From Desulforapulum autotrophicum (GTDB taxonomy: Bacteria > Desulfobacterota > Desulfobacteria > Desulfobacterales > Desulfolunaceae): a stretch of DNA of 64,000 bases. The notes under the pieces were generated by a model that was given only the letters and a program-made list of their open reading frames with translations, ran no database searches and was not told the DNA's origin. The DNA is taken from contig DYJE01000022.1 in NCBI GenBank assembly GCA_020723285.1, positions 1 through 64,000 of the forward strand, written 5' to 3'. Both the position numbers and the translations under genes were made by a program. Positions 1-64,000 of this stretch are shown in pieces; position 1 is the stretch's first letter; each line of letters begins with the position of its first letter.

Positions 1-23
1 GTTACGTTCACATGCAATTTCAT
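1..23 (-). CDS. possible 5' end of a gene leaving the left edge
   Basis: An ATG on the minus strand at 23-21 is preceded by an AGGAAG ribosome-binding site (31-36) at 7-base spacing and opens a frame (MKLHVNV...) that stays open to the window edge. Only about seven codons are visible, so the product cannot be named and the start itself is uncertain. Confidence 0.3.
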
Positions 24-134
24 GGGATATCTTCCTTTCTGAATGGCGGTTGTTCGATAATTGACCTGTCCCTTCTTTCCTGAGTTGATGATGTCTTCAT
101 GAAACATGTTCACACAAAACAGCTTTGTCCCATG

Positions 135-161
135 TGGACTTTTTTATCGATTCAGTATAAT
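135..161 (+). promoter_or_regulatory. possible sigma-70 promoter for the CNB-domain gene
   Basis: A perfect TATAAT (156-161) is preceded by TGGACT (135-140) with a short 15-base spacer. The leader that follows is about 180 bases and contains an 8-base inverted repeat, GCCATAAG (187-194) and CTTATGGC (242-249). The only gene it could serve is the cyclic-nucleotide-binding protein at 347. Otherwise nothing recognisable lies in 24-346. Confidence 0.35.
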
Positions 162-346
162 AATCAAAAGGTTCCACATATCAGACGCCATAAGACGGCG
201 ATGAATCCCATTCCCTGAATCCTTCCTCCTCCAACAGACGCCTTATGGCCGACTAAGCCGCGGAGCCGTCGATCATTCCCTTCGTGCGGCGGGAGCAAAA
301 GGGCTTTTGCGCTGGCATGGAGGGCCAAAATTCAAGGAGGTGTCCC

Positions 347-829
347 ATGATCATCAAACAAGCGGATATATTCTGGGGAATGGATACGGATTTCATCAGC
401 GGACTCATGGATGTTTCAAGCAAGGAGTCCCACGACAGGGGAAGCGTCCTTTTCACCGAGGGCGGTCCGGCAAACCGGTTTTATGTCCTTCTGAAGGGCC
501 GGGTCCGGGTGGATATCGGAGAAGAACACCTGATGTCCTACACCGTGGCCCACGCCGGAGAAGCGTTCGGATGGTCCGGGCTTCTGGAACGGGAGCGTTT
601 CGCGAGCTCGGCCACCTGCCTTGAGCCGGCCATACTTCTCAGCTTTGACGTGAAGGATATCCAGAGGCTGTGCGAAGACAACCCGGTGAACGGCATGATG
701 CTCTACAAAAAACTCGCGGCGACCCTGGGTGAACGGCTGATCACCAGCACCCACATGGACGAGCTCAGGCTTCACGACCCTGTGGGCGAAACATACGGCA
801 GCGGGCAGATGGTGGCCGAAGCTCCCTGA
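347..829 (+). CDS. cyclic nucleotide-binding domain protein (Crp-like sensor domain only)
   Basis: 160 residues. The start is ATG 347, chosen because AAGGAGG lies just upstream (334-340). Residues of about 10-125 have the CNB beta-roll pattern: 'RGSVLFTEGGPANRFYVLLKGRVRV' type strands (first part of the roll), a Gly-Glu turn 'AGEAFGWSGLL' matching the phosphate-binding cassette region, and a helical tail. There is no C-terminal helix-turn-helix, so unlike Crp/Fnr it is not expected to bind DNA. It may be a stand-alone ligand-sensing regulator. The usual Arg of the cassette is not obvious, so the ligand is unknown. It converges on the kinase/GGDEF gene with only 9 bases between the stops. Confidence 0.8.
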   Translation: MIIKQADIFWGMDTDFISGLMDVSSKESHDRGSVLFTEGGPANRFYVLLKGRVRVDIGEEHLMSYTVAHAGEAFGWSGLLERERFASSATCLEPAILLSFDVKDIQRLCEDNPVNGMMLYKKLAATLGERLITSTHMDELRLHDPVGETYGSGQMVAEAP

Positions 830-838
830 CGGCCACGG

Positions 839-3800
839 TCATTCGGAAAGGACCACCCTGTTCCGGCCGGATTTCTTGCCCTGGTAAAGGGCCTGGTCCG
901 CCTGTTTGAGATAGGCTTCCGTGTCTTTGATCTTTCCGTCAAAAACACTGACACCGAAGGTCATGGACAGGGACAAGGCGGCACCTTTCCACTGGAACTT
1001 CGTTTCAGCGATCGACCGCCTTATTTTCTCCATGGCGGTCAGGGCTCCGCTGCGGTCTGTTTCAGGAAGAAGAAACAGAAATTCCTCGCCGCCCCAGCGG
1101 GCCACCGCATCCTCCTGTCTCAGGCCCTGGGTCATGACCCTTGCCAGGGTCACAAGCACGTAGTCCCCGAAATCATGGCCGTGGGTATCGTTCACGGACT
1201 TGAAATGGTCGATGTCTCCGATGACCAGGGCGAAAGGTTTCATATTTCTCTTGAATCGGACCACTTCGTGCTTGATCCTGTCCATCATCATCCGCCGGTT
1301 GGGAAGACCGGTAAGGGGATCGGTCAGCGCCATGGTCTTGATCTGCTCGTAAGCGCTGGTCAACTCGGCGGTCCGCTCACCCACCCGTTTTTCCAGTTCC
1401 TGGTTGAATTGCCGGAGCTTGCTTTCAACGGATTTCACATCGTCGAAAAGCCTTGCGTTCTCAAGGGAAATGGCAGCCTGGGACGCCAGCAGCGAAAGGA
1501 TTTTCAGACGTTCTTCCGTGAACACCCTGGGCGACAGGTTGTTTTCAAGATAGATGACCCCTTTGAGTTTTCCGGAACTTACCATGGGCGCGGCCAAGAG
1601 GGACTTGACCGAGTGACTGCCGATGTAGGGGTCCGAAGCAAACTGCCCTTCCATACAGGCGTGATCCAGAAGAACGGGGGTTTTGGTCCGGGCCGTGAAA
1701 TTGATCACCGGCACGGAGAGCAACTCACTGTTTTCAAGCGACTCGAACAAAAGGGTTGTCCTGTCACTCCGGTCAATGTCTCCTTCGGCCTGGATCATCA
1801 GGCGTCCGTTGTTGAGAAGCACCAGAAAACCCCGCTGGGCTCCGGCACTTTCAAGGGAGATGCTCATGATGTTCTTCAGAAGTTTTTCAATGACGATTTC
1901 ACCGGAAAGGGCCTGGGCGCTTTTCATGATGGATGAAAAATCAAGGCTTTCACTTCCCGCACTTCCATAAGGCCTTGGATAGCTGTTCACGTTTGTTTTT
2001 TCTTCGTTCAGCAGCCTTTCGCAATAGCCCTCGAAAAATCCCGCGCCGAGATGCCTGAAGGCTGATGCGGATTCGGACAGATAAAGCAGTGCCGGACGAG
2101 TGAGGCCCCGTGACCGGTAATGAAATCCGGCCCGCATCAGGGAGACGGCGTGAAAAAGGGGGCTTGGCAGCTGGATGAACGATTGTGCCGCTTGTTCAAA
2201 CAGAACCTGTGCCCGACCGTCCTGACCCAGCACCGATGCGGTTTCCGCCTGAATCAGCTGGGTCCAGGCCACATGCTTGGTGGACTCGAAAACCCGCCAC
2301 TGATCACTTTGTTTAAGCGTCTTTTTCACGAAAGCCAGGGTTCTGCGCCGTTCCGACGCCGCCGCCTCCGGATAACGTCCGATGCGGATCAGGCATTCAA
2401 AATAGGTGATCATCTGGGATGAAATGAGGGTTTTCACCGCAGGCTGTGAAATCCGGGCGGCCCTGACGGCGGAAAGGGCTTCGGCATAACGGGATGTCAG
2501 GTAGTAAAGGGCGAGTTTGATGGTGTAATAATGGGCAAGGCCCATATGGTTCCGGGTCACCACCCATTCAGGGATCACTGTGTCTTCGTCGAAATGCGGC
2601 CCGGAAAGCCGAAGGGTGCCGTTGGCTGGCCGTGCGAAGAAATGCAGCATCTGGAGAATCATGCCATGGAGCTGGATCATGGGTCTTTGGCCGCTTTTCA
2701 CCGTGATTTTCAGGCGGTTTTCCATTTGCTCGATCAGTGTGGGGATATGGGACGTGATGAAAAACGAGATAAAATCCCGGTACGTCATGGCCAGGCCCGT
2801 GTAAAGCTGGTCTCCGGCTTCCCTTGAAAGCTTGTAAGCATGAATGGCCGCGGCCTTGCATGTGTCCAGGGGATCTTTCCAGTGGCGGATCAGCGTTCCG
2901 TAAATCACGTGGGTCCGATAAAGATAGAGTCTGCCTTCCGGACGTTCGGCGACTTTCATCCCGAGAAGCCCGAATTTGACGGCAGTTCTGATGTCGTTCA
3001 GGGCGATGGCCATGAAGGCGCCGTAGCCCAGAAAACAAAGACCGGAATACGCGGTGTTGCCGTGCCTCAGCAACTGGGAGAAGCGGCGGAGCATGATGAA
3101 TCCGTAAAGGAGGGTGTCCGAAAGCGTGGCGGAAATCCCCATTTCAAAATAGATCCTGGCGATGGCCAGCTGACGTTCACAGGTCATGGAAGGAAGGGTG
3201 AGAAGGGTTTCATCGCTTTTGCCCGAAAGAAGCCGACGGACTTTGACGAGTTCCCACAGCACATGAAGCCGGGTGACGTTTTCAGGAACGGATTCTCCCA
3301 GGCTGTTCAGGAATTCACGGCTCCGGCTGATGGCCGTCCGGTAATCCTGGCGGGCGAATCCGGCCCTGATCTCTATGCTGCATATTCCCGTGCGCTGCTG
3401 AAGCGACGGGTTCATGGCAAGAACCCTTGTGGTGTAGGTGTCCATCAGGTTGTAATCCCCGTTCAGGCAGGCGGTGTCCGCGATGTCGTGAAACAGGGAA
3501 AGTCTGTCGTCGTCAGAAAAATCCAGAGAGGTTTCATCGAGAAACATTTCGGCCATCCGGAAATACTTGACGGCAGGATCAAAAGCCGCCGTGGATTTGG
3601 CTCGTTTTCCGGATTCCACGTTCAGGTAAAAAAGACGCCGCCTTTCGGAAGGTACGGCGATGAGATCCCGGCAGAGGTTCAGCTGGTCGGTGATGTAAAA
3701 CAGTTTGTTTGCCAGCTCCTTGGGACTGCTGGTTTTTTCAAGGAGAAGGCGTCCGATTCTGAGATGGTATCTGGACCTGTCCGCTTCGGAGATCAGGGAA

Positions 3801-5818
3801 TAGGCCGCTTCCTGAATTCTGTCATGGTGGTAGATGTACATGTCGCCGATGTGGCGGACATATCCTTCCTCGATGGCGGACTTGAGATATGTGAGCACGT
3901 CGATAAGGCTTTTTCCAAGCACATGGCTCAAGGTTTCCAGGTCAAATCGGTTGCCGATGCACGAGGAAATTTTCAGGATTCCCTGGGTGTTTTCATCGAG
4001 AAGGGCAATTTTATCGGCCATCAGCCGGACCACATTGTCCGTGACCTGCATGGACGCGATGTCCGATTCGTTCCAGGTCCATCCCTTTTCAGGTTCAAAG
4101 CGGATTTTCCCTTTATCGTAGAGGGTCTTCAGAAACTGGTTCACGAAAAAGGGGTTGCCTGCGGTTTTCCTGAAAATGTGTTCGCCAAGGGCCATGCCCT
4201 TTTCTTCAGGACATTTCAGAAAATCGATGACCAGCTCTCCGATATGCCGGCTTGAAAGCGGCCCGAGCACAAGGGTCCTTGCCTCAACCCCGTGCTGAAC
4301 CACGTCCCTGACAATTTCGGTAAAGGGATGGCTTTCATCCAGTTCGTGGTCCCTGAAGGACAGGATGAACAGGGCATGGCGGATGGAAGGGGAAAGGAGA
4401 AGGTTGCCCAGAAGATTCAGGCTGGCGTAATCAGCCCACTGGAGATCATCGAGAAAAACGACCAGGGGATGTTTTTCCGAAACAAAAACAGCAACGAAAT
4501 CTTCGAAGCAGAGGTTGAACCGGTTTCTTGTTTCTTCGGGGCCGATGTCTGCCGGTCTTGCCTTGCGGCCCACGATGTGGGTCAGTTCCGGAAAGATCTC
4601 GGTCATCACCCCGGCGTTAGCACCCAGGGCCGTTTCGAAATCCCGTTTCCAGGCGTTGAGGGACTCCTCACTTTCGGAAAGGATCTGGCGGAGAAGTCCT
4701 TTGAAGGCCTGGATCAAGGCGCTGTAAGGCGAATCGGTTTTGTACTGCTCATATTTTCCGCTGATGAATCGACCGTTTCGGGCGGCAATGGGCTTGTGGA
4801 CCTCGCTGACCAGGGCCGATTTCCCGATGCCCGAAGCCCCATTGACAAGGAGCAGCCGTTTTTCGCCTCCCGCAGCTTCATCGAATGTTTCAAGGAGACG
4901 AGCAATCTCATCCCGTCGGCCGTATAGTTTCTGGGGGATGATGAAGCGATGGGGAATGTCCTGTTTTCCGATGTCAAACGGTGCGATAAAGCCGTCCTGA
5001 ATAAACAGGGAACGGCATTTTTGCAGATCAAACGTGAGCCCGGTGGCGCTCTGATACCGTTCTTCAGGGGCTTTGGCCATGAGTTTCAGCAAAATGTCCG
5101 AGATCGGCCGGGGAAGGTCCGGAACGAACAGACCGGGGTCAACCGGGGGTCTGGCGATGTGGCAGTGAATCAGCTCAAGGGGGTCTCGCGACCGGAACGG
5201 CGTGATGCCGGTGATCATTTCAAACAGTGTGGCACCCAGGGAATAAAAATCCGTCCGGTAATCCTCGCTCCGGTTGATACGGCCCGTCTGTTCCGGTGAA
5301 AGATAAGGAAGAATGTCCCGGATGAACCGGCTGTTGTATATGGCGGTTCTTGAACCGGTCACCAGGCTGTCAATCCCGAAATCCGTGAGTTTGACCTCAA
5401 CCTTGTCCCTTTGGATCAGGATGCTGTGCGGGTTGATATTGCCGTGAAACACCTTTTTTGCATGGAGCTGGGTCAGGGTTTCGGCCAGCGCCATGGCAAA
5501 GTCCAGAAATTCCTCCAGTTCGAACCGGTTGTTTTTCAGGTGGGCCGAAAGGGGAAGGCCGGGGAAATCTTCGAGAACAAGGGTCACTCCGTCGGGTTTG
5601 TCGAAAACATCCAGGGTTTTGACAACGCCTTCGGTGTCCAGGTTCTTGAGGGTTTCGTATTCCTTGAAGAACCTTGTCATCTCGGAGGGCGACGGACTTT
5701 TGGCCTTGAGCGTCTTAACAATGACGGAACGTGCGTCCATGGCTCGTCTGGCCCGTGCCGCACAGACAAATTCATCGTCCGTGATCTGCTCGTATATGCG
5801 GTACTGGCCTGTTTCCAT
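839..5818 (-). CDS. giant Ser/Thr kinase-like / AAA ATPase / GAF / GGDEF signalling protein
   Basis: About 1659 residues. ATG 5818 is preferred (AAAGGA 10 bases upstream); in-frame starts also exist at 5827 and 5839 (TTG). Domains in order: protein-kinase fold (about 10-270), predictive ATPase with Walker A GASGIGKSAL (about 328) and Walker B VVFLDDLQWAD (about 456), a long TPR-like helical region (about 640-1190), GAF (about 1290-1445), short coiled coil, and GGDEF (about 1490-1655). The GGEEF active site (about 1574) is intact, with an RxxD inhibitory site (RQED) five residues before it, so it should make c-di-GMP under product feedback. The kinase catalytic loop reads HGNINPHS rather than HRDxKPxN, so the catalytic Asp is replaced by Asn although DFG (about 146) and the IVK lysine remain; it is probably a pseudokinase or scaffold. 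It is the last gene of the long flagellar/signalling run, starting 31 bases beyond the hybrid kinase stop. Confidence 0.88.
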   Translation of the reverse strand: METGQYRIYEQITDDEFVCAARARRAMDARSVIVKTLKAKSPSPSEMTRFFKEYETLKNLDTEGVVKTLDVFDKPDGVTLVLEDFPGLPLSAHLKNNRFELEEFLDFAMALAETLTQLHAKKVFHGNINPHSILIQRDKVEVKLTDFGIDSLVTGSRTAIYNSRFIRDILPYLSPEQTGRINRSEDYRTDFYSLGATLFEMITGITPFRSRDPLELIHCHIARPPVDPGLFVPDLPRPISDILLKLMAKAPEERYQSATGLTFDLQKCRSLFIQDGFIAPFDIGKQDIPHRFIIPQKLYGRRDEIARLLETFDEAAGGEKRLLLVNGASGIGKSALVSEVHKPIAARNGRFISGKYEQYKTDSPYSALIQAFKGLLRQILSESEESLNAWKRDFETALGANAGVMTEIFPELTHIVGRKARPADIGPEETRNRFNLCFEDFVAVFVSEKHPLVVFLDDLQWADYASLNLLGNLLLSPSIRHALFILSFRDHELDESHPFTEIVRDVVQHGVEARTLVLGPLSSRHIGELVIDFLKCPEEKGMALGEHIFRKTAGNPFFVNQFLKTLYDKGKIRFEPEKGWTWNESDIASMQVTDNVVRLMADKIALLDENTQGILKISSCIGNRFDLETLSHVLGKSLIDVLTYLKSAIEEGYVRHIGDMYIYHHDRIQEAAYSLISEADRSRYHLRIGRLLLEKTSSPKELANKLFYITDQLNLCRDLIAVPSERRRLFYLNVESGKRAKSTAAFDPAVKYFRMAEMFLDETSLDFSDDDRLSLFHDIADTACLNGDYNLMDTYTTRVLAMNPSLQQRTGICSIEIRAGFARQDYRTAISRSREFLNSLGESVPENVTRLHVLWELVKVRRLLSGKSDETLLTLPSMTCERQLAIARIYFEMGISATLSDTLLYGFIMLRRFSQLLRHGNTAYSGLCFLGYGAFMAIALNDIRTAVKFGLLGMKVAERPEGRLYLYRTHVIYGTLIRHWKDPLDTCKAAAIHAYKLSREAGDQLYTGLAMTYRDFISFFITSHIPTLIEQMENRLKITVKSGQRPMIQLHGMILQMLHFFARPANGTLRLSGPHFDEDTVIPEWVVTRNHMGLAHYYTIKLALYYLTSRYAEALSAVRAARISQPAVKTLISSQMITYFECLIRIGRYPEAAASERRRTLAFVKKTLKQSDQWRVFESTKHVAWTQLIQAETASVLGQDGRAQVLFEQAAQSFIQLPSPLFHAVSLMRAGFHYRSRGLTRPALLYLSESASAFRHLGAGFFEGYCERLLNEEKTNVNSYPRPYGSAGSESLDFSSIMKSAQALSGEIVIEKLLKNIMSISLESAGAQRGFLVLLNNGRLMIQAEGDIDRSDRTTLLFESLENSELLSVPVINFTARTKTPVLLDHACMEGQFASDPYIGSHSVKSLLAAPMVSSGKLKGVIYLENNLSPRVFTEERLKILSLLASQAAISLENARLFDDVKSVESKLRQFNQELEKRVGERTAELTSAYEQIKTMALTDPLTGLPNRRMMMDRIKHEVVRFKRNMKPFALVIGDIDHFKSVNDTHGHDFGDYVLVTLARVMTQGLRQEDAVARWGGEEFLFLLPETDRSGALTAMEKIRRSIAETKFQWKGAALSLSMTFGVSVFDGKIKDTEAYLKQADQALYQGKKSGRNRVVLSE

Positions 5819-5849
5819 ATCATTCATGTCCTTTGGCAAGCTCCAGGGA

Positions 5850-7991
5850 TTAGCGCATGAGTGCTTTGCGGACAGCCCGTCCGATGCTTTCCAGCATGTA
5901 GGGTTTTTTAACGTAATCGGCCACGCCCAGAGTCTGGGCTTCCCGGACGCGTTCCGTTTCCGCGTAGCCGCTGACGATGATGGCTTTCTGGCCGGGATTC
6001 ATGTCGAGAACGGCTTTGTAGGTGTCCAGCCCGTCCATGCCGTCGCCCATGATCATGTCCAGAATCACCAGATCAGCCCTGTGGGATTTCAGGTAATGAA
6101 CGGCCAACTCACCTGAGTTGACGCTATGAACTTGGTAATTCAGCCGGGTGAGAATCCGCGTGGCGATGTCCCTCTGGTCCTGGATGTCATCCACCACGAG
6201 AATCAGCTCCTCCTGGCCCATAATGGATTCCAGGGTGGTCTTCTCTTCCTGTTCCGGCACAGGCTCACGGATCATGGGAAAGTAAAGCTCGAAATCGGTG
6301 CCGTACCCCATGCGGCTGACGATGTTGACAAACCCCTTGTGATCCTGGATCGTCCCCCAGACCACGGCAAGCCCCAGGCCCGTACCGCTCCGGCCCATGA
6401 CCTTCTTGGTGTAGAAGGGTTCGAAAACCCTCTGAACATCGTTGTCTGAAATCCCTTCACCCTGGTCGGACACAGTGAGTACCACGTATTCCCCTTCGTC
6501 CACCGTATAGAAACCATAAAGTGGCCTGTCCAGATAACGGCTCTGGGTCGAGACGGTGACGGAACCTCCTCCGGGCTGGGCTTCAGCCGCATTGGAGATC
6601 AGGTTCATCACGGTTTTCCGGATATGGTGGGCCGAGCCTTTGATGCTTGGCAGCTGCTGCTCAAGCCGGAGGACCACATCCACATGGGGATGATACTTCA
6701 TGGTTTTCAGGTGTTCCGGGGAAGTGACACAGTCGTTTACAAGGCTGTTGAGGTTCAGGGTTTCACGGACCATCACACCGCGCCGGGCCAGGGTCAGAAG
6801 ATCCTCCACGATGGCGGCGGCCTTGAGCCCCGAATCCCGGATCACCTGAATCGGTTTGTACAAGGGGCTGTCCTTGGCAAGATCCAGAAGCAGAAGTTCC
6901 GGGTAACTGACGATACCTGAAAGCACGTTGTTCAGGTCGTGGGCCACGCCGCCTGCCAGAAGCCCCAGGGATTCCATCTTCCTTGACCGGTCCAGCTGTT
7001 TCTGGAGGTTGTCCTTTTCCCTCTGGGCCTTTAAACGTTCGGTGATATCCCGTGTCACCCCCATGACCCCCACCGGCTGGTTTTCTTCGTTTACCATGAA
7101 GGAGGCCGTGATTTCGCACCAGAGCGTGGAACCATCCTTGGAATACATTTCAAGGACCAGGGAGACGGACCGTTCGAAATCTCCGGTTTCAAAAGAGAGG
7201 CGAAGCTGTTCGTCCAGGGCTTTCCGGGATGTTTCGATGGATTCGGGCGTCAGCACATCGTAGATCGTGAGCCGTTTGAGTTCGTCTTCGGACCAGCCGT
7301 GGAGCTTGGATGAAACAGGACTGATGTACGTGTAGTTCATCTCAAGGTCCATGCTCCAGATTACGTCGTTGATGTTTTCAGCGAGAAACCGGTGCTTGAC
7401 TTCACTTTCCCGCAAGGCTTCGGTGACTTTGGCCCGTTCGATGATCTCCTGTTTCAGCGCGGCGTTGGATCGTTCAAGTTCATGGGTCCGCCGTTTCACA
7501 CTGTCCTCTAAGGTCTCTTTTTCCTTGATTATCCTGGAATACAGAAAAACAGCGGTGAGAATCAGCACCATGGCAAAAAAAGTATAGGCCTTAAGGAAGA
7601 TGGTGTTTTTCAGCCAGACCGCTTCCACGGTGCCGATCATGCGGCGTTCGTTGAAGATCGGGGCAGAAAGGGTTTGCCGCGGAATCAGTTTCAGCCGGAC
7701 CAGTTTTGCCTGGAAGCCTTTGAGCACAGGGGCCTCAACAGCCCAGAACACCACCCCTTTATGGTCGGTGATCACCAGTTTTTCGTAGCTGTAGGATTCC
7801 GCCGCCAGCTGGATGTAATTTCTCACCCCTTTCTGGTTGAAATTCCAGACATCGTCGGCGATGACACGGGCGTGTTCCTCCACCCGATTCCTGGCCGTTT
7901 TTTCAGCCGATCTGTCGATCTGATACGAAACGATCAGAAAAAGAATCGTGAGAACGATCGACGCCACAGGGGTTACCCACTTTGTATTCAT
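5850..7991 (-). CDS. membrane hybrid sensor histidine kinase (PAS-HK-REC)
   Basis: 713 residues. ATG 7991 has AAGG upstream. A membrane segment at about 5-25, a periplasmic stretch of about 100 residues and a second segment at about 128-152 are followed by a coiled-coil linker, a PAS domain (about 190-320), a phosphoacceptor box GGVAHDLNNVLSG with His at about 349, an HATPase with the DQGEGIS and SGTGLGLAVV boxes, and a C-terminal receiver (about 596-713) with LVILDMIM phosphoacceptor Asp at about 643. The H-box resembles NtrB-type kinases. Signal and output partner are not evident. It lies between the five-receiver kinase and the GGDEF protein in the same orientation, so they are probably co-transcribed. 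Confidence 0.9.
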   Translation of the reverse strand: MNTKWVTPVASIVLTILFLIVSYQIDRSAEKTARNRVEEHARVIADDVWNFNQKGVRNYIQLAAESYSYEKLVITDHKGVVFWAVEAPVLKGFQAKLVRLKLIPRQTLSAPIFNERRMIGTVEAVWLKNTIFLKAYTFFAMVLILTAVFLYSRIIKEKETLEDSVKRRTHELERSNAALKQEIIERAKVTEALRESEVKHRFLAENINDVIWSMDLEMNYTYISPVSSKLHGWSEDELKRLTIYDVLTPESIETSRKALDEQLRLSFETGDFERSVSLVLEMYSKDGSTLWCEITASFMVNEENQPVGVMGVTRDITERLKAQREKDNLQKQLDRSRKMESLGLLAGGVAHDLNNVLSGIVSYPELLLLDLAKDSPLYKPIQVIRDSGLKAAAIVEDLLTLARRGVMVRETLNLNSLVNDCVTSPEHLKTMKYHPHVDVVLRLEQQLPSIKGSAHHIRKTVMNLISNAAEAQPGGGSVTVSTQSRYLDRPLYGFYTVDEGEYVVLTVSDQGEGISDNDVQRVFEPFYTKKVMGRSGTGLGLAVVWGTIQDHKGFVNIVSRMGYGTDFELYFPMIREPVPEQEEKTTLESIMGQEELILVVDDIQDQRDIATRILTRLNYQVHSVNSGELAVHYLKSHRADLVILDMIMGDGMDGLDTYKAVLDMNPGQKAIIVSGYAETERVREAQTLGVADYVKKPYMLESIGRAVRKALMR

Positions 7992-8037
7992 ATTGGAAAC
8001 CTTATGTTGTTCATGAGATCAATCACATATCAAACGG

Positions 8038-10800
8038 CTACACTTTTTTCAAGGCCGCAGATATTTGATTTTTCAGGGTTTCGAACCGTGTGGGTTTGAA
8101 CAGAACGCCCTGGACACCCAGCTCCCGGAGTTCTGTGATACGCGGATCTTCAGGGGCAAGGGACGACAGGATGATGATCCGCGTGTCCCTGTACCGTTCA
8201 TGGGACTTGATAAAATGAACCAGGGCGATGCCGTCCATTTTGGGCATGAGAATATCGGAGATCACCAGTTTGGGCTGGAAACTGCCGAGAAGAACCGAGG
8301 CTTCCAGGCCGTCTTTGGCGATGCGCAGCGCCCAGTCCGGGTAATGTTTCTGAAGATTGCGACTGGTGATTTTGGCAATGGTGGGATCATCTTCCACGAT
8401 AAGAACACGCATGTGTTCCAGTTCGGTTTCCATCATCACGGCTTCGCGTCCGCAGTGGGTGTTGATGATGTCCCGGATTTCTTCCCGTTTGAAGGGTTTG
8501 GCGACAAAACCGTCCATTCCCGCTTCGAGACAGGCTTCCCTGTCCGATTCGAACACGTTGGCCGTCATGGCCACCACAGGCGTCGTGATGCCTTTTTCCC
8601 GGATCAGCCGTGTGGCTTCAAGTCCGTCCATGCGCGGCATCTGCATGTCCATGAAAATGAGGTCGTATGTTTTTTCATTGACCATCTCCACGGCGATGAT
8701 GCCGTCAGCGGCAATTTCAGCGGCGTGCCCCATTTTCGAAAGCATTTTAACCGCAAGGGTCTGGTTGACCTTGTTGTCTTCGGCCACCAGGATCTGCATG
8801 GAAACGGGTTTTTCATGAACCACTTCCACTTCCGTGAGAAGGGGCTGCTGTTCGGCGGTCTCCACCATGCCAAGAGCCCGGTTGATCATGGACAGCAGCG
8901 ATTTCCGCCGGACCGGCTTGAACAGGTAACCTGAAAATCCGTTTTGCTCCACCATTTTGACGATGCCGCTGCGGGTGTCCGCCGTGATGGCGATGACCGG
9001 CGGAAGACGGTCCTTGAACGTTTCCCTTAAAAGCCCCATGAGCATGTAGCCGTCCACCTCGGGCATCATGATATCCAGAAGAATCACGGCCTCACTGCCG
9101 TCGGTCAGCCTCAGGGCTTCATCGGACGATGCGGCGGTTTTGGGAATCATGCCCAGGCGTTTCACCATGTCCGATTCAATGCGCAAAGCGTCGGGATTGT
9201 CATCCACGATCAGGCAGACCTTGCCGTCGAGATCGGCCTGAACGTCCCGTACCGGGCGTGATTCGCCCATGTCGGCTTTTTCGAACGTCACGGTGAAGTA
9301 AAAACGGGTTCCAACGCCGGGCTCGCTGTCCACAGACAGGCTGCCGCCCATGAGCCCCACCAGTTTCCGCGCGATGGTCAGGCCGAGGCCCGTTCCTCCG
9401 TATTTCCGCGTGGTGCTTCCGTCGGCCTGGGTGAAGGGATCGAAGATCTTGGTCATCTGCTCCGGGGTGAGTCCGATGCCCGTATCGATGACGGAGATTT
9501 CCACAAACAGCTGGCGGCCATCTTCGCCTTTGTCCCGGGCTGTGAGGATGATGTGTCCTTTTTCGGTGAATTTAACCGCATTGCTCAGATGGTTCATCAC
9601 GACCTGATGAAGCCGTGTGGGGTCGCCTTTCACCACCGCGTGGATATTTTCGTCGATTTCAACCAGCAGATCCACAGGCCCGGCGATTTTTGTCCGGACG
9701 ATGTCGCAGGCCCCGTGAAGCAGCTCTTCCAGATTGAAGGGAATGGATTCCAGATCCACCTTGTCCGATTCGATTTTTGTCAGATCGAGAATATCGTTGA
9801 TCAGCGAGAGCAGGGTTTCCGAACACTGGTTCACGGTGACCAGGGCTTCCCGCTGTTCCTGGGTGAGCTCCATGTCGAGCACCATGGTGGTGAACCCGAT
9901 GATGCCGTTGATGGGGGTCCTGATTTCATGGCTCATGTTGGCCAGGAACTGGCTCTTCGCCCGGTCGGCTTTTTCGGCGTCCTCTTTGGCTCTGGCCAGG
10001 TTGGCCGTTCGGGCGGTGACGAGATCGTTCAGCTTTTTGTTCAGAATCCAGCTTTCCAGGTGGACCGAGGCCCGTGAAAGGAGAAGGTCCCGGGTGAACG
10101 GCTTGGTGAGAAAGTCCGACGCCCCTGCCTTGAGAAGCCTGATTTCCGTGTTTTCCCCGCCCTGGGACGTCAGGAAAATCACGGGAATCCGTCCCAGGCG
10201 TTTATGTTTCCTGATCTGGGCGCACAGTTCCTCCCCGTTCATCACGGGCATGTGGAGATCGGTGATCACCAGGTCGATGCTGGCCCCAACTTCACTGTCA
10301 AGAATTTCCCAGGCGTTTTTACCGTTATCCGCGGTCAATACCTGGAAACCGGCGGGTTTGAGAGTGTCCGTGGCGATCTTGAGGATGAACTTGGCGTCGT
10401 CCACCACCAGGATGGTGGCACCGGCCAGATTGCGTTTGGATTCGTACAGGCCGCAGACCGCATCCACCAGTTCGGATTTTTCAAAGGGCGTCCGGATGAT
10501 CCGTGTGACGTCCGCTTCCCAGGCTTCCTCGATTTTACTGACTTCCTCGCTGTCCACAATGGCGAGAATGGGAAGGGGAACATGGCTGTCCGGCATGAAG
10601 ATCCGGGCTTCCCGGATGCTGCGGATCAGGGATATCATGGCGTCGGAATAGATGACCACGATGTCCGGAGCGTATTCGACGACCTTGTCCACGATCCGGT
10701 CTCCCGATTCATAGACCGCGATTTCCCGGTTGTCGCTGATGAGTTCATGGGCGATGAGCTTGGCGACGATTTTATTTTCACTGACTAGAAGTGTTTTCAT
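8038..10800 (-). CDS. hybrid histidine kinase with multiple receiver domains
   Basis: 920 residues. Order: a degenerate receiver-like fold (1-120) where the phosphoacceptor position reads IVVIYSDAM; a complete receiver (about 128-250, VITDLHMP, Asp about 181); HisKA ([16 protein letters not shown], His about 290); HATPase ([16 protein letters not shown]); then three more receivers with LLDIMMP (about 576), FMDMQMP (about 717) and VISDILMP (about 848). There is no transmembrane segment, so it is cytoplasmic. No HPt domain is present, so phosphotransfer to a separate HPt is expected. It starts 8 bases after the flhX stop, so it belongs to the end of the flagellar operon and may be a chemotaxis-like or motility control kinase (inference). 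Confidence 0.9.
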
Positions 10801-10808
10801 AAGGTTCG

Positions 10809-11084
10809 TTACACCTTCTGTTTTTTTTCGCGATTCAGGGTGTAGACAAAGGCCAGCAGTTCTGCCACAACCACATAAACGTCTGCCGGGACTTCCTGCT
10901 CGATGTCCAGTTTCGCCAGAACTTCCACCAGATCCGCGTCATCCTTGACGGGGATGCCGTGTTCTTTCGCGATTTCGATGATCCGTTCCGCCACCCGGCC
11001 CGACCCTTTGGCGGAAACCTTCGGCGCACGGTCTTTGTGAGGCTGGTATTTCAGGGCCACGGCTTTTTTCTGTTTTTTTTCCAT
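10809..11084 (-). CDS. flhX: FlhX, stand-alone FlhB cytoplasmic C-terminal homologue
   Basis: 91 residues, with AAGGAGG upstream of the ATG. The whole protein aligns with the part of FlhB after its autocleavage site: '[21 protein letters not shown]' matches 'VAISYKPMEMKAPRVVAKGAG' of the full-length FlhB encoded at 21399-22466, and the downstream [17 protein letters not shown] matches FlhB's GKEIPGDFY/AEILAYVF. The NPTH cleavage motif and membrane domain are absent. Such proteins (the FlhX/YlqH type) can stand in for the cleaved FlhB C-terminus in the export specificity switch. It lies 14 bases after a second FliK-like gene, its expected functional partner. Confidence 0.88.
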
Positions 11085-11098
11085 GGCCCTCCTTTTCT

Positions 11099-13651
11099 TC
11101 AGATCCGTATGCTTACGGCACGGTCTGAAAACCGGGAGAGTTTTTCAACCAGGGTTGTTTCCGAAAGATGATCTGAATCGGTGATTCCGCACGTAAGCCG
11201 GGTCACATTAAAGCCTTTGGACGCCAGCGTTCTGGCGAGTTCCGGAAGAGCCTCGTCCATAAGCTGCTTCACCACGGGACTTCTCACCTGGAATTCCCCG
11301 GTGAGGGATTTCTTGTAAAGGGAAACCCCGGCCTGAATCGGTCCCAGACTGCTCATGTCAAGGATGAACGCCACACGGATGATCCGCTCCCTGCCGTCAT
11401 TCTCCGCGTTTCTGTTCCGGTCCAGATCGATCAAAAGCTGGCCGAAACGGATCTGGTTTCCATGGACATAGGGAAGAGGCAGCAGGTATTTTCCGCTGTC
11501 GTCGGCAGACTGGCTGTTCAAAACCTGCATTTTTTCAAGGCTTTCGGAAAACGTTTTCAGGGTTTCCCCCACACCGCGCCGGGCGTCCTCCGACCCCTCG
11601 AAGGGAGACATCAGCTCCGCCCCTTTGAGGGCCAGGGCTTTCACATCGGTTTCCACCAGTGTTTCCGTCTGATTTCGGGTCAACACAGGCGTTTTCCCGG
11701 AAAAGGTTTCAGCCAGGGCCTTGAGCTTGTTTTCCCACATCAGGCCGCTGTCCCTGACAAGATGCCGGACCGTGGCTTCTTCAATCGGTCCGTCCTGGCC
11801 CAGGGTGAAGGAGGCCACAAGACTTCTGATTTTTTTCACCAGGGCCAGGGTCTGATGGGATTCTTTTTCAAAAAACACGGCCTGCTTTTCAAGGGACGCT
11901 TCAAGCCGTGTGAAGATGTTCTCAAGATCCCGTTTGACATTCTGATGTGACGGCTGCTCAGCGGCGAACGGCAAAGGGTCCCTTTTTTCAGGGGACAAGC
12001 CATGGGCTTCCGGCCGGACCGGAGCGGCCGTGGCAGACCGTGGGGGCGGCTCGGGCGAAACATCGCCTGACAAATCCACGGAACTGTCCGCAGATGATTC
12101 CGGCAGAATACCGTGAAGGGGGCGGGGGGCCAGGCTTTTTCCGGAGTCCATGCCTCCGTCGGGATTTTCTGGCATGCCTTTTGGGCCGGGCGGAACCGGG
12201 TCCGGCCGCCGGGAATGCAACTCCTCCGTGTTCTCGAAGGAGGCCATGTCCGGGAAATTTTTTTTTAAGACAGAGGCCTGGACGGGATCAGCCTGTAACA
12301 CGGGCTTTTCCCCAGGTGGATTTTCAGAGAATGTGATGCTGTGTTCCGCGGCCCGGGTTTGTAAACTATCGGCCGTTTCTCCTGTCGCGGGTATGATTTT
12401 AACGGGTCCTGTGCCGTCCGGAGCTGCCAGGGCATCCCGCAGTGGCGGCAGCGATGTGAGAGCTGGCAGATCAGGTCCGGCTTCAAGAACTCCGGTGATT
12501 TTTTGAAGCCAGGTCCGGGTTTTGTCGTCCAGAAACAGGCGCAGTGCCTGCCGGTCCTTCTGGGGAAGCTGTTCCAGCGCCTGCCGGATCGTTTTTTCAG
12601 GGCCGGGAGCCTGGTTTTGTTCGGCGCTTTCAGGGATGGACGTTTCGGGCATGAGGATGTCCCCGGTTTCTGCCATTGAAGCTTCCTGTGTGCCGGTGGC
12701 TGATGAAAAATAGGTGCTCAGCTCTTTTTCCGCAGCCGAAAGTAAACCCATGACCGCCTTTGGAAGGCCCGACGGTTTTTCAAAAACAAGGGCCGCCAGT
12801 TTTAAATCGGCCGGAATCACTGGTCGGAGTGGCGGGGGAACTGGGGTGGATGCCGAATCGCTTTTAAGAACCAAAACCGGCATTTCCACATCCTGAACGG
12901 TTTCGGGTTCCGGGTTTTCCATGATCATGGACGGTGGAACTGAAACTCTGACCGTCGGCGTGGGCTGCGCTTCCACCCTTGGCAAGGCGGATTTTGCGTC
13001 TTCGGCGGTCCCAACAATGGCCGCTGGATTTTTTGGCGCAGGCTCGTCGGGCAAAGGGGAAAGCGTGGCCGGTGCGGGTCTGTTGACAGAGACGGACGGC
13101 TGTTCCGGCGTCAGGGGTCTGACCGTCGTGTTCAGAGTCCCGGTAGCTTTTGAAACAGTTTCAGGTGTCTCAGGAAGTTTCACCGGCTCGGCCATGTTTT
13201 GGGCTGCCGATTTTCCGTCTTTGACTGTCACCGCAGCGCTGTCCGTTGCCTGGCCGGATTCGGGAAGCGGGGTGTTCAATACTTCCGAGAGAACGGCATA
13301 GGGGCCTTCCCGTCCCAGTTTCCGCATTTCGGCCAGTCCTTCACGCAATGGCGGCAGGGCCTGTGCCTGCTCAACTTTCCGAAGAACCTGCTGTCCCGAA
13401 ATTCGCGTCACCTGAAGGGTCAGGGTTTCGTTTTCTGAAAGGGGCATTTCCGTTGCGGCGTTCAGTTTTTTTCCGTCAATGAGAAGCTGGGCCTGATTCC
13501 GGGAAATGACCTTGAGGACCCGTGCCTCTATCACCTGCTGGTCTTTGAGGCCCAGTGCGGCGAGGATATCCTTTCCGGCCTTGCCTTCTTTTTCCTTGAG
13601 GGCAGTCAGTGCCGTGTCAGAAGTAAGGGTCAGTTGCGAAAGGATCGTCAA
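11099..13651 (-). CDS. second FliK-like flagellar hook-length control family protein
   Basis: 850 residues, apparent TTG start at 13651. The N-terminal 100 residues form a small folded domain ending QVIEARVLKVISRNQAQLLI. A long Pro/Ala/Glu-rich, low-complexity middle (about 130-600) follows, then a C-terminal globular domain (about 700-850; 'YVHGNQIRFGQLLIDLD', 'GVSLYKKSLTGEFQVRS') resembling the FliK/Flg_hook C-terminal fold. The architecture matches FliK-family rulers, and the downstream gene is flhX, mirroring FliK-FlhB. The canonical FliK is encoded separately at 30352-32664, so this is a paralogue. Its exact role is unproven. Confidence 0.7.
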   Translation of the reverse strand: MTILSQLTLTSDTALTALKEKEGKAGKDILAALGLKDQQVIEARVLKVISRNQAQLLIDGKKLNAATEMPLSENETLTLQVTRISGQQVLRKVEQAQALPPLREGLAEMRKLGREGPYAVLSEVLNTPLPESGQATDSAAVTVKDGKSAAQNMAEPVKLPETPETVSKATGTLNTTVRPLTPEQPSVSVNRPAPATLSPLPDEPAPKNPAAIVGTAEDAKSALPRVEAQPTPTVRVSVPPSMIMENPEPETVQDVEMPVLVLKSDSASTPVPPPLRPVIPADLKLAALVFEKPSGLPKAVMGLLSAAEKELSTYFSSATGTQEASMAETGDILMPETSIPESAEQNQAPGPEKTIRQALEQLPQKDRQALRLFLDDKTRTWLQKITGVLEAGPDLPALTSLPPLRDALAAPDGTGPVKIIPATGETADSLQTRAAEHSITFSENPPGEKPVLQADPVQASVLKKNFPDMASFENTEELHSRRPDPVPPGPKGMPENPDGGMDSGKSLAPRPLHGILPESSADSSVDLSGDVSPEPPPRSATAAPVRPEAHGLSPEKRDPLPFAAEQPSHQNVKRDLENIFTRLEASLEKQAVFFEKESHQTLALVKKIRSLVASFTLGQDGPIEEATVRHLVRDSGLMWENKLKALAETFSGKTPVLTRNQTETLVETDVKALALKGAELMSPFEGSEDARRGVGETLKTFSESLEKMQVLNSQSADDSGKYLLPLPYVHGNQIRFGQLLIDLDRNRNAENDGRERIIRVAFILDMSSLGPIQAGVSLYKKSLTGEFQVRSPVVKQLMDEALPELARTLASKGFNVTRLTCGITDSDHLSETTLVEKLSRFSDRAVSIRI

Positions 13652-13666
13652 GGCCTCATTCTCCCG

Positions 13667-14194
13667 TCAGGATTCTTTTTCCATGGCGATAAATTTCATT
13701 TTCAGTGCGATGACAAGATCCACCTCTTTGCGCGAAACCGACAGTTTTTCCGAAATGCTCTGGGCATCCAAACCTTTTTCAAACATGACGAGAATGGCCT
13801 CCTGCATGTCGCTGATTCCCGCTCCGGCGTATGCGTCGTCGACCGTTCCGAAGGTTTTGCTGGCAAGACAGGCGTCTGCGCGGTTGAGCAGCAGATTGAG
13901 ACTGATGATGCGGCTGTCCAGTTTCTCGTTGAGTTCACGGATCAGAAGTTTCTTTTCCATGATCTGGCTTTCGAAAATTCTGGCCGCAGCTTCCGCTTCG
14001 GCAAGGAGGGGCTCCAGAAGAGCCAGGATTTTTTCTGCGGTCTTTCCTGCAGCATCGTTGCCTTCCGATACGCTTTTTTCAACAGCCGGGGCCGTTTTCA
14101 TGTTCCGGATGACGCGGACCATAACAGCGATGAGAAGAAAAAGGAGGATCATCTGGAAAACAACCCAGAATTCAGTGGTCAGAACGGCCTTCAT
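13667..14194 (-). CDS. membrane-anchored protein of flagellar operon, unknown function
   Basis: 175 residues, AAAGGTGA before the ATG. One N-terminal transmembrane helix (about 8-28) is followed by a charged, probably coiled-coil cytoplasmic region (about 55-115) and a small C-terminal helical motif 'ALSISEKLSVSRKEVDLVIALK'-like (about 140-168), which resembles the helix-turn-helix end of DUF2802/DUF6115-type proteins often found in flagellar operons. It sits between the 103-aa protein and the FliK-like gene and probably works with the motor or export machinery, but no function can be assigned. Confidence 0.6.
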   Translation of the reverse strand: MKAVLTTEFWVVFQMILLFLLIAVMVRVIRNMKTAPAVEKSVSEGNDAAGKTAEKILALLEPLLAEAEAAARIFESQIMEKKLLIRELNEKLDSRIISLNLLLNRADACLASKTFGTVDDAYAGAGISDMQEAILVMFEKGLDAQSISEKLSVSRKEVDLVIALKMKFIAMEKES

Positions 14195-14265
14195 GATGTT
14201 TCACCTTTGTGTTGGGCAGGACAAATGTGCGTCAAATTCTATCGGATCAGGTCAAGTGTCGGATA

Positions 14266-14577
14266 TCAGACCACCGTATTGAGCAGGCGGCCGGGGCCGT
14301 CGGGATCGGCGATATCTTCCATGGCGGCCCGGACTTTCATTTTACGTTCTTTCTTCCGGTCCCTCTTGAACCTGCCGCTGCCCGGCCGTTCCTGGGTCAG
14401 AATGACTTTTTCGGCTTCGTCCGCCTGGGCGATCACCGTCCGTTTTCTGTCATCTTCGGCCATGCGTTCGAACACCGTATTCTGTGCGGATTCGAGCACC
14501 GGATTTTTGATATTGTGCGAGTCCCTGATTACATCACCCTGCTGGATCACGATATTGAGATTCGGTATGGTTGTCAT
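14266..14577 (-). CDS. small conserved flagellar-operon protein, unknown
   Basis: 103 residues from ATG 14577, which has AAAGGA 10 bases upstream; an earlier in-frame ATG at 14586 is too close to that site. It is highly charged with a basic patch RFKRDRKKERKMKVRA (about 72-87) and no membrane segment. I do not recognise a domain. Its position between the FliL-like gene and the membrane-anchored protein, in the same direction, ties it to the flagellar operon. Confidence 0.6.
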   Translation of the reverse strand: MTTIPNLNIVIQQGDVIRDSHNIKNPVLESAQNTVFERMAEDDRKRTVIAQADEAEKVILTQERPGSGRFKRDRKKERKMKVRAAMEDIADPDGPGRLLNTVV

Positions 14578-14618
14578 GGCCCGCATCCTTTTTTCCGTTC
14601 GTGTGAGAGGCCTCCTTG

Positions 14619-16175
14619 CTATCCGGTTTCAAAATCGATGAATTCGAGGGTTGAAACCGTCCCCTGGGCAAGGGCCCCGTTCAAGGCATCCATGATCATG
14701 GTTTTCAGATCCGCTTCCACAACCGCGGTTTCGCCTTGTGAGGTCAGTACCTTGTTCATGACCTCATACACAATATTTCGGAAAAAAGGTTCGTATTCTT
14801 TAACTGGATTTTCAGGGGTTTCCGCAATCTGAAACGTCAGGGACAGGGAAATGTAAGACGAGCCCTTGCCCAGGGCCGGGGCCACCGCCACAAAGTCGTT
14901 CATGGTGACGGTATAGGTTTCGAGTATCGGGATGTCTGATTCACCGTGTCCTTCGGCATGCTGAATGTCCTGACCCTGTCCCTTTTCGGCGGTGTCGCGC
15001 ACGGTGCTTTGAACGTCACCGGTTTTCAGCCTGTAAACATAAAATGACCCTGCGCCCACAGCGGCAAGCAGACAGGCCACAGCCAGTCCTATCATCACTT
15101 TCTTTTTCGGAAAGGGTTTCTTTTCTTTTTTTTCCTTGGTTTTCTGAGGGGCTTCCACCTCATCGATGTCGAGTTTGTCAAGCTTCTCCAGGATCACCTG
15201 ATCGTGGAGATCGTCATCGGTTTTTTCCTTTTCCCGGTCATCCTCCTGCAACAGCCGGTCAATGTCTTCCTGGGATATCAGTTTGTCGGGTTCCTGGGAT
15301 TTGGCCGGGCCTTCTTCAGAGAAAGGCCGGGCCGAACTCAGAAGACGGTCGATATCCTCCTGGTCGATCAGGGTCGTTTCCTCTTCTTCCTCAGGCTCCT
15401 GGTATTTCCCCATCAGCAGTTTGTCGATATCGTCCTGGGATATCAGATTGCTTTCCTCGCCGCCCTCTTCGGCTTTACTGGCTGAAGGTCCGGCGGATTC
15501 TCCCGTGCCGTTGAGCAGACTGTCGATGTCCGCAGGGTTGATGATGTTGTCAACCGTCCCTGTATCGGCCATGGGAGCGGGGGCTTCGGCGGACTTCCCC
15601 GGTTTTTTTTTCACGTCTTTGTCCACACCGGCAAGAAGGGCGTCGATATCATCCTGGGTGATCAGGTCCGAATCGCTATCCGAATCGTCCGAAGATCGGG
15701 ATTCCGATTCCAGATCCGTTCCTGAAATCAGCGCCTTGATGTCTTCATCGGTGATGGAATCCGGGCTTTCTTCACGGTCAGCCCCGGTTTCGCCAACCTC
15801 CTCGGACAAGAGGAGTTTCCTGATGTCTTCCGGGGACACGAGATCCAGGTCTGCGAGACCGTCATCGGCGTCGTATACCGGCTCGGGTTCCGGAGTTTTC
15901 TTTTTTTTGGCGGGTTTATGGCTGGAAAGGAGGGCGTCAATATCCTCCTGGCTGACCAGGTCGTCGTCATTGGAGGCCTCCGGTGCCGGCTCGTCCATGG
16001 CGCTCCGTCCAAGGTTCAGGAGGGCGTCGATGTCTTCCTGGGTGATGATGGCCTCATCGTCTCCCCGGCCCGGTTCATCCTGTGACAGGGGGGCGGACCG
16101 AGCCTCATCCAGAAGACGGTCCAGTTCGTCCTGGGCGATGAAGCTGTCTTTGTATTTACTGTCCGCTAAAGCCAT
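14619..16175 (-). CDS. FliL-like membrane protein with ten FliM-type EIDALL motifs
   Basis: 518 residues. ATG 16175 overlaps the fliA stop region (TGATATG). The cytoplasmic N-terminus (1-356) is acidic and contains ten spaced copies of a FliM N-terminal-like peptide, starting at residues of about 12, 43, 73, 112, 140, 171, 211, 244, 269 and 299 (for example ITQEDIDALL, VSQEDIDALL, ISQDDIDKLL, ISQEDIDRLL). A basic stretch (about 347-359), one transmembrane helix (about 359-380) and a periplasmic FliL-like domain (about 415-518, ending STLEFIDFETG, compare RNIYFTDFLIM of FliL at 26794) follow. FliM here begins ILTQEEVDSLL, the peptide that in the FliM family binds CheY-P. A usual FliL has a short N-terminus, so this one is about 300 residues longer. 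Multivalent CheY binding is an inference. Confidence 0.82.
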   Translation of the reverse strand: MALADSKYKDSFIAQDELDRLLDEARSAPLSQDEPGRGDDEAIITQEDIDALLNLGRSAMDEPAPEASNDDDLVSQEDIDALLSSHKPAKKKKTPEPEPVYDADDGLADLDLVSPEDIRKLLLSEEVGETGADREESPDSITDEDIKALISGTDLESESRSSDDSDSDSDLITQDDIDALLAGVDKDVKKKPGKSAEAPAPMADTGTVDNIINPADIDSLLNGTGESAGPSASKAEEGGEESNLISQDDIDKLLMGKYQEPEEEEETTLIDQEDIDRLLSSARPFSEEGPAKSQEPDKLISQEDIDRLLQEDDREKEKTDDDLHDQVILEKLDKLDIDEVEAPQKTKEKKEKKPFPKKKVMIGLAVACLLAAVGAGSFYVYRLKTGDVQSTVRDTAEKGQGQDIQHAEGHGESDIPILETYTVTMNDFVAVAPALGKGSSYISLSLTFQIAETPENPVKEYEPFFRNIVYEVMNKVLTSQGETAVVEADLKTMIMDALNGALAQGTVSTLEFIDFETG

Positions 16176-16176
16176 A

Positions 16177-16944
16177 TCAGTTCTTCCGGTAATCTTTGAT
16201 CCGTGATTTCAGTTTGATCAGGGCCATGGTGTGGATCTGGCAGATCCGGGATTCGGTCAGTTCCATGACGCTCCCGATTTCTTTGAGTGTCAGCTCGTCA
16301 TAGTAATACAGTGAAATCACCAGCTGCTCTTTTTCCGTCAGTTTGCGGATGGCTTTGGCCAGAACACTTTTCAGCTCTTTCTGGATCAGTTCGTCCGCAG
16401 GGTCCTCGTCGCTTTTCATGCCCTCGTGGAACGTGGCTCCCGGTTCTCCGCCGTTGTCGTTGTTCTTGATGTAGTCGTCAAGGCTCAGAAGGGCGGCACA
16501 GTGAATGTCCGAAAGCGTCTTGAGGTAAACGTCCAGGGGCTGCCCCATTTCCTCGGCGATTTCCATGTCGCTTGCGGGGCGGCCTTCCCTTGCTTCCACA
16601 ATCTGCACGGCTTTTTCAATGCCCTGGATTTTTTTACGCATGGACCGGGAGTACCAGTCCATGCTTCGGAGTTCGTCGAGGATAGCCCCTTTGATGCGGT
16701 ACTGGGCGTAAGTTTTAAGCCCGACGTTTTTTTTGGGGTCGTACTTGTCCACCGCGTCGATGAGGCCCAGGGAACCGGCGCTCACCAGCTCGTCGAACAC
16801 CACGCTGGAGGGAATGCGTGACGCCACCCGTCCGGCGAGGTATTTCACCAGATAGGCGTATTTGGCGATCATGGCCTCCCGCTCTCTGGGGCTGAAATAA
16901 CCGCTCTGGGTTTTGCTTTCTGTTTTTTCGTATTCCTGGATCAT
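16177..16944 (-). CDS. fliA: flagellar sigma factor FliA (sigma-28)
   Basis: 255 residues. Region 2 (about 25-95) contains VASRIPSSVVFDELVSAGSLGLIDAV (start of it visible as 'FDELVSAGSLGLIDA') and FKTYA-like 'GLKTYAQYRIKGAILDELRS', diagnostic for the FliA/WhiG group. Region 3 (about 110-180) and region 4 (about 195-250, 'LTLKEIGSVMELTESRICQ' helix-turn-helix) are complete. It directs RNA polymerase to late flagellar and chemotaxis promoters. It follows flhG and overlaps fliL2 translationally. No strong ribosome-binding site precedes ATG 16944. The anti-sigma factor FlgM is not in the window. Confidence 0.96.
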   Translation of the reverse strand: MIQEYEKTESKTQSGYFSPREREAMIAKYAYLVKYLAGRVASRIPSSVVFDELVSAGSLGLIDAVDKYDPKKNVGLKTYAQYRIKGAILDELRSMDWYSRSMRKKIQGIEKAVQIVEAREGRPASDMEIAEEMGQPLDVYLKTLSDIHCAALLSLDDYIKNNDNGGEPGATFHEGMKSDEDPADELIQKELKSVLAKAIRKLTEKEQLVISLYYYDELTLKEIGSVMELTESRICQIHTMALIKLKSRIKDYRKN

Positions 16945-17014
16945 GATGGGTTCAATGGTTGTTGATGGTTGACGCCGCAGGCAAAACGACGCTGGGGGTT
17001 CTTTCCCCCTTGAT

Positions 17015-17905
17015 TTACCTCACCCTCATCAAACGCTGCATGAAAAACTTGATGTTTCCGTCGAGATCCGTGCGCCTGGGTGATACCGCGAGTTTTTCCG
17101 CCAGCTGGGCCACCGCCCTGGCCGCCTGGGACTCGGGGAATTTTTCCAGAAAAGGCGCCCGTGCGATGACCGATTCCCTGACCTTGGCGTCCGCCGGAAC
17201 AAAACCCATGTATTCCGTGATGGCACCTTTCAAAAACCGCTCCGCCGCCTGACTCAGTGTATAGTAAACGGCCTTGGCTTCATCCAGCCCGCTGACCATG
17301 TTGACCAGAATTTTAAAACGTTTCGCGCCGTGACCGTAGAGAACCTTGATGATACCGTAGGCATCGGTGATTGACGTGGGCTCACCTGTAACAACAACTA
17401 TACACTCTTCCGCCGCTAAATTAAAGTAAATAACATTGGTGGAAATTCCGGCGGCCGTATCCACCAGAACCACATCGAACAGATTTTCAATGGTTTCGAA
17501 TTCGGAAAGAAGGGTGAGCTTCTGGCTTTCCGACAGTTCGCTCATGCTTTCGTCGCCGGAAAGAGCCGGGATAATGGAAATGCCCGGACGGATTTCCGTG
17601 ATCACCTCGGTGAGTTCCTTTTCGCCGGAAATCACATGGGCGATGGTGAACTGGGGGCGTACACCGAAAACGATGTCGATGTTGGCAAGCCCCAGGTCCC
17701 CGTCGAAAATCAGGACCCGTTTCCCCAGACGGCTGAAGGCCAGGGACAGATTGGCCACCAGATTGGTCTTGCCCACGCCGCCTTTGCCGCTGGTGATGGA
17801 AAACACCCTGGGACCGTCGTCATGGACGGGTCCTTTCTTTGTGACTGTCATGCGCGATTCCTTTGCCATGATTTTCCTTAAATGACTGGCCTGATCCACG
17901 TTCAC
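17015..17905 (-). CDS. flhG: FlhG (FleN/YlxH) MinD-like ATPase
   Basis: 296 residues, GTG start at 17905 with AGGAG at 5-base spacing. The N-terminal DQASHLR motif (4-10) is the FlhG segment that activates the FlhF GTPase. The deviant Walker A GKGGVGKT (40-47), DGDLGLANID and VLVDTAAG motifs, and a C-terminal amphipathic tail, are typical. It controls number and position of flagella at the pole with FlhF. It follows flhF directly (52 bases), the standard flhA-flhF-flhG-fliA order of polar flagellates. Confidence 0.95.
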   Translation of the reverse strand: MNVDQASHLRKIMAKESRMTVTKKGPVHDDGPRVFSITSGKGGVGKTNLVANLSLAFSRLGKRVLIFDGDLGLANIDIVFGVRPQFTIAHVISGEKELTEVITEIRPGISIIPALSGDESMSELSESQKLTLLSEFETIENLFDVVLVDTAAGISTNVIYFNLAAEECIVVVTGEPTSITDAYGIIKVLYGHGAKRFKILVNMVSGLDEAKAVYYTLSQAAERFLKGAITEYMGFVPADAKVRESVIARAPFLEKFPESQAARAVAQLAEKLAVSPRRTDLDGNIKFFMQRLMRVR

Positions 17906-17956
17906 CCTGTCTCCTGTCGGCTGATGGTTTTTGTATCTATATCAGCCTTTGCTGTT

Positions 17957-19147
17957 TCATGAAAACAACTGTTTTCTGAAGGACCCGGGGTCCACCAGAA
18001 GGTTCAATATCTGTTTCCTCGTCGCGACGATCAAGTCTTCCGGGACGTCCTGGCCGTTGGTGATAAACGACACGGGAAGTTTGTGGTCCATGATCTGATC
18101 GATGACGCGGCCCGAACGCCGTGTTTCGTCCACCTTGGAAAACACATAACTCGACGGCGAAAGGGCGCTGAAACTTTCCACGGTTTCCCGCATGTCCATG
18201 CGCTCCATGGAGGCGTTGATCACCAGATGGGTCTCGATGCCCGGAACCGCCCCGAGCATGGTTTTCATGGACTGCATGCGCGGGTGGTCCAGATGGCTCT
18301 GGCCGCCGGTGTCGATGAGCACCACATCCATGGCCGAAAGCTTGGTAAGAGCCCTTTTCAGATCTTCCGGTGAAAACGCCGGGATGCAGGGAAGACCAAT
18401 GATGGCCGAATAGGTCTTGAGCTGGTCCACGGCACCGATCCGATAACTGTCAACGGACACCAGTCCCACCTTTTTTTTCCTCTTGAGACCGATATACGCC
18501 GCCAGCTTGGCGATGGTGGTGGTTTTGCCCACGCCGGTGGGACCGACGAAGGCCGCGTGAACCGGACCGTCCTTTTTTCTTCCGATAAACGGGTTCACGG
18601 TGTCGATGGAAGCGATCAGCCCCTTCAGCACTCTCACGGTGAAATCAGACGGTCCTTCCGCTGTCTCGTCCATACCCTTCCTGAGGAAAAACCGGGTTCT
18701 TTTTTCGGACAGCCCGCTGGTGATGAGTTTGGAGTAGACTTTCATGGTTTCCTTGTCTCCGGCCAGAAGTTCATGGGCGTCGTCGCTGAACTGGGTCCAG
18801 CACAGAATATCCCGGATGCTGCCGATGTCCGCCTGAACGCTTTCCCAGGACCCGGCCCTGGGTTTGACCGGGGCATAAGTTCCGCCCTGGAGAAAACGGG
18901 AGGTGATCTTCTCGATCTCGAAGTCCACGTCCCTGTCACTTTCCTCCTTAAACCCCGCAAGGGGCACAGAAGGGGCGGCGGACGGCGGGGGAGACGCCTC
19001 AATCTGGAAAAGATCCTTGCCGTAAGGATCCCTCGGGGCTTTGGGGATGCGCCGTGTCTTGATGATCAGGGCGTCCTCGCCCATGTCTTCCTTGACCTGA
19101 GCCATGGCGGCCTGCATGCTGTGAGCCGAATAGGTTTTAACTGTCAT
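17957..19147 (-). CDS. flhF: FlhF, SRP-type GTPase for flagellar placement
   Basis: 396 residues, AAGGTGA before ATG 19147. The start MTVKTYSAHSMQAAMAQVKE is the typical FlhF N-terminus, followed by a variable basic linker (about 30-100), an N domain (about 105-190) and a G domain with P-loop GPTGVGKTTT (202-211), VDSYRIGA, DTGGQ and the guanine-specificity region SKVDE. Its GTPase is stimulated by the DQA motif of FlhG encoded next. DTGGQ replaces the more usual DTAGR/DTPG. Confidence 0.96.
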   Translation of the reverse strand: MTVKTYSAHSMQAAMAQVKEDMGEDALIIKTRRIPKAPRDPYGKDLFQIEASPPPSAAPSVPLAGFKEESDRDVDFEIEKITSRFLQGGTYAPVKPRAGSWESVQADIGSIRDILCWTQFSDDAHELLAGDKETMKVYSKLITSGLSEKRTRFFLRKGMDETAEGPSDFTVRVLKGLIASIDTVNPFIGRKKDGPVHAAFVGPTGVGKTTTIAKLAAYIGLKRKKKVGLVSVDSYRIGAVDQLKTYSAIIGLPCIPAFSPEDLKRALTKLSAMDVVLIDTGGQSHLDHPRMQSMKTMLGAVPGIETHLVINASMERMDMRETVESFSALSPSSYVFSKVDETRRSGRVIDQIMDHKLPVSFITNGQDVPEDLIVATRKQILNLLVDPGSFRKQLFS

Positions 19148-19221
19148 ACATCACCTTTTTTTCATGTCCATTCAGCCGTTCAATCCATCCGCGATGCCGG
19201 TATTTCCGGAAACACGGCCTG

Positions 19222-21303
19222 TCACTTCACTTTTCCCACAGCCTTGATGTTGATGCTGGGGGTCACTTCGGCATGGGAGATGACCATCACCGACGGGACA
19301 TACTGCTCGATCATCCGCCGCAAATGCCGCCGGATTCCCGGAGAGCAGAGAATCACCGGCTGGATGTTCATCATCATGATTTTTTCCACTTCCGCCTTGA
19401 TGGCCCGGATGATCTTTTCCGCCTTGGCCGGGTCCATGGCAAGGTAGGACCCGTGTTCGGTCTTCTGGACGTGCTTGGACAGCATGTCTTCGATTTCCGG
19501 GGCCAGGGTCAGAACCGGAAGGGTGCCGTCAGGCTGGATAAAAGGCCCCAGGATGAATCGGCCCAGCTTCTGGCGCACGTATTCGGTGAGGAGATCCGTG
19601 TCCTTGCTCATGGTTCCGTAATCCGCAAGGGTTTCCACGATGCCCAGGAGATTCCGCACGGACACCCGTTCGCGCAGAAGGTTCTGGAGCACTTTCTGGA
19701 CCATGCCTAGCGTCAGAACGTTGGGGACCAGCTCCTCCACGGCCTTGGGATTGGTTTTGGACAGGTTGTTCAGCAGTTGCTGGACTTCCTGCCGGCCCAT
19801 GAGTTCCGCCGCGTTGTTTCTAATGATTTCCGTGATGTGGGTGGCCATGACCGTGGAGTTGTCCACCACGGTGTATCCGGCGAACTTGGCGTCTTCCTCG
19901 CGGTCCGGGGGAATCCACAATGCCGGGAGGTTGAAGGCCGGTTCGGTGGTGGGGATGCCGTCCACTTTCTGCATGATGTCTCCGGGGTCCATGGCCAGGA
20001 GATGGTTGACCATCAGCTCGCCCCCCGCCATGTCCGTGCCTTTGATCAGCATCCGGTATTCCGACGGTTTGAGTTTCAGGTTATCCCGGATATGGATGGG
20101 TGGAATGATGATGCCCATTTCACTGGCGAACTGCCGCCTTATGGCCCGTATGCGCCCCAAAAGGGTTCCGTCCTGGGCTTTGTCCACCAGGGGAATCAGG
20201 CCGTAACCCACTTCCAGCTCCATGCTGTCCAGAGACAGGAGATGTTCCACGTCTTCAGGTCCCGGTTCTTCCGGGGCTTCCGCCGTTTCTTTTTCGATGA
20301 GGGCTTTTTCTTCCTCCACCGCCACGCTCTTCCTGAAATAGTACACGCTTCCGGCCAGACCTGCACCAAGACCCATGAAGGGAATGGCGGGAAGTCCGGG
20401 AACAAGGCCCAGAAGAAAAACGATAAACGAACCGATGTAGATGGGAACGTCCTGGGAGAAGATGTGTTTGCTGAATTCCTTGCCCATTTTTTCTTCGGCG
20501 CTGCTCCGGGAAACCAGGATACCTGCCGCCGTGGAGATGATGAGGGCCGGGATCTGGCTGACAAGGCCGTCGCCGATGGTCAGAAGGGTGTACACACCGG
20601 CGGCGTCCACCATTTCCATGTTCTGCTGGAACACGCCGATAAAAAACCCGCCGACGATGTTGATGGCCGTGATGATGAGACCGGCCACCGCATCTCCCCG
20701 GACGAATTTGCTGGCACCGTCCATGGCCCCGAAGAATTCCGATTCCCGGGCGATTTTTTCCCGGCGGGCCTTGGCTTCGTGTTCGTCAATCATGCCGGCG
20801 TTCAGGTCGGCGTCAATGGCCATCTGCTTGCCCGGCATGGCATCCAGGGTGAACCGCGCCGCCACTTCGGCGATACGCCCGGAACCGGCGGTGATGACCT
20901 TGAAGTTCACGATGACGAGGATGATGAAGATGACCAGACCCACCGCATAGTTTCCGCCCACCACGAAGTTGCCGAAAGCCATGATCACGCTTCCCGCCGC
21001 TTCCGGTCCTTCGCTGCCTTTAAGAAGGATCAGCCGGGTTGACGCTACGTTGACGGAAAGCCGGAACAGCGTGAGAATCAGCAAAAGGGGCGGAAAGATG
21101 GAAAAGTCCAGGGGCTTGATGGTGTACATGGTGGTGATGAGAACGATAACCGCCATGGCGATGTTCAAAGCGAGAAGAAAATCGAGGAGAATGGGCGGAA
21201 CCGGGAGAATCATGGTGATCAGAACACCGATGACGGCAAACACCATGCCGATGTCGGCGGACTCTTTCCTCATTCCGGTCATGATATCCTGAAAGACGGC
21301 CAC
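19222..21303 (-). CDS. flhA: FlhA, flagellar export gate protein
   Basis: 693 residues, GTG start at 21303 with AAGGAG upstream. The N-terminal half has about eight membrane helices and the FHIPEP-type signature region ('RIAEVAARFTLDAMPGKQMA' followed by IDADLNAG). The C-terminal cytoplasmic half (about 330-693) is the chaperone/substrate docking platform. It is full length for the family. Gene order flhB-flhA-flhF is standard. Confidence 0.97.
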   Translation of the reverse strand: MAVFQDIMTGMRKESADIGMVFAVIGVLITMILPVPPILLDFLLALNIAMAVIVLITTMYTIKPLDFSIFPPLLLILTLFRLSVNVASTRLILLKGSEGPEAAGSVIMAFGNFVVGGNYAVGLVIFIILVIVNFKVITAGSGRIAEVAARFTLDAMPGKQMAIDADLNAGMIDEHEAKARREKIARESEFFGAMDGASKFVRGDAVAGLIITAINIVGGFFIGVFQQNMEMVDAAGVYTLLTIGDGLVSQIPALIISTAAGILVSRSSAEEKMGKEFSKHIFSQDVPIYIGSFIVFLLGLVPGLPAIPFMGLGAGLAGSVYYFRKSVAVEEEKALIEKETAEAPEEPGPEDVEHLLSLDSMELEVGYGLIPLVDKAQDGTLLGRIRAIRRQFASEMGIIIPPIHIRDNLKLKPSEYRMLIKGTDMAGGELMVNHLLAMDPGDIMQKVDGIPTTEPAFNLPALWIPPDREEDAKFAGYTVVDNSTVMATHITEIIRNNAAELMGRQEVQQLLNNLSKTNPKAVEELVPNVLTLGMVQKVLQNLLRERVSVRNLLGIVETLADYGTMSKDTDLLTEYVRQKLGRFILGPFIQPDGTLPVLTLAPEIEDMLSKHVQKTEHGSYLAMDPAKAEKIIRAIKAEVEKIMMMNIQPVILCSPGIRRHLRRMIEQYVPSVMVISHAEVTPSINIKAVGKVK

Positions 21304-21398
21304 GGTTATGACTCCTTGTTTCGTTTGTCCGTATTTTGGCGCATTGTCGGAACCCTGACGGAGCGGCGGACCGTGGGTGGGTCAAGGCGAAGGGACGA

Positions 21399-22466
21399 TC
21401 AGATTCGTTTTCCCTTCATTCTGAAGACATAGGCGAGAATTTCGGCCACCGCTCTGTAAAAATCACCGGGTATTTCCTTTCCGATGTCCACTGTCTTATA
21501 CAAGTTCCGGGCCAATTCCTTGTTCTCGACAATGGGAACCTGGGCTTCCGCGGCGATCTCCCGGATTCTCTGGGCGATCACTCCGGCACCCTTGGCCACG
21601 ACCCTGGGCGCTTTCATTTCCATGGGTTTGTATGAGATGGCTACGGCGATGTGGGTGGGGTTGGTGACGATGACGTCGGCTTTGGGAACTTCGGCCATCA
21701 TGCGCTTTTTGGCGGCTTCGAACTGAAGGGTCCGGATACGGCTTTTGACCTTGGGATCCCCTTCGGTCTGTTTGTGCTCGTCCTTGACTTCCTGTTTGGT
21801 CATTTTGAGTTTTTCTTCAAACTGCCAGCGCTGGTAAAAATAATCGGCGATGGCCACGGCCGCCATGGGCAGGATCACCCAGATGAAGATTTTGTAGGTG
21901 ACCTTCATCAGATACACAAGAATCATGGCGATGCTGCTGTCGTGAAGTGATCGGATATGCTCCATTTCCCCGCTCACGGCGATCCATGCCAGAAGACCGG
22001 TGAGGCCCAGTTTGGCGACACTTTTTATGAGTTCCACCACCGAACTTAACGACATTTTTTTCGCGAAGCCCTGAATGGGGTCGAGTTTGGCGAATTTGAA
22101 ACCGATGGCCTTCCAGGAGATCTGGAATCCCACCATATAGATGTTGGACGCAAGGGCCACGAGGAACACGGCGGCCATCACCGGTGAAAAGGTCAGGACG
22201 AAATTGAGGGCGTAGCGGTAGAACAGGCTGACGGTCTGGGCGTCCGTGAAATCGGGGATTTGGTCGAAGGTCAGGCAGTCCCTTAAAACGCCCACCATGT
22301 TGTCGTACATGAAGCGGCCTGAAACCTTGATGATGATCACGCCAGCGAGAAGAACGAGTACCGAGGGCACTTCGGCGCTTCGGGCCACGTCCCCCTGTTC
22401 CCGGGCGTCCCTGCGCTTTTTCTCGGTTGCAGGTTCGGTTTTTTCCTGCATGCTGTCGTTGGCCAT
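21399..22466 (-). CDS. flhB: FlhB, export gate specificity-switch protein
   Basis: 355 residues from ATG 22466 (AGGAG at about 8 bases), rather than a longer upstream frame that runs through a repeat element. The typical start EKTEPATEKKRRDAREQGDV is followed by four membrane helices (about 33-205), a linker and the autocleavage site NPTH (269-272) in the VIVTNPTHIAVAISY context. Cleavage at NPTH switches export from rod/hook to filament substrates. Immediately upstream is MITE copy A. A stand-alone homologue of its C-terminal part (FlhX) is encoded at 10809. Confidence 0.96.
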   Translation of the reverse strand: MANDSMQEKTEPATEKKRRDAREQGDVARSAEVPSVLVLLAGVIIIKVSGRFMYDNMVGVLRDCLTFDQIPDFTDAQTVSLFYRYALNFVLTFSPVMAAVFLVALASNIYMVGFQISWKAIGFKFAKLDPIQGFAKKMSLSSVVELIKSVAKLGLTGLLAWIAVSGEMEHIRSLHDSSIAMILVYLMKVTYKIFIWVILPMAAVAIADYFYQRWQFEEKLKMTKQEVKDEHKQTEGDPKVKSRIRTLQFEAAKKRMMAEVPKADVIVTNPTHIAVAISYKPMEMKAPRVVAKGAGVIAQRIREIAAEAQVPIVENKELARNLYKTVDIGKEIPGDFYRAVAEILAYVFRMKGKRI

Positions 22467-22502
22467 GCCATGCTCCTGGTGTAGCGTTCTGAGGCAATCT
22501 AT

Positions 22503-22670
22503 CGTAGGTCGGCTTCTCGGCACGAAAGCCGACAAATGACCCCATCCTTTTTATGCGGTGTACCCGCATTTGACACACAATCTGTGTCATAAAATAAACA
22601 TCGCCATGAAGCTGACACCCGATTATTCTGAGGATCGGGTCATTTGTCGGGTTTTTGAACCCGACCTACG
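22503..22670. repeat. MITE-like REP-pair element, copy A (fliR|flhB junction)
   Basis: About 168 bp bounded by inverted ends. The left end starts CGTAGGTCGG and folds as GTCGGCTT...AAGCCGAC; the right end is GTCGGGTT TTTG AACCCGAC followed by CTACG. The GTAG-plus-palindrome format is that of REP sequences mobilised by RAYT transposases. The interior (CCCCATC, ATGCG, GTCATAA, GAGGATCGGG) is shared with copies B and C. It lies in the gap between fliR and flhB and disrupts no gene. Confidence 0.85.
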
Positions 22671-22688
22671 AGGGATTGCCGCTCTGCC

Positions 22689-23483
22689 TTACCCTCCCAA
22701 AAGCCCCATCAGCGACACCAGCACCTTGCTGAAGGAGCCCATGTAATTCCGGGTCATGATCAGGATCACCTGAAGGGTGATGCCGAAAGTGACGAGGCCC
22801 ACGGCGATCTGCACGGGAAACGCCACGATCATGATGTTCATCTGGGGCACGAATTTGGCGCATATGCCAAAGGCGGCGTTGGTGAAGAACAGTGCCGCCA
22901 TGGCCGGGGCGGACATTTTGACACCCAGGGCGAACAGGCCCGTGGCCATGTCGATCATCTGCCGGTTCATGTTTTCATGGAGGTAGAAATCCCCCATCTT
23001 CACCAGCCGGAAGCTTTCCACCAGGGCCTGTATGATGGTGTGGTGGCCGTTCAGCATGATGAAGATCAGGATCACCACCAGATAGGAGATCTGGGAAATG
23101 ATGGAAAGATCCGTGCCGCTCTGGGGATCGATGACGTTGATCATGGAAAATCCCATCTGAAATCCCACGATCTGACCCGCCAGCTGGACCGCCCCGAAGA
23201 AGATGTCCACCGAATAGGCCAGGACCATGCCCACGATAATCTCCCCCACCACCAGAACCCCGAAACCCAGACTGCTGTCGGGAAACAGTTCAGGTTTAAC
23301 ACCGGCCACAGGATAAAGAATGAAGGTGATGAGAAGGGCGAGTCCGATTTTGGCGATGCCGGGAACCACCGGCGAACTGAACACGGGAAACATGAACAGG
23401 AAAATGCTCACCCGGACCAGAATCAGGATGAACACTTTGTATTCGCCGGGTGAAAAATCGAGGATTTCCATGGGGACCGTCAC
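22689..23483 (-). CDS. fliR: FliR, flagellar export gate protein
   Basis: 264 residues, GTG start at 23483 overlapping the fliQ stop by 4 bases (GTGA); ATG 23471 is an alternative. A polytopic membrane protein with about six helices and typical FliR segments (RVSIFLFMFPVFSS near the N-terminus, GEIIVGMVLAYSVDIFFGAV, GFQMGFSMINVIDPQSG, AAPAMAALFF-type helix). It forms the FliPQR channel. Translationally coupled to fliQ. Confidence 0.96.
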   Translation of the reverse strand: MTVPMEILDFSPGEYKVFILILVRVSIFLFMFPVFSSPVVPGIAKIGLALLITFILYPVAGVKPELFPDSSLGFGVLVVGEIIVGMVLAYSVDIFFGAVQLAGQIVGFQMGFSMINVIDPQSGTDLSIISQISYLVVILIFIMLNGHHTIIQALVESFRLVKMGDFYLHENMNRQMIDMATGLFALGVKMSAPAMAALFFTNAAFGICAKFVPQMNIMIVAFPVQIAVGLVTFGITLQVILIMTRNYMGSFSKVLVSLMGLLGG

Positions 23484-23749
23484 TTGATGTACATGGGAAG
23501 GTTGTTGATCAGCTTGGTGGTGTACGATGTCATTTTCTCGATCATCCAGGGTGCGAAGAACAGCATGCCCATGAACACAGCGAGGATTTTCGGGATAAAG
23601 GTGAGGGTCATTTCGGAAATGGACGTCACCGCCTGGAACACCGAAATGGCGAGGCCCACGATCAGCCCTAGCACAAGCATGGGGGCGGAGACGATCAATG
23701 TCAGCATGACGCCTTCCTTGGCAAGGGAGATGACGGTTTCCGGGGTCAT
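23480..23749 (-). CDS. fliQ: FliQ, flagellar export gate protein
   Basis: 89 residues from ATG 23749 (MTPETVISLAKEGV) with AGGAC upstream; an in-frame extension to 23803 reads into non-coding sequence next to MITE copy B. Two membrane helices with the VGLAISVFQAVTSISEMTL signature. It packs around FliP/FliR in the export channel. Full length. Confidence 0.96.
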   Translation of the reverse strand: MTPETVISLAKEGVMLTLIVSAPMLVLGLIVGLAISVFQAVTSISEMTLTFIPKILAVFMGMLFFAPWMIEKMTSYTTKLINNLPMYIK

Positions 23750-23803
23750 GGGAAGTCCTTTTTTAGGTAAAATTGCTAATGAATGAACGTTGAACCAGTT
23801 CAT

Positions 23804-23967
23804 CGTAGGTCGGCTTCACGGCACGAAAGCCGACACATGGCCCCATCCTTGTGATGCGGCGCACTTACGCTGGCACTCAAACTCCGTCATAAAAAACATC
23901 GTGATATACATACGCCCGATTCTTCGGCGGATCGGGCCAGTTGTCGGGTTTTTGAACCCGACCTACG
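23804..23967. repeat. MITE-like REP-pair element, copy B (fliP|fliQ junction)
   Basis: About 164 bp. Same architecture as copy A: left end CGTAGGTCGGCTTC..., right end TTGTCGGGTTTTTGAACCCG then ACCTACG. The inverted ends can be matched over roughly 40 bp (TGGCCC-ATCC follows the hairpin on both sides). It sits between the fliQ start and the fliP stop. Confidence 0.85.
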
Positions 23968-24010
23968 AGGGTTTGCCGATGTGCCGGGGCCAAATTCACA
24001 TGCTTTCGTC

Positions 24011-24820
24011 TCATCCGCCGCCTGAAAAACTCTTGATCAGCGAGCCCACCACCAGATTCCAGCCATCCACCAGCACAAACAGCATCAGCTTGAACGGCAA
24101 TGAAATCATGACCGGCGGCAGCATCATCATACCCATGGACAGAAGCACACTGGCCACCACCATGTCCAGGATCAGAAACGGAATGTAAATCACGAACCCG
24201 ATGATGAACGAAGTCTGGAGTTCGCTGATCACAAAGGCCGGGGTGAGGTGGAGAAGCGACAGTTCGTCGCGGTTCCGGGGTTTGCCTTCGCCTGAGATTT
24301 TCACGAAAAGGGCGATGTCCTTTTCACGGGTGTTGGCCAGCATGAAGGCTTTCACCGGCACGGCGGCCCGGTCGAATGCCGTCTGATAGGTGATCTGTTT
24401 GTCCATATACGGAGACAGGGCGTTGTCGTAGACATTCTGCCACACGGGTTTCATGATGAAAAACGTGACGAACAGGGCGAGACTCACCAGGACCTGGTTG
24501 GGCGGGGCTGACTGGGTGCCGATGGCCTGGCGCAGAAAGTGGAACACAATGAGAATCCGGGTGAACGACGTGAGAAGGATCAGGATGGACGGTGCAAGGC
24601 TGAGGATGGTGAGAAGGGCGATGACTTCCAGGGCCACCGCCACGTCGCCGGGGTCTTTGGCCCGGTCGATGCCCACTTTCACCGCGGGGATGGGCAGGGT
24701 TGTGGCGGCATCCGCCGTCACCGGCAGCGAAACGATCGTCATAAAAAAGCCCAGGGCGATCATAAAGCCCAAAACGGTTTTATAAACGGCGGACGGTTTT
24801 TTCATGACAGTCATGCTCAC
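24011..24820 (-). CDS. fliP: FliP, flagellar export gate protein
   Basis: 269 residues. The frame opens with GTG 24820 (GGAG at 7 bases) 2 bases beyond the fliO stop; ATGs at 24814 and 24805 are alternatives. A cleavable signal-like N-terminal helix is followed by the FliP core: ILLTSFTRILIVFHFLRQA, PPNQVLVSLALFVTFFIM, RDELSLLHLTPAFVISELQ and LVDGWNLVVGSL. It builds the FliP5 ring of the export channel. Confidence 0.96.
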   Translation of the reverse strand: MSMTVMKKPSAVYKTVLGFMIALGFFMTIVSLPVTADAATTLPIPAVKVGIDRAKDPGDVAVALEVIALLTILSLAPSILILLTSFTRILIVFHFLRQAIGTQSAPPNQVLVSLALFVTFFIMKPVWQNVYDNALSPYMDKQITYQTAFDRAAVPVKAFMLANTREKDIALFVKISGEGKPRNRDELSLLHLTPAFVISELQTSFIIGFVIYIPFLILDMVVASVLLSMGMMMLPPVMISLPFKLMLFVLVDGWNLVVGSLIKSFSGGG

Positions 24821-24822
24821 CT

Positions 24823-25206
24823 TCAGTCTCCAGCCGCCGCGGGAAGAGTCTCCCGGCCGATCTTTGCGCTGATTTTTGAAAACACGTCTTTGAACAGGGA
24901 ATCAACGAACATGGCCGGAGCTTCTTCGGCCCCTTCGGTCACCGGTTCATCCGGACCGTCGAATTCCGCGATGCGCGAAATCCCCTGGGATGTCACGCCG
25001 ATCAGAATTTTCCGCCCCATCACATCCATCAGATGAAGCCGTTCCTTGGGGGACAGGTAGAAAGACGACACCAGGCGGATCATGCCCCGGGCCTGCCCGC
25101 CCTTGGGCCGTGTCATGTGTTTGAGTGCGAAAAGCACGGCCATGAGAAGCCCGAGAACCAGGCAAAGTCCGCCCAGCGTTTTGAACATCAGAATCCAGAA
25201 TTCCAT
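24823..25206 (-). CDS. fliO: FliO, export gate assembly protein
   Basis: 127 residues, GGAGG before the ATG. One N-terminal membrane helix (about 8-28) and a small cytoplasmic domain with SSFYLSPKERLHLMDVMGRKI and GVTSQGISRI, the FliO signature region. It helps FliP ring formation. Its stop nearly touches the fliP start. Confidence 0.92.
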   Translation of the reverse strand: MEFWILMFKTLGGLCLVLGLLMAVLFALKHMTRPKGGQARGMIRLVSSFYLSPKERLHLMDVMGRKILIGVTSQGISRIAEFDGPDEPVTEGAEEAPAMFVDSLFKDVFSKISAKIGRETLPAAAGD

Positions 25207-25245
25207 GCTGCGCCTCCACGGTTTTTCATAAAAATGACACTCTTT

Positions 25246-25405
25246 CGTAGGTCGGGTTCAAAAACCCGACACAGGACCCCATCATTTACATGCGACGCAC
25301 GCCCAAAGGTCACGCCATCGTCATGATAAAAACATCATCGGCGTATAACGAAGGCCCCATTTATGAGGATCGGGCCAGTTGTCGGGTTTTTGAACCCGAC
25401 CTACG
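25246..25405. repeat. MITE-like REP-pair element, copy C (fliN|fliO junction)
   Basis: About 160 bp. Both ends here are near-perfect GTAG REP hairpins: left CGTAGGTCGGGTTC AAAA ACCCGAC, right GTCGGGTTTTTGAACCCGAC then CTACG. The interior shares ATGCGACGCA, TCATGATAAAAACATC and GAGGATCGGGCCAGTT with copies A and B. Confidence 0.87.
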
Positions 25406-25464
25406 AGGGTGTGACGTTTATGTGCCGGTCTCTGAAAAACCACCCATTCGATGTTTATCTTTTT

Positions 25465-25794
25465 CTACCCCAGGCTTCGAACCCGCTCCATGGGCGTGAT
25501 GATGTCCGTCAGGCGCACGCCGAACTTCTCGTTCACCACCACCACTTCGCCGCGGGCCACCAGTTTCCGGTTGATGAAAATTTCAAGGGGTTCTCCCGCC
25601 AGCTTGTTCAGTTCCACAATAGAGCCCTGGCCCAGCTGGAGAAGGTCGTTCACCAGCATTTTGCTGCGGCCCAGTTCCACCGAAAGCTCAAGGGGAATGT
25701 CGAGGATAAATTCGAGATCGTGGGCGTCCGCCGGTTTCCCCTTGCCCGGCTTGTCATCGGCGCTTTTTTCCACATCGTAGGTTTCGTCAGCCAT
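25465..25794 (-). CDS. fliN: FliN, C-ring switch protein
   Basis: 109 residues, AAGG before the ATG. A short charged N-terminus (1-25) precedes the SpoA/FliN domain (about 28-108) with FILDIPLELSVELGRSKM, LGQGSIVELNKLAGEPLEIF and GEVVVVNEKFGVRLTDI. It forms the base of the C-ring with FliM. Follows fliM by 8 bases. Confidence 0.97.
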   Translation of the reverse strand: MADETYDVEKSADDKPGKGKPADAHDLEFILDIPLELSVELGRSKMLVNDLLQLGQGSIVELNKLAGEPLEIFINRKLVARGEVVVVNEKFGVRLTDIITPMERVRSLG

Positions 25795-25802
25795 AAAAAT
25801 CC

Positions 25803-26783
25803 TTATCTCGTATAGAGTTTACGTTCCACCCTGAACGCCTGAAAGCCCCGCTGGATTCCCGCGTAGCCTTCAAGTTTGGGGTAATTGTCGATGAGGCCTT
25901 TCAACGTTTCCTCGGCGTCCTGGTCCAGCTCGATGATGTCGCCGGGCTTCAGGTAAATCAGACGTTCGCCGGTGATTTCCGTGGTCCCCAGCTGAACGGC
26001 CAGATCCACTTCGGAATCCAGGATGATTTCTTTGAGACGCTTCTGCCAGGTGTAGTCCACATCTTCCACTTCGGCCTGGAATCCGGCGGACAGCTTGCCG
26101 CGCAGAGGTTCGATCATGGCATAGGGCAGGCAGACGATGAGGGTTCCGGCGGTCTGTTCCAGTTCCACCTCGAACCGGGTCACGATGACCAGGTCCGTGG
26201 GCATGACGATGGTGGCGAACTGGGGGTTCACTTCGGACCGGACCATGGTGGTTTTCACCGGCTCCACGGGGAACCAGGCGGTTTCAAGGTCTTTCAGGCA
26301 GGCCACCACCACCTTGTTGATCATCACTTCCTCGATGGCCGTGAATTCCCGGCCTTCGATACGGGCCTTGGACGTTCCCTTGCCGCCGAAAAACTGATCG
26401 ATGAGGCTGAAAACCAGCTGGCTTTCAAGGACGAGCAGACCGTGCCCGCGCAACGGTTCCATGCGGAACACATGGAGGCTGGTGGGCACGGGAAGGCTTC
26501 GCCCGAACTCGGAGAATTTCAGGGTGTCCAGGGATTCGGCGCTGATGTCCACGTTGGTGTGGAGCATGCCGGTCATGCTGGCCCGGATCTCCCGTGCGAA
26601 ACGTTCGTTGATCACTTCAAAGGTGGGCATGCGCCCGCGGATCACCTGGTCCTGATTGGTGAAATCGTAGGTCACCACGCCTTCCGGTTCCGGGGCTTTG
26701 GTGTCTTTTTCCGTTTCCACCTTGCCCGCGCTCAATCCGGAAAGCAGACTATCGACTTCTTCCTGAGTTAAAATATCGCCCAT
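25803..26783 (-). CDS. fliM: FliM, flagellar motor switch protein
   Basis: 326 residues. The N-terminal CheY-binding peptide ILTQEEVDSLLSG (4-16) is present. A CheC-like middle domain (about 45-240) and a C-terminal SpoA domain (about 250-320, GDIIELDQDAEE) follow. Full length. It is the second gene of the sigma-54 operon starting at fliL. Its N-terminal motif is the reference for the ten repeats in the protein at 14619-16175. Confidence 0.97.
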   Translation of the reverse strand: MGDILTQEEVDSLLSGLSAGKVETEKDTKAPEPEGVVTYDFTNQDQVIRGRMPTFEVINERFAREIRASMTGMLHTNVDISAESLDTLKFSEFGRSLPVPTSLHVFRMEPLRGHGLLVLESQLVFSLIDQFFGGKGTSKARIEGREFTAIEEVMINKVVVACLKDLETAWFPVEPVKTTMVRSEVNPQFATIVMPTDLVIVTRFEVELEQTAGTLIVCLPYAMIEPLRGKLSAGFQAEVEDVDYTWQKRLKEIILDSEVDLAVQLGTTEITGERLIYLKPGDIIELDQDAEETLKGLIDNYPKLEGYAGIQRGFQAFRVERKLYTR

Positions 26784-26793
26784 ACGTCATCGC

Positions 26794-27429
26794 CTACATG
26801 ATAAGAAAGTCGGTGAAATAGATGTTACGCACCTTGCCAGTTTCAAGGCGGTTGTTAAGTTCCGCGATCAGCGCCATTTTCAGCCGGATTTTACCTTCGG
26901 CGCCTTCCAGTTCCGTCAGGGTTTTTGCCGCGATCACAGATCTCAGCGCCCCCAGGAGCATGTCTTTCCGGTCATTGAATTCAAGGGCCAGCTCCGGCCG
27001 GTCCATCTCCACATGGATATCGGTTTTCAGGGTTTTTTCATGCTCCGGGTCCCCCATTTTGATTTCAAGGGACGGCAGGGTGTACACATGGTCGAACACG
27101 TGAAGCTCGGCTTTTTCTTCACCGTGGCCTTCTTTCCCTTCCTCTGCCGGTTTTTCTCCGTGGCCGCCGTCATCTTTTTTTTCGCCGTGGGCATCACCGC
27201 CGTGTTCACCTTCAGCCTTGGATTCTCCATGGGTTCCGGATTCTTTCCCCGTTTCCTCGGCGGCGTGTTTGGATTTGAAAAAAAACAGGGTCCCGGCCAC
27301 TCCGCCGCCCAGGCAGACCACAAGGACGATGCCCACGATAATGAGCAGCTTTTTGTTTTTGAGCAGCCCTTTTTTTTCCGGAGTTCCGGCTTCATCCGCC
27401 GGTTCTTCCTGTTTTTTCTTTTTCGCCAT
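26794..27429 (-). CDS. fliL: FliL, flagellar basal-body associated protein
   Basis: 211 residues from ATG 27429; the frame is open further upstream but overlaps the sigma-54 promoter. A Lys/Glu-rich cytoplasmic start, one transmembrane helix (about 28-50), a linker rich in His, Gly and Glu (about 55-110), and the FliL domain ending RNIYFTDFLIM. It associates with the stator/basal body. First gene of the long flagellar operon. The His/Glu-rich linker is unusual and might bind metal. Confidence 0.93.
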   Translation of the reverse strand: MAKKKKQEEPADEAGTPEKKGLLKNKKLLIIVGIVLVVCLGGGVAGTLFFFKSKHAAEETGKESGTHGESKAEGEHGGDAHGEKKDDGGHGEKPAEEGKEGHGEEKAELHVFDHVYTLPSLEIKMGDPEHEKTLKTDIHVEMDRPELALEFNDRKDMLLGALRSVIAAKTLTELEGAEGKIRLKMALIAELNNRLETGKVRNIYFTDFLIM

Positions 27430-27526
27430 GGTTCCGCCTGTGGCTTGAATGATGTCTGAGAATCCAGCTTGACTGAGAGTTTTAAGAGGCGCAGCTCTCC
27501 CGGGCATGATAACGAAACGGAAGAAC

Positions 27527-27542
27527 TGCAACCCTTGTGCCA
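27527..27542 (-). promoter_or_regulatory. sigma-54 (-24/-12) promoter of fliL operon
   Basis: Minus strand reads TGGCACAAGGGTTGCA: consensus TGGCAC and TTGCA elements with GG and GC exactly 10 bases apart. About 100 bases upstream of the fliL ATG, leaving a reasonable leader. Confidence 0.87.
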
Positions 27543-27703
27543 ATCAAAAATCACGGTCTGAAGACGCGACACTCGTTTTTTTTATGAGTCGTTACCGGGC
27601 ATTCTGAAGATATTTGAGGCATTTAAAAGCAGGGAGAATTGACCGGGACAGTATACGGGCTGAAGATGACGTTAAACCGGTCCTGTCAAAAAAATGGCGG
27701 AAT

Positions 27704-27743
27704 AAAAAACGGGAGGCCGGAAATCCGGCACATCCCGTTTTTG
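27704..27743 (-). terminator. intrinsic terminator after flgE
   Basis: On the minus strand AAAAACGGGA and TCCCGTTTTTT pair around an inner GCCGGA/TCCGGC hairpin and end in a T-run. It starts about 15 bases past the flgE stop and separates the fliK-flgD-flgE operon from the fliL promoter. Confidence 0.85.
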
Positions 27744-27758
27744 GCGAAAACCTAAGGA

Positions 27759-29564
27759 CTACCGTTTCATGGCGATGGTGTCCCCCAGCATGCCGTCCAC
27801 GGTGGTGACGATTTTGGAGTTGGCCTGGTAAGCCCGCTCCGTGGTGATCATCCGCACGAACTCGGCGGCCATGTCCACGTTGGACTGCTCCAGAGAGTTG
27901 GGGGCGATGCTGCCAAGGCCGTTGGTTCCGGGTTTGTTGGTGATGACAGGGCCGCTGATGCGGGTTTCGGAGAACAGGTTCCCGCCCTGTTTGAAAAGGC
28001 CCTGAACGTTCTGGAAATTTCCCAGGGCCACCCTGAACAGCGGTGTCACCTGGCCGTTGGAGTACTGCCCGGTGATGACCCCGTCGATGTCCACCGAAAT
28101 GTTCTGGAGACTGCCTGCGCCGTATCCGGAGGAGGTCTGGTAAATGGTGGTGGAGCCGGTGGCGAACTGGGTGGTGGACAGGGCGTTGGGCGACCAGTTG
28201 GTGCCGTCGAATTCCGAACCCATGTCCAGCTGAACTTCCATTACGGTGGACCCGCCCGCGCCGCCCAGGAAGTCTGCGGCAAAGGTGTAGTGCTGCTGGG
28301 TGTAGTCACCGGTCATGTCCGCCCAGTTGTTGGGATCGGTGAGCACGTCGGAGTCGCCTTCGGAAATGGTCACGGTGTAAGCGTTACCGATGGCCACCAC
28401 ATCACCCGAGTTAAAACTGAAGTACATGCCGTCCGGTCCCTGGACATAATCCCCCAGGGTGTAATCCGCAGGAATGGTGATGGTGCCGGTGCCACCGCCG
28501 TTTGTGCTGGCCCAGTTGAGGGTGATGGTGTTGGTTCCGATGGTTCCCGCCGCAGTGGACGTGAAGGTGTAGGTTTCCGTGGCCGGGGGACCGCCGGCCA
28601 GGTTGGCCGTGCTTCCGGACCAGGCTCCGCCCACACCGGGTGCCGTGGCAGCCCAGGGGCCGGTGCCGCCGCCACTGGTCAGATTACCGCCGGAATTTCC
28701 GACGAATCGCTCAAACGTCTGGGATGCGAGAACACCTTCAGAGGTGAAGGTCAGCAGGCCGCGGCCCAGAAGGCCAAGCCCCGCGTCGGTGGCGCTGTTG
28801 AAAATGGCCCGCCTGTCTTCCTCGGGATTGCAGGTGACGATGTATTCGTAGGTGTTGGACAGCTCGCCTTTGTCGTAATACACGGTGATGTCGTGGGTAC
28901 TGCCCAGGCTGTCGTACACTTTGACCGTGGTCTGGTATTCGAACGCCGAGCTGCCGAGATTGATATCCAGAGTGGGATCTCCGTCCCAGACTTCGGACAG
29001 GGGGAGACCGGTGCCGGTGGTGTTGTCCGGCTCCCTGGAATCCAGGTTGGTGATCAGGGTGATGCTGTCCGTGGCTTCCGGCGGCGACGTGAACGATTCC
29101 AGCCGGATGTCGGTGATTGAGCCGATGTCCTCCACATCCATGGTGACTTCATTTCTTCGAAGCTCCCAGCCCTGAACAATATAGCCAGCAGGATTGGTGA
29201 AAAAACCGTCCTTGTCAAAACGGAACTCACCGGCCCTTGAATAATAGTCCTGTGCGGCGTTGTTGGGGTCTCTCAGTATGAAAAACCCTTCCCCGCCGAT
29301 GGCCAGGTCTGTGGGGGATTCGGTGGATTCGAAGGAACCCTGCACGAACATGCCCGCGATGGCTCCGATGCCCGCACCGCGCCCCACCTGGGCCGAGCCG
29401 GAATTGGTGGCCACAGTCTGGCTGAGAACATCCTGGAAGGTCACCCTGCTGGATTTGAAACCGATGGTGTTCACGTTCGCGATATTGTCACCGATAACCG
29501 TCATGGAATTGCCCATGGAGGCCAGGCCGCTTACACCTGAGAAAAGTGAACTTGTTAATGACAT
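27759..29564 (-). CDS. flgE: FlgE, flagellar hook protein
   Basis: 601 residues, GGGGGTAGT before the ATG. The N-terminus (SLFSGVSGLASMGNSM, GDNIANVNTIGFK) and C-terminus (EQSNVDMAAEFVRMITTERA then YQANSKIV) are the paired coiled-coil ends of axial proteins. The middle is long, Gly/Thr-rich and variable. Larger than the enterobacterial FlgE (about 400), as is common in deltaproteobacterial lineages. Last gene of the fliK-flgD-flgE operon. Confidence 0.95.
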   Translation of the reverse strand: MSLTSSLFSGVSGLASMGNSMTVIGDNIANVNTIGFKSSRVTFQDVLSQTVATNSGSAQVGRGAGIGAIAGMFVQGSFESTESPTDLAIGGEGFFILRDPNNAAQDYYSRAGEFRFDKDGFFTNPAGYIVQGWELRRNEVTMDVEDIGSITDIRLESFTSPPEATDSITLITNLDSREPDNTTGTGLPLSEVWDGDPTLDINLGSSAFEYQTTVKVYDSLGSTHDITVYYDKGELSNTYEYIVTCNPEEDRRAIFNSATDAGLGLLGRGLLTFTSEGVLASQTFERFVGNSGGNLTSGGGTGPWAATAPGVGGAWSGSTANLAGGPPATETYTFTSTAAGTIGTNTITLNWASTNGGGTGTITIPADYTLGDYVQGPDGMYFSFNSGDVVAIGNAYTVTISEGDSDVLTDPNNWADMTGDYTQQHYTFAADFLGGAGGSTVMEVQLDMGSEFDGTNWSPNALSTTQFATGSTTIYQTSSGYGAGSLQNISVDIDGVITGQYSNGQVTPLFRVALGNFQNVQGLFKQGGNLFSETRISGPVITNKPGTNGLGSIAPNSLEQSNVDMAAEFVRMITTERAYQANSKIVTTVDGMLGDTIAMKR

Positions 29565-29630
29565 ACTACCCCCTATTCATTGTAATTACCGGTTTTTCTT
29601 ATCCCTGAAGTGACTTGATCCATCCGTGAA

Positions 29631-30326
29631 TCAATTTTTCGCCAATGTGACGGACTCCACACTTTCCGGATCGACCCGTTCTCCGTCGACCATCAGATAG
29701 GTTTTACCGCTGTAGCTTGTAAGGCCGCTGACAGAACCTTTTGTCAGCGTGGAAACATCCGAATATTGATTTTGGGCATTGAGTGCCTTGACTTTATAAG
29801 TGTATTGGCCGTCCTGAACCGTGTATCCCTCGTCGTTCTTTCCGTCCCACTCGATATTGTAGGTTCCGGCTTCGATTTCTTCATCACCCGAACTCATCCG
29901 TCTGACCGGTGTTCCGTTTTTGTCGTACACCACCACGGTGATGGAGCCCGGTTCCTTCATCTGGAAAACACCGCCCGCCACCACGTCACCGTCGGACAGC
30001 GTCACGGGATTGCCGTCACTGACGATGGTTTTTCCCATGTAATCGAAAAGATTGTCATTGGCCGACGCACTGTTCAGGGAGCTAAGGATGGACGACAGAT
30101 TCGTGTTCATGGTGATCTGCTGCTCCAGACTTGAAAACTGGGCGAGCTGGGCCGTGAAGTCCGTGCCTTCCAGCGGATTCAGAGGGTCCTGGTTTTTCAG
30201 CTGGGCCACCATCATGGTGAGAAAAGCCTCTTTGCCCAGACTGTCTGTTTTCTGAGTTTCAGACGTGTCCCTCAGCTGGCTGCTGATGAAGAGATCCCTG
30301 TTGCTGTAATCTGTTGAAATACTCAT
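29631..30326 (-). CDS. flgD: FlgD, hook capping protein
   Basis: 231 residues, GGAGGTAGGGT before the ATG. The N-terminal KEAFLTMMVAQLKNQDPLNP (33-52) then LEGTDFTAQLAQFSSLEQ is the FlgD signature. Following are FlgD Ig/Tudor-like domains (YNIEWDGKNDEGYTVQDGQY). It scaffolds hook polymerisation and lies between fliK and flgE as in many species. Confidence 0.96.
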   Translation of the reverse strand: MSISTDYSNRDLFISSQLRDTSETQKTDSLGKEAFLTMMVAQLKNQDPLNPLEGTDFTAQLAQFSSLEQQITMNTNLSSILSSLNSASANDNLFDYMGKTIVSDGNPVTLSDGDVVAGGVFQMKEPGSITVVVYDKNGTPVRRMSSGDEEIEAGTYNIEWDGKNDEGYTVQDGQYTYKVKALNAQNQYSDVSTLTKGSVSGLTSYSGKTYLMVDGERVDPESVESVTLAKN

Positions 30327-30351
30327 ACCCTACCTCCGTATCCGGGCTGTT

Positions 30352-32664
30352 TTAAGCCACCAGATCGAGTCTTCCCCTGGTGTATCCGCCGGCCGCCATC
30401 AGGGCGGCAGCGGTGCTGGTGTCTTTCGATTCCAGCGGTGACAGGGGATCGAAACTGAACAACGGCTTGTCTTTCTGTTTGCGGCCCCTGTTGGACGAAT
30501 CCGAATCATGTTTGGCCTGGGCCATGCTTTGTCCGAAATCTCCGGACATCCCCACGTCCATTTTTTCGATCCGTATCCCCTGGTCCGCGAGAAGGGTTTT
30601 CAGATCCGTGCTCTGATTCATGATCATGTCACGGGTGGTGGAATGTTCCGCAAGGATGCTGACCTTGAGCCCGCCTGACGTGTGGGTGATGCTGAGTTCC
30701 ACACGCCCCATGTCCGGGGGCTTGATATGAAAGCGGATTTCCGTGTCCCCGTTTTTCACGGCTTTTGAAATCTGTCGGGCCACCTGGTCCGTGACATAGG
30801 CCGGAAGGGTTTTTTCAGAAGGCCCGGCCTGAACCATCTCCGATGTTTTCGCGTAAATGCCGGAACCTGTCAGAATCCTGACCGGCAGAGTCTGGGATTC
30901 GATTTTTCCCTCACGGACCGGCATTTTTTCTTTCAACGGTTTTTCAGGGTGGGATGCGTATGCCTCTGAAAAGGATTCGCCGTCATGGGCTGAGAAATTT
31001 TTTCCCTGGTTGTTTCGCATGAACGGGGCCACGGGCTCAGCAGCCTGATGCTGACCTTCCGCGCGGATCTCACCCGTTGTCACCGGATTTTTTACCGTTT
31101 TGGAATCATTGTCTGATCGTTCGGTCTGAACATGGCCTTTGAATATCCCCTGAGCCTTTTCGGTAAACAGCGTGGGCAGAGGACGGCTGGTGTCGAAGGT
31201 CAGGTTTGTGCTCTCATCGCTGACGGGTTCCATGACCCTTGCGGATTCCGATCCGCTGGCTGCCACTTTGCGGTTGATCGTATGGATATTTTCATGGAAG
31301 GCTTGTGCCAATGGAGCGATGGCGGCCTGCTTTGATGCGGCCGGCGTTCCGCCTTCGGCCAGAGTTTCAAGCTTTGCCGCAAAATCCTTAAGACTTATGT
31401 TGCCTTTGGCTGCCGCATCAAGAAGCTCCGGAGCGTCGGCTCTGTTTTGAGACGTCTGCACCGTGGGGGCGAAGGATTCTGACGCAGCGGTAAAAGACAT
31501 GGCCTCCGCCATGGGTGCTGTTTCTGCCAGAGGATGGGGCATGCCGAAGGTTGCAGCAGGGGCGGCATCAAAAGACATGGCTGCTGACATGGGCGCTGTT
31601 TCGGCCAGGGGTTTAGGTTTGCCGGTCGTTGTGGCAGGCCGTGGAGAAAGAAGATCCATGATCATGGCGGCCGGAAAAGACATAGGGGGAGCCTGGCTCG
31701 GCTCAACCGCACCGGAATCCTTGGTGTCATCGGACGAAACAGAGGAATCATGATCGGCGTTCTCTGTTTTCAGGCCTGAATCGATTTTTTTAAAGGTATG
31801 GCTCGATGGGGTGTCCGTGTTTTTTGGGGACGAATTGCCGGATTCGTTCAGCCCGGCCAGCATCGCCAGAACGCTATCGCTGATGAAGGATTCGCCGGAA
31901 GCAGGAAACGCTGCCGCATCGTCAGTTTTGAGGGCCGTTTCGTTTTTGATTTTCTTCACGGTCCATGGAAGGACCGGGGCCTTTTCATCAGCAGGAAAAG
32001 CCGTGATGGCTTTTGTTGACGTTGAAGCGGTGTACGGTTCAAGTTCGGCCAGAAGCTTGTCCACAGAGACACCCTGGGTTTTGTCCGTGGCCTTGAAAAG
32101 GATCGTTTCGATCTTTTCCGGAGTGAAACCGAAACCCGTGAGGGCGGTCTGAATATACGGCAGTGAGGAAATATCAAGCCAGGTTCCCTGATCGTTGTCC
32201 TGCATGAACTCCCCGAGATTCGAAAGCACGGTTTTAAACGGGGTCAGGCTGTCCGATTCACTCAGGCCCTGTTTCTGGCCGTCAATGTACGTCTTTACCT
32301 GATCGGCGGGGAGTCCCGCTTTTTCAAGGAGCTGGCCCAGAACGTCAAGCCCTTTGGCTCCCATATAAAGATCCGCTGATTTTGAAGTGGTATCTCCGGA
32401 TACAACCGCAGCAAGGGATTTGAGAACATCCCCTGATTTCCGGCCCGGAATGGTTTCAAGATTCATGGCCGCCATCAAGGATTTCATGGAGCTTTCCCTG
32501 TTTCCAGTGGCTGCCGGGGCCTTGTTCATCAGGGCGTTGAGTACGGAGCTGAATTCGTTTCCAAGACTGTTGGACCCCTGGCCCAGACCTTTGCCCATGG
32601 ATGGACCGCCTGCCGGTGCGCCGGTTTTGATCATGAGCATGTTTTGAAAACTGTTTGCGAACAT
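30352..32664 (-). CDS. fliK: FliK, flagellar hook-length control protein
   Basis: 770 residues, GGGAG before the ATG. A long Ala/Ser/Pro-rich N-terminal ruler region is followed by the C-terminal Flg_hook domain (about 620-730; RQISKAVKNGDTEIRFHIKP then PDMGRVELSI). Around residues 345-400 a 25-residue unit (PLAETAPM-x2-AMSF) is tandemly duplicated, which could change ruler length. It controls hook length by acting on FlhB-C. First gene of the sigma-54 operon with flgD and flgE. Confidence 0.93.
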   Translation of the reverse strand: MFANSFQNMLMIKTGAPAGGPSMGKGLGQGSNSLGNEFSSVLNALMNKAPAATGNRESSMKSLMAAMNLETIPGRKSGDVLKSLAAVVSGDTTSKSADLYMGAKGLDVLGQLLEKAGLPADQVKTYIDGQKQGLSESDSLTPFKTVLSNLGEFMQDNDQGTWLDISSLPYIQTALTGFGFTPEKIETILFKATDKTQGVSVDKLLAELEPYTASTSTKAITAFPADEKAPVLPWTVKKIKNETALKTDDAAAFPASGESFISDSVLAMLAGLNESGNSSPKNTDTPSSHTFKKIDSGLKTENADHDSSVSSDDTKDSGAVEPSQAPPMSFPAAMIMDLLSPRPATTTGKPKPLAETAPMSAAMSFDAAPAATFGMPHPLAETAPMAEAMSFTAASESFAPTVQTSQNRADAPELLDAAAKGNISLKDFAAKLETLAEGGTPAASKQAAIAPLAQAFHENIHTINRKVAASGSESARVMEPVSDESTNLTFDTSRPLPTLFTEKAQGIFKGHVQTERSDNDSKTVKNPVTTGEIRAEGQHQAAEPVAPFMRNNQGKNFSAHDGESFSEAYASHPEKPLKEKMPVREGKIESQTLPVRILTGSGIYAKTSEMVQAGPSEKTLPAYVTDQVARQISKAVKNGDTEIRFHIKPPDMGRVELSITHTSGGLKVSILAEHSTTRDMIMNQSTDLKTLLADQGIRIEKMDVGMSGDFGQSMAQAKHDSDSSNRGRKQKDKPLFSFDPLSPLESKDTSTAAALMAAGGYTRGRLDLVA

Positions 32665-32690
32665 GGTGTTCTCCCTGACAGACGTTACCT

Positions 32691-32716
32691 CCGGACGGAT
32701 TTGCCTTGCCGTCCGG
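32691..32716. other. perfect hairpin in the fliK leader
   Basis: CCGGACGG (32691-32698) and CCGTCCGG (32709-32716) form a perfect 8-bp stem with a 10-base loop, between the sigma-54 promoter and the fliK start. There is no T-run, so it may stabilise the mRNA or modulate translation rather than terminate. Confidence 0.5.
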
Positions 32717-32732
32717 TGTTGAACCCTATTTT

Positions 32733-32748
32733 AGCAAAGGGTGTGCCA
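32733..32748 (-). promoter_or_regulatory. sigma-54 (-24/-12) promoter of fliK-flgD-flgE
   Basis: Minus strand reads TGGCACACCCTTTGCT: GG and GC are exactly 10 bases apart and both conserved blocks are present. It is 69 bases upstream of the fliK ATG. Confidence 0.85.
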
Positions 32749-32882
32749 TGGAGAATTTCAACAAAAATAATCTTTTAAATCAGATGGATATTGAATATTG
32801 CCGTAAAAAGGCGGTAGAGATGAAGCGGGTTTTCAATGCATCTTTTTCTCTGGGAGAATACTGCGGGGAAAAATTTGCCTGA
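32748..32882 (+). CDS. possible 44-residue small protein
   Basis: An ATG at 32748 preceded by AAAGGGTG opens a 44-codon frame (MENFNKNNLL... to EKFA, TGA 32880-32882) in otherwise empty sequence. It overlaps the fliK sigma-54 promoter on the other strand. No domain is recognised and coding status is doubtful. Confidence 0.25.
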   Translation: MENFNKNNLLNQMDIEYCRKKAVEMKRVFNASFSLGEYCGEKFA

Positions 32883-32931
32883 TGGGTCCAAGGCAGGCAA
32901 GGCCTTGAAAAAAGCTTTCCTTCTGTTCGTT

Positions 32932-33423
32932 CTATTTGTACTTGACCGTTTTCAGGCTTTTTGAAAAATATTTTTCCGCTTTGATCATGAACAGCTTGGG
33001 CCGGGTCACATCTTCCTTTTTTTTCAGGAATCCCAGTTTGATGAGGTTGTCATACGCTTTGCCGAAATCGTGGTCCAGGGTCCCGGATTTCTGGTTTTCG
33101 TAAATCATCATGGCTTTGGTCTGGATGGCGTCGGCCACGAGAAAACCGATGGTGTTGTCGCCCTTGAGAGCCGCGAACTCCTTTAGAACCGCGTCCCGGT
33201 TGGTGACGGCAAAGTCTTCCGCTGTTTTTCCCACAGGTTTTTCGTTGAAAAGGGTGTTGGTGACGGCGGCGGCCAGGGCACCGGCGTATTCCCTTTCATA
33301 GCGCTCAAGATACCGTACAAACAGAAAATTATACGTGCCGTGTTTGACCTGGTCGATGGCGATATCCATTTTGCGGAGGTATTTTTTTCTCCGCCGGGTG
33401 GTGAAGTATGAAAAAAGGCCCAT
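32932..33423 (-). CDS. conserved hypothetical protein, unknown function
   Basis: 163 residues from ATG 33423 (GAGGA upstream; the frame extends to 33486 through the promoter). Starts with a basic segment GLFSYFTTRRRKKYLRKMDI, continues as a mostly helical soluble protein with a Lys-rich C-terminus (SKSLKTVKYK). No signal peptide or known motif. It is transcribed alone from a sigma-70-like promoter and convergently or independently of its neighbours. Confidence 0.65.
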   Translation of the reverse strand: MGLFSYFTTRRRKKYLRKMDIAIDQVKHGTYNFLFVRYLERYEREYAGALAAAVTNTLFNEKPVGKTAEDFAVTNRDAVLKEFAALKGDNTIGFLVADAIQTKAMMIYENQKSGTLDHDFGKAYDNLIKLGFLKKKEDVTRPKLFMIKAEKYFSKSLKTVKYK

Positions 33424-33457
33424 GGTGTTCCTCGTGTCCGTCGTTAAAAGAAAACGT

Positions 33458-33486
33458 TTCATATCCCAAACCGGATACAAAGTCAA
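33458..33486 (-). promoter_or_regulatory. sigma-70-type promoter
   Basis: Minus strand TTGACT (33486-33481), 17-base spacer and TATGAA (33463-33458). It lies 35 bases upstream of the ATG at 33423. The rest of the divergent gap up to 33745 shows no other clear element. Confidence 0.6.
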
Positions 33487-33745
33487 ATCTCTATATGGAA
33501 TAGAGGGTTATCAGGCCATGTGTGAAAACGTGAACGTCATAAAATTCCGTTTGAATATCCCGAAACATTTTGATAGGGTTCTTTTTCTTTTATTCCGGGC
33601 GCTATGGCAATAGCAACTGGCGTTCGGCAATTACGAATATTTTGCGCGTTTTCACACCGCAGACGAACACAGCTCACACCATGATTTCGTTCGACTGAAT
33701 GCGAAACACCTTAGAATACGGTTGAGCGCGCTGTTATGGAGGATT

Positions 33746-34552
33746 ATGGGGCAGCTTATCATCACCCACCCCGGCTCGGCACATTTTGACGAATTTTTCG
33801 CCATTGCTCTGATTCTGGCAAAATTCCCCGATGAAACGTTCCGGATCGAACGAAGGGACCCGAAAACCGACGAACTCGACAACCCCGATATCTGGGTTGT
33901 GGACATCGGAGAACGTCTGGAACCCCATCTGAAAAACTTCGATCATCATCAGGATATCGACCATGCGGCGAGTTTCGTTCTGGTTTCGGACTATCTTGGA
34001 TTGAAAGACAATCTGAAAACACTGCCCTGGTTTGAATTCAAAGATAAAATCGACCGATTCGGACCGATGAAAACCGGTGCTGAAATCGGAACTCAGAGGC
34101 TCCGTATCACTTACAGCCCCTTTGAAGAGTGGTTTCTTGACCGGTTTGCCGACGATCCCATGAGCTGTCTGCCCCTCATGCGGTCGTTCGGAATCAGCAT
34201 GATCAAAAACGCCGCAGACATGGCGTCGCAGTTCAAATTCTGGGACAAGTGCCGGAAGGAAACCCTTGGCGGACACACCGTGGTCATCGGCCATACGGAC
34301 AAGACCTGCGGGTCCCAGGAGTACAATGAGACCCTTGAACATCCGGCCGCTGTGCTGGTCACATACGACAGCCGGGGCAAGGGCTGGAAAATGTGCCGTT
34401 TCGATCATTTCCCCGAGGTGAATTTTTCCGTACTCGAAGGGCACAAGGACATCAAGTTCGCCCATAAAACAGGGTTTGTCGCCAAAACCCACGAACGGAT
34501 TCCCCTGTCGGACATCCTTGACCTCGTGCGGAAGGCCCTTCCCGAATCGTGA
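33746..34552 (+). CDS. MYG1/UPF0160-like metal-dependent hydrolase
   Basis: 268 residues; ATG 33746 preceded by GGAGG. The N-terminal IITHPGSAHFDEFFAIAL resembles the THSGTFHxDEALA metal-binding motif of the MYG1 family, and FDHHQDIDHAASFVL matches its YDHHQ motif; WVVDIGERLEP supplies another conserved Asp. Members are DHH-related putative phosphodiesterases/exonucleases. The DEALA-type segment is changed (DEFFA), so activity is uncertain. The C-terminal third has a YNETLEHPAAVLVTYDSRGK pattern I do not recognise. It appears monocistronic. Confidence 0.72.
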   Translation: MGQLIITHPGSAHFDEFFAIALILAKFPDETFRIERRDPKTDELDNPDIWVVDIGERLEPHLKNFDHHQDIDHAASFVLVSDYLGLKDNLKTLPWFEFKDKIDRFGPMKTGAEIGTQRLRITYSPFEEWFLDRFADDPMSCLPLMRSFGISMIKNAADMASQFKFWDKCRKETLGGHTVVIGHTDKTCGSQEYNETLEHPAAVLVTYDSRGKGWKMCRFDHFPEVNFSVLEGHKDIKFAHKTGFVAKTHERIPLSDILDLVRKALPES

Positions 34553-34607
34553 GATCATGATGCCGGTTACACTCTGAAAACCTGCGGTAAGTATTCCGAA
34601 AAAAACC

Positions 34608-34647
34608 AAAAAAAAATCGGGTTCCACGGTATATCGTGGAACCCGAT
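34608..34647 (-). terminator. intrinsic terminator of the 63-aa protein gene
   Basis: Perfect 13-bp hairpin ATCGGGTTCCACG / CGTGGAACCCGAT (34616-34647, 6-base loop) followed on the minus strand by eight Ts (34615-34608). It could also terminate the gene coming from the plus strand, though there is no T-run on that side. Confidence 0.9.
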
Positions 34648-34677
34648 CAGCGGTTCGTGCTTTTAACAAAAAACGGA

Positions 34678-34869
34678 TCAGGCGATTAACAACTCATAAA
34701 TACAGCGGCGTTCAGCGCCGGACTGGGTTCCGACGTTGTCCAGCCGCCTGTCACCTCGGATCCGGCGGTCAATGCCTGAGCGCCGTTCCGGGCTGAAATC
34801 AAGATCGGTCAATTGACGCCTGTCTCCTTCAAGGCGACGTCCCCCATTGTCTGCCAGGTTGATCATCAT
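34678..34869 (-). CDS. 63-residue Arg-rich RR-motif protein
   Basis: ATG 34869 has GGGAGG at 7-base spacing. The protein carries six Arg-Arg pairs in a repeating pattern: GGRRLEGDRRQ, PERRSGIDRR, RGDRR and AERR. Small proteins with an ERRSGxDRR core are widespread in Deltaproteobacteria-type genomes but have no assigned function. A near-consensus sigma-54 site and a strong terminator frame it, so it is probably a real, separately expressed gene. Cytoplasmic, no signal peptide. Confidence 0.75.
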   Translation of the reverse strand: MMINLADNGGRRLEGDRRQLTDLDFSPERRSGIDRRIRGDRRLDNVGTQSGAERRCIYELLIA

Positions 34870-34923
34870 GGTCTATCCTCCCAAAAAAATGTGTTAATTT
34901 TCCCCCTAACATTCTGTTTCCCG

Positions 34924-34939
34924 TGCAATATTCGTGCAA
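34924..34939 (-). promoter_or_regulatory. near-consensus sigma-54 promoter
   Basis: Minus strand TTGCACGAATATTGCA differs from TGGCACG-N4-TTGCA only at the first G of the -24 GG pair, and spacing is correct. It is 55 bases before the start of the Arg-rich small protein. The altered GG makes it uncertain. Confidence 0.45.
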
Positions 34940-35122
34940 CCGGATCCCCACCCGGCGTTTCTGTTAAATATTCAGCGCGTTGAACGCCGCTCAATTTTTT
35001 ACAGGTGCAAAATATCAAGAGTAAAAACAAAATATTGGGAATATTATTCCATAAAAATACGGCAGTGGATACATAATTTTTTTAATTATGGGATGGGCGT
35101 GTTTTATTCCATGCCTATGTGT

Positions 35123-36103
35123 TCAGTTTTCAGGGTGCCTGAATCGCCGCCGGTAGTCTCGCGGGCTGACACCTGTATGGCGCAAGAAGAGTTTGCGAAA
35201 AAAACCGATGTCGTCGTAGCCGACCTGTTCGGCAAGACGTTCAATACGCATATCGTCATTTTCAAGAATAAGTTTAGCTTTTTCCATGCGAATTTTCTGC
35301 AGATACACCAGAGGGGGCTCACCCGTGGCCGCCTTGAACCTGCGCTTGAAATTCCGCAGACTCATGCCCACGTACTCGGCCACATGATCCATGGAGATGT
35401 TCTCAGACAGCCGGTTTTCAATGAACTGCTGGGCTTTCAGGATGTCCAAGTCTTTGTGGTTCTTGATAAATACGCTGTCTGCGTAAGGGTTCTGCACCTG
35501 CCGGCCCTGCTCCAGAAGAAACATGCGGGACAAAATCCGCGCCCGGTCACGACCAAGAAACCGTCCCACGAGAAAAAGGGTCAAATCCACACCGGCACTA
35601 CCCCCGCCGGAGCAGAAAACACCCCCGTCGCATGTGATTATTTTTTCAGGAGTGAATATCACGTCGGGGTGATTTTTCCTGAATTCATCGGCAAAAGCCC
35701 AATGGGTGGTGGCGGCTTTCCCTGTAAGGATACCCGATTCCGCCAGAAGAAAAACGCCGGTGCAGATTCCGGCGATAATGACGCCCCGTGCGTGGTTTTC
35801 CGCGATCCAGCGTTTCGTTTTTTCAGGGTAATTTTTCAGACGGCCGACCCGGTATCCGCCGGTGGGAACGATGATCAGATCCACATCGCCCACGTCTTCC
35901 AGCGAGCCATGGGGTCTGATCTCAAAAAAATCCGAATAGGCCAGGGGCCGCCCATCATGGGACACAATCCAGGTTTCGAGCGGGGTTTTCAGCGGGGGAT
36001 TCCCAGTGCAGTCCCGCAGGGCGGCGGCCATGGAAAACATGTCCCAGACCACCAGAACTCCTGCAGGGGCTGAATGTTCCATGGCAAGAATGGCAACGCG
36101 CAT
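35123..36103 (-). CDS. GlxA-family transcriptional regulator (DJ-1/PfpI + AraC HTH)
   Basis: 326 residues from ATG 36103 (AAAGGA upstream). Residues of about 1-175 form a DJ-1/PfpI-like domain with the nucleophile-elbow region GIICAG-like 'IIAGICTGVFLLAESG'. Residues of about 225-320 are an AraC helix-turn-helix pair (MDHVAEYVGMSLRNFKRRFK, AEQVGYDDIGFFRKLFLRHT). Such regulators usually activate nearby catabolic genes. It is divergent from the QueG-like Fe-S protein gene, its most likely target. Confidence 0.92.
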   Translation of the reverse strand: MRVAILAMEHSAPAGVLVVWDMFSMAAALRDCTGNPPLKTPLETWIVSHDGRPLAYSDFFEIRPHGSLEDVGDVDLIIVPTGGYRVGRLKNYPEKTKRWIAENHARGVIIAGICTGVFLLAESGILTGKAATTHWAFADEFRKNHPDVIFTPEKIITCDGGVFCSGGGSAGVDLTLFLVGRFLGRDRARILSRMFLLEQGRQVQNPYADSVFIKNHKDLDILKAQQFIENRLSENISMDHVAEYVGMSLRNFKRRFKAATGEPPLVYLQKIRMEKAKLILENDDMRIERLAEQVGYDDIGFFRKLFLRHTGVSPRDYRRRFRHPEN

Positions 36104-36286
36104 GGCGAGTCCTTTCAAGGATAATGTTTGTCGGCTCAGTGATAACGGCGGCATGGCTGCCTTTCGTAAAACAAAAACGTGAAATTGCCCGATCACCTAT
36201 CAGCATTGTCCTTTATGCCACTATGCGAAACAGAATGCAACGTGTATATACACATGGAAAAACCCCATAAAAAGGAGAACCTGACC

Positions 36287-37405
36287 ATGATCACAGAAAA
36301 GGATATCGTCGCCAAAGCCCGTGAACTGGGATTCGTCGACACGGGATTCACCACGGCGGAACCCTTCGTCGAACACCGGAAACTCCTGGATTCCATGCCG
36401 GAAGAGTATGGATGGGCCGATGCCGTTGGCCTTGACCTTAAAAACGGAACCGACCCGTCGACGATACTTGCCGGGGCCCGATCCATCATTGTCCTTCTTG
36501 AGCTGTATTTCAAAAAATCCTACCCACGGAGCGTGGAAGGGCATTTCGGTCGGTGCTATCTCGACGACGACCGGGTGACCGGCGACGGACTTTCGCTTCG
36601 CATCAAGGCGTTCCGCTCATTTTTAAGAGATCATGGCATTGCGTCGAAAGTGCCGTTCAACCTGCCTCACCGCGTGGCCGCAGCCCGGGCCGGCATGGGA
36701 ACGTTCGGTAAGAACTGTCTTTTTTACTCCAGCCGGGCGGCCCGTCAGAGTTCATGGACGCTCCCCATTGCCGTGGTGGTGGATCATGATTTCACACCCG
36801 GCGAACCCACCATCGAAACACAATGTCCCTCCTGGTGCCGGAACGCCTGTATCGCCGCCTGCCCCACCCGGGCCTTGAAAGGCAACAGCCGCATCGACCC
36901 CAGGCGATGCATTTCGTACCTGAGCTATTTCGGACAGGGTCTCACGCCCCGGGAGCTCCGGGAGCCCATGGGCATGTTCGTGTACGGCTGCGACCGCTGC
37001 CAGAATGTCTGTCCGCGCAATCAGCCCTGGCTGGCCAAGGACCTCCCCCTCAACGAGAAGGTGGCGGCCAAGGCCGAAGCATTCGACCTGACCGCCCTCC
37101 TCCACATGGACAAAGCGTACTTTGAAACAAAAATCTGGCCCCACATGTTCTACATGTCCTATGCGGACGTCTGGCGATGGAAAATGAACGTGGCCCGGGT
37201 CATGGGCAACAGCCGGGATTCGCGGTTCATCCCTGAATTGGCAAGGGCCTTCCGCGAAAACACCGACGAGCGCGTCAAGGCCATGGCGGTTTGGGCTCTG
37301 GGCCGGATCGGCGGAAAAGAGGCTGAAGACGAACTTTCGGACATCCGCAAACGTGGGGTTGAAAACGCCATGATCCGCGACGAGCTTGACGCCCTGTCGA
37401 GCTGA
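36287..37405 (+). CDS. QueG-like [4Fe-4S] protein with HEAT repeats
   Basis: 372 residues from ATG 36287 (AAAAAGGAG upstream). GTFGKNCLFYSSRAARQSSW, two ferredoxin-type clusters and a C-terminal HEAT-like region (RVKAMAVWALGRIGGKEAED) follow the epoxyqueuosine reductase layout. But the first cluster has C-x3-C-x3-C-x3-CP spacing (CPSWCRNACIAACP) instead of C-x2-C-x2-C-x3-CP, and the RYxxGxDYH motif of true QueG is not seen. It is therefore a paralogue, probably a corrinoid/Fe-S reductase of unknown substrate. Second cluster: GCDRCQNVCP. Confidence 0.75.
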   Translation: MITEKDIVAKARELGFVDTGFTTAEPFVEHRKLLDSMPEEYGWADAVGLDLKNGTDPSTILAGARSIIVLLELYFKKSYPRSVEGHFGRCYLDDDRVTGDGLSLRIKAFRSFLRDHGIASKVPFNLPHRVAAARAGMGTFGKNCLFYSSRAARQSSWTLPIAVVVDHDFTPGEPTIETQCPSWCRNACIAACPTRALKGNSRIDPRRCISYLSYFGQGLTPRELREPMGMFVYGCDRCQNVCPRNQPWLAKDLPLNEKVAAKAEAFDLTALLHMDKAYFETKIWPHMFYMSYADVWRWKMNVARVMGNSRDSRFIPELARAFRENTDERVKAMAVWALGRIGGKEAEDELSDIRKRGVENAMIRDELDALSS

Positions 37406-37415
37406 TACGATATCC

Positions 37416-37436
37416 GGCCGGGAATTTTTCCCGGCC
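37416..37436 (+). terminator. hairpin after the QueG-like gene
   Basis: GGCCGGGAA / TTCCCGGCC, a perfect 9-bp stem with a 3-base loop, 10 bases past the stop. The T-run is weak, so it may be a terminator or an mRNA 3' end stabiliser. Confidence 0.55.
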
Positions 37437-37438
37437 AT

Positions 37439-37808
37439 ATTCTCCATAAAGCCACCCGATCACTTGGTCATGTCCCATCCCCATTCTCCCGTAATTCTCT
37501 TGAACATGGCTTTATAACCAGGTCCAGTCATGGCTTTCAAATCGCAAATAAATCATTAAACAAGCTTTTTAATGATTGAAAAAAAAATTGTTCTGTCCTA
37601 AGGTGGGTTCCCTGATGACGCACCATTGGCTTTATTTAGCGTGTGTTAATATTATATAATGCTGTATTTACACATAAATAATATCATAAACTTCTGAGAT
37701 GAGGCCCCCTGCTTCGTCGTTATACACATGTGTCGGTAACAATGATGCTTTATAGATATCATCTGCAAATCAATAAAAAACCCCTTAACCTGCGTTGGAG
37801 AGCGTTGT
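37439..37808. other. AT-rich intergenic leader, possible promoter
   Basis: 370 bases without a gene. It holds a 10-bp AT hairpin AATCATTAAA/TTTAATGATT (37551-37577) and a perfect -10-like TATAAT at 37655-37660 on the plus strand with only a poor -35. This is the likely promoter region of the lipoprotein gene at 37809. Confidence 0.4.
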
Positions 37809-40800
37809 ATGTTGAACAGAATGGTTACATGCATCCTGGCGATGGTCCTGTGCCTTTTTTTAGGCGGCTGCGGACAGGTGGCCGAGGATCACGAAGACAG
37901 GTCGGGCCTTCACGGCACCGGCTTCCAGGACAACGGAACGAGCAAACCGTATTCGAATTTCATTCTCACGGAGATCTTCAGAGGCTGGAGCGGAATCGTA
38001 TGGCCCGGCCTTGAAGAGATGTGGGACAGCATCGATGCCAAAGGATTCAACGACAGGTTCAGCGGAACGGTGAACAGCCACGTCGAAGAATTCATCACCT
38101 TCAACCGCCTGGGGTCCTCCATCCTGGGACACCCGTCGCGGGTGGTGATCCTTCTTGCAGGGACAGACGTCGCGAAACTTCTCGCATACCTCACCGACCC
38201 CTCTGAAAACTATCCCGTCCGGGACCCGGCCAACAGTGAAAAACACTATTTCCATGACGAGGGTGAAGATTACACGGAAGGCTTGTATTCGTTTCTGGAT
38301 CAGGTGTTTGTGGAAGGCCAGAATCCTGGCAGCACGGACATGGTGAGTGTGAACCATAAAATCCTGAAGCGGCTCTCTGACCGGAAAACGGCCGATGAGC
38401 TTCACGAAGACATGGAAGACCTGATAGCCGACCTGCTTGACCCGGATTTCAGGGATGATGTCATCGACGCTACCACCATGCTGGGCAAACTTCTGGTCCG
38501 GGCCGATTATCCCCTGTCGGCGGACGATGAAAGCCTGGGCATCGGCAATGCGGCCAAGGGCGTGGTGGATCTTCTGATGTGGTACAACCGCATGGAGCAG
38601 GATCCGGAAACCCGGGCCCTCATGAGATCCCAGGTCACCGAAGCCGTATCCGTGTTCGACCCGTCACCGGATTCGGAAAACAAGTACAAAATCAAACAGT
38701 TGCTTGAAAACATCCGTGATTATTTCACTCTTTCAGGTTTGATATACAGTTCATCCGATCCCGGAAACATGTACCGCAAGGTGGACAACGACGAAATCTA
38801 TTCCGACACGGAAATATCAGGGACCCTGAGGGAATTGTTCCCCGGCATGGTTTCCCTGATGATGCGTTCGGACAGGCTTGTATCTCCCGTTGACAGCAAA
38901 GACGGAGAAAACGTCTATGTATTGAAAAAGATGGCTGAAAATCTCAACGCTGTGGGCTACGATCCCGATACGCTCAACATGGAAACGACGTTGATGAACA
39001 TGATGAAATACGACTGCCTGGGACGGGACAGAACCGATCCGGCATCCGGGGCCTATCCGTCATCCCATCTTGAAAGCCTGATTTTCGTCACCCATGTGAC
39101 GGGCGGCATGGGATGGAATGACCGGAATGGCGTTTCCGACGACGAGGTCACAGAACCCACGGATCCACGTTACGACCACGGCCATGGTTCGTATACGGGC
39201 CGTTTGTCTCTCAACGACTCCCTTTTCAGCATCAGAACCCATAAAACCATGAATTCGCTGGGAATGTTCGACATCAGCCTCAAAGAAACCGACGGCAACG
39301 ATATCCATCGAAGCGTATCGCCGTTCAGCACGAATCTCAGGGAGAACTACACCTTTTTCTTCAATCAGAACTACGATGTATTAAACTGCCTTGCCCCGCC
39401 CTGTGTGGGTGATTTGGGAACACCCGCCGGAGGAAACCCCGACGGCGGACAGATTCCCATGAACGGGTTCCAAGCGTATTCACCCGATGGCCTGGGGGAA
39501 ACCCAGCTCGCCGCATGGACCCTGGGTCTTGTCACCAGAGCCTGCTTCAACGGAGAAGGTCCGTATTACTACGCCGATCCCAATGCCAAACCCTTTTTCA
39601 TCGGGAACAAGCAGTGGTTTGCCTATTACCGCCCCAACGGCAAAATCTACGCCTTTGTCAACAAATCAGACCCTGAAAACTGGGAATACTTCTACCCCAT
39701 GGATGACGGAGACCCCATCGACAACGACCCCGCCCTTGACGGAAAAAACTTGGGTGAATACTGGCCCCGCTACAATCGATACAAATCCCGGTGGAACAGC
39801 GATTATTACATGGTCCATTTCAAGGTCGGCAAGCAGCAGGGCGGCGTGGTTGTGTATGAAGACCGTTTTGTCACTGTCGACAACAGCTCGGGGAACACCG
39901 CGCCCGTGTTTCTCGAAGCGCCGTCGGGACTGGCGAAATGCCTGACCTACAATGAGCTGATTCCTGAAAACGAGATGAAAAGGGCCTGCTCAAGTCCTGA
40001 AGAAGCCCTGTTCAGAAACTACCAGTGGGTCATGACCGAAAAGAAAATGGCGATCATCCTCCCCCTCAGGCTGGATCTGGCCCTTGGATCCAAAGCGGCG
40101 TTGTTCCAGATCCTTGAAGGAAACGGCATCTCCGGATTGAGCAATCTGAGAAAATTCCGGGGAAATCATTACTGGGCAAAAACCAACACGGACGGCACGT
40201 CGAATGTCCCCGGCGACTACCGTATCGAGGTGGTGTCCTCATCGTTGAGTGACGACAGCCCCATCAACGATTTCAACGTCTATTACGAAACTCTGGACTG
40301 CGGCCATGCGACACCCACCATCGTCGGCGCGAACCTTCCGGCCCTGGTGAGACTCGGTTTCCCACGCTATACGGGTCTTAAGCGCCGGGCCACGGATGTT
40401 CAGGACAACGAACTGGGGTCAGGCGAAATTCAGCTAGGGAGTGACACATGGCAGAACCGCTCCGCGCTTCTCGCCCCGTTCATCTCCCTTGTGGCCGCGT
40501 TGAGGGAATACACACCGTCACCGTTCATCAACGAATTTCTTCCGGAGATCACACTGAGCGACAACACCCTCAAGCGGGGAATCCATATGTTTGTCGAAGG
40601 CACGTCCCCTTTGCTTAAACCGGTCATCTATTATCAAAAAGACAAGGGACAGCATCCGTTCAACACCTGGAAACCTCTGGTCACGGGCTCGGAAGACCAG
40701 GGGGATTCAACAGACTGGGATGATTATGTCGGTGACGACTTTCTCCGCTCGTCTGCGGACTTCCACACCAACAAAACGGCGGGTTCATGGAACGGAACCG

Positions 40801-41879
40801 AACAGGAACGCCGATATTATCAGCCTGCAACAATGAAAAACCTCCTCAACATCCTCATCGACAGCGACATCACAGCACAGCCCGACCCGGTGAAGGCCTA
40901 CGCCGGGTCAAGGATGAACGGCGTCCTGCCGGTGATGATGGCCAACAACAGCATATCCAGACTGCTGAAAGTGCTGTTAAGCAAGCCCAACCAGACCGAC
41001 CTGATGTACAGCGCCCTCGAACAGATCATGGGGGCCGTAAGAATCACCAAAGGACGGTACACGGAACTGAACGAAACGCCGGAAAAGAACCTGTTCTATC
41101 CGGACTATCTGTTTGTCAGGGCCATGGAAAGCAGCAAAGGTCATTACGGTGAATACCTGGCCTATGACAAGATGCAAAGGCCCGAAGACATCGTGCTCGA
41201 TATCGGCATCGACCGGCTGATTGGCCGCCCCGGTGTCAGCGACACATACGACGGCTACGGCCTGGTCACATACGTGGATGAGCAGAGGGACAAGGAATGG
41301 GAGGATTTGTACGACACCCTGGATTTCCTTGAAGACATCCTCCATCCCTCAAGCAGCTACAGCGTGGTGGAAAGCGTCCTCTCCATGAACGAGAAAGTTT
41401 TCGGGCGCGAAAGACTTTACTCCGAAACTGAAATCAGAGGCCTGACCTACGCCCTGGGCAAACTTCTCACGCACTACGACATCGGTGAAAATTCCTGGTT
41501 GAACCAGGGGGAAGAGGGGTTTGACGATCTTCTCACCATTCTTCAGGTCCGCCTGCCGGACATTCACGACCTGATGAAAAACGAAGCAGGATACACCGGT
41601 GATCATTACAAAGCGGCGCTGACCTTGAACGCCGATATGATGAAACCCGACGGCCCCGTGGATTTTCTGGTGAAAACCATGGAAACCGAGGTGGGCTGGG
41701 AAACTCTTTTTTCAGATTCGCTCAGATTCGTGGAAAGCGATCTCGTGAGGGATGACGAACCCATGTGGGTGACGTTTGCAGCCCTTCTGGACGACCTGGC
41801 CCTGGCCGTGGACAATTCCAAAGACGGCAGCCTGATGGACAAGGTTTACCAGGATTTCGGCTTTCAGAGAAACGACTGA
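37809..41879 (+). CDS. very large lipoprotein of unknown function
   Basis: 1356 residues. Signal peptide with lipobox LGGC (Cys 21) predicts a lipid-anchored periplasmic or outer-membrane protein. The rest is rich in Asp, Asn and aromatic residues with no repeats or domain I recognise; long segments alternate helical blocks (about 150-330, 1120-1350) and a beta-looking middle with a Cys pair (CLAPPCVG, about 530). It is followed by a FadL/OmpP1-type porin gene after 70 bases and then one terminator, so the two probably form an operon and may act together in uptake of a hydrophobic compound (inference from the porin only). Confidence 0.8.
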   Translation: MLNRMVTCILAMVLCLFLGGCGQVAEDHEDRSGLHGTGFQDNGTSKPYSNFILTEIFRGWSGIVWPGLEEMWDSIDAKGFNDRFSGTVNSHVEEFITFNRLGSSILGHPSRVVILLAGTDVAKLLAYLTDPSENYPVRDPANSEKHYFHDEGEDYTEGLYSFLDQVFVEGQNPGSTDMVSVNHKILKRLSDRKTADELHEDMEDLIADLLDPDFRDDVIDATTMLGKLLVRADYPLSADDESLGIGNAAKGVVDLLMWYNRMEQDPETRALMRSQVTEAVSVFDPSPDSENKYKIKQLLENIRDYFTLSGLIYSSSDPGNMYRKVDNDEIYSDTEISGTLRELFPGMVSLMMRSDRLVSPVDSKDGENVYVLKKMAENLNAVGYDPDTLNMETTLMNMMKYDCLGRDRTDPASGAYPSSHLESLIFVTHVTGGMGWNDRNGVSDDEVTEPTDPRYDHGHGSYTGRLSLNDSLFSIRTHKTMNSLGMFDISLKETDGNDIHRSVSPFSTNLRENYTFFFNQNYDVLNCLAPPCVGDLGTPAGGNPDGGQIPMNGFQAYSPDGLGETQLAAWTLGLVTRACFNGEGPYYYADPNAKPFFIGNKQWFAYYRPNGKIYAFVNKSDPENWEYFYPMDDGDPIDNDPALDGKNLGEYWPRYNRYKSRWNSDYYMVHFKVGKQQGGVVVYEDRFVTVDNSSGNTAPVFLEAPSGLAKCLTYNELIPENEMKRACSSPEEALFRNYQWVMTEKKMAIILPLRLDLALGSKAALFQILEGNGISGLSNLRKFRGNHYWAKTNTDGTSNVPGDYRIEVVSSSLSDDSPINDFNVYYETLDCGHATPTIVGANLPALVRLGFPRYTGLKRRATDVQDNELGSGEIQLGSDTWQNRSALLAPFISLVAALREYTPSPFINEFLPEITLSDNTLKRGIHMFVEGTSPLLKPVIYYQKDKGQHPFNTWKPLVTGSEDQGDSTDWDDYVGDDFLRSSADFHTNKTAGSWNGTEQERRYYQPATMKNLLNILIDSDITAQPDPVKAYAGSRMNGVLPVMMANNSISRLLKVLLSKPNQTDLMYSALEQIMGAVRITKGRYTELNETPEKNLFYPDYLFVRAMESSKGHYGEYLAYDKMQRPEDIVLDIGIDRLIGRPGVSDTYDGYGLVTYVDEQRDKEWEDLYDTLDFLEDILHPSSSYSVVESVLSMNEKVFGRERLYSETEIRGLTYALGKLLTHYDIGENSWLNQGEEGFDDLLTILQVRLPDIHDLMKNEAGYTGDHYKAALTLNADMMKPDGPVDFLVKTMETEVGWETLFSDSLRFVESDLVRDDEPMWVTFAALLDDLALAVDNSKDGSLMDKVYQDFGFQRND

Positions 41880-41949
41880 TGACACCGGGCCCGCCGCGAT
41901 TTCCGGCAGACCCTGAATACAGATGAACGACCATACCCTTGGAGACACC

Positions 41950-43314
41950 ATGAAAAAACATAGTCTGATTTCAGCAATTATCGCAATCTTTGCCTCCTGC
42001 TCCGGCGCTTTCGGCTCCGGCTTCGGAGACACGTACGGATTTTCAACGTTTGGCATGAGCCTTGGAAACGCCATGTGCGCCAGGGTCAACGACTGGAGCT
42101 CCGTGTATTACAACATGGCGGGACTTGGAAAGACCAAAGGCCTGGAATACGGTGTGAACCAGATCGGCCTGGAATACCAGGGCAACATGCCTGTGTTCGA
42201 CATCGACATCGCCCGGACGGATGCTGACGACAATCCGCCGCCCACCACCGTTACGGCCCTGCCCACCAACGGGGACAAGGATCTGGAAGGCGGGACCTTT
42301 GTCCTGGGTGTGGCTCTGGATGCCGGCCTTCTGCTTGATCTGCCCTCGTTCGTTTCTTCGGCCCGTCTGGGAATCGGAATCGGTGCCAACGACGATCTCA
42401 CGGCGGTGAAAATCGTCGACCAGGACCCCAGGACCCATACTTTTCTCCGCTACGGCTCGGAATGTCAGCGGCTGGTGGTGTTGTCCGGCATGGGCTTCGG
42501 CTTTTTCAACGATCTGATGGGTGTGGGTGTGGGAGTCCACTCGGCGTTCGGCGGCGAAGGCCAGGTCCTCCTGGAAGAAATCGATCTCCAGACCGATGCC
42601 CAGAGCCCCAGGGGCCAGACCAAAATGGACATGACCATTGAACCGAACATCCTGCTGGGTCTTTACCTGAGTCCCGGAAAACTTGTCGATAGTCTCGAAG
42701 GATTCGACCTGGGTTTTTCTTATCGCGGGGAATCGATTCTCGACATCTACCCGTTCCAGACCAAAGGTGAAACCAACCTGGGATCCATGATGCTGGACAT
42801 GACCCTGGCCATCACCAATTACTACCAGCCGGAAATGTACACCGTGGGAACCGCTCTTTCCACCGAGACCATGACCCTGTCGCTGGACCTGGAATACCAA
42901 AGATGGTCGGGGTTCCGGCTCTCCAAACCCACGACGGACAATTTCGCCGGAAATTTGGTGGAGCTTGACGATATCTTCGTTCCGAAAATCGGTTTCGAGT
43001 ACAAACCGAAGAAAAGCCTTTCCCTGCTCATGGGATATTATTATCAGCCCAGCTTTGTGTCGGATCAGGCGTCGAAAGGGGTGATGAATTTCCTGGACAA
43101 CGACAAGCATGTGGGGTCGCTTGGGCTCCGCATGAAACTTCCCAAATTGCCTCTGATGAAAGGAAACACCGAACTCAACCTGGGATACCAGTGCCAGTAT
43201 CTGGTGGACCGGGATGTCAAGAAGGACAGCGCAGCCTATTCGTCTTTCAATCCCGATTACACTTACGGCGGCGTCTGCCACACTGTCATGGCCGGATTGA
43301 CCATCAGCCGTTGA
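41950..43314 (+). CDS. OmpP1/FadL/TodX-family outer membrane transport protein
   Basis: 454 residues from ATG 41950 (GGAG upstream). Signal peptide 1-25, then GFGDTYGFSTFGMSLGNAMC and DWSSVYYNMAGLGKTKG, the N-terminal hatch-like signature of the family (compare 'DASAVFYNPAGL'). The remainder alternates aromatic-ended beta strands consistent with a barrel, and ends in Arg rather than Phe (MAGLTISR). Probably a channel for hydrophobic molecules. Confidence 0.87.
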   Translation: MKKHSLISAIIAIFASCSGAFGSGFGDTYGFSTFGMSLGNAMCARVNDWSSVYYNMAGLGKTKGLEYGVNQIGLEYQGNMPVFDIDIARTDADDNPPPTTVTALPTNGDKDLEGGTFVLGVALDAGLLLDLPSFVSSARLGIGIGANDDLTAVKIVDQDPRTHTFLRYGSECQRLVVLSGMGFGFFNDLMGVGVGVHSAFGGEGQVLLEEIDLQTDAQSPRGQTKMDMTIEPNILLGLYLSPGKLVDSLEGFDLGFSYRGESILDIYPFQTKGETNLGSMMLDMTLAITNYYQPEMYTVGTALSTETMTLSLDLEYQRWSGFRLSKPTTDNFAGNLVELDDIFVPKIGFEYKPKKSLSLLMGYYYQPSFVSDQASKGVMNFLDNDKHVGSLGLRMKLPKLPLMKGNTELNLGYQCQYLVDRDVKKDSAAYSSFNPDYTYGGVCHTVMAGLTISR

Positions 43315-43339
43315 TTGTTTTGGGTCATGAAACAAAAAA

Positions 43340-43366
43340 GCCCTGGGTGTTGCCAGGGCTTTTTTT
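43340..43366. terminator. bidirectional intrinsic terminator
   Basis: GCCCTGG (43340-43346), 6-base loop, CCAGGGC (43353-43359), flanked by A and T runs on both sides. It serves the FadL gene on the plus strand and the convergent small gene on the minus strand. Confidence 0.93.
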
Positions 43367-43384
43367 ATGGTGAAGGGAAAACCG

Positions 43385-43741
43385 CTATCTCGGAGTGATG
43401 ATCCTCGACTGCTCCCTTTGCATCTGTTCACGCTGCATTTCCCGGATGCTTTCGATAATCTCCTGCATGGCTTTTTCCATGCTCGACGGGAATTCCCGGA
43501 TGGCCTCGTCAAGGGTTTTGGCCTTGAGGTCGGACTGAATGGGAATGGGGCCTTCGGGGGACATCAACTGGGTGTGGCCATAAAACAGGGGCGTTCTCGA
43601 CGGGTCGTCGGAGCCGTCGGCTTTGATGGGCTTGAGGATTCGGATGGTCGCCACTCGAAGGTCCGTGATCGCTTCCTCCCGGTAAAGGTTGTTTGCATCG
43701 ACGGTAAAATCTATGGCCGCTTTCTGTTCTCCAACGATCAT
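43385..43741 (-). CDS. small conserved cytoplasmic protein, unknown function
   Basis: 118 residues from ATG 43741 (AAGGAG upstream; the frame runs on to 43828). The N-terminal half is beta-rich (AAIDFTVDANNLYREEAITD, RVATIRILKPIKADGSDDPS) with LFYGHTQLMSPEGPIPI, and the C-terminal half is a Glu/Gln-rich helix (SSMEKAMQEIIESIREMQRE). It resembles proteins commonly called 'cytoplasmic protein' in related bacteria. No catalytic motif. Monocistronic. Confidence 0.65.
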   Translation of the reverse strand: MIVGEQKAAIDFTVDANNLYREEAITDLRVATIRILKPIKADGSDDPSRTPLFYGHTQLMSPEGPIPIQSDLKAKTLDEAIREFPSSMEKAMQEIIESIREMQREQMQREQSRIITPR

Positions 43742-44062
43742 GGGTGTCTCCTTGGCTTGATGGGGTTTATGGGCCGGATGATGTTCAGCAGGCCTTTGAC
43801 GATTCCGCATGCCTATCATGTTTGGCATGAATAAAAAAGTGATTTCTTATTTCATAATGCCGTTGTTTTTTTGTTTAAAATCGTGTCGTGGTGTGATAAC
43901 TGATTAATACATACGAACATTGTTCGACAATATGTTAAAATGAATAACGTTTAAGCCCCTGACAATACAGAAGATCGTTGAATGAAGTTCCCTATGGACG
44001 TATGATTCCGTCCTGTCAGGACCGTCACAGAATCACACCTAACGAAGGAGATACAAAAGGAT

Positions 44063-44905
44063 ATGATGCCGGATGTCCTTTGGAAAAAGACGACCCCCAT
44101 CCTGTGCGCCGCTCTGTTGTTATGGGCCTCGGGAACCGTGAGCCATGCCGACACGGCCCTGACCATCAAAAAGTCACTGTTCGAGGACACGGACAAAATC
44201 ATGCAGGAGGCGGATTCCCAGAAAACCCGTTTTTACGCCCCGACTATTTTCAACAACGCCGTTGCTACATACCAGTCGGCTGAAACCGATTTCGCCGAAG
44301 AAAAATCCATCCGTGAAATCAACGAAAAACTGACCAAAGCGTCCACGCTGTTCAGAAAAGCCATGACCGTGGCCGAGGAAGGCGAAAAGGTGCTGGGCTC
44401 GGCGGAAACAGCCCGAATGAACGCGCACAAGGTCATGGCGTCCAAATACAAACCGGCGGAATGGAGCGAAGCGGATGAAACCCTCAAGAGGGCCGTGGCC
44501 AAAATGGAGAAAGGCCAGACCGAGGAGGCCATGACTCTGGCTTCCCAGGCGGAGCAGCTTTTCGGTCAGGTGGAGAGGGACACCGTGGCATTCAGTTACA
44601 TGGTGGAGATTCGGGAAAAACTGAGACAGATCGAATCCATGAGGGCCGGAGAATATTTCGCACCCAAAACGTACCAGAAAGCGCTGGCCCTGGCCAGACA
44701 GGCCGAGGAGGAACTGGCCAGACAGCCCTACGGAAACGAACAGGCCAAGGGCCTGATCAAAGAAGCCATGCAGCAGGCCGATCTGGGCATCAAGCTGTCC
44801 CAGCAGATCAAAGTGCTTGTGAAAGAAAAGAAAACCTTCGAAGACCTTTATCTTGAATCGGTGATCCCCATGGAAACACTGGAGAGCAATCAGGATAAAT
44901 CATGA
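44063..44905 (+). CDS. secreted helical-repeat protein (DUF4398-like)
   Basis: 280 residues. Signal peptide 1-29 (cleavage after VSHA). The mature part is a repeated Ala/Glu/Lys-rich helical hairpin pattern (FNNAVATYQSAETDFAEEKS, YKPAEWSEADETLKRAVAKM, FAPKTYQKALALARQAEEEL) typical of DUF4398-type periplasmic domains. Related proteins often end in an OmpA peptidoglycan-binding domain; none is present here. Upstream AAGGAGATAC is about 10 bases before the ATG. Probably an envelope protein. Confidence 0.72.
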   Translation: MMPDVLWKKTTPILCAALLLWASGTVSHADTALTIKKSLFEDTDKIMQEADSQKTRFYAPTIFNNAVATYQSAETDFAEEKSIREINEKLTKASTLFRKAMTVAEEGEKVLGSAETARMNAHKVMASKYKPAEWSEADETLKRAVAKMEKGQTEEAMTLASQAEQLFGQVERDTVAFSYMVEIREKLRQIESMRAGEYFAPKTYQKALALARQAEEELARQPYGNEQAKGLIKEAMQQADLGIKLSQQIKVLVKEKKTFEDLYLESVIPMETLESNQDKS

Positions 44906-44950
44906 CACCCGGAATCCTCTCATCGACTGCCTAGTGCAGACGCTGGGATT

Positions 44951-44993
44951 CGCAGGGGGGAAGTTTCGCATCCTTCTCCCCTGCGTTTTTTTT
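44951..44993 (+). terminator. intrinsic terminator
   Basis: CGCAGGGG (44951-44958) pairs with CCCCTGCG (44978-44985), followed by eight Ts. It closes the helical-repeat gene. Confidence 0.88.
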
Positions 44994-45354
44994 GTTTCAT
45001 TCCCCGAAAGGGTCGTGGTCCGGCCCTGTGTTGATCAGATCGTTGATCGCATTGTCTTTAAGACCCATCCTTATTCATTCTCTATATGTCCGGTCTTTGC
45101 CCGATTCGGATACCTGTGCCTTAAAAGGGCGTTGATCAATTAAGCGGCCCGACAGGAAAGCTGACCGCTTCGCCGGAATCTCTTATCGCACCGGCCATGA
45201 AATACAGGCCATGAGTCGCCCGGCTGACGGGGCGGTCCATTGAAATTTTAAGCGCTCCGGATTCTCTTTGAGCAAACGGATCATTTTTTATCCTGTTGTG
45301 TAATTGACAATAATCGGGACAGAGTTTTATGTGGCACAGAATTTTGAACAAAAT
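44994..45354. other. 360-base region without a supported gene
   Basis: No gene with a ribosome-binding site and family resemblance is visible. A 71-codon frame on the minus strand (45136-45351) has a gene-like composition in its second half but no credible start. It may be debris at the edge of the AT-rich insertion that follows. Confidence 0.4.
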
Positions 45355-45939
45355 CTATATTATTTCATAATCTTTTTTTTCTGATTCTATAAAATTGCTT
45401 CCAGACCAGTCTGAAATAATCTTACCGAGCCAAAAACTTTTTTCGAATTTTTGCTTGGATAGAATTATTACGTTCCTATTGCCTTCAAGCGCTAATCCCC
45501 ATGAATTAAAGCTGTCACTTTCGCCTCCATCTTTTATTTGCCTAACAATTTTGATATCTGATTTATCAAAATGAGATTTTTTCTTCCAAAAAAACAGTTC
45601 TTTACTTATCGTTAAATCATATTCGCCAAAAATATAGAAAGTTTTTCCAAAGAAATACCATAAAAGATAAACAATAACAGCTATTTCTGCACCAAAAAAA
45701 GGTAAAGAAAATAGTACTAAAGGCCAGCTCTCAGTGACCGGTGTTATCCACAAACTACGAGCCATAAAAAAACAACCAGAAGTCCAAATACTTAGCCAAA
45801 CAGTAAAAAATATTGCCGTACCGATCATTCCTTCAGTTTTATATGATATCGTTGTTTGACCTCGAAAATCTTCTAATATTTCAAACCCTTTTGGGCTTGT
45901 TTTATTATATATAGTGTGGAAATCCATATTAAAATTCAT
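45355..45939 (-). CDS. AT-rich membrane protein, probably acquired, unknown function
   Basis: 194 residues. Two membrane helices (about 39-60 and 72-98) followed by a soluble domain (about 105-190) with alternating beta-like segments (TFYIFGEYDLTISKELFFWK, RNVIILSKQKFEKSFWLG). The gene is strikingly AT-rich, with AAA/ATT/TTT codons where neighbours use GC-ending codons, and its ribosome-binding site is weak. No family recognised. Foreign origin is inferred from composition. Confidence 0.65.
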   Translation of the reverse strand: MNFNMDFHTIYNKTSPKGFEILEDFRGQTTISYKTEGMIGTAIFFTVWLSIWTSGCFFMARSLWITPVTESWPLVLFSLPFFGAEIAVIVYLLWYFFGKTFYIFGEYDLTISKELFFWKKKSHFDKSDIKIVRQIKDGGESDSFNSWGLALEGNRNVIILSKQKFEKSFWLGKIISDWSGSNFIESEKKDYEII

Positions 45940-46008
45940 AAAATTTGCTTTCGAAAGGGAATCCAGCCCCCATCGCCTCTCATCTATGCCAGGGCATGGG
46001 CCATCATC

Positions 46009-47784
46009 TTAAAGAAGCAGCTTCCGGTCCTGTATCTGGGTCTGGAGAAAGGTTTTGGCGATATTGGATGTGTAAACGATGATCTGGCTCATGAGGTTCA
46101 TCAGTTCCATGTGGATTTCATGGGTTTCCACGGACTCCAGGCGTTTGTTGACCAGCCGGTTCAGGTGACGCACGCGGTACTGAAGTTCAAGATCCAGGTA
46201 TTTCCGCTCTTTGGCCATGATGTTCTTGGCTTTTTCCGGGTCTTTTTCGGAAAAGGATTCTTTGAGAAGGCGGATCTGGTTGCAGACTTTCTGGTGGTAG
46301 ATGGTGAGTTCCTCCCGGCCTTCCGCTGAAAAATCATGGTTAAGGGCCCTTTTTTTCGCGATCAGAGGCACCACGTTCCGGTGAACGATGTCCCCGATGC
46401 TTTCCATGTCCTTGACGATGGAAATCATGGAATAGGCGATCTGGGTGCATTCGGCGGAAGAGCCCATCTGGGCCACGCGGATCAGGTAGGAAACAATTTT
46501 TTCCTCCAGAAAATCGAGCTCTTCCTCTTTTAAATCCACGCCGGCCATCAGGGACAGTTCGGGATGCTCCTTGTCCTTTTTATCTTCTTTGGTGACAAAG
46601 GGAACGGCGATGGCCCGGAGCATGCGCTCCAGAATTCCGGCCATCCGGGAAATTTCCGCGCGGGCCAGGTCTAGGGCCAGGGCCGGAGACAGAATCTTGC
46701 CTTCATCCAGAAACGTCGTGGTGTGCTTCCGGACAAGGTCTTCCGGCCTGTCAGGCATGATGCGCATGATGAAGCGGGCGAACTGCGGCGTTACCGGAAT
46801 GAACAGAAAAGCGAGAGACACGTTGAACAGGGTGTGGACGTTGGCGATGTCACGTGCGATACCCGAGGACATGGAACCGGTCAGGCTCTGGACCAAATCG
46901 CGTGTCTGGGGAATAAACATGAAGAACAGCGCAACCCCGAAAACCCGGATGAAAAAGTTGGCCACCGCGACACGCTTGGCCTCCCGGCTTGTTCCGATGC
47001 TGGCAAGGGCAGCGGTGATGCATGTTCCGATGTTCGCCCCTAAAATCATGGGGATCATGGTGTCAAGGGATGTGATAACACCACTTGTTCCAAGAATGAT
47101 CAGGATGCCTATGAATGCCGTGCTGCTTTGGATGATGGCCGTGAGCAGCGTTCCCACAGCCAGGCCCACCACCGGGTTTCCCAGCCGGCCAAGGACGCTT
47201 TTGACAGCCTCGCTCTTCCCAAGGGGGGCCATGGAATCCCCCATAAGGTCGAGGCCGTAGAAAAGGATGCCGAAGCCCAGAATGACCTCGCCGATGCTTC
47301 GAACCGTGTCCCGCTTGCTGACAAGACGCATCAGACATCCCAGTGCGATGAACACCAGAGCATAATCCGTGACTTTGAAGGCGATGAGCTGGATGGTCAC
47401 CGTTTTTCCGATACCCGCCCCGATGAGGACTCCGATGGTCTGGGAAAAAGCCATAAGACCGGCCTGGACAAATCCCACCAGCATCACCGACGTGGCTCCG
47501 CCGGACTGGATGATCAAGGTGACGAGAAATCCAAGAAAGAGCGCCCTGAACCGGTCACCTGTCAGTGTGGCAAGAATGAGGCGCAGCTTGCTTCCCGCCG
47601 CGTTTTTCATGCCCAGGCTCATCAGTTCCATGCCGAACAGAAAAAAGGCCAGCCCACCGAAAAGGCCAATGAGGTTCATTGTCCAGGATACAGGCTCACC
47701 TGTTTCCCCCATGGCCGTTGAGGCGGTGAGGCATGCAAGGGCGCAGGCCAGTGCGGCGTAAATACGTGCTGGGATCGTGGTCAT
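46009..47784 (-). CDS. Na/Pi cotransporter family protein with PhoU-like tail
   Basis: 591 residues. An N-terminal signal-like helix is followed by two inverted Na/Pi repeats containing the GGLAFFLFGMELMSLGMKNA start, the QSGGATSVMLVGFV and QSSTAFIGILIILG QSS/QSG motifs, and about ten membrane helices (to about 350). The cytoplasmic tail (about 375-590) is a PhoU-like helical bundle (SIVKDMESIGDIVHRN). It likely imports phosphate with sodium or modulates phosphate signalling. Its start lacks a strong ribosome-binding site. Confidence 0.93.
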   Translation of the reverse strand: MTTIPARIYAALACALACLTASTAMGETGEPVSWTMNLIGLFGGLAFFLFGMELMSLGMKNAAGSKLRLILATLTGDRFRALFLGFLVTLIIQSGGATSVMLVGFVQAGLMAFSQTIGVLIGAGIGKTVTIQLIAFKVTDYALVFIALGCLMRLVSKRDTVRSIGEVILGFGILFYGLDLMGDSMAPLGKSEAVKSVLGRLGNPVVGLAVGTLLTAIIQSSTAFIGILIILGTSGVITSLDTMIPMILGANIGTCITAALASIGTSREAKRVAVANFFIRVFGVALFFMFIPQTRDLVQSLTGSMSSGIARDIANVHTLFNVSLAFLFIPVTPQFARFIMRIMPDRPEDLVRKHTTTFLDEGKILSPALALDLARAEISRMAGILERMLRAIAVPFVTKEDKKDKEHPELSLMAGVDLKEEELDFLEEKIVSYLIRVAQMGSSAECTQIAYSMISIVKDMESIGDIVHRNVVPLIAKKRALNHDFSAEGREELTIYHQKVCNQIRLLKESFSEKDPEKAKNIMAKERKYLDLELQYRVRHLNRLVNKRLESVETHEIHMELMNLMSQIIVYTSNIAKTFLQTQIQDRKLLL

Positions 47785-48173
47785 AGACAGAGGATGAACG
47801 CTCCTGATGAAAAAACGGTTCGAAACGCCTGTGAACTTATCGATTCACATCTTAAATCGATTATTTTTTTAAAAGATGGTATTATTAAACCTGAAAAATC
47901 GTGTAAAGACAATAGTTTTTATCCGCACAGGCGAAACAGGTTAAAGATTCCATAAGATTACATCCCCCCATTTTTCCTCCAACATGGTCATCTGCAATAT
48001 CCGAAAGTCCATCGATTGACATTGACGGTTTTATCTTGTATCTATCTTTTTCATATTGCGTTCTTATTAAGATCATCCAAAGCAAGATCGAGTGTTTTTA
48101 AGCATTTCACCACGCGGCGCACGCCGGAAATCCGGTGCGTGTTCCCGGATTCATATACCCAAGGAGGTAACGA
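47785..48173. promoter_or_regulatory. intergenic region with possible ssb promoter
   Basis: 390 bases. A perfect -35 TTGACA (48016-48021) is followed at 17 bases by a weak TATCTA (48039-48044) on the plus strand. An imperfect hairpin around CGCACGCCGGA/TCCGGTGCGTG (about 48117-48141) lies in the leader. No other feature. Confidence 0.4.
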
Positions 48174-48746
48174 ATGGCCAGTTTGAACAAAGTCATGCTC
48201 ATCGGAAATCTGGGCAGGGACCCTGAAGTGAGCTACACCCCTTCCGGCATGGCCGTGGCCCGTTTGAACATCGCCACAACCGATGTCTGGACCGACAAAG
48301 CCACCGGAGAAAAAAAGGAAAAAACCGAATGGCACCGCGTGGTGGTGTTCGCCAAACAGGCTGAAAACTGCGGTCGTTACCTGACCAAGGGACGGCCTGT
48401 TTACGTGGAAGGCAAGCTCCAGACCACATCCTATGAAAAAGACGGTGTCACACGCTACAACACGGACATCATCGCCAGCGCCGTTCAGTTTCTCGGTGGT
48501 CGGGAAGGTGGCGGAGCCCCTCCCCAGCAAGGCGGCGGCTACCAGCAGAATTCAGGGGGCTACCCGAACCAGGGTGGCGGTTACCAGAACAACGGCCCCT
48601 CATATCCGCAGGGCAACCGGAGCTTCCAGAACAACAGCGGCCCCGCAAACCAGGGAAACTTCAACCCCGGCCCCGCGCAGGATTTCGATCCCTACATGGG
48701 TGACAGCGGGTTTCATCAGCCGCCGGACGATGATATTCCGTTCTGA
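48174..48746 (+). CDS. ssb: single-stranded DNA-binding protein
   Basis: 190 residues, AAGGAGGTAACGA before the ATG. OB-fold (1-110) with NKVMLIGNLGRDPEVSYTPS and GRYLTKGRPVYVEGKLQT, a Gly/Gln/Asn-rich flexible linker, and the acidic tail DDDIPF that recruits partner proteins. Apparently monocistronic. Confidence 0.98.
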   Translation: MASLNKVMLIGNLGRDPEVSYTPSGMAVARLNIATTDVWTDKATGEKKEKTEWHRVVVFAKQAENCGRYLTKGRPVYVEGKLQTTSYEKDGVTRYNTDIIASAVQFLGGREGGGAPPQQGGGYQQNSGGYPNQGGGYQNNGPSYPQGNRSFQNNSGPANQGNFNPGPAQDFDPYMGDSGFHQPPDDDIPF

Positions 48747-48779
48747 TCGGCTTGATTCCCATGATTTAAAAAACATCGG

Positions 48780-48800
48780 GCGCCCGGAAGGGCGCTTTTT
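48780..48800 (+). terminator. intrinsic terminator of ssb
   Basis: GCGCCC (48780-48785), GGAA loop, GGGCGC (48790-48795), then TTTTT. Confidence 0.9.
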
Positions 48801-48893
48801 GTTTTCGTCCCGACCGTGACCCCTTTTTTTTACATGAAAGATGTTTCCTTTTGAATAACCTCAAATGTTTGACCGAGCTGAATATTTTCTTGC

Positions 48894-49017
48894 TTGACAT
48901 CTGCCCGCCTGTGATTATTTTGGTCCTTATTTTCGTTTCAACATCCTGATATATTGGATTTTAATCAAAAAATTTTTTAGATCGAACCTTGACACATTCT
49001 TCCCTCCGACTTAGTTT
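48894..49017 (+). promoter_or_regulatory. two possible promoters ahead of the hsp20 pair
   Basis: TTGACA (48894-48899), 16 bases, TATTTT (48916-48921); and CTTGACA (TTGACA 48989-48994), 17 bases, TAGTTT (49012-49017). The second, with CTTGA, could be read by the heat-shock sigma factor, but no convincing CCCAT box is present. The 320 bases before the gene contain nothing else. Confidence 0.4.
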
Positions 49018-49120
49018 TTTTCCAAGAGAACCACACGGTCATCGATGACGGAATCAATCAAAAACTGGCCATGCCAAGGCAAGTAAAGACGAGCGTAAAC
49101 CAATCACAGGAGGTCGAACC

Positions 49121-49561
49121 ATGATACTCAAACGATTGCAGCATTTACCCCGATGGGCGGATCCTTTCGATGATGGCGGACAATGGCGCCAGCTGATGGG
49201 TGACATCGGCCGGAAATTTTATGACGAACCCCACGCCGGTGTTTTTCCGCTTTTGAATGTCGCAGCAACCCAGGATCATTACATTGTCAGGGCCGAACTT
49301 CCGGGGATCAAAAAGGAAGAACTGGACATCACGGTTTCAGGAAACAACCTCACCCTTTCCGGCGAACGGAAGATCATGGCGGAAAACAACGGCGCACGTT
49401 ACCACCGAAGGGAGCGGGAAGCCGGGAAATTCAGCCGGGCTGTCAGTCTTCAGGGGCCCCTTGACGCGGAGCATGTCACGGCGTCGCTGAAGCACGGGAT
49501 TCTCAAGGTGGTCATTCCCAAAGCGGAAGAGGCCAAGCCCAGGAAGATCAGCATTCTGTAA
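49121..49561 (+). CDS. Hsp20/alpha-crystallin small heat shock protein
   Basis: 146 residues, AGGAGG before the ATG. The alpha-crystallin domain (about 42-146) has VRAELPGIKKEELDITVSGN, LTLSGERK, the GKFSRAVSLQGPLD strand and LKHGILKVVIPKAEEAKPRK. The usual C-terminal IxI is ISIL. ATP-independent holdase chaperone. Second hsp20 follows after 60 bases, so they are co-transcribed. Confidence 0.95.
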   Translation: MILKRLQHLPRWADPFDDGGQWRQLMGDIGRKFYDEPHAGVFPLLNVAATQDHYIVRAELPGIKKEELDITVSGNNLTLSGERKIMAENNGARYHRREREAGKFSRAVSLQGPLDAEHVTASLKHGILKVVIPKAEEAKPRKISIL

Positions 49562-49621
49562 TTCACAGATCATTGAAAATACAGATCGTTGAAACAGTTC
49601 AAAGAAAAGGAGGGACGAGCC

Positions 49622-50017
49622 ATGACTGAAACAGAAATCAGGGCCAAAGAAAAAAAAGAAGTGACGGGTCAGGCCGAACAGACCAAACCGGGCCCGGTGT
49701 TCACCCCCAACGTGGATATCTTTGAAACGGAAGCGGGCCTCACGATTCTGGCCGATCTTCCCGGCGTTACGGCGGAAAACCTGGACATTGATCTTCACGA
49801 CGATGTGCTTTCCATCATCGGGAATATCATGGAGGACAACGAACCGGGAGAAAACCTGCTCCTCAAGGAATATGAAACCGGCCGCTACATCCGAAAGTTC
49901 ACACTGTCCGACGTCATCGACCAGGAAAAAATCAAGGCGGACCTGGATGACGGGGTCCTGCGCCTGACACTGCCCAAGATCGAAAAGGCCAAACCCCGGA
50001 AAATCACCGTCAACTGA
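49622..50017 (+). CDS. second Hsp20/alpha-crystallin protein
   Basis: 131 residues from ATG 49622 (AAAAGGAGG upstream). Short charged N-terminus, then the alpha-crystallin domain (VDIFETEAGLTILADLPGVT, DGVLRLTLPKIEKAKPRKIT). C-terminal IxV (ITVN). Probably forms mixed or separate oligomers with its neighbour. Confidence 0.95.
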   Translation: MTETEIRAKEKKEVTGQAEQTKPGPVFTPNVDIFETEAGLTILADLPGVTAENLDIDLHDDVLSIIGNIMEDNEPGENLLLKEYETGRYIRKFTLSDVIDQEKIKADLDDGVLRLTLPKIEKAKPRKITVN

Positions 50018-50041
50018 CGAATCAATTGGGTCGCAAGTATC

Positions 50042-50072
50042 AAAAAGAGGTCTCGAACAGAGGCCTCTTTTT
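50042..50072 (+). terminator. intrinsic terminator of the hsp20 pair
   Basis: AAAAAGAGG (50042-50050) pairs with CCTCTTTTT (50064-50072) ending in a T-run, 25 bases after the stop. Confidence 0.85.
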
Positions 50073-50080
50073 GTTTTCTT

Positions 50081-50203
50081 AAGGAGGATCACCTGATTCA
50101 GGTTATGGCCGTACGTGAGGGCATCCCCTACCAGACACTCATTTCAAGCATTGTCCATAAATATCTTCAGGATACGAATCCGTCTTTGATCTCAAAATCA
50201 TGA
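50081..50203 (+). pseudogene. C-terminal remnant of a CopG-family antitoxin
   Basis: Forty codons ending at TGA 50201-50203 read KEDHLIQVMAVREGIPYQ then TLISSIVHKYLQ, the conserved end of CopG/BrnA-like antitoxins (typical EGIPYQTLISSxxHKY). The N-terminal half and a normal start codon are missing, since the hsp20 terminator lies directly upstream, and no toxin gene is beside it. A 33-residue product from ATG 50105 is formally possible. Confidence 0.65.
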
Positions 50204-50261
50204 CGATGGAACATGGGCCGGGCATGGATTGAACCGGCCTTTCCCTAATCCCCCCGGATAT

Positions 50262-50376
50262 AGTGGTTGTCAGATTAAAATTCCGAAATGGAGTTATCCT
50301 TTATTCGATGTTGGACGTTGGGCGTTGAATGTTCGATGTTCATTCGCGCAATCGGAACAGATTTATGACAACCACT
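50262..50376. repeat. palindromic element downstream of arnT
   Basis: 115 bp with perfect 11-bp inverted ends AGTGGTTGTCA (50262-50272) and TGACAACCACT (50366-50376). Inside is a run of degenerate 7-9 base units (GTTGGACGTTGGGCGTTGAA, 50309 on), homologous to blocks at 52083, 52204, 53325 and 53441. Confidence 0.7.
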
Positions 50377-50382
50377 CTAACA

Positions 50383-52035
50383 TCAACGGTACATCACCAG
50401 AAGATAGCCGTCCTTCCCGCTGCTTTTCATGGCGTCGGGTTCGGGCAGCCGTTCTTTGAAGCGGTTGAACCGCCGTTCATCGAGAACGAGGATGATGTCC
50501 CTTTGCCCATGGTTTGCCCTAACCATCTGGCCGAACGATTCGAACGTCAGCCACCTGTGCTTCATGTTTTGTTGTGAAAAGCCGTAATCCAGTTCACCGG
50601 GATCGTCCAGGAGGAAAACATCGCTGCGTTTCAGCGACCAGCAGACGGCTTTGAGGGGGGTGGAGGTGGCCACCACCAGGGTTTCAGGTGTGAAAAGATC
50701 CCGGTTCTCTTCGATGAACACCGAAGGGGAGTTCCGTCGCACAGCCTGGTCCGGGGTAAGCGTATGAGCGGCGGAGTAAAACACCAGGGGCGACAGGGCA
50801 AAGAGGATCAGTTTCCTAAAAGGATCTTTGGCTTTCAGCGCTCCCGCGAGCAGAGCGAGAAACGCCGTCATGGCGATGAGGAACAGGTCAATTTTCACCG
50901 GATCGGAAAACAGAAACGGCGTTTTACGGCTGACCCCGTTCTGGAGCGCGAGGACCGCAACGGTGGCGAGCACGGGAAACAGCATCATCACCCGGACGCC
51001 CGCATCGAACAGGCGGTCCGCCCCCCTCTCAAGAGCGTCCCGGAGTCCCAGGGCCAGCAACAGCGCGAGGGGCGGAAAGCAGGGAAGAACATACGTTGCC
51101 AGCTTGCCGGATGACGCGGAAAAAAACAGAAAGGGAAACAGCAGCCAGCAGAGCAGATAGCGTTTGAATGTGGTGTCGAAACCGCTTTTCCTGAAACCGG
51201 CGACAGCCGCCGGAACGAGAACCGTGTGGGGAAAAATCCCCCCGACGAGAACAGGGATGAAGTAATAAAAAGGCTCTTTATGCTGGGACGCGCCGGAAAA
51301 GAAGCGGTGGACATGCTCCTGCCAGAAAAAATAATTCCAGAAATCCGGTTCGCGAAAATGGATGCAAAGGCCCCAGGGCAGCATCACGAGGGCGGCGACG
51401 GCCACGGGTATCCAGGGGATTTTGACGATGTCCGAATACCTTCTTTCCCAGAGGAGAAAGGGAACGATCACCGAAACAGGCACGGCAAAAGCGAGAAACC
51501 CTTTGGTGTGACAGGCGAGCCCGCAGAGAAGGCCGGACAATGCCAGGAACACCGCCTGTTTCCGTTTGTCTTCCCGGCAGGACCAGGCCAGATAAAAAAG
51601 GGCAAGGCACGCGGTGAGGAAAAAGGAAAGCAGGCTGTCCAGGGTGTTGAACACCCCCACGGCAAACACTTCAAGACAGGACAGGTAAAGGAGGGCCGCC
51701 ACCGTTCCGGTCATGAGGCCTCCGCCGAATCGCACAGCCAGGAAAAAGACGGTGAGTGCCGTCAATCCCACGGCAAGGGCCTGGGGCAGCCGTCCGGCCA
51801 AGGGCGTTTCACCGATGGCCTTCATGGAAAAGGCGGCAAGCCAGTATCCCATCACCGGTTTTTCGAAGTACAGGGTGCCACCCAGTCTGGGGACCACGTA
51901 GTCGTGGGTTTCGTTCATTTCACGGGGGATTTCAGAGTAACGTGTTTCATCCGGGTCCACCAGGGGCCGGAGGTTCAAAGGGAGAATGTACACCAGCACG
52001 AAAATCAGGCCGATCAAAGCGAGTGCGCGTTTCAA
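50383..52035 (-). CDS. arnT: ArnT-like undecaprenyl phosphate-Ara4N glycosyltransferase (GT39/GT83 type)
   Basis: 550 residues from a TTG start at 52035 with AAAGGA at 8 bases; the frame upstream crosses repeat sequence and is not credible. NLRPLVDPDETRYSEIPREM (21-40) is the periplasmic acidic motif, and LYFEKPVMGYWLAAFSMK the second ArnT/PMT motif; about eleven further membrane helices and a C-terminal periplasmic domain follow. It should transfer Ara4N from the lipid carrier to lipid A. Last gene of the arnB-C-A-D-T order. Confidence 0.87.
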   Translation of the reverse strand: MKRALALIGLIFVLVYILPLNLRPLVDPDETRYSEIPREMNETHDYVVPRLGGTLYFEKPVMGYWLAAFSMKAIGETPLAGRLPQALAVGLTALTVFFLAVRFGGGLMTGTVAALLYLSCLEVFAVGVFNTLDSLLSFFLTACLALFYLAWSCREDKRKQAVFLALSGLLCGLACHTKGFLAFAVPVSVIVPFLLWERRYSDIVKIPWIPVAVAALVMLPWGLCIHFREPDFWNYFFWQEHVHRFFSGASQHKEPFYYFIPVLVGGIFPHTVLVPAAVAGFRKSGFDTTFKRYLLCWLLFPFLFFSASSGKLATYVLPCFPPLALLLALGLRDALERGADRLFDAGVRVMMLFPVLATVAVLALQNGVSRKTPFLFSDPVKIDLFLIAMTAFLALLAGALKAKDPFRKLILFALSPLVFYSAAHTLTPDQAVRRNSPSVFIEENRDLFTPETLVVATSTPLKAVCWSLKRSDVFLLDDPGELDYGFSQQNMKHRWLTFESFGQMVRANHGQRDIILVLDERRFNRFKERLPEPDAMKSSGKDGYLLVMYR

Positions 52036-52082
52036 TGGTTTTTCCTTTATTGTAATTGTCAGACTAACGTTCCGGACCATTG

Positions 52083-52235
52083 TGAACATCGAACATCGAA
52101 CATACAACATCGAATGGTGAATGGGTTGCAGGATCACCATTGCCGTAAGGATAATAGAGACGGGTGTGAAAATTCGTTGAGTCTTAAATGGATTTGTCCC
52201 TCATTGATGTTCGATATTCAACGATTATTCATGCG
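52083..52235. repeat. degenerate repeat pair upstream of arnT
   Basis: GAACATCGAACATACAACAT (52083 on) runs in one orientation and GATGTTCGATATTCAACGAT (52205 on) in the other. TTGCAGGATCACC after the first block corresponds to TTGCAGAGTCGCC after the block at 53325. The preceding GTCAGACTAACGTTCCG matches GTCAGATTAAAATTCCG at 50269. The gap 52036-52289 holds no gene. Confidence 0.6.
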
Positions 52236-52289
52236 TAATGGATTTACTAAACCGGCAATAATATACATGAATATTTAATTGCCGGATTA

Positions 52290-53204
52290 CTATGACACTC
52301 CCTCTGCATCCGGGACCTGGACAGCCAGCTTCCCGCTGCGCCCCGGAAGGGTGTCAAGGGCGATCCTTGCGGGCCGTGGCGGAGAATCCATTGACACGCA
52401 TTCGGAAAGGGGGATGAACCGGATGCCCTGGCCCAGGGCCTGTTGGATGAAATCCTCAAACAGATCGAGACAGACGATGCCTTCCACTTCCGCATGGATG
52501 GTCAGGACGTTCAGCGCACCGGGTTTGACCAGGGCCAGAACACGGGCGTTGTAGCTTTGCCGGGTCACACCGTCCCGTCCGATGATTTCGTCGTACGTGG
52601 GCAGGGTGACCGGAACCTGGGGTGTCCTGAGCTGTTTTCCGGAAACCTCGGGCATGAAGACCCGGGTTCCCCGGCAGTCGCTGTTGTATGTGAACGGAAA
52701 TCGGTCCTTCATGCGGAGAACCGTCCCGTCGGCGATCCAGCCCGGCGCGGCGGAACAGGACGGGGTGCGGCCCGTGATACGGGTCAGCTCGTCGAAGCCC
52801 CGTTGAATGGCCAGGGCCACATCCGCTTCAGGCATGCCGAGAATATGGTTCTGCCAGGTGTAATGATCCCAGGCGTGGAGACCGATGTCATGGCCCAGAC
52901 CCGATGCGCGGTGGATGATGTCCGGGCATCGCTTTCCGATCAGCGGGCCGGGAAAAAATGTGCCCATGAACAGGATATCCCATCCGTAAAGGCTGGCTGC
53001 GCTGGACCGGATCATTTTCTTAAGGAAAGATGGCCTCAGCAGCCGCCAGAGGTTCCGCCCCATGTTGTCCGGGCCCACGGAGAAAAAAAAGGAGGCCCGT
53101 ATTCCGTACCGGGAAAGAAGGTCCAAAAGGGCGGGAACCCCGTGGCGCGTGCCTCTCAGGGTGTCCACGTCGATGCGGAGGCCGAGTGACGTGTCGTTAT
53201 TCAT
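52290..53204 (-). CDS. arnD: ArnD-like polysaccharide deacetylase
   Basis: 304 residues. GLRIDVDTLRGTRHGVPALL (8-27) supplies the catalytic Asp/metal Asp, HDIGLHAWDHYTWQN the His-metal motif, and later TIHAEVEG the catalytic His. These match ArnD, which deformylates undecaprenyl phosphate-4-formamido-arabinose in the inner membrane pathway. Between arnT and arnA. Confidence 0.93.
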   Translation of the reverse strand: MNNDTSLGLRIDVDTLRGTRHGVPALLDLLSRYGIRASFFFSVGPDNMGRNLWRLLRPSFLKKMIRSSAASLYGWDILFMGTFFPGPLIGKRCPDIIHRASGLGHDIGLHAWDHYTWQNHILGMPEADVALAIQRGFDELTRITGRTPSCSAAPGWIADGTVLRMKDRFPFTYNSDCRGTRVFMPEVSGKQLRTPQVPVTLPTYDEIIGRDGVTRQSYNARVLALVKPGALNVLTIHAEVEGIVCLDLFEDFIQQALGQGIRFIPLSECVSMDSPPRPARIALDTLPGRSGKLAVQVPDAEGVS

Positions 53205-53324
53205 AATGGAATGTTTCCAGGAGTTGAGGTTTCATTGACACAATTCCTTTCAAAGCCGGAATCTTCAAATCTGAAAGATGGCCCTTCGAATCTTTTTCCA
53301 AACCATTGAAATGCGTTGAAGGAT

Positions 53325-53485
53325 AAACGTCCAACGTCCAACGCCCAACGTTCAACGTCCAACGTCGAATGGTTGCAGAGTCGCCGGCAAAGCAAAACCG
53401 GGCGTCCAGGCGGCACAAAACATAAAAAATGACCCGATCCTTTATTCAACGTTGGACGTTGAGCGTTGGATGTTGGACGTTCACT
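53325..53485. repeat. inverted pair of degenerate CCAACGT repeat blocks
   Basis: Block 1 (53325-53370) repeats CCAACGT-like units on the plus strand; block 2 (53441-53485) is the inverse (GTTGGACGTTGAGCGTTGGA). Together they form a long imperfect hairpin between arnD and arnA. The frames across it (53197-53536) are artefacts of the repeat. Confidence 0.65.
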
Positions 53486-53559
53486 GCCGCTGGCCCCGTA
53501 AAAGCGTATCTCCCAATACCGATGTTTGCATACCATGATTGATCATTCAAAATTTATTG

Positions 53560-55533
53560 TCATCCGACATGATCCCTGAGGAAAAAATCCAGGGTTTCCC
53601 CGATGGACTGGTCCATGGGAACCTGGGGTGCCCAGCCCAGCAGTTTCCGTGCGTTTTCGATGCTGGGTTTCCTGTGCTGAACGTCCTGGTATCCTTTGCC
53701 GTAAAACGAGGCGCTTTCGGTTTTCCGCATGCCGGCAAACGGGGGGAATTCGCTTCGCAAGGGATGTTTGTCGAATTTTTCAACAAGGATCTCGGCCATC
53801 TGGCGGATGCTGGCCTCGTTGTCCGGGTTTCCGATGTTGATGATCCGGCCGTCGCAGAGTCCGTCTTTGTTTTCAATGATCCGGTAGAGGCATTCGATGC
53901 CGTCGGTGATGTCCGTGAAACACCGCTTCTGCTCGCCGCCGTCCACCAGCTGGATGGGGGTGCCTTCCACCAGATTCAATATCAGCTGGGTGATGGCCCG
54001 TGAACTGCCGATGCGGGCGGAGGACAGGCTGTCGAGGCGCGGTCCGATCCAGTTGAACGGCCGGAACAAGGTGAATTTCAGGCCTTCCATCTGGCCGTAG
54101 GCGTAGATGACCCGGTCCAGCAGCTGCTTGCTGCACGAATAGATCCAGCGCTGCTTGCTGATGGGACCCAGAATCAGCCGGGATCTGTCTTCGTCAAAGT
54201 TGGGATCGTCGCACATGCCGTACACTTCGGAGGTGGAGGGAAAAATGATGCGTTTTTTGTACTTGGCGCAATACCTGACGATCCTTAAGTTTTCCTCGAA
54301 ATCCAGTTCGAACACCCGCAAGGGGTTCCGGGTGTACTCGGCGGGTGTGGCAATGGCCACCAGGGGCAGAACAATGTCGCATTTTTTTACATGGTACTCG
54401 ATCCATTCCCGGTGGATGGCGATGTCGCCCTCGTGGAACTGGAATCCGGGTTTCCCCATCAGCCGCTCGATGCCGTGGCTGTGGATGTCCATGCCGTGGA
54501 CCTCGTACCGCCCGCTGCCGATCAGCCGCTCGCTCAGCGCGTTTCCGATGAACCCGTTCACACCCAAGATCAGGACATGTTTTTTCCGGCCGGTTTCCAC
54601 AGCCACCCGGTGATCTTTACCGAAGCCCATGCCATCCACAAGACGGAGTTCGTCGGCAAGCTGTTCGCCGGTGACGTACAGGCCCTGCTCACTCTGGCCG
54701 GCGTGAACGGTGACGGCGTCTTTGCCGCAGGCCACCACAAACGGAGAGGTGCTCAGAATCTTGCCGGGTCTGGTCTGTTCGGAGAGGGGCGTCACGCTGA
54801 CATCCCAGAAAAAAACCTTGCGGTTTCCCGTGAACGAAAAAGCGCCGGGATAAGGGCGGGTCACGGCGCGGACCAGGTTCCGGACCTCTTCGGCCGTCCG
54901 TTCCCAGATGATTTCCCCGTCTTTGGGACCCCGTCCGCCGAAATAGCTGGATTTGCCGTGGTCCTGGGCGTTTCTTGGGGCGGTTCCCTGTTTCAAAAGA
55001 GGCAAAGCCCGGTCAAGGAGAGCCGAGGCCGCGGCAGTGCTTTTGTGATGAAGGGTCCGGGCGGTGTCGTCCGTGGCAATGGCAATCCGTTCCTGATCCA
55101 CCACATCCCCGTCATCGGGTTTTTCCGTCATGTGGTGAAGGGTGACGCCGGTTTCCGTTTCGCCGTTCACCAGAACCCAGTTCACCGGACAGCGTCCCCG
55201 GTAGGCCGGAAGAAGGGACCCGTGAAGATTCAGTGCGCCTTTAACCGGTATGGACAGCAGTTCTTTTTTCAGAAGCTGGCGGTAATAAAACGAAAACATC
55301 ATGTCAGGAGCGATGTCCCGGATTTTATCCACCCAGATGGGATGGTTGACATCTTCCGGGGCGAACACCGGGATGTTGTGGGCCGTGGCCAGCTCAGCCA
55401 CCGATTCGAACCAGATGGCCTCGTCGGGGTTGTCCGTGTGGGTGAAGACGGCCGCAATCTCGAATCCGTTTTTCAATAGCGCCTTGATGCCGGCGCAGCC
55501 TGTGTCGTGATATGCGAAAACAATGGTTTTCAT
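53560..55533 (-). CDS. arnA: ArnA bifunctional UDP-Ara4N formyltransferase / UDP-GlcA decarboxylase
   Basis: 657 residues, AGGAG before ATG 55533. The formyltransferase half (1-300) has [19 protein letters not shown] and [20 protein letters not shown]. The decarboxylase half (about 315-657) has the Rossmann start [24 protein letters not shown] and the catalytic YxxxK (YSCSKQL). Both activities are needed to make UDP-Ara4N and commit it by formylation. Length is normal (E. coli 660). Confidence 0.96.
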
Positions 55534-55555
55534 GGTTGCTCCTGTGGGGTTATCT

Positions 55556-55745
55556 GTCTTTTTGCCTCCGGCTGCCTGCCGGGCAATGTTGTTGGTTTAA
55601 GCCTGTTTGTTTCTGATGGGCACGCTGACGCTTTGCCCATCCTACGGTCAACAGACCGGAATCCTGTAGGATGGGCAAAGGCGAAGCCGTGCCCATCTCT
55701 TAAGCCAACAACGTTGGCCTGCAGGGCCACCGGAGGCATAAAAAT
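55556..55745. repeat. composite REP/MITE-like element between arnC and arnA
   Basis: About 190 bp with long imperfect inverted ends (TTTGCCTCCGGCTGCC...TTGTTGGTTTAAG and its inverse ending CCGGAGGCATAAAAA). Nested inside are two inverted GTAG REP units, 55615-55645 (reverse) and 55666-55697 (GTAGGATGGGCAAAGGCGAA then GCCGTGCCCATC). It lies inside the arn operon. Confidence 0.8.
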
Positions 55746-55759
55746 TCTATTAAAAAACG

Positions 55760-56719
55760 TCAGGGCGAATCCCCCCAGCCCACCCGGCGGTCCACAAAAT
55801 ACCGGGGCCTTGCTCTCACATCGGTGTAGATCCGTCCGATGTATTCCCCGAGGAGGCCCAGGGCCAGAAACTGTCCGCCGATAAACACGAAGAGGATGGC
55901 GAACAGGGTGAACACGCCGTCTGCGGCCCAGGCCGCGCCGAAGATCAGCCGCATGACCAGGAGGACAAACCCGAAACCCATGCCCGCAAGGGATACGGCC
56001 CCGCCGATAAGGCTCAAGAGCCGTAAGGGGAAGGTGGTCATGCAGGTCAGGAGATCGTATTGAAGGGAAAGCAGCTTGAGGAAGCTGTACTTGGACTCCC
56101 CCTTTTTCCGCTCGTCGTGCCGCACGGGGATTTCCGTGGTGTTCCGGGCGAAACTGTTGGCCAGAACGGGAATGAAGGTGCTCCGTTCATGGCACAGGAG
56201 GATGGCGTCGATGATCGGCCGCCGGTAGGCCCTGAGCATGCAGCCGTAGTCGTTCATCATGACCCCCGTGGCTTTCTGCACGCCCTTGTTGACCATGAAC
56301 GAGGACGCTTTCCTGAAGGCGCTGTCCTGCCGGTTCTTCCGCACCGTTCCCACCACGTCGTGGCCGTCGAGGACCGCAGCAACCAGGGCCGGGATTTCTT
56401 CCGGCGGGTTCTGGAGATCGGCGTCCAGGGTCACCACGATGCCGCCTTTCGATGCGCCGAATCCCGCCATCACCGCGGCGTGCTGGCCGTAATTCCGGTT
56501 GAGGAACACCCCTTTGACGTCACCGGGGTTCGCCGTTGCGGAATCCTCGATAATCCGGGCGGAACGATCCCGGCTTCCGTCATCCACCAGGATCAGTTCG
56601 AAGGGGAGATCCATGGTCCGGAGCACGGAAAGGCAGCGGGTCATCAGTTCGGTGAGGTTTTCCTCTTCGTTGTACACAGGGATGACCACGCTCACGGAGG
56701 GTTTTTCGATCAGCGGCAT
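55760..56719 (-). CDS. arnC: ArnC-like undecaprenyl-phosphate Ara4FN transferase
   Basis: 319 residues from ATG 56719 (GGAGG upstream), overlapping the arnB end by about 10 bases. A GT2 domain ([46 protein letters not shown]) is followed by two C-terminal membrane helices (about 225-290). It puts formylated Ara4N on undecaprenyl phosphate. Confidence 0.93.
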
Positions 56720-57861
56720 AGGACCTCCCGGATGGCGGACACCACCTCGTCCACATCGGACTCCGTCATGTCCGGAAACAGCGGAAGGCTGACGATACGG
56801 TCGGAATTCCATTCTGTTTCGGGAAGCATGCCCGGCTGGTATCCAAACGTTTCACGGTAGTGTTTCTGGAGGTGAACCGCCCTGAAATGGAGGCCGGTGC
56901 CGATGTTCCGTTTTTTCAGCTCGTCCATGAACATGTCTCTCGATATTCCGGCCTTGTCGGTGTCCAGCCGGACGATGAACAGATGCCAGGCGTGTCGGGC
57001 GGAGCCTTCGGGCAGGGCAAGCGGGATGATCGCGTCCATGGCGGCAAAATGCTCAAGGTAGCGCCTGGCCAGGGTTTCGCGTTTTTCGATGAATTCATCC
57101 AGGCGTTCCAGCTGGCGAATGCCCAGAACCGCCATCATGTCGGGCAGGTTGTATTTGTATCCCGGTTCGATGACTTCGGCCTGGGGGGACCGTCCCTGGG
57201 TGGCCCGGTCAAAGGCGTCCACGCCAAGGCCGTGGAATTTCAGACGACGGATGCGTTCCGAAAGGGCATCGTCATCGGTCACGAACATTCCGCCTTCTCC
57301 GGTGGTGATGTTCTTGATGGGGTGAAAAGAGAAGATGGACGTCCCGCTCGCGCCAATCCGTTCCCCGTTGTACTCCGTTCCCACGGCGTGGGCCGCGTCT
57401 TCCGCGAGAAAAACGCCGTGACGGCCGGCAAGTTTTCGAAGGGAGGAAAGATCCGCCGGTGCCCCGGCGAAATGAACGGGGATGATCATGCGGGTCCGGT
57501 CGGAAAGGCAGGGTGTAACCGTCTCTTCGGTGATCATCAGCGTGTCGCGGTCAATGTCGGCGAAAACCGGCGTGGCACCGGCAAGAACGATGAGGTTCAC
57601 CGTGGACACCCAGGTCATGGACGGGGTGATCACTTCGTCTTCGGGGCCGATGTTCAGGGCTTTTAAAAGGATGTGCATTCCGGCGGTGGCCGATGTGAGG
57701 GCCACGGCGTGACGGCAGCCTGTGTAGTCGCGAAACCGTTGCTCGAATTCGGCGTTTCTTGTGCCGGTGGTGATCCAGCCCGACCGGAGGACGTCGGCGA
57801 CTGCGGCGATATCGTCTTCGGTGATGGACGGTCTTGAAAAGGGAAGGAATTCCTTTCTCAC
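56710..57861 (-). CDS. arnB: ArnB-like UDP-Ara4N aminotransferase
   Basis: 383 residues, GTG start at 57861 (AAGGAG at 9 bases; the longer open frame enters the neighbouring gene). DegT/DnrJ/EryC1 fold, with [44 protein letters not shown] and the PLP lysine in [16 protein letters not shown]. It makes UDP-Ara4N from the 4-keto sugar. Confidence 0.94.
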
Positions 57862-57889
57862 GGGGTGTTTCTCCTTGTTTGGGTTCACA

Positions 57890-59842
57890 TTACTGTATCC
57901 TGTAGGCCATATGCTTGTATGTCCAGGACGTCCAGAGCGCATGGGCCAGGGCTGTTTCAGCCTGATTTGCGTCGAGGGCCGCAGGAATCAGGCGGTCAGC
58001 CCTGTAAAGATAGCCGTCGATTTTTTCACCGGGCTGGAGAATGGTCACCTGTTTGTCCGTCATGTAGGCCTGGTTCCCGAAAAACTGGAGAATGGCCCGG
58101 CCTTCGAGGGACGCGGGTTTCCGGGTGAGATCCCTGCCGATCATCGGCGTGTCGCAGGCAAGACCCATGATGGAAAGCAGCGTGGGGGCAAGATCGATCT
58201 GGCTTGCGATGTCCCTGTAAACCGACGGTTTCAAACCGGGAGCGATGATCAGGCCCGGAATCCGGAACCGTTGAATGGGCACCTGGGTTTCACCCCCCAC
58301 ATGGGAATTGTGATCGGCCACCACAAGAAACACGGTGTTGTTCCAGTACGGCGAGTGCTTCGCTTTTTCGAAAAAGCCGTTCAGCGCATGGTCCGCGTAT
58401 TTCACGGCGTTTTTCCTCGTGGCTTTCGGTTTCTCGTACAGTTCGACGGCGTTGTCGGGAAACTCGTAGGGGCTGTGGTTGGAGGACGAGAACACCAGCC
58501 CGAAAAACGGTTTGTCTTTCCGGCTGAGGAAATAGTCATGGGCCTTGTCGAACAGGTCTTCGTCGGATACGCCCCAGGACCCTTTGAATTTCGGATGGTC
58601 GAAATCCTTTTCCTCGATGACACCCTGAAACCCGTTGCCCAGGAAAAAGCCTTTCATGTTGTCGAAATTGCTGTCACCGCCGTAGATGAACCGGGTGTCA
58701 TAGCCTCTGTCCGAAAGCAGCCGGGCCAGGGAGAAGAAGTTTTTCTGGGATTTCCCCAGCTTGACCACACTTCGGGCCGGGGTGGGCGGAAATCCGCAGA
58801 CCACGGCTTCGATACCCACCACGGACCGCGTTCCCGTGGCGTAAAGACGGTCGAACCAAAGGCCCTCCTGGGACAGTCTTTCCAGGTGGGGGGTGACCGG
58901 TTCCCCGCCCAGACTGGCCACGAATTCGGCCCCCATGCTTTCTTCGAGAATGATCACAAGGTTCAGCGATTTTTGAGGGTGGCCCGAGGCCACAAGCGGG
59001 TGGAGGGTGGGAATGTCCCTGCTTTTGAAAACAAGGGGGTCGCCGGTGCTGTTCCGGCGGACGAGGTCCATCATCCGGGCTGTGTCCATACGTCCGTATT
59101 CTTTGGCCGCGTCCGCCTCGTCTTTCAGGCGGTACACGGCGTATAAAAGGGAATAGGTGCTGTTCAGGGCGAGATCGTTGACCAGGGAATCCGGTGAAAA
59201 CGCCACGTTGCTGGGGTTGATGGGCCGGTGTCCCAACGATGAGCGGGCTCCCAGGAAAAGAAGGACCGAAAGGACGGGAAGTACGGCCAGCTTGCGCGCC
59301 AGGGTCCAGCCTGATCCCGTATCGCCGGACAGCTTTCTGAAAAACCTGAAGCCCAGGGCCGCTGTCAGGAAAAGGGCCGCGAGCCCTGCAACCACATGGA
59401 TCAGGTAGCCTTTGAACAGCATGTCCGTCACCTCTTTGGGGTAAAGGAGGTATTCCACGAACAGCCGGTTGGGCCTTACATCGTATTCCGCAACATAGCC
59501 GGGGGTGATGATTTCCATGACCACGAAGAACACGGCCCAGGCGGTCAGCCAGAGGGCCAGGGCGTTTTTCCATAGGGTATGGGTTTTCGTGTAACCTTCA
59601 AGAAGCGGTGTCAGAACGACGGGCAGCGCCACGGCGTAAACCAGCGAGACCACGTCGATGCGGAGTCCGAAACCGACGATTTTCATAAACGCCATGAAAT
59701 CGGGAATCCGCTGATGGTTCAAAAGAGCCAGAGCTGTCCGTGACACGGTCAGGAACAGGAGCAGGGTCAGAAAAAACACCGCTGCGGGATAGTAAGGATG
59801 GATGGTTTTTTTGAGGGCCGTGGTTATTTTCATGCGACGCAT
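57890..59842 (-). CDS. LTA synthase-like sulfatase (COG1368, envelope phosphotransferase)
   Basis: About 650 residues; ATG 59842 chosen (59833 also possible). Five N-terminal membrane helices (to about 190) precede a periplasmic sulfatase-fold domain: [13 protein letters not shown] (metal Glu), the Thr region [36 protein letters not shown] and VADHNSHVG with metal ligands. Family members transfer phosphoglycerol or phosphoethanolamine groups to envelope glycans or lipids. It begins the arn operon (28 bases before arnB), so it probably decorates the same envelope lipids. Confidence 0.87.
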
Positions 59843-59978
59843 ATCCGTTATCTGTTCAGCTGTCTCCGTTCCATGATGATCAGAACGGCATGATAGGATA
59901 CGAAGATTGCAGGAACCTTGCGGGTTCATTACATTTATGAAATGATTGTGCTATAAGCGGTGGAAACGTGCGTTTCTT

Positions 59979-60028
59979 GTTCCCAGACTCCGGCCTGGGA
60001 ACGCTTCTGAGCATGGCTCCAGCCATGC
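59979..60028. repeat. palindrome cluster upstream of the response regulator
   Basis: GTTCCCAG/CTGGGAAC (59979-60002), then perfect GCATGGCTCCAGCCATGC (60011-60028), followed by a further GGCTGGAGCC unit near 60066-60075. The pattern is that of an intergenic repetitive element, in the 264-base divergent gap between the arn operon and the two-component system. Confidence 0.6.
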
Positions 60029-60106
60029 ATGGTGGAGGCAGGAACCTCCGTGAATGACACTCCCTGGCTGGAGCCTGGGAGCGCGGGAAATGATGTGAGG
60101 GAAAAC

Positions 60107-60781
60107 ATGCGTATTCTGATTACCGAAGATGACGAAAAAATCGCCGCGTTTCTGAAAAAGGGACTGACCGAAGCGGGTTTTTCCGTGGAGCATACCGACA
60201 ACGGAGAGGACGCCCTTCACCTGTGCATGACCGAATCCTTTGACGCGGCGGTGGTGGACATCATGCTTCCGAAAAAAGACGGGTTCACCCTGATCGAGGA
60301 ACTGAGGGGCCAGGGAAACAACACACCTGTCCTCATTCTCAGTGCACGGCATTCGGTGAGTGACCGGGTGAAAGGCCTCCAGAAGGGCGGCGACGACTAT
60401 CTGGTGAAACCCTTCGCCTTCTCTGAACTCCTGGTGCGGATTCAGGCCCTGATCCGGCGATCGGGCGGCAGAAGCGAGAGTTCCAGCCTCACAGTGGGCA
60501 ATCTCACCATGGATCTCCTGAAACGTCGGGTCAGCCGGGGCACCGAAACCGTGGAACTCCAGCCCAAGGAATTCGCCCTTCTGGAATACTTCATGCGAAA
60601 TCCCGGCCTGACGCTTTCAAAAACCCTGATTCTCGAAAAAATCTGGGATTTCAGTTTCGACCCCCAGACCAACGTGGTGGATGTGCTGGTGTGCCGTTTA
60701 AGATCCAAGCTCGACAAGGACTATCCGGACAAACTGATCCGGACGGTCCGGGGGGTGGGCTATGTCCTTGAAGAATCTTGA
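60107..60781 (+). CDS. OmpR-family response regulator (PmrA-like)
   Basis: 224 residues from ATG 60107 (GAGG upstream; an earlier in-frame start crosses the repeat). Receiver with EDDEK (8-12), phosphoacceptor Asp 51 (VVDIMLPKKDG) and KPF; C-terminal winged helix (about 125-222, LQPKEFALLEYFMRNPGL, LRSKLDKDYPDKLIRTVRGVGY). Overlaps the kinase gene by 20 bases. Its location divergent from arn genes suggests it controls lipid A modification. Confidence 0.95.
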   Translation: MRILITEDDEKIAAFLKKGLTEAGFSVEHTDNGEDALHLCMTESFDAAVVDIMLPKKDGFTLIEELRGQGNNTPVLILSARHSVSDRVKGLQKGGDDYLVKPFAFSELLVRIQALIRRSGGRSESSSLTVGNLTMDLLKRRVSRGTETVELQPKEFALLEYFMRNPGLTLSKTLILEKIWDFSFDPQTNVVDVLVCRLRSKLDKDYPDKLIRTVRGVGYVLEES

Positions 60782-62171
60782 CCGGCTCACCGGACGCCTG
60801 AACGTCCGGCTGGCATTCTGGTATTTTGCCCTGATCATCACCTGCATGACGGTGTTTTTTTTCATCGCCTATCTGTTTCTTTCCGAAACCCTGAAACAGC
60901 GTGACATGGAGGAAATCCAGTCCGAACTCAGTGAGCTGGAATCCGAGTTCGGCAATGGCGGACTCGACAGCGTCAGGCAATTCGTCGAGATGCACTTAAG
61001 CTTGAGGCTCAGGAACCTGATGTTCATCCGCGTCGCCGATTCCGCCAATACGACCCTGTTTCATTATTCCCCTTTTGAGCAAGAGGATTTCGACATCTCA
61101 TCCCTCGCCCGGACAAAACCCGAATCCAATGAATGGATACACCTTAATAACGGAAAAAAAGACAGGGTTCTCAGCATCCGGACATCCCTGAAATACGACA
61201 CCATGATCCTTCAGATCGGCATGACCGACCAGAACCGGACATACATCCTTCACCGGTTCCGTGAACAGGTCATGACCGGCATGCTTCCCCTTCTGATCAT
61301 CGGCATGTTTTTCGGGATTTTTCTCTCGGGCCGGACGCTGAAACCTCTGCGGCACATCATCGACACCGTTGTGAGGATCGATCTGGGAAAAATGGATGCA
61401 CGGGTGCCCCGGACAGAAAACGGTGATGAACTGGATGAACTGGCCCGATTGTTCAACGATTTGCTGGATCGGATCGACCGTCTGATCCGGGGGATGCGGG
61501 ACGCTCTGGACAATGTGGCCCATGACCTTCGGACGCCGTTGACGCGGCTTCGGAACATGTCGGAACGGGCTCTGCTCAAGGGGGCCGAACATGACGCAGG
61601 CCGGGAAGGCCATGAGTCGGTTCTTGAAGAATCGGACCGAATTTTGAGCATGCTGGAAACGCTGATGGACATTTCCGAGGCGGAAACCGGGGTTATGACG
61701 CTGTCCAAAAAAGAGACCGATCTCAAAAAACTCCTGATCCCTGTTCATGACATGTATCAGATGGTGGCGGATTCCCGGAATATCACGGTCAGCCTGAACA
61801 TCGAAGACGGGCTTTCCGTGTTCGCGGACCCGGATAAAATCGGCCAGGCTGTGGCCAATCTTCTGGATAACGCGGTGAAATTCTCGGATGAACAGGGCAT
61901 GGTGGCCATTGACGCAGGACGCGTGGACAACCGGGTGTGGCTCCGTGTCAGGGACAACGGGTTTGGCATAGCGGAGCATGATCTGGACAGGATCTGGGAC
62001 CGCCTGTACCGGGGTGACCAGAGCCGGTCTCAAAAGGGACTGGGACTGGGTCTCAGTCTTGTGAAAGCCATTGTTGCCGCTCATGGGGGGCGCATCGATG
62101 TCGAGAGTGCCAAGGGCCGGGGAAGCATGTTCACTGTCTGGCTGCCCGGCCCTTTAAATCCCTCACGCTGA
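60762..62171 (+). CDS. HAMP sensor histidine kinase (PmrB-like)
   Basis: 469 residues. Membrane helices at about 19-42 and 171-191 flank a periplasmic sensor of about 130 residues. HAMP (about 192-245), HisKA with NVAHDLRTPLTRLRNM (His 254), and HATPase (NLLDNAVKFSD, DNGFGIAEHDL, GLGLGLSLVKAIVAAHGG). Cognate kinase of the regulator before it. Its 3' end overlaps the convergent SMR gene by 9 bases. Confidence 0.95.
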   Translation: MSLKNLDRLTGRLNVRLAFWYFALIITCMTVFFFIAYLFLSETLKQRDMEEIQSELSELESEFGNGGLDSVRQFVEMHLSLRLRNLMFIRVADSANTTLFHYSPFEQEDFDISSLARTKPESNEWIHLNNGKKDRVLSIRTSLKYDTMILQIGMTDQNRTYILHRFREQVMTGMLPLLIIGMFFGIFLSGRTLKPLRHIIDTVVRIDLGKMDARVPRTENGDELDELARLFNDLLDRIDRLIRGMRDALDNVAHDLRTPLTRLRNMSERALLKGAEHDAGREGHESVLEESDRILSMLETLMDISEAETGVMTLSKKETDLKKLLIPVHDMYQMVADSRNITVSLNIEDGLSVFADPDKIGQAVANLLDNAVKFSDEQGMVAIDAGRVDNRVWLRVRDNGFGIAEHDLDRIWDRLYRGDQSRSQKGLGLGLSLVKAIVAAHGGRIDVESAKGRGSMFTVWLPGPLNPSR

Positions 62172-62534
62172 GCGGGTGATCAGCCAGACTCCGGCGCAGA
62201 TCACCACAATCCCGGCCCAGCGTGTGAGGCTCAGGTTCTCATGGAAAAACATGCGGCCCGCGAACGCGGCGACAATGTAGCCGATGGACAGAAGCGGGTA
62301 CGCGTAGCTGACCTCCACCCGTGAAAGAACCATCAGCCACACCGCCACGCTGATGACGTAGCACGTTAACCCCGCGAAAATGAACGGATTGACCGCCAGG
62401 GCTGAACAGATTCTGAACGTATTCTGGATATGGAACTCGAAATATCCGATCTGTCGCATGCCCTGCTTGAGGGCCAGCTGGGCCGCCGCGTTCAGCATGA
62501 CGCCAAAGACGATGAGGGGAAGGTAGCGTGTCAT
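62163..62534 (-). CDS. SMR/EamA small transporter, ArnE/ArnF-like
   Basis: 123 residues, AAAGGA before the ATG. Four membrane helices with NAAAQLALKQGMRQIG in helix 1 and VEVSYAYPLLSIGYIVAAFA in helix 3, the pattern of ArnE/ArnF-type flippase subunits for Ara4N-undecaprenyl phosphate. Only one subunit is found in the window, so it may work as a homodimer or with a distant partner. Confidence 0.78.
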   Translation of the reverse strand: MTRYLPLIVFGVMLNAAAQLALKQGMRQIGYFEFHIQNTFRICSALAVNPFIFAGLTCYVISVAVWLMVLSRVEVSYAYPLLSIGYIVAAFAGRMFFHENLSLTRWAGIVVICAGVWLITRSA

Positions 62535-62559
62535 AGTTATCCTTTCACAACTGATGCCA

Positions 62560-63807
62560 TCATTCTTTCACCCGGGTGTTCATGATAAACCCCAGGGTTG
62601 AAACGGCAAGCAGAAACACCATGCCGTTCACATAAGATCCGGTGAGATCGAAAATCCGTCCCATGACAATGGTCCCGGTGGAAATGCCGGAAACCAGGAA
62701 GAAATGGGCCATGCCCATGATTTTGCTGAAGTGGGCCACGCCGTACAGCTCGCTCAGGTAAAGGGGAACCAGGGTGACGAAGGAACCCATGGAAAGACCG
62801 TAACACGCGGAAAAACCGATCACCCAGGCCGGGCGGTGCTTCGAGATCAGCAACACCGAGACAAACCCCAGGGCTGCCAGAATCCAGCAGATCGTGAGCA
62901 GATTTTTTTTAGGGATCCGGTCTGCCATGTTTCCAAGAATCAGCCGGCCGCACACGCTGATCCCCAGGGAAAGGCTCCAGTATATGGACGGCCGCCCCAC
63001 GCCCACGGTCCGCAGCATGGCGATGGCGTGCTGTGTCATGGCCCCGATGATCATGCCGTAAAGAAGCATCAGAGCGCACATGACGCGGAAGGACGGGGAT
63101 CTGACCGCCTGACGGAACGACAGTGCCGCAGCCGGTTCCGGTCCGCAGAGGTTTTCCATTCCCGGAGGTTCTCCGTCTTTTTCAAGCCCCATGTCTTCCG
63201 GCCTGTTCCGGGTGATGAAAAAAATCACAGGGAAAACAACCAGAAGGACCAGGGCCGCAAGCACCCGGTACGCGGCACGCCAGCCCCAGATTTCAAGGGC
63301 GCTCTGGGCGATGAAGATCATGGCCATGCCTCCGGTGCCGTTGCCGGTCATGATCAGCCCCATGGCCGCCCCGCGTTTTCTGAAAAACCACTGGGAAATC
63401 AGGGTCTGGCAGGGGATGGTGCCCACAAAGGATGTTCCGGCGAAAAGGAGCACCATGAACCCGTAGTACTGATAGATGCTGGTCATCAGGCTTAAAGCCG
63501 AAAGGGCGGTGACGATGATCAAGGATCCGGCCAGCTGCACACGGCGGACGCCCCAGCGCGACACGGCGAAACCGGTCATAAGGCTCTGGAAGCCCGAAAA
63601 AAAAGACGCCGCCATGAACCCTGATGAAACCTGGGTTTTGGTCCAGCCGAACGCGTGCTGAAGGGGTTCGAGGAACACGGACACGGTATAGAAACCCGAG
63701 GACAGCCCGATGAAAAGGGCGGTGAATGTGGCCCCCGCCACCCACCAGCCGTAGTAGATCCCGCCGGTTTGGGGGGGCATGGATGATCCGGAAGATGGGT
63801 TATTCAT
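62560..63807 (-). CDS. major facilitator superfamily transporter (OFA/MCT-like)
   Basis: 415 residues with twelve predicted helices. GIYYGWWVAGATFTALFIGL at the start, VSRWGVRRVQLAGSL (A-like loop), and a large central loop (about 195-225). YYGWWVA is typical of monocarboxylate/oxalate-formate type MFS members. Substrate unknown. Its ATG overlaps the Fic stop, so they are co-transcribed. Confidence 0.9.
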   Translation of the reverse strand: MNNPSSGSSMPPQTGGIYYGWWVAGATFTALFIGLSSGFYTVSVFLEPLQHAFGWTKTQVSSGFMAASFFSGFQSLMTGFAVSRWGVRRVQLAGSLIIVTALSALSLMTSIYQYYGFMVLLFAGTSFVGTIPCQTLISQWFFRKRGAAMGLIMTGNGTGGMAMIFIAQSALEIWGWRAAYRVLAALVLLVVFPVIFFITRNRPEDMGLEKDGEPPGMENLCGPEPAAALSFRQAVRSPSFRVMCALMLLYGMIIGAMTQHAIAMLRTVGVGRPSIYWSLSLGISVCGRLILGNMADRIPKKNLLTICWILAALGFVSVLLISKHRPAWVIGFSACYGLSMGSFVTLVPLYLSELYGVAHFSKIMGMAHFFLVSGISTGTIVMGRIFDLTGSYVNGMVFLLAVSTLGFIMNTRVKE

Positions 63808-64000
63808 CGATGTCGTCTTGCTCGCTTTGAACGGCCAGGATATGGAACAGGGAGCGGTTGATGTAATAATTGGAACGACCCAGTTTCTCTTTTTTCAAAA
63901 AACCGCCGTCGCTCAGGGCGTCCAGGTATTTTGTCGCGGTCAGCCGGGATACGTTCAGGTCCCGTTCAAAATAATCGATTTTAGTGTAGGGATGGAAAAA
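63800..64000 (-). CDS. Fic family protein, C-terminal part (runs off right edge)
   Basis: The last 66 codons read HPYTKIDYFERDLNVSRLTA, TKYLDALSDGGFLKKEKLGR and SNYYINRSLFHIL, the winged-helix C-terminus of Fic/DOC AMP-transferases. The HPFxxGNGR catalytic part lies beyond the window. Stop TAA at 63802-63800 overlaps the MFS start by 8 bases. Confidence 0.82.
   Translation of the reverse strand, partial: FFHPYTKIDYFERDLNVSRLTATKYLDALSDGGFLKKEKLGRSNYYINRSLFHILAVQSEQDDIDE

Follow-up and report, generated by a model that had tools for sequence, protein, structure and literature searches.

A FliL paralogue of Desulfobacterales with an array of FliM-type docking motifs in its predicted cytoplasmic part

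The N-terminus of FliM is the docking peptide for phosphorylated CheY (CheY-P), and CheY is the partner common to FliM and to the phosphatase CheZ. To our knowledge, models of chemotaxis give the motor no CheY-P receiver other than FliM (together with FliN). The FliM peptide, known as the EIDAL motif, follows the pattern S-Q-x-[DE]-[IV]-D-x-L-L; in E. coli, its Asp12-type aspartate pairs with Lys119 of CheY (PMC7012829). The C-terminal region of CheZ is described as CheY-binding as well (PMC7750401). Apart from FliM and CheZ, docking motifs are known only sporadically, on FliN/FliY: in Bacillus and Campylobacter, EIDAL motifs on these proteins represent additional docking motifs on another motor protein (PMC6946799). 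FliL proteins (PF03748; Vibrio 6ahp/6ahq, H. pylori 7sgn) have one transmembrane (TM) helix and a stomatin-like periplasmic domain, and Vibrio FliL forms decameric rings with a stator-sized hole (PMC6426602).

In the window, i.e. the whole stretch of 64,000 nucleotides of Desulforapulum autotrophicum that was analysed, the docking peptide and a FliL domain are found on the same polypeptide. The open reading frame at 14619..16175 (minus strand, as are all the window features given below) encodes a protein of 518 aa, here called FliL2. It consists of about 355 acidic, disordered and predicted cytoplasmic residues, which carry ten motifs separated by low-complexity spacers, a TM helix at residues 357-384 (15024..15107; hydrophobic, and predicted as a helix with pLDDT about 86) and a periplasmic FliL domain at residues 420-518 (14622..14918), recognised from Foldseek matches and from hhalign comparison to canonical FliL.

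The assignment to FliL was evaluated at the level of both sequence and fold. The window protein scored 16.0 bits against Pfam FliL, under the cutoff of 24.6, and a sequence search of the array protein against the PDB gave no match. Its orthologues in L002, L026 and L010 exceeded the same cutoff, with 26.6, 31.0 and 27.2 bits, respectively. Moreover, the profile of the C-terminal domain retrieved canonical FliL proteins, and hhalign aligned the profile to canonical FliL with a probability of 97%. The structure model was made from 27 sequences; with a mean pLDDT of 61, its details can be trusted for the TM helix and the periplasmic domain only. C-terminal to the array, it contains the single TM helix followed by a beta-beta-alpha-alpha-beta domain. 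The eleven top-ranking Foldseek matches from the PDB are, without exception, FliL structures of H. pylori, C. jejuni or Vibrio (7sgn/9hmf/6ahp/6ahq). The fold match is moderate (TM-score 0.62-0.72, E 1.8e-05 to 1.7e-03). Because the relatives exceed the Pfam cutoff and the fold matches, we consider the window protein a member of the FliL family. The single TM helix is a trait of this family, whereas the cytoplasmic tail, which is short in the family and limited to residues 1-17 in Vibrio FliL (PMC6426602), here reaches about 355 residues with ten predicted docking helices.

The model contains exactly ten short helices in the cytoplasmic part, one per motif, of moderate confidence and joined by low-confidence linkers. 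The copies are 25-40 residues apart and share the consensus LISQ[DE]DIDxLL. From the N-terminus, they are motif 1, FIAQDELDRLL (16110..16142; residues 12-22, model helix 15-27); motif 2, IITQEDIDALL (16017..16049; residues 43-53, helix 46-57); motif 3, LVSQEDIDALL (15927..15959; residues 73-83, helix 76-84); motif 4, LVSPEDIRKLL (15810..15842; residues 112-122, helix 115-123); motif 5, SITDEDIKALI (15726..15758; residues 140-150, helix 143-150); motif 6, LITQDDIDALL (15633..15665; residues 171-181, helix 174-181); motif 7, IINPADIDSLL (15513..15545; residues 211-221, helix 214-221); motif 8, LISQDDIDKLL (15414..15446; residues 244-254, helix 247-254); motif 9, LIDQEDIDRLL (15339..15371; residues 269-279, helix 272-280); and motif 10, LISQEDIDRLL (15249..15281; residues 299-309, helix 302-310).

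The motifs were scored with a matrix built from 541 instances in 75 proteins. Of the window copies, seven score strongly, with 19-34 bits, two reach an intermediate 16-18 bits, and a single one is weak, with 8. Three of the ten are degenerate: copies 4 (VSPEDIRKLL) and 7 (INPADIDSLL) are the weaker ones and copy 5 (ITDEDIKALI) is poor, the Asp equivalent to FliM Asp12, partner of CheY Lys119, being replaced by Arg in copy 4 and by Lys in copy 5. The array follows the consensus S/T-Q-x-[DE]-[IV]-D-x-L-L, and the FliM and CheZ peptides score in an equal range or lower. Among twenty window proteins compared, the only other comparable peptide was the FliM N-terminus, with 15 bits; genome-wide, a pattern search found the motif in the array gene (six exact matches) and in FliM only, the remainder being noise. 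When the cytoplasmic part was shuffled 20,000 times, 56 shuffles contained one match and none contained more, so an origin of the ten motifs by chance or composition is rejected. A recent DNA repeat was also considered and rejected: no repeat was detected at the DNA level, and the window copies use different synonymous codons, thus the array is not a recent DNA repeat.

FliM itself is encoded at 25803..26783 (Pfam FliM, 223.7 bits) and starts with MGDILTQEEVDSLL, which has the same motif pattern as the array; an ordinary FliL without array lies at 26794..27543 (Pfam FliL, 48.2 bits). A sequence-only reading of this stretch had reported ten spaced copies in the region 15249-16142, their likeness to the FliM N-terminal peptide, a membrane-anchored FliL homologue as their carrier and a second, ordinary FliL at 26794. 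All four claims agree with our results, the motifs spanning residues 12-309 (window 16142 down to 15249). In comparison with FliM, which has one N-terminal copy, the window has ten internal copies on another protein, mostly with DDID in place of DEVD.

The array gene is embedded in a flagellar cluster with the order fliL-fliM-fliN-fliOPQR-flhB-flhA-flhF-flhG-fliA-[array]-small protein-DUF6115-fliK. FliL2 is therein a second paralogue, placed after fliA, besides the ordinary fliL. The gene for the sigma factor FliA (16177..16944) is directly upstream of the array gene, its stop codon nearly touching the array start codon, and flhG (17015..17905) is located two genes upstream. The cluster, with the array, is kept in about 50 loci of Desulfobacter, Desulfobacula, Desulfamplus, Desulfotignum, Desulfospira, Desulfoluna and others, and the ordinary fliL precedes fliM wherever the locus extends that far. 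Three further genes of the region were observed. The small protein (14266-14586; 106 residues, no Pfam match) directly follows FliL2 in many loci. A stand-alone FlhB C-terminal-domain protein of 91 aa (10809-11084), located after fliK, is conserved in the order, and a hybrid histidine kinase (8038-10800), which contains four to five receiver domains, stands at the end of the flagellar cluster, as it also does in L047.

In the tree of FlhG and FliA, all 48 array genomes fall in one clade (support 0.82), which includes zero array-less members. The sequence-only reading had asked whether the copy number varies among relatives and had taken absence of the array from close relatives with unchanged motility control as evidence against its proposal: among the 48 clade members the motifs range from 1 to 16 (median 7), and every genome (48/48) retains at least one. 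Other clades of the order have, at this position of the cluster, a FliL paralogue of 157-380 residues with the TM helix and the domain and no motif. The presence of this paralogue beyond the array clade, together with the single array clade, indicates that the second FliL is old and that the array was gained once in the order and then kept. Two side observations concern this slot. In L139, L195, L192 and L134, mostly from CheZ-bearing families, it contains an F[ST]G[ND]EL[DS]E repeat, in up to five copies, and no SQDDID motif. In L141 and L143 (G308, G377), from an array-bearing genus, we found CheZ and an array-less flagellar cluster of another clade, apparently acquired by transfer of the flagellar cluster.

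The best evidence for the function of the array is, as far as sequences can indicate, that the CheZ phosphatases of the order end in the same peptide. In L144, the last residues of CheZ are VHSQDEVDALLKEFGF, aligned with VASQDQVDDLLDSLGF at the C-terminus of E. coli CheZ (chain 1kmi_Z, E 2.4e-15), and the CheZ-like proteins of array-bearing genomes terminate in KISQENIDALLSEYGID. The motif of the array is thus that of both the FliM N-terminus and the CheZ C-terminus, with the difference that in CheZ a single copy is joined to a phosphatase domain. The CheY of the genome is identical to that of E. coli at 70/125 positions. PMC8225110 lists eight residues that contact FliM; six of them are kept (A90, K92, Y106, V108, K119 and K122), and the remaining two are conservatively altered (I95V and A99V). 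Furthermore, CheA was found in 51/52 sequence-checked array genomes (hand tally), with no match in the search of G009, which is 92% complete. In the array motifs, the residue right before Ile is Asp (92%), and the FliM of the order has Glu there; on this basis, the specificity of the array could differ from that of FliM, DDID being preferred over [DE]E[VI]D. Covariation between FliM and the array was dropped as a partner test, the FliM N-termini being too invariant.

On these grounds, we lean towards FliL2 being a motor-anchored, multivalent array that docks CheY-P, in which the duplicated FliL holds a local pool of the signal, and we consider this account probable by a narrow measure. In this account, CheY binding, the stator location and the effect on switching are inferred. 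The short cytoplasmic tail of a duplicated FliL would have lengthened into a flexible tether. Its ten docking helices, of the FliM-N/CheZ-C type, would each bind CheY with preference for the phosphorylated form. The FliL domain would serve as the membrane anchor of the tether and place it at the stators; FliL2 is not the canonical FliL, therefore this location is assumed. If FliL2 forms a ring like that of Vibrio FliL, from tens to about 100 weak CheY-P sites would be placed beside the C-ring and the switch. Such dense, weak sites would most likely retain CheY-P near the motor as a local pool and delay its loss from there, and the pool would raise the effective CheY-P concentration and smooth or prolong the signal at FliM. 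The same arrangement could also work as a clutch or brake, with array-bound CheY-P altering the engagement or the speed of the stators via FliL2 and not via FliM. The link of FliL with stator function and its stator-sized rings (PMC6426602), with the array on the same polypeptide, speak for this, but one docking site would be enough for a switch, and ten sites, with a copy number free to range from 1 to 16, look like capacity; a clutch is hence unlikely.

Arrays of the motif are also found on other proteins. In two Verrucomicrobia metagenome-assembled genomes (MAGs), soluble proteins with about ten to >20 motifs are directly followed by a response-regulator gene, which encodes a receiver-HD protein in L088, while in L066 the receiver domain was identified and the HD part was read from the sequence. 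Overall, the verrucomicrobial soluble arrays have about 8 to >20 motifs (L066 9140-12142, L088 3-1106, L253 1489-3219), and 2/3 array-bearing loci have a receiver-domain gene directly after the array (L066 and L088). One relative has eight motifs and no receiver-domain neighbour; in another, the scaffold is present and bears no more than one degenerate copy. As a side observation, an MptE-like/DUF115-type gene adjoins the array in L066 and L253. The L097 protein of Nitrospirae combines an array and a TM helix with a further domain; it was rejected as a FliL array, the hhalign probability of its C-terminal domain against FliL being 0.3%. FliM is present in the Verrucomicrobia and Nitrospirae array genomes.

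Elsewhere in Desulfobacterota, there are small soluble proteins of 102-133 aa with two to four motifs (L230 396-785, L231 4946-5254, L232 4155-4472, L233 4524-4829), arrays combined with a TM helix and an Ig-like region, and others. In the small proteins, the last motif is close to the C-terminus, as in CheZ. In L225 and L226, LGQDDLDALLAEL arrays, which may or may not be related to the docking motifs, occur with a differing C-terminal helix region. A FliN with two motif copies is found in L234/L235. As in the FliY/FliN proteins described previously, these are one or two copies on a rotor protein, whereas FliL2 carries a long membrane-anchored array. The arrays beyond FliL2 are to be read as leads, coming from MAGs where contamination is possible. 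Among these leads, the sequences point to a possible second origin of the array in flagellated Verrucomicrobia, on a soluble protein unrelated to FliL; with the receiver-domain genes next to two of the three loci, this speaks for CheY docking.

A different partner has also to be considered. The MinD-like ATPase FlhG contacts FliM through the FliM N-terminus during C-ring assembly (PMC12826062), and the array could dock FlhG and not CheY. FlhG would then be gathered at finished motors, and the flagellar number would be set or the repression of flagellar genes relieved. As stated above, flhG is two genes upstream of the array, and wherever a Desulfobacterales locus extends over this region, it is found together with the array; yet FlhG is equally present in array-less genomes, and the verrucomicrobial arrays are twice linked to a receiver-domain gene. 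Moreover, CheZ has the same peptide, and we know of no binding of CheZ to FlhG. For these reasons, we regard FlhG as a rather unlikely partner. The sequence-only reading had proposed CheY as the partner without considering FlhG, which also binds the FliM N-terminus. That proposal stands in part: the CheZ peptide and the FliM-binding surface of CheY lend it independent support, FlhG has to be added as a competing candidate, and the roles of sink, buffer or local concentrator that it suggested are conjectural.

Docking of CheY-P could also remove the signal, the array acting as a sink where CheZ is absent. Coherently with this, there is no CheZ match in G000 or its family, and all the sequence-checked genomes with a strong CheZ have an array-less FliL2. 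However, the split between CheZ and the array tracks one clade boundary and one apparent cluster transfer, so this contrast counts few independent events. In several families, moreover, genomes with arrays also encode CheZ-like proteins, and non-catalytic binding only buffers, which makes a sink quite improbable.

The conservation of the motifs also speaks for the docking account, which we prefer. In 15 ortholog pairs, identity was 72-100% in the motifs, 35-82% in the spacers and 44-91% in the TM helix and periplasmic part; the motif residues were more conserved than the spacers in 15/15 usable pairs and, with a single exception, also more than the TM and periplasmic part. With an anchor that leaves the first four residues free, S and Q still stood at 79% and 91%, respectively, so the motif pattern was not created by the expression used for the search. 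A generic helix serving in C-ring assembly, in export or in self-association, or else a functionless repeat subject to drift, would fit the acidic low-complexity spacers and the near-identical DNA units of some relatives, which represent fresh tandem duplications, but it is very improbable in light of this conservation, of the S and Q frequencies, of the synonymous codon variation among the window copies and of the motif retention in the whole clade.

In the literature searched, we found no description of a FliL joined with CheY-docking motifs or repeats, in agreement with the sequence-only reading, which knew of no system with such a design. What would be new here is a FliL paralogue with the known docking peptide in multivalent form. 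More broadly, and tentatively, at a little short of an even chance, polyvalent CheY-docking arrays may have evolved at least twice on unrelated scaffolds, and in one large clade the stator-side FliL may be the motor's own CheY-P reservoir, with the repeat number tuning its capacity. If true, chemotaxis would have a new level of control, interposed between the diffusion of CheY-P and the switch at FliM. Up to sixteen extra sites beside the switch would change the local signal concentration, the cooperativity and the switching time, and the natural series of 1 to about 16 sites would offer a test bed for multivalency in signalling. It would also assign a function to the second FliL that is conserved in Desulfobacterales-type bacteria, among them the magnetotactic genus Desulfamplus. 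The retention of the array throughout the clade suggests an undescribed way to gather the swimming signal at the motor.
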